From: Magnetococcales bacterium
GTDB taxonomy: Bacteria > Pseudomonadota > Magnetococcia > Magnetococcales > JADFWU01
DNA length: 11,629 nucleotides
Assembly (NCBI GenBank): GCA_015234045.1
Contig: JADFWU010000072.1
Location: forward strand, 1 to 11,629
Direction: 5' to 3'
Positions within the stretch are counted from its first letter, which is position 1; every line of letters starts with the position of its first letter. A program made the translations under genes and the position numbers. Below the pieces are notes generated by a model, which searched no databases, was not told the DNA's origin, and saw only the letters and a list, made by a program, of their open reading frames with translations. Below, in pieces: positions 1 through 11,629 of the stretch.

Positions 1-673
1 GCTTTTCATGGCGCGTATGGCAAGGGCTGATGGAACAAAGACCATCGTCGCCACGCCGCATGTCCATCGAGGAAAGTATGACAATGCCTGGCCGGATATT
101 CAAAAAAGTGCCGAAAAATTGCGTCACGCACTCAAAGAGGCCGAGATTGATATTGAAATCAGTGCAGGAGGTGAAATCCGCTACTGGCCAGGGCTTATGG
201 GTGCCCTGAAAAAGGGTACCATGCCCCTCTATAATCAGGGCGGTTCCGAACGCTATATATTATTGGAATTAAGCCATGGATCACTACCGGCTGGAGCGTT
301 GTATGGTGTCGAGATGATTTGTCGTGCAGGCTATCGACCCATCATCGCTCATCCCGAACGGATCACCTCATTCAAACGACAGCCAAGAAACTATGCACCG
401 TTGGCGGAAATGGGCTGTCTTGCACAGATAACCACCGCCTCTTTAACCGGTGGTTTTGGCTCAGGAGCCCGAAAAGCCGCTGCATCGTTCATGGAAATGG
501 GCTGGGTTCATGTGTTGGCCAGTGATGGACATGGATTCTATCGACGCCAACCAGTTTTAGCAGATGGCGAACGCGAAGCCGCCCGAATTGTCGGAGAAAA
601 ACGGGCCAGAGCCATGGTGGAAGACCATCCACAGGCAATCCTTAAAGGAGAACGCGTTTCCTGGTCTGTATAA
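1..673 (+). CDS. CpsB/YwqE-type PHP-domain protein-tyrosine phosphatase (5' end outside window)
   Basis: The reading frame is already open at the first bases, so the gene starts upstream of the window; the first ATG, at position 8, is internal. Numbered from that ATG, visible metal-site motifs are ATPHVH (residues 15-20), GGEIRYWPG (about 54-62), IIAHPER (about 113-119) and SDGH (about 172-175). These match, in order, the conserved histidine and acidic motifs of PHP-fold manganese-dependent tyrosine phosphatases such as CpsB/Wzb4 and YwqE. The N-terminal DxHxH metal motif should lie just outside the window. In the family these cytoplasmic enzymes dephosphorylate the tyrosine kinase that controls capsule or exopolysaccharide export. 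By inference, a polysaccharide locus lies to the left. The frame ends at a TAA at 671-673. No clear terminator follows. Confidence 0.85.
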   Translation, partial: LFMARMARADGTKTIVATPHVHRGKYDNAWPDIQKSAEKLRHALKEAEIDIEISAGGEIRYWPGLMGALKKGTMPLYNQGGSERYILLELSHGSLPAGALYGVEMICRAGYRPIIAHPERITSFKRQPRNYAPLAEMGCLAQITTASLTGGFGSGARKAAASFMEMGWVHVLASDGHGFYRRQPVLADGEREAARIVGEKRARAMVEDHPQAILKGERVSWSV

Positions 674-698
674 TTGTGTTGTTAAAGTCTTTCCCCAA

Positions 699-727
699 AT
701 CATCCGATAAGTAAGTAGAAGGATGAT
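699..727 (+). promoter_or_regulatory. Small inverted repeat in the leader of the 750-1211 gene
   Basis: ATCATCC at 699-705 is the exact reverse complement of GGATGAT at 721-727, with a 15-nt loop. As RNA it would form a 7-bp hairpin ending 9 nt before the proposed Shine-Dalgarno sequence. It has no T-run, so it is not an intrinsic terminator. A 7-bp match can arise by chance, and a regulatory role is only a possibility. Confidence 0.2.
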
Positions 728-736
728 GAACCCTAT

Positions 737-743
737 GGAGGGG
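737..743 (+). promoter_or_regulatory. Ribosome binding site that sets the start at 750
   Basis: GGAGGGG lies 6 nt before the ATG at 750. In-frame ATGs also occur at 723, 726 and 735. The purines before 723 and 726 (AGAAGG) are too close to act, and 735 would begin inside the strong purine tract. The 750 start is therefore preferred, shortening the longest open frame from 162 to 153 residues. Confidence 0.65.
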
Positions 744-749
744 AACACG

Positions 750-1211
750 ATGATTAACTTCTTACAGACAGCAAGCTTGTTCGGCGTGCCAAACGCGCTT
801 CAGAGGCGTTCGGCCAAAAGAACTGCACGCAGAGATATTCTAACCGATGATGGCGAAGAACTGACCGCACGTCATGTGGAGAACATGTCCTCTGGTACGG
901 TGGTGCGTTCCATAGAAAATCGGGTAAATACGCCCTCATCCGTTCATGGCCATGCACCGTGTCGAATTGGTGCAGCTTTTCAGAGTGAAATAGAAGCTGT
1001 TGAAGCGCTGTTGGCTGAATCGGATCACCAACCGTTGGTGCGTATCCAAAAGCGTCAGACCGCATCTAATGAGACACTTGAGCACTTAAAAGCCATTATT
1101 CAACGGGAAATGGCGCGAACTATCTCTAATAACCCAACGCATGCTCTGAAGCCAGAACTGCGTAAAAAGTTGCTTATGGCGGCTTTGAGGCGGTTTTCAG
1201 CTGGTTATTAG
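750..1211 (+). CDS. Uncharacterised 153-aa protein
   Basis: I do not recognise a family. The protein has no convincing signal peptide or membrane segment and is hydrophilic. The N-terminus begins MINFLQTASLFGVP and is followed by a basic stretch (ALQRRSAKRTARRD). The middle is probably disordered, rich in Ser, Asn, Thr and His. The C-terminal third looks helical (SEIEAVEALLAE, then LEHLKAIIQREMART, then PELRKKLLMAALRRF) and could be a small helical bundle or protein-binding module. The start is chosen from the strong GGAGGGG site. The gene follows the phosphatase by 76 nt on the same strand and might be co-transcribed with it. Its last 38 nt overlap, antisense, the end of the AlbA_2/ATPase gene. 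The good ribosome site and uninterrupted frame support a real gene, but its function is unknown. Confidence 0.6.
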   Translation: MINFLQTASLFGVPNALQRRSAKRTARRDILTDDGEELTARHVENMSSGTVVRSIENRVNTPSSVHGHAPCRIGAAFQSEIEAVEALLAESDHQPLVRIQKRQTASNETLEHLKAIIQREMARTISNNPTHALKPELRKKLLMAALRRFSAGY

Positions 1212-3234
1212 CCTTTTTTATCTTTCGTGCTTCCGTTTTTGCCGTGGTATAGGCCTGTGATGGATGGTTCGGGGTCGTTGGGAATGCACGCCTGAGTGAT
1301 CGCTCTTTAGTCACCATTGGATTTAGATAGTGGATTCTGAGCGATTCCTTTTTACGGTTCAGTAGTTCTGACAATACATCAAGTGTAATATAGTGTTCTG
1401 TACAAAGAGATATAATAGTGTTTTTCACTAACTCACATTTACAGCGTCCAGATCTGGCGACTGGAAAAGCTAATGCACGGAGTTTGTTTTGATGTTCTGA
1501 GTCTAGTTGTTCCATTCTTTGAATAAGTGGAAAATCAAGTTGTTCTACGTTTGTCGGTGTCTTATGTACGGAGCTTTCAGGCCCACTATGTACGGAGCTT
1601 CCAGGCCCACTATGTACGGAGCTTTCAGGTCCACTATGTACGGAGCCATCAGGTCTGTTATGTACGGAGTTTTCTGTCAAATGTTCGGAGTAGATGCCAT
1701 TGCCACTGAATACATCGTCTGCGGAAGCAAACTTTTCTCCTGGTAAATGATAAATAGTGCCACGTCCGCGCCCATTTGATACAAGGAAACCATCTCGGAC
1801 GAGTTGTTGCAGAGACAGAGTAAGATCATGGGGGTGATCGGCAACAATAGAGACAAGGCGACCATGATTTGCAGTTTTTTCTGTCTTTATCAAAGCCAAT
1901 ATGGTGCGTTCTAGTCGTCCTAATTGTTGGAATTTTTCTCCAAAGCGTTTGCCAAGGTCTGCCATTACACCCTCTGGCATGAGATCCAACATGCGTAATT
2001 CAAGCAAAGTTTGCTCAGGTTCAGTTTTTTCATAGAGTGCGGGAGTGCGCCAGTGCTGGCTTTTCCAACCACTGTAAATTTTTGGAATGCCCGAGCCAGC
2101 ACGTTCACCAAGTCCGATATTTAAGAACATTTGATGCATCAGGCGATTCCGGCAATCGCTATCGCCGCCGATTAAGGCTTGTTCTATAGGTATTCGCATG
2201 TTTCCAGGATTCCGAAACTCAAACATATCAGGTCGTTTAATTACCATTAGGGAGAGGCGACCAGTAAAGTCTGCATGCACTAAGGTGTTGATTAAGGCTT
2301 CACGAATGGCGATATGGACCGGACTATCGCCTTCCCGTTGGCTATTACGTACGGCAAAAGGAATTTTGAGTTCAGCTATGAGTTTACGGAAAACCACTCT
2401 GTAGAAGTCAAACAGATTACCCGACCATGTACCATCCAAGGTCAAACGATCTACCCAACGTAACGCTTTATTGGTTTCAGGTCGTTCCTGATAATCCAGA
2501 AAATAGTGTGGAACGGCTTCTTGGATGGAGGGCAGTTGTCCAAACATCAACAAGCCTGCCAGGGTGAGTCCCGATTCTCCACTTTGGCGATCCTTACGCC
2601 ATGCACCGATTCTATGCAAAAAATCCTGGTGATTAATCTCATTCCAGGGATGTTCAGGCTTGTGATTGCTAAACATCTGTCGATAGGTTTGAAAAGAAGT
2701 CATTGTCAAATCTTCAATGCCATATCCTATTAAAATGCGGGTGTCGCGTTCATCTTCAATCTGTTCGACCAGCATTCGACGGACAGTTTCCTCATCACAA
2801 ACATGATCCCCATCGTTAAATCGGCGATAAGTATTTCCAATAAATTGGTTGTTGAGATAAACTGGCCTCTGTTTGCGAGTCGCACGGGGAATAGTGATGG
2901 CTAGGATTTGTGATCCCTCTAAATTGATCACAAAAACATGATCATCAGTAAGTAGATTGATGCTGACTTGTTTGGGATTGTTCAGATTGTTGAACAGGTC
3001 TTTCCTGATTTTCTGGATATTCTTGATGCCTATTGGTGAAAAGCGTCCATCCGCTTCTTCTTTTATGCCCAACAACACCAAACCGCCTTGCGTATTGGCA
3101 AACGCACTATAGGTTTTCCAAAAATCTCTGGGCAAAGCACCTTGCCCATCTCGGCCTTGGGCAGATTTACACTCAAGATCCATGGTTTCAGATAGGGTAG
3201 AGAGATCTTCCAGCGTTTTTGGGAGGGTAATCAT
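1174..3234 (-). CDS. AlbA_2-domain GHKL-type ATP-binding protein with winged-helix domains (COG2865-like)
   Basis: The 686-aa protein has the usual order of this family. An N-terminal AlbA_2 (Schlafen-like) domain spans about residues 10-140, with ETMDLECKSA at 16-25 and AFANTQGGLVLLGI at 45-58. A GHKL/HATPase_c-type segment spans about 300-400: REALINTLVHADF (311-323, the N-box with E312, N316 and H320), FRNPGNMRIP (340-349) and the glycine-rich GLGERAGSGIPKIY (374-387). A winged helix (about 440-498) follows, then a low-complexity linker of 8-residue repeats (about 523-560), and a C-terminal winged helix (about 605-664) with LNRKKESLRIHYLNPMV, typical of these proteins. Members are usually annotated as ATP-binding transcriptional regulators; AlbA_2 proteins bind nucleic acid and some occur near defence genes, so the precise role is open. 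AGGT lies 5 nt before the ATG at 3234. By eye, the C-terminal third is more AT-rich than the neighbours. The 3' end overlaps the plus-strand gene by 38 nt. Confidence 0.85.
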   Translation of the reverse strand: MITLPKTLEDLSTLSETMDLECKSAQGRDGQGALPRDFWKTYSAFANTQGGLVLLGIKEEADGRFSPIGIKNIQKIRKDLFNNLNNPKQVSINLLTDDHVFVINLEGSQILAITIPRATRKQRPVYLNNQFIGNTYRRFNDGDHVCDEETVRRMLVEQIEDERDTRILIGYGIEDLTMTSFQTYRQMFSNHKPEHPWNEINHQDFLHRIGAWRKDRQSGESGLTLAGLLMFGQLPSIQEAVPHYFLDYQERPETNKALRWVDRLTLDGTWSGNLFDFYRVVFRKLIAELKIPFAVRNSQREGDSPVHIAIREALINTLVHADFTGRLSLMVIKRPDMFEFRNPGNMRIPIEQALIGGDSDCRNRLMHQMFLNIGLGERAGSGIPKIYSGWKSQHWRTPALYEKTEPEQTLLELRMLDLMPEGVMADLGKRFGEKFQQLGRLERTILALIKTEKTANHGRLVSIVADHPHDLTLSLQQLVRDGFLVSNGRGRGTIYHLPGEKFASADDVFSGNGIYSEHLTENSVHNRPDGSVHSGPESSVHSGPGSSVHSGPESSVHKTPTNVEQLDFPLIQRMEQLDSEHQNKLRALAFPVARSGRCKCELVKNTIISLCTEHYITLDVLSELLNRKKESLRIHYLNPMVTKERSLRRAFPTTPNHPSQAYTTAKTEARKIKKANNQLKTASKPP
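1563..1682 (-). repeat. Five 24-bp tandem repeats coding for a Ser-Val-His-rich linker
   Basis: Units begin at 1563, 1587, 1611, 1635 and 1659, each opening with TATGTACGGAG on the plus strand. Units 1-3 differ by only one or two bases; units 4 and 5 are more diverged; a broken sixth copy (GTTCGGAG) follows at 1683. On the coding (minus) strand each unit gives eight residues of the type SVHSGPES, so changes in copy number keep the frame. The array joins the two winged-helix parts of the AlbA_2/ATPase protein. The near identity of three units suggests recent slippage or duplication. Confidence 0.9.
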
Positions 3235-3249
3235 CTTGACCTGCCAAGG

Positions 3250-3282
3250 ATTGTATAGTGATTTCTATCCGAAATTAGACAA
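3250..3282 (-). promoter_or_regulatory. Weak candidate promoter for the AlbA_2/ATPase gene
   Basis: On the minus strand TTGTCT (3277-3282) and TATACA/TACAAT (3250-3257) resemble -35 and -10 boxes. The spacing is 19 nt to TATACA and 21 nt to TACAAT, longer than ideal. The -10 would lie about 16-18 nt before the ATG, so the leader would be very short. This is a pattern match only. Confidence 0.25.
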
Positions 3283-3302
3283 TGAATCACAACCTGAGTG
3301 GA

Positions 3303-3375
3303 AGCCCTGGTGATGTATTTTGCGCCGTTTTTGATATGCGAAGCAGATCATCAGAGAAAAAACATCACCAGGGCT
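3303..3375. repeat. 73-bp palindromic (cruciform-like) element
   Basis: AGCCCTGGTGATGT (3303-3316) and ACATCACCAGGGCT (3362-3375) are perfect 14-bp inverted arms around a 45-nt centre. The centre holds its own hairpin: TGAT (3332-3335) pairs with ATCA (3347-3350) and TGC (3337-3339) with GCA (3343-3345), with one mismatch and a GAA loop. GCGAAGC (3338-3344) is a known very stable DNA mini-hairpin sequence. The two dyad centres nearly coincide (3339 and 3341). Short TTT/AAA tracts next to the arms add pairing. Flanks show a looser continuation (ACAATGAATCACAACC on the left against GGTTGATTGTTC on the right). It could be a MITE or REP-like element, the remnant of an insertion sequence, or a structured leader RNA of the AlbA_2 gene. 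There is no T-run, so it is not a simple terminator. Confidence 0.75.
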
Positions 3376-3534
3376 GGAACGGTTGATTGTTCAAATTTTA
3401 GACGAAAGCACTATACATGAAAAGTAATTGGACTATTTCTGCTTGGGAGCCATCTTTTTGTTTTCCATATATACTTTGATTTGTGAATAATAGAGAAAAT
3501 ATGGTTCCCGCAATTTTTCGATCTGTTTGGATGG

Positions 3535-6500
3535 CTACTCTTCTTTAATCTCCCAATTAAAGCCCATCGCCTCAAGTCGTCTGGCTCTTTGAGGGTCTAA
3601 TCGACCCGCTTGATAGGATTGTCTCTGAAACTTAACCCAGAGTCCCAGTTGTGGGTTTTTGGACCAGTTCAGTGGGACATCAAAGTGACCGTTTTGATGC
3701 CGGAATAGCCACAGCTCCATAAACATCTCTTCTGCAACAACACGTTGTTCATCCCATTCAAATCCCAGTTTATCGAGCCGAGTGCGGTAGGGTTTGGCCA
3801 GGGCATTATTGTTACCAGCGATTCGTTGCGCCTGAATCCAGCCAGCCAGTTCAGGGTTTTCCGGCCAGTCACGTGGCGCGATGCAGTGACCATAGCGGGC
3901 TTTGTGGGCTTTTAGGTGGTCGTACATTTTGTTCCATTGCAGGCGGAACGGGTCCCAAATAAAATCCAGTGTATTCAGGCGTTTTACATGCTCTTCTGGT
4001 AGGCTTTTATTATGGAATGCTTTGCGTTGAGCACCTGCCCACCAGGCTAAATTGGGATTTTCACGGTACTCTTCAGGAACATTGCCGTGACCATGCCGCC
4101 GCCGAAAATCAGACAGTGCAGCATACATCTCTTCCCATAAAGAATCCTGTTGGTCCAGGACAAAACCAATCTGCTCAAACTGGGCGATCTGTTCAGGAGT
4201 TAATCGACCGGCTTCAAAATCCCTGCGTTGCGCCATAACCCAGCGGGCCAGTTTTGGATGCCCACGCCAAGTTTTTGGAATATGGCAGTGGTGATGATCC
4301 AGTTGATACTGTTTTAACACCAAAAACATCTCATGCCAAAGGGCTTCTTCTTCATCCCAATTGAAACCAATCTCGGTAAGTTTTGCTTCAAGGGCTGGGG
4401 AGAGTCCACCGCCCTTTTTAAGTTTTCGGGTGCGGTTCAACCATAAATTAAGAGCTGACCAAGCGGGCATGGTTTTGGGAACATTATCATGACCCTGCTG
4501 TTTTTTAAACTGGATCAATTCGTTGATCATATCTGCTTCATAAGATGCTTGAAGATCCCAGCTGAACCCTATCTCATCCAAACGATTTTTACGCTCTTCT
4601 GATAAAACACCCATCTGATGTTGTCGTCTTTGAAGGGCAGCCCATGCACCTAAGGCGGATCGGCCCGGTAGGCGGTCTGGTACAGCGGCATGTCCTGTTT
4701 CCTGTTTGAATTGAGTAAGGCAGGAGAACATTTCCAGCCAATAATTCTGTTCAGGATCAAATATGAAGCCGATTTCTTCCAGCATCTTTTTCTGTTGGTC
4801 CGGTAATTTGTTTTTAGATGCCAGTTGACGCTGCTGTTGAATCCAACGACCAAGTTGACAGCGTTCCAACTCTTTTGGCAGTTGGCACTGTCCTGTTAAC
4901 CGACGATAGCAGATTAACGCCAGATAGAAGCCGTCCCAAATGGCGTATTGAAGATCCCAATTAAAGCCCAGTCTATTGAGTCGTCCAATCTGATCATCGG
5001 TAAGCTGATTTTTTAACCGAAGTGTGCGTTGTTGAAAGACCCATGTTGCCAGTTCGGCATGATCAGGGTCATTTTTCTCAACCCGGCAGTGCCCATGATA
5101 CGCATGGAACTGTTTTAGTGTTTCCAACATGCCGTCCCAGGCATATGCTTTTGGATCCCAGATAAAGCCCAGCCCATCCAGACGTTGCTGATAGTTGGGA
5201 TCAATTTTATCATCCTGCCATGCTTTTCTTTGCGCTTTGGCCCATTTGCCTAGTTCTGGCAGAGGATCAAATCGGTCTGGCACATTGCCATGGCCATTTT
5301 GCAATCGAAATAGAATGAACCGAACCAGCATGGATTCCCATTCAGCCGCCTGAAGATCCCAGATGAAACCAATATCATCCAATCGGGTCTTGCGTTCAGG
5401 CGAAAGTTTATTGGTTCGATTCAGGCGGCGCTGGGCATCAACCCATTGGGCCAGCTCCTGGTGTTGCTCATCCGTTTTATCTACTCGGCAGTGGCTGTGT
5501 TGAAATCGATATTTGACCAGCTTGGCAAAGAGTCGATTCCAATGAAATTGTTCCAGATCCCAAACAAAACCGATCTCATCCAGTTGCTGTTTATGCGCGA
5601 TTGAGAGCGTTTGTTTGTCTTGGGCCAAGCGTTGTTGATTGGCCCAATCTGCCAGCGGTTGATTCTGTTCCCATTTTTTGGGAATGGCGCAGTGCGTGTT
5701 CTGTTTGATATACGCGACAGCCTGTTGAAACAGAATCTGCCATTCGGTCTCGTCTGGATTCCAGTCAAAGCCCGCTTGATCCAGTTTCTGACGGTATTCA
5801 TCCGATAGCGTGCCCAGTTGGTCAAGGCGGCGTTGGGCAATGACCCATTTGGCAAGTTCGGGATCATCATCCCATTTTTTGGGAACGCGACAATGTCCGG
5901 TTTGACCTTTGAAGTGCATTAGATCAGAAAGAGATTTATGCCAGGCAAAATTGTCTGGATCCCAAATAAAACCAGCTCGATCCAACAAAGTCGCCCATGC
6001 TTCGCCCAATTCCCCTTTGCGCCAGAGTGTTCTTTGGCTTTGTGCCCAGGCCGACAGTTCAGGGTTTTCTTCATCCTTGGTAGGCACATTGCCGTGGCCG
6101 CGTTGTTGAGACCATGTTAGAAATGCACCGTAGTGATAATCCCAAGGGTGATGCAGCAGTTCCATCACTTGTTGCACGATATCATCATGCCAGGCGTTGT
6201 CCTCATCACCGCTGTCCAGAGGTGTGATCCAATCCGCCAGGGCAGAGAGCTCCCAACACCCTTGCTGACCCGCAGAAACTGCCAGTTGATGGCACAGGTT
6301 GTCAAAGCTTGGATCAATCTCTCGGAGTGTTTGCAGGATCACCATCAGTGGTTCAATATCCCACTGATGTTCTTTGATATCTCCAGGTAGTGGAATGCAC
6401 AGATCAACCGACTCTGCCGAGCCTGATTCATCCATCAAATAGGCGATAATGGCTGGCAGATCTTCGCGGGATTTTAATGGATTAACCACCATAACCAGTG

Positions 6501-8028
6501 AAGTTGGGATTGTCTGATCCTCATACAGCAGCGCCCGCGTTGTCAGTTGGATCATGGTCTGTTTTTTTGGCAGGTCGGCTGCAATCAGGCCGGTGCGCTC
6601 CCAAGCGGGTTGTGCGCCCAAAACAGGACGCAGCTGCACGGCTGATTTTTTGGACACTTCCGCTTCATCAATCGTAGATATAAGCGTTTTGATGATTTTG
6701 ACAGCAGGATAGAACGCGGTGATATGGCTCGGTTTCTCTGATTCAAGCACGCTGTCAAACAGGCGTGTGGTCTCAAGATCAGCGCTTTCCACGGGAAAGG
6801 GACGGATGGTTAAACGCGGCAGTAAGCGTTTTTTCTGAGCCTGATCCAGGGTTATGGCGTGATGAATCATTCCGGTCAGTGCGGAATCGCTCAGACTCCA
6901 GAGCGAACGCGGATCACCTTGTGGAGTGCGCTTGGTGATATCAAAACAGTGAGGCTTATGGGCAATACAGATTCTGGTGCGAATCGGTAGCCAGCTGTCA
7001 TCCAGTAGATTGGCATCCGATGCGGCTTTTTTACCGACCAGATGTTGGGCATTGAGCACCAAGGCCAGATCCAACGCACCTTCAACCACATCAGCGATAA
7101 GATCCACGCTGGAAAATGTGGTAATGATTACCCGAATACCGGAAAAGCGCCAGTTGAGAAAATGCTTAACCGTATCATGAGAACCAGCCAGATGAAAATC
7201 CAGATCCATAGGCCGAAAACGCGGTAAATCAGTTGCGCCGCCCGGTAAATTGTCTGCACAGAGCGGCAGACAAGCGATTGTTGACCAGCCGACAATACAT
7301 TCCCAATGGTGGATCAGTTTACGTATACCCGCCAAACTATCAGTGACGATTAGCGCAGTTCGATGTGATCCCAATTGCTGGACGAGGTTCAAACAGAGCC
7401 GAGAAAGATCCAGACCTGGTGGCATGATCAGTGTCAGTCGGTCGTCATCAGCAAGATAGTCATTGATGGCTTCGGTAACCGGTTCCAACCAACGCGGGTT
7501 GGATGGATGACGCATGCGGATTCCACCATTTTGCAACCAACGCTGAATCACCATGAAATCGGCTGCACTGAGTCGATCCAGGTCTGTACCGCGAATGGTA
7601 TAAAATCCATCCTGTCGATTCAGTGCATTGGGCAGTTCAGATACATTGGTGATGATCAACCGATGGGCCATAGGGCCACGCCAGTTGAAAAATGGATCAA
7701 AAATCTTCGGTTTGGGTGATTTTCTCTGATCCTGAAACAGGGTGGTATAGCCCATATAGTGGCCGGAAGGCGTTTTGAAAACACCTTGAAAACCATCCTG
7801 CTCAGTGGGTGTCTTATGAAATGTTGGTTTCAGTGGTACAGGCCAGATTTCCAAAGCCATCACCAAACGGCGTGTGGCGATGAACGCTTCGGCAAAGGCA
7901 GCAAAAGCGGCTTGCTGATCTATCTCCGGCAACAGGCTAATGCGTTCTTCAAGGTCGGAAAACGTGGAAAGACGGGCAAAGAGGCCCTGTTGTACCAGTT
8001 CCTGAGCGCGAGGATGCCGAGGGGTCAT
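3535..8028 (-). CDS. Pseudo-nuclease/pseudo-helicase with 13 helicase-associated (HA) repeats
   Basis: The chosen ATG at 8028 gives 1497 aa and lies 16 nt past the upstream stop; the frame stays open to an ATG at 8211, but that lies inside the preceding gene. The Shine-Dalgarno is weak (AGGA 14 nt away). Residues 1-170 align by eye with the restriction-endonuclease-like N-domain of long DEAD/DEAH helicases (for example GFYTIRGTDLDRLSAADF), but the DGxDG/QxK-type active site reads DGFQGVF (78-84) and YTTLF (94-98). Residues 170-595 keep SF2 helicase order with altered motifs: Walker A MPPGLDLS (202-209), DEAH as NAQH (326-329), TATP as AHKP (356-359), and QxxGRxxR as AIIAYLMD (526-533). Neighbouring framework segments (TALIVTDSLAGI, VIITTFSS, LWSLSDSALTG, VVNPLKSREDL) remain recognisable. 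Residues 629-1497 are 13 HA repeats, predicted three-helix nucleic-acid-binding modules. By inference it is a non-catalytic nucleic-acid-binding or scaffold protein. No frameshift or internal stop is present. Confidence 0.8.
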   Translation of the reverse strand: MTPRHPRAQELVQQGLFARLSTFSDLEERISLLPEIDQQAAFAAFAEAFIATRRLVMALEIWPVPLKPTFHKTPTEQDGFQGVFKTPSGHYMGYTTLFQDQRKSPKPKIFDPFFNWRGPMAHRLIITNVSELPNALNRQDGFYTIRGTDLDRLSAADFMVIQRWLQNGGIRMRHPSNPRWLEPVTEAINDYLADDDRLTLIMPPGLDLSRLCLNLVQQLGSHRTALIVTDSLAGIRKLIHHWECIVGWSTIACLPLCADNLPGGATDLPRFRPMDLDFHLAGSHDTVKHFLNWRFSGIRVIITTFSSVDLIADVVEGALDLALVLNAQHLVGKKAASDANLLDDSWLPIRTRICIAHKPHCFDITKRTPQGDPRSLWSLSDSALTGMIHHAITLDQAQKKRLLPRLTIRPFPVESADLETTRLFDSVLESEKPSHITAFYPAVKIIKTLISTIDEAEVSKKSAVQLRPVLGAQPAWERTGLIAADLPKKQTMIQLTTRALLYEDQTIPTSLVMVVNPLKSREDLPAIIAYLMDESGSAESVDLCIPLPGDIKEHQWDIEPLMVILQTLREIDPSFDNLCHQLAVSAGQQGCWELSALADWITPLDSGDEDNAWHDDIVQQVMELLHHPWDYHYGAFLTWSQQRGHGNVPTKDEENPELSAWAQSQRTLWRKGELGEAWATLLDRAGFIWDPDNFAWHKSLSDLMHFKGQTGHCRVPKKWDDDPELAKWVIAQRRLDQLGTLSDEYRQKLDQAGFDWNPDETEWQILFQQAVAYIKQNTHCAIPKKWEQNQPLADWANQQRLAQDKQTLSIAHKQQLDEIGFVWDLEQFHWNRLFAKLVKYRFQHSHCRVDKTDEQHQELAQWVDAQRRLNRTNKLSPERKTRLDDIGFIWDLQAAEWESMLVRFILFRLQNGHGNVPDRFDPLPELGKWAKAQRKAWQDDKIDPNYQQRLDGLGFIWDPKAYAWDGMLETLKQFHAYHGHCRVEKNDPDHAELATWVFQQRTLRLKNQLTDDQIGRLNRLGFNWDLQYAIWDGFYLALICYRRLTGQCQLPKELERCQLGRWIQQQRQLASKNKLPDQQKKMLEEIGFIFDPEQNYWLEMFSCLTQFKQETGHAAVPDRLPGRSALGAWAALQRRQHQMGVLSEERKNRLDEIGFSWDLQASYEADMINELIQFKKQQGHDNVPKTMPAWSALNLWLNRTRKLKKGGGLSPALEAKLTEIGFNWDEEEALWHEMFLVLKQYQLDHHHCHIPKTWRGHPKLARWVMAQRRDFEAGRLTPEQIAQFEQIGFVLDQQDSLWEEMYAALSDFRRRHGHGNVPEEYRENPNLAWWAGAQRKAFHNKSLPEEHVKRLNTLDFIWDPFRLQWNKMYDHLKAHKARYGHCIAPRDWPENPELAGWIQAQRIAGNNNALAKPYRTRLDKLGFEWDEQRVVAEEMFMELWLFRHQNGHFDVPLNWSKNPQLGLWVKFQRQSYQAGRLDPQRARRLEAMGFNWEIKEE
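3538..6144 (-). repeat. Array of 13 HA-domain coding units, 201-bp period
   Basis: Counting from the ATG at 8028, repeat starts (the leading Trp position) fall at residues 629, 696, 763, 830, 897, 964, 1031, 1097, 1164, 1231, 1298, 1365 and 1432. The step is 67 residues each time except one of 66. Each unit follows W..(M/F)...L..F....GHC.VP......P.LA.WV..QR......L...R...L...GF.WD. The leading Trp is missing only in the ninth and thirteenth units, and the GFxWD end is altered in a few. The DNA copies are clearly diverged from each other, so the array is old, yet no linker length has drifted. The pattern matches the helicase-associated domain (Pfam HA). Confidence 0.92.
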
Positions 8029-8044
8029 AAGGGGTGCTGTTTTC

Positions 8045-10129
8045 CTATCTTGGTGTTGAGTCTGGCAAGCCGCCATCCACAGGAATGGTTGCGCCGGATG
8101 TAGGCGTTTGGCGGGTTGCAAAGAAAAGTACCGCCCGGCCAACATGTTCCGCTGTAACGCGGGCTTTGAGCAGGTTGCGCTGTTGATAGTACGCTTCCAG
8201 ACCGGCTTCATCCAGGTTACGCGCTTTCATGCGGTCTGGTCCGACTTCGGCCCACAGGCCGGATTTACGCGCACCATCGGAAAATACCGCATCCGGTGAG
8301 ACCATATTGACTCGTACATCCATATCAGCCATTTCAAGGCTGGCAATACGGGCCAGTTGGTGGGAGCCGGCTTTGGTTGCAGAATAGGCACCAAAACTGG
8401 CACCTGGGCAGAAAACATTTTTGGTGGAGATTAAAACAATATCACCGCCCAAAGCTTGTTTTTTAAAGAAACGGCCCGATTCAGAAAGCAGATTGAGGGT
8501 GCCTTCCACGTTGACTTTTTCCAGCAGTTGAAATTTTTTCAGGTCCATATCCGCCAGGGTCGAGACATGGGCAAGACCGGCATTGATAACCACCAGGTCC
8601 AAACCGCCCCAAGTAGCGATAATGCGATTGAAGCCAGCTGATACGGAATCAGGGTCGGTTACATCCAGAGCAATACCGATAATGCGGCCTTGATGATCTT
8701 CTTCCAGCGTTGAGACGAGGCTGTCCAAAGCGGGTCCAGCAAGGTCGGTGGCGGCCACATGGCAGCCTGCTTCAAGCAGGGAGCGGCACAAGCCCGAGCC
8801 AATGGCACCGGCAGCACCGGTAACCAAGGCAATACGATCGAAAAGTGCGGGTGGTTTTTCCTGGTCGAGTTTGGCCAGTTGAGGGCCAAAGTATTCCATA
8901 TCAAACAGATGATTATCACTCAAACCTTCATAGTCTGAACCACTGTCGGCAATGAGACGTTTGGTTTTCAATGTTTGATTGGTGATGTCCCGAACAATAG
9001 TCGCTTCCCGATTCGTATGACCCATGCAGATTGCACCGAATTGAGGCGATAGAATTACCCGAGGAATGCTGTCAAATCTATGTTTTTGATGTGTTTTTTT
9101 ATTTGCATGAGCATCGAAATAGTGATCATAGGTTACGGCATAGGTTTTGAGTGCATCATCCAGTTGATCCATAGTGTCCAACCAGAGCGGGAAGGGTTTG
9201 GTACGGATCAGATGATCGGCTGTCAGCGGTGGCGTATTGGCCATGGCCTTGCCATGTGTACTGTTGAGGAAAAACAGGATCTCATCAGAAACCAAATGAT
9301 GCAAAATAGCTCTGTTCCAAGGTCGATCAGGATTACCTGTTGCCGTTGATAGAGCGCTTCTGAGACGTGGTGCCAATGTTTGGTAGTTTTGACGTGCCTG
9401 TTCCATGGAGGGTGTGCCAGGCAGCATACACACTTGAACCGATGTTTTTGCCAACCATTTTTCAGCTTTATCCACCAGTTTTATGGTGGCTTCATAGGAA
9501 TCACGGGCAGTGTCACCCCAAGTGACCAAGCCGTGTTTCATCAGTACGATGCCTCTGTTCTCTGTGGCCGATGCGAACACATTGCCAGCGGCTTTGGAGA
9601 GTTGAAAACCAGGGTGTACATATTCCAAAAGCGACACATTCTCGCCAAGCACGTCTTGAACGATTTTATCGCCATCGGGTCGATTGGTCAGAGCGAGTAT
9701 GGCATCGGGATGGGTGTGATCGACATATTTCCGAGTGATGAAAGCGTGCATCAATGACTCAATGGAGGCATTGCCTGATTTTCTCCACAGACGTTTGATT
9801 CTGAGGCAGTCCGACATCTGTTTGTCTGTAAGATGTGTCAGAGCTTGGAGTTTTCTCAAATAGACCAAATCCAATGACACGTGACCACGAGGTTTGATGG
9901 TGGCCAGATTTGAACCAGAGGCTTTGACGTAGAGTGCGGGGATGCGATTTCCCAAGGGATCGCAGCAGTGATCTTTCACTGATGTGTTTCCACCACCATG
10001 CAGAACCAGTGCAGGATTTTGACCTAGCAAACGACTGGAATATGTGCGTAATGCTACCGCTTTACTCCATTTCTTCTGGTACTTTTCCACAAACGACTTA
10101 GCAAGCGTGTCAGACCAGTGGCTCTGCAT
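8045..10129 (-). CDS. Bifunctional class II aldolase / short-chain dehydrogenase (RhaD-ADH type)
   Basis: The 694-aa protein is a natural fusion at the normal length of the rhamnulose-1-phosphate aldolase/alcohol dehydrogenase family. The N-terminal class II aldolase/adducin domain shows GGGNTS (45-50), the zinc-binding pair in DHTHPDA (H138, H140) and a third histidine in MKHG (H199). The C-terminal SDR domain (about 431-694) has the nucleotide-binding TGAAGAIG (437-444), NAG (516-518) and the catalytic Ser568, Tyr582 and Lys586 (YSATK). In characterised relatives the aldolase splits a ketose 1-phosphate into DHAP and an aldehyde, and the dehydrogenase acts on the aldehyde with NAD(P). The substrate here is not determined; rhamnulose 1-phosphate or a 5-deoxypentulose phosphate are options. 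AGGA (10136-10139) is 6 nt ahead of the ATG. The gene follows lsrF by 34 nt and precedes the pseudo-helicase by 16 nt, so all three may be one operon. Both active sites look complete. Confidence 0.88.
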   Translation of the reverse strand: MQSHWSDTLAKSFVEKYQKKWSKAVALRTYSSRLLGQNPALVLHGGGNTSVKDHCCDPLGNRIPALYVKASGSNLATIKPRGHVSLDLVYLRKLQALTHLTDKQMSDCLRIKRLWRKSGNASIESLMHAFITRKYVDHTHPDAILALTNRPDGDKIVQDVLGENVSLLEYVHPGFQLSKAAGNVFASATENRGIVLMKHGLVTWGDTARDSYEATIKLVDKAEKWLAKTSVQVCMLPGTPSMEQARQNYQTLAPRLRSALSTATGNPDRPWNRAILHHLVSDEILFFLNSTHGKAMANTPPLTADHLIRTKPFPLWLDTMDQLDDALKTYAVTYDHYFDAHANKKTHQKHRFDSIPRVILSPQFGAICMGHTNREATIVRDITNQTLKTKRLIADSGSDYEGLSDNHLFDMEYFGPQLAKLDQEKPPALFDRIALVTGAAGAIGSGLCRSLLEAGCHVAATDLAGPALDSLVSTLEEDHQGRIIGIALDVTDPDSVSAGFNRIIATWGGLDLVVINAGLAHVSTLADMDLKKFQLLEKVNVEGTLNLLSESGRFFKKQALGGDIVLISTKNVFCPGASFGAYSATKAGSHQLARIASLEMADMDVRVNMVSPDAVFSDGARKSGLWAEVGPDRMKARNLDEAGLEAYYQQRNLLKARVTAEHVGRAVLFFATRQTPTSGATIPVDGGLPDSTPR

Positions 10130-10163
10130 GGTGTGTCCTTTTTCAAGATGGATTGATACTCAC

Positions 10164-11045
10164 TTATCCTTCGTTCTTCAGTGTCTCATAGAGATCCAGA
10201 GCGTCTTTGGGCTTCATATCCTGGTGTACCACGGCACGCACGGCTTGGATCATGGCGGCTGGCGCATCGGATTGGAAGATATTGCGTCCCATATCCACGC
10301 CGGAAGCGCCTTGTTGAATGGCGTTGTGTGCCATAGTCAGTGCGTCCAGTTCAGGCAGTTTTTTACCACCGGCAATCACGATAGGCACAGGGCAGGATGC
10401 GGTGACGGTCTCGAAATCTTTTTCTACATAATATGTCTTGATGTAGGAAGCGCCGAGTTCAGCACAGATCCGGCTGGCCAGTCGCATATACTTGGCATCA
10501 CGTGCCATGTCACGACCAACGGCAGTGACACCCAACACTGGGATGCCGTAGCGATTGCCCATATCCACCAAGCGGGTCAAATTGTGGATGGATTGCGTTT
10601 CAAACTTGCCGCCAACATACACCTGAACCGCCATAGCGGAAACATTCATACGGATGGCATCTTCCATGCTGACCGCGATATTCTCATTGGACAGTTCGGA
10701 CAGAATGCTTGGACCACCGGAAGCCCGCATAACGATACCTTTGGTAAAGGTGGGCGGTACGGTGCTGCGCAGGATGCCACGTGTACACATCAGAGTATCG
10801 GCATATTTTAACAATGGAACAATAGTAACATCAATTCGTTCCAAACCGGTAGTTGGTCCCATGAAGTAACCGTGATCCACGGCCAACATCACGGTACGAC
10901 CGGTTTCTGGATTAAAAATATTGGACATGCGGTTTTTCATGCCCCAATCCAGAGCATTGGAGCCTTTCATCATGAATGCCTCACTGGTGGCGGGTGTGTC
11001 AAGATGATATTTTGAGGCTTCCTTGTTGCCGTCTAGGTCTGCCAT
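10164..11045 (-). CDS. lsrF: LsrF-type 3-hydroxy-5-phosphonooxypentane-2,4-dione thiolase (class I aldolase fold)
   Basis: The 293-aa protein follows E. coli LsrF closely from end to end: it begins MADLD and shares NALDWGM-type, [53 protein letters not shown] and [16 protein letters not shown] segments. The Schiff-base lysine is present at residue 203 in YIKTYYVEK, the position of the catalytic lysine in E. coli LsrF. There the enzyme transfers the acetyl group of phosphorylated, isomerised autoinducer-2 to CoA, yielding acetyl-CoA and DHAP in the cytoplasm. No lsr transporter, LsrK kinase, LsrG isomerase or LsrR regulator is in this window. The substrate may be AI-2 derived or another phosphorylated diketone. 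TGAGGA (11055-11060) precedes the ATG by 9 nt. It is the first gene of the probable operon, behind a promoter at 11132-11161 and a palindrome at 11078-11095. Related DhnA-type aldolases are the main alternative. Confidence 0.88.
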
Positions 11046-11077
11046 GATGTTGATTCCTCATTAAATATTGTGTTTAT

Positions 11078-11095
11078 AGTGACAAACTGGTCACT
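11078..11095. promoter_or_regulatory. Candidate operator palindrome upstream of lsrF
   Basis: AGTGAC and GTCACT are perfect 6-bp arms around AAACTG. The site lies 33 nt before the lsrF ATG and downstream of the proposed promoter, so a bound repressor could block transcription, or the RNA could form a short hairpin. The shape suits a dimeric helix-turn-helix regulator, but no regulator gene is visible and the sequence does not let me name a family. Confidence 0.4.
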
Positions 11096-11131
11096 TGGAT
11101 ATTAGTTTTGGATGTACGACCAAGCCCATCT

Positions 11132-11161
11132 AGTATAATCGGTAGGTAGGGCAGGCGACAA
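11132..11161 (-). promoter_or_regulatory. Probable sigma-70-type promoter for lsrF operon
   Basis: On the minus strand TTGTCG (11156-11161) and TATACT (11132-11137) are separated by 18 nt; they match 4/6 and 5/6 of the consensus. The -35 box begins within the T-run of the tRNA terminator, so a new transcript could start right after the previous one ends. The predicted leader is about 80 nt and contains the 11078-11095 palindrome. Confidence 0.5.
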
Positions 11162-11199
11162 AAAAAAAGACCAACGCTTGAGACGCTGGTCTTTTTTTT
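11160..11199 (-). terminator. Intrinsic terminator after tRNA-Gln
   Basis: Read on the minus strand, an A-run is followed by GACCAGCG, a short loop, CGTTGGTC and nine T residues. Eight base pairs (one G-T) close the stem, and the flanking A and T runs can extend it. The A-run directly abuts the tRNA CCA end. The structure is symmetric enough to work in both directions, but no plus-strand transcript is apparent here. Confidence 0.9.
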
Positions 11200-11273
11200 T
11201 GGCTGGTGGACTAGGATTCGAACCTAGATTAGAGGAGTCAGAGTCCTCTGTCCTGCCGTTAGACGATCCACCA
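11200..11273 (-). tRNA. tRNA-Gln (anticodon CUG)
   Basis: The minus strand folds as a full cloverleaf. The acceptor arms TGGTGGA and TCCACCA are perfectly paired (U1-A72). The anticodon stem GAGGA/TCCTC encloses the loop CTCTGAC, giving anticodon CUG for the CAG codon, and the T arm has GGTTCGAATCC. The discriminator base is G73, as expected for glutamine tRNA, and the CCA end is encoded. It lies 58 nt downstream of gltX and is followed at once by a terminator, so it is probably processed from a gltX-tRNA transcript. Confidence 0.95.
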
Positions 11274-11331
11274 ATGGCCGCTATTATTAACAGCGTGTCC
11301 GAAGGTGGTCAAGCAACATTATGGATGAAAT

Positions 11332-11629
11332 TTACTGGTTGAGGCTCTCAACAATTTTTTCAAACTCTTCCAGAGCGATAGCCATACGAGGCAGTGCTTT
11401 GTCACGCCCAAGCAGGCGTAGAACTTCGTAGATACCCGGCGAAATAGGGCCGCCGGTTAACGCGATGCGGACTGGTTGAGCCAGCTTGCCCATGCCGAGA
11501 CCAGAGTCGGCCAAAATGGCTTTGAATGTGGTTTCCAGTGCGGCATCACTCCAATCCTGTTGGGCATCCAGCGCTTCTTTAAGGGCTTTGAAAGCTGGTA
11601 TCACGGGCGGTTTGATAAATTTCTTGGTT
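11332..11629 (-). CDS. gltX: Glutamyl-tRNA synthetase, C-terminal part (gene continues beyond window)
   Basis: The last 98 or so codons of the gene are present; the frame is open to the window edge, reading KKFIKPPVIPAF before the GTG at 11602-11604, which is therefore internal. The segment matches the C-terminal anticodon-binding domain of class I GluRS: the KKF(I/L)KP entry, then GLGMGKLAQPVRIALTGGPISPGIYEVLRLLG and a terminal helix with ALPRMAIALEEFEKI. GltX charges tRNA-Glu and, in species lacking GlnRS, also tRNA-Gln, which GatCAB then amidates. The catalytic HIGH and KMSKS motifs are outside the window, so discriminating and non-discriminating types cannot be told apart. The TAA stop at 11332-11334 is 58 nt before tRNA-Gln. 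Confidence 0.93.
   Translation of the reverse strand, partial: TKKFIKPPVIPAFKALKEALDAQQDWSDAALETTFKAILADSGLGMGKLAQPVRIALTGGPISPGIYEVLRLLGRDKALPRMAIALEEFEKIVESLNQ

Follow-up and report, generated by a model that had tools for sequence, protein, structure and literature searches.

The Type ISP enzymes LlaBIII (4xqk) and LlaGI (5ffj) carry a nuclease and an SF2 helicase core in one chain, and HA-repeat DEAD/DEAH helicases (PF03457; for example, those of Pseudomonas and Rhodococcus plasmids) carry an SF2 core followed by an array of helicase-associated (HA) repeats, which Pfam describes as probably nucleic-acid binding. Pseudohelicases are also known. Utp25 (PMC9539457) and the PriA protein of Deinococcus radiodurans (PMC4504706) have both kept their helicase fold and their function with ATPase motifs that are lost or dispensable, and PriA has retained DNA binding and a protein partner. 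Here we describe a gene from a member of the Magnetococcales that shares the nuclease-SF2 core of the Type ISP enzymes, with the same order of blocks over residues 21-599, and, as in the HA-repeat helicases, continues into an HA array.

The window (the whole stretch of DNA analysed, 11,629 nucleotides) holds the gene on its minus strand, at 3535-8028, as a single frame of 1,497 codons without a stop or frameshift, in agreement with an earlier, sequence-only reading that had put it at about 1,500 codons. The interval 6247-8028 (minus strand) is codons 1-594 of this frame. Translation probably begins at the ATG at 8028, with which the family start 'MlPrHPkA' aligns; an alternative ATG at 8211 is less favoured, as it would overlap the upstream aldolase gene, which ends at 8045. 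The gene is predicted to comprise:

3535-8028, minus strand: whole gene, pseudo nuclease-SF2 core plus 13 HA repeats, 1,497 amino acids
7579-8028, minus strand: Mrr-like nuclease-derived domain, residues 1-150, catalytic residues gone (profile, AlphaFold model, superposition and alignment)
6814-7518, minus strand: first RecA-like domain of the SF2 core, residues about 171-405 (profile and structure)
6232-6813, minus strand: second RecA-like domain and subsequent helices, residues 406-599 (profile and structure)
3559-6150, minus strand: array of 13 HA repeats, PF03457 (Pfam)

Homology and predicted fold of the core

A family alignment was built from 37 N-terminal regions, those of the window copy and 36 orthologues. 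Its profile aligned with that of intact Type ISP enzymes over 579 columns (profile-profile E 8e-37) and with that of HA-type helicases over 426 columns (hhalign E 5e-40). Reversed-profile controls gave E values of 0.49 and 0.81, respectively, which rules out a chance resemblance to nuclease-helicases. When PDB sequences were searched with the 37-orthologue profile (hmmsearch), LlaBIII (E 1e-36) and LlaGI (E 2e-35) came top, 29 orders of magnitude ahead of the next matches.

AlphaFold2 predicts residues 1-599 with confidence (pLDDT 88.1, pTM 0.90), as a nuclease and two RecA-like domains, with the RecA folds intact. Foldseek ranked LlaBIII first for this model (E 5e-24, TM 0.75), and a second structure aligner matched 527 residues of LlaBIII to model residues 21-599, including the nuclease (Z 32.8, rmsd 3.5). 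By profile and by model, residues 1-599 are thus homologous to the nuclease-SF2 core of Type ISP enzymes. The sequence-only reading had proposed this retained framework and named structure prediction as a check on it; the prediction recovers the expected folds.

In the window copy the core escapes routine annotation: Pfam has no match within residues 1-594, NCBIfam has none on the whole protein and PADLOC models have none on the core, which leaves annotation with the HA repeats. Pfam finds 13 of these after residue 600 (PF03457, above the curated cut-off, family E 2e-178).

Loss of catalytic residues

By alignment, these motifs of the intact enzymes correspond to remnants in the window copy:

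7783-7800, minus strand: nuclease D-x-G-x-D remnant, residues 77-82, QDGFQG
7738-7746, minus strand: nuclease Q-x-K remnant, residues 95-97, TTL
7402-7422, minus strand: Walker A remnant, residues 203-209, PPGLDLS in place of A-C-G-T-G-K-T
7042-7056, minus strand: motif II DEAHR remnant, residues 325-329, LNAQH
6952-6963, minus strand: motif III TATP remnant, residues 356-359, AHKP
6430-6453, minus strand: motif VI QxxGRxxR remnant, residues 526-533, AIIAYLMD

In an alignment with 52 intact relatives, not one of 10 core catalytic residues is left in the window copy, so the earlier claim that all visible catalytic motifs were erased holds. Its register is also right for Walker A (GTGKT to GLDLS, 205-209), motif III, motif VI and the nuclease Q-x-K (T95-T-L97). 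For DEAH the loss stands and the proposed NAQH is one residue off, the gapless alignment giving L325-N-A-Q328; for the nuclease DGxDG the loss likewise stands and the two aspartates now align with Q77 and Q81.

The loss is common to the family. We counted retention in a merged alignment of the 37 pseudo copies with the 52 intact relatives. In the nuclease, the first aspartate is kept in 1 of 35 copies and the Q-x-K lysine in 0 of 37. Walker A has lost its second threonine and its lysine from every copy (0/37 each) and its last threonine from all except one (1/37); the DEAH aspartate survives once (1/37) and the glutamate in 10 of 37; in motif VI, the glutamine and first arginine are each kept in 1/35 and the second arginine in 15/35. 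None of the 37 orthologous copies has an intact GTGKT or an intact DEAH, which rules out an isolated decaying allele, an outcome that the sequence-only reading had named as fatal to its proposal.

Mean family retention of the 10 chemistry-bearing residues is 0.08, whereas the 106 other columns that intact enzymes conserve average 0.29 (Mann-Whitney p 0.004). For a looser catalytic set of 20 columns, which adds glycines, alanines and motif III, loss is no greater than at other conserved columns (p 0.31). Structural columns are well kept in the family (F113 in 97%, W242 in 95%, D510 in 94% and G386 in 100% of 28). Some lineages still have motif III and the motif II A-H (LTATT, MDAHR), the pattern expected from a single death of the ATPase with later drift of the remainder.

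Without the P-loop lysine, the metal-binding aspartate of motif II or the arginine fingers, ATP-driven movement is not expected, and without the nuclease lysine and aspartate neither is DNA cutting. We infer that the family protein can neither bind and hydrolyse ATP nor cut DNA. The motif V arginine, which in LlaBIII (R564) grips DNA (PMC7049714), is kept in the window copy (R498) and in 38% of the family.

An order-wide family and its aldolase operon

One branch, with support of 100, parts the 37 pseudo copies from the 52 intact ones in a quick maximum-likelihood tree that has several long branches and unsure deep joins. The pseudo copies mostly cluster by host family, and two deep groups within one family (f7) match genera g7 and g17. 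In 13 close orthologue pairs (with finite estimates for the core, the array or both in 12), dN/dS was 0.05-0.31 for the core and 0.06-0.20 for the HA array, with the array below the core in nearly all pairs. At the codon level, the core is therefore under purifying selection in close orthologue pairs; these values describe the pairs rather than the window copy, whose species has no close relative in the sample.

The family has also acquired sequence constraint of its own. About 25 residues that seldom occur at the equivalent positions of intact enzymes are conserved in 80% or more of the pseudo copies; they crowd in residues 16-164 (L16, F17, E27, R29, N128, L153, R163 and W164), with others at F290 and G587, and N128 and W164 are each present in 37 of 37 copies. 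Residues 1-170, the remodelled nuclease and linker, are the best conserved part of the protein. The window copy shares 26 of the 31 positions that the family conserves.

The gene occurs once per genome (some copies being split over contig ends) in 43 of the 48 genomes of the host order, Magnetococcales. An order-level genome search returned orthologues in 42 other genomes, all of the same order, and 13 sampled genomes outside it had none. Beyond the 43, one further genome of the order (G047) has HA repeats; elsewhere in the phylum these are uncommon, occurring in 4 of about 370 genomes outside the order. A single-sequence pattern search of the genome contigs for relatives found none, because inter-family identity is only about 25-38%. 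Searches of the window's own genome gave neither another HA protein nor a further match to the family profile, and no intact HA paralogue, which speaks against the earlier suggestion that the protein partners an active paralogue.

Two of the order genomes searched, G003 and G041, bear a separate intact Type ISP-like nuclease-helicase, as frames of 1,677 (L251, G003:C140) and 707 amino acids (L252, G041:C59), the latter shortened by a contig end or stop. The nearest outside relative by profile score is a 1,025-amino-acid minus-strand frame in a 1.2-Mb genome (L249, G310:C16), with nuclease, GTGKT, DEAH and QAAGRALR intact and a C-terminal repeat, W.DWLG, instead of HA.

Proteins of the pseudo family carry 9-13 HA repeats after the core. 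Their repeat consensus resembles that of the intact helicases, and their arrays carry almost no net charge (mean -0.8 per 100 residues), compared with mildly basic arrays in intact relatives (+2.3). Several plasmid proteins, L126 (Rufibacter), L128, L134 and L137, are HA arrays without a helicase core, so HA arrays also work alone elsewhere.

Upstream of the gene in the window lie two metabolic genes, named by their family matches:

8045-10129, minus strand: bifunctional class II aldolase/short-chain dehydrogenase (SDR), the upstream partner (NF006194, 818 bits, cut-off 686)
10164-11045, minus strand: LsrF-like 3-hydroxy-5-phosphonooxypentane-2,4-dione thiolase (NF006081)

An aldolase/SDR gene lies directly upstream on the same strand at 37 of 40 testable loci (35 of the 38 with enough upstream DNA, plus 2 read later). 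Of the 35 loci in which the gap to the pseudo-gene was measured, 27 have one of at most 40 nt; the median is 18 nt, and the gap in the window is 16 nt. The thiolase gene precedes the aldolase/SDR gene in 24 of 35 loci. At one locus (L056) the upstream aldolase/SDR is a more distant relative (33%). The exceptions to adjacency are G042 and G032, where the two genes are apart from each other, and L063; in G008 and G009, also of the order, the aldolase is present and the pseudo-gene undetected. Given these two genomes and the separated pairs in G032 and G042, the association is not a strict one. In G116, which lies outside the order, an LsrF-like thiolase (81%) adjoins an aldolase/SDR (57%) without a pseudo-helicase (L290, G116:C32), so the enzyme pair predates the pseudo-helicase or travels without it; the pair appears to be the older element, which the pseudo-helicase would have joined in this order. 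Both the order-wide loss and the operon tie had been overlooked by the sequence-only reading.

Genes downstream of the pseudo-gene show no conservation across loci. In the window, the next gene (1174-3234, minus strand) encodes a 686-amino-acid Schlafen AlbA_2/HATPase_c_4 protein with no counterpart in the other 39 loci; it contains a 24-bp in-frame tandem repeat (4.7 copies, 1563-1674) that encodes VHSGPxSS-like repeats. A tRNA-Gln(ctg) lies upstream of the operon (11200-11273, minus strand), and a protein fragment at the far end (2-673, plus strand) is PHP-type (CpsB/YwqE-like).

Possible roles and comparison with known systems

The family is strongly supported as an ancient, selected pseudo-enzyme. 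The sequence-only reading had preferred selection to decay, and family-wide loss together with purifying selection in 12 close pairs bears it out. The ancestor would have been a Type ISP-like nuclease-SF2 translocase core with a C-terminal HA array, in which nuclease and ATPase chemistry would have died in one event, no later than the base of the order, with the fold kept; it would then have acquired a conserved surface of its own and become fixed downstream of the aldolase/SDR gene.

What the pseudo-enzyme does can be proposed with less confidence. It may be an ATP-independent nucleic-acid-binding scaffold tied to the aldolase operon, a job to which we give about an even chance; a DNA-binding scaffold was among the roles that the sequence-only reading had suggested. 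The HA array, perhaps with the old translocase cleft, would hold nucleic acid as a static scaffold, the remodelled residues 1-170 would make a protein contact, and the whole might act in a process linked to the operon, such as control of its expression. Besides the exceptions to the aldolase link, two points count against this: near-neutral HA arrays do not favour strong nucleic-acid binding, and the DNA-gripping arginine is present in so small a share of the family.

These two observations make a serious rival, and the main one, of a role that does not involve nucleic acid: the protein would be a protein-protein scaffold or a regulatory subunit for the aldolase/SDR, or else for the LsrF-like enzyme, and its HA array a protein-binding rod. 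Conserved adjacency to the aldolase gene agrees with this, as does conservation that is strongest in the remodelled nuclease and linker and not along the DNA path. Yet aldolase/SDR genes in G008, G009 and G116 manage without the pseudo-gene and so have no need of it, and the likeness of the family HA consensus to that of intact helicases also tells against the idea; we consider it rather unlikely. Wider in scope is the proposal that, in a single conversion, a nuclease-translocase of restriction type became a non-catalytic part of a carbon-metabolism operon throughout a bacterial order, as a nucleic-acid-binding regulator or scaffold linking DNA or RNA to the aldolase/dehydrogenase, which we put forward tentatively, as plausible rather than probable.

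Descent from restriction-type enzymes might suggest a defence derivative, a decoy or dominant-negative partner modulating restriction or phage infection. However, a gene that is inherited vertically, in single copy, by nearly all genomes of the order and that sits in a metabolic operon does not resemble an accessory defence gene, no PADLOC model matches the core and an intact Type ISP relative was found in so few of the order genomes searched; we regard this as improbable, and found nothing in favour of the decoy role that had been suggested earlier. Slimmer still is the prospect that the protein remains an enzyme, using other, unrelated residues of the former cleft to bind nucleotide or carry out a different chemistry: the RecA folds persist in the model and the proline and glycine of the old P-loop are partly conserved (G205-equivalent in 32/37), but no lysine, threonine, aspartate or arginine for SF2 ATP hydrolysis is conserved and the replacements at lost sites vary between lineages. 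A decaying pseudogene, to which the window copy's long branch, at 2.37 changes per column, might point, has a negligible chance given the open frame, and is refuted at the family level by dN/dS in orthologue pairs and order-wide retention.

Set against LlaBIII and LlaGI, the family core has 15% identity and has lost its catalytic residues, and the window protein has an HA array in place of the coupler, methyltransferase and target-recognition parts; after residue 599 Pfam shows HA repeats alone, with no methyltransferase or target-recognition domain in the chain. Although its nuclease-SF2 core is homologous, the protein, judged on its sequence, does not belong among the Type ISP enzymes, because the active sites and the methyltransferase are missing. 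Nor does it have the intact Walker A and DEAH that define an HA-repeat SF2 helicase: sampled HA-repeat helicases have intact GTGKT, DEAH and QxxGRxxR, and mostly begin at the helicase, without a nuclease part. The predicted fold and alignment instead fit a pseudohelicase, a helicase fold with its ATPase motifs lost, and orthologue pairs and order-wide presence point to its retention under selection.

A literature search of incomplete coverage found no report of HA domains in Magnetococcus or of restriction-type pseudo-enzymes; if our reading is true, this would be a kind of pseudo-restriction enzyme without earlier description in the literature searched. A 600-residue fold and 9-13 repeats kept in fixed order with a metabolic enzyme would represent a defence-type machine repurposed, and because the order includes cultured members, the function of the family can be tested. 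Utp25 and D. radiodurans PriA belong to different helicase lineages from the window protein, which, unlike them, also has a dead nuclease domain and a 13-repeat array and is fixed in a whole order. Pseudohelicases are known singly, whereas here an order-wide family would have both a restriction nuclease and its motor dead.
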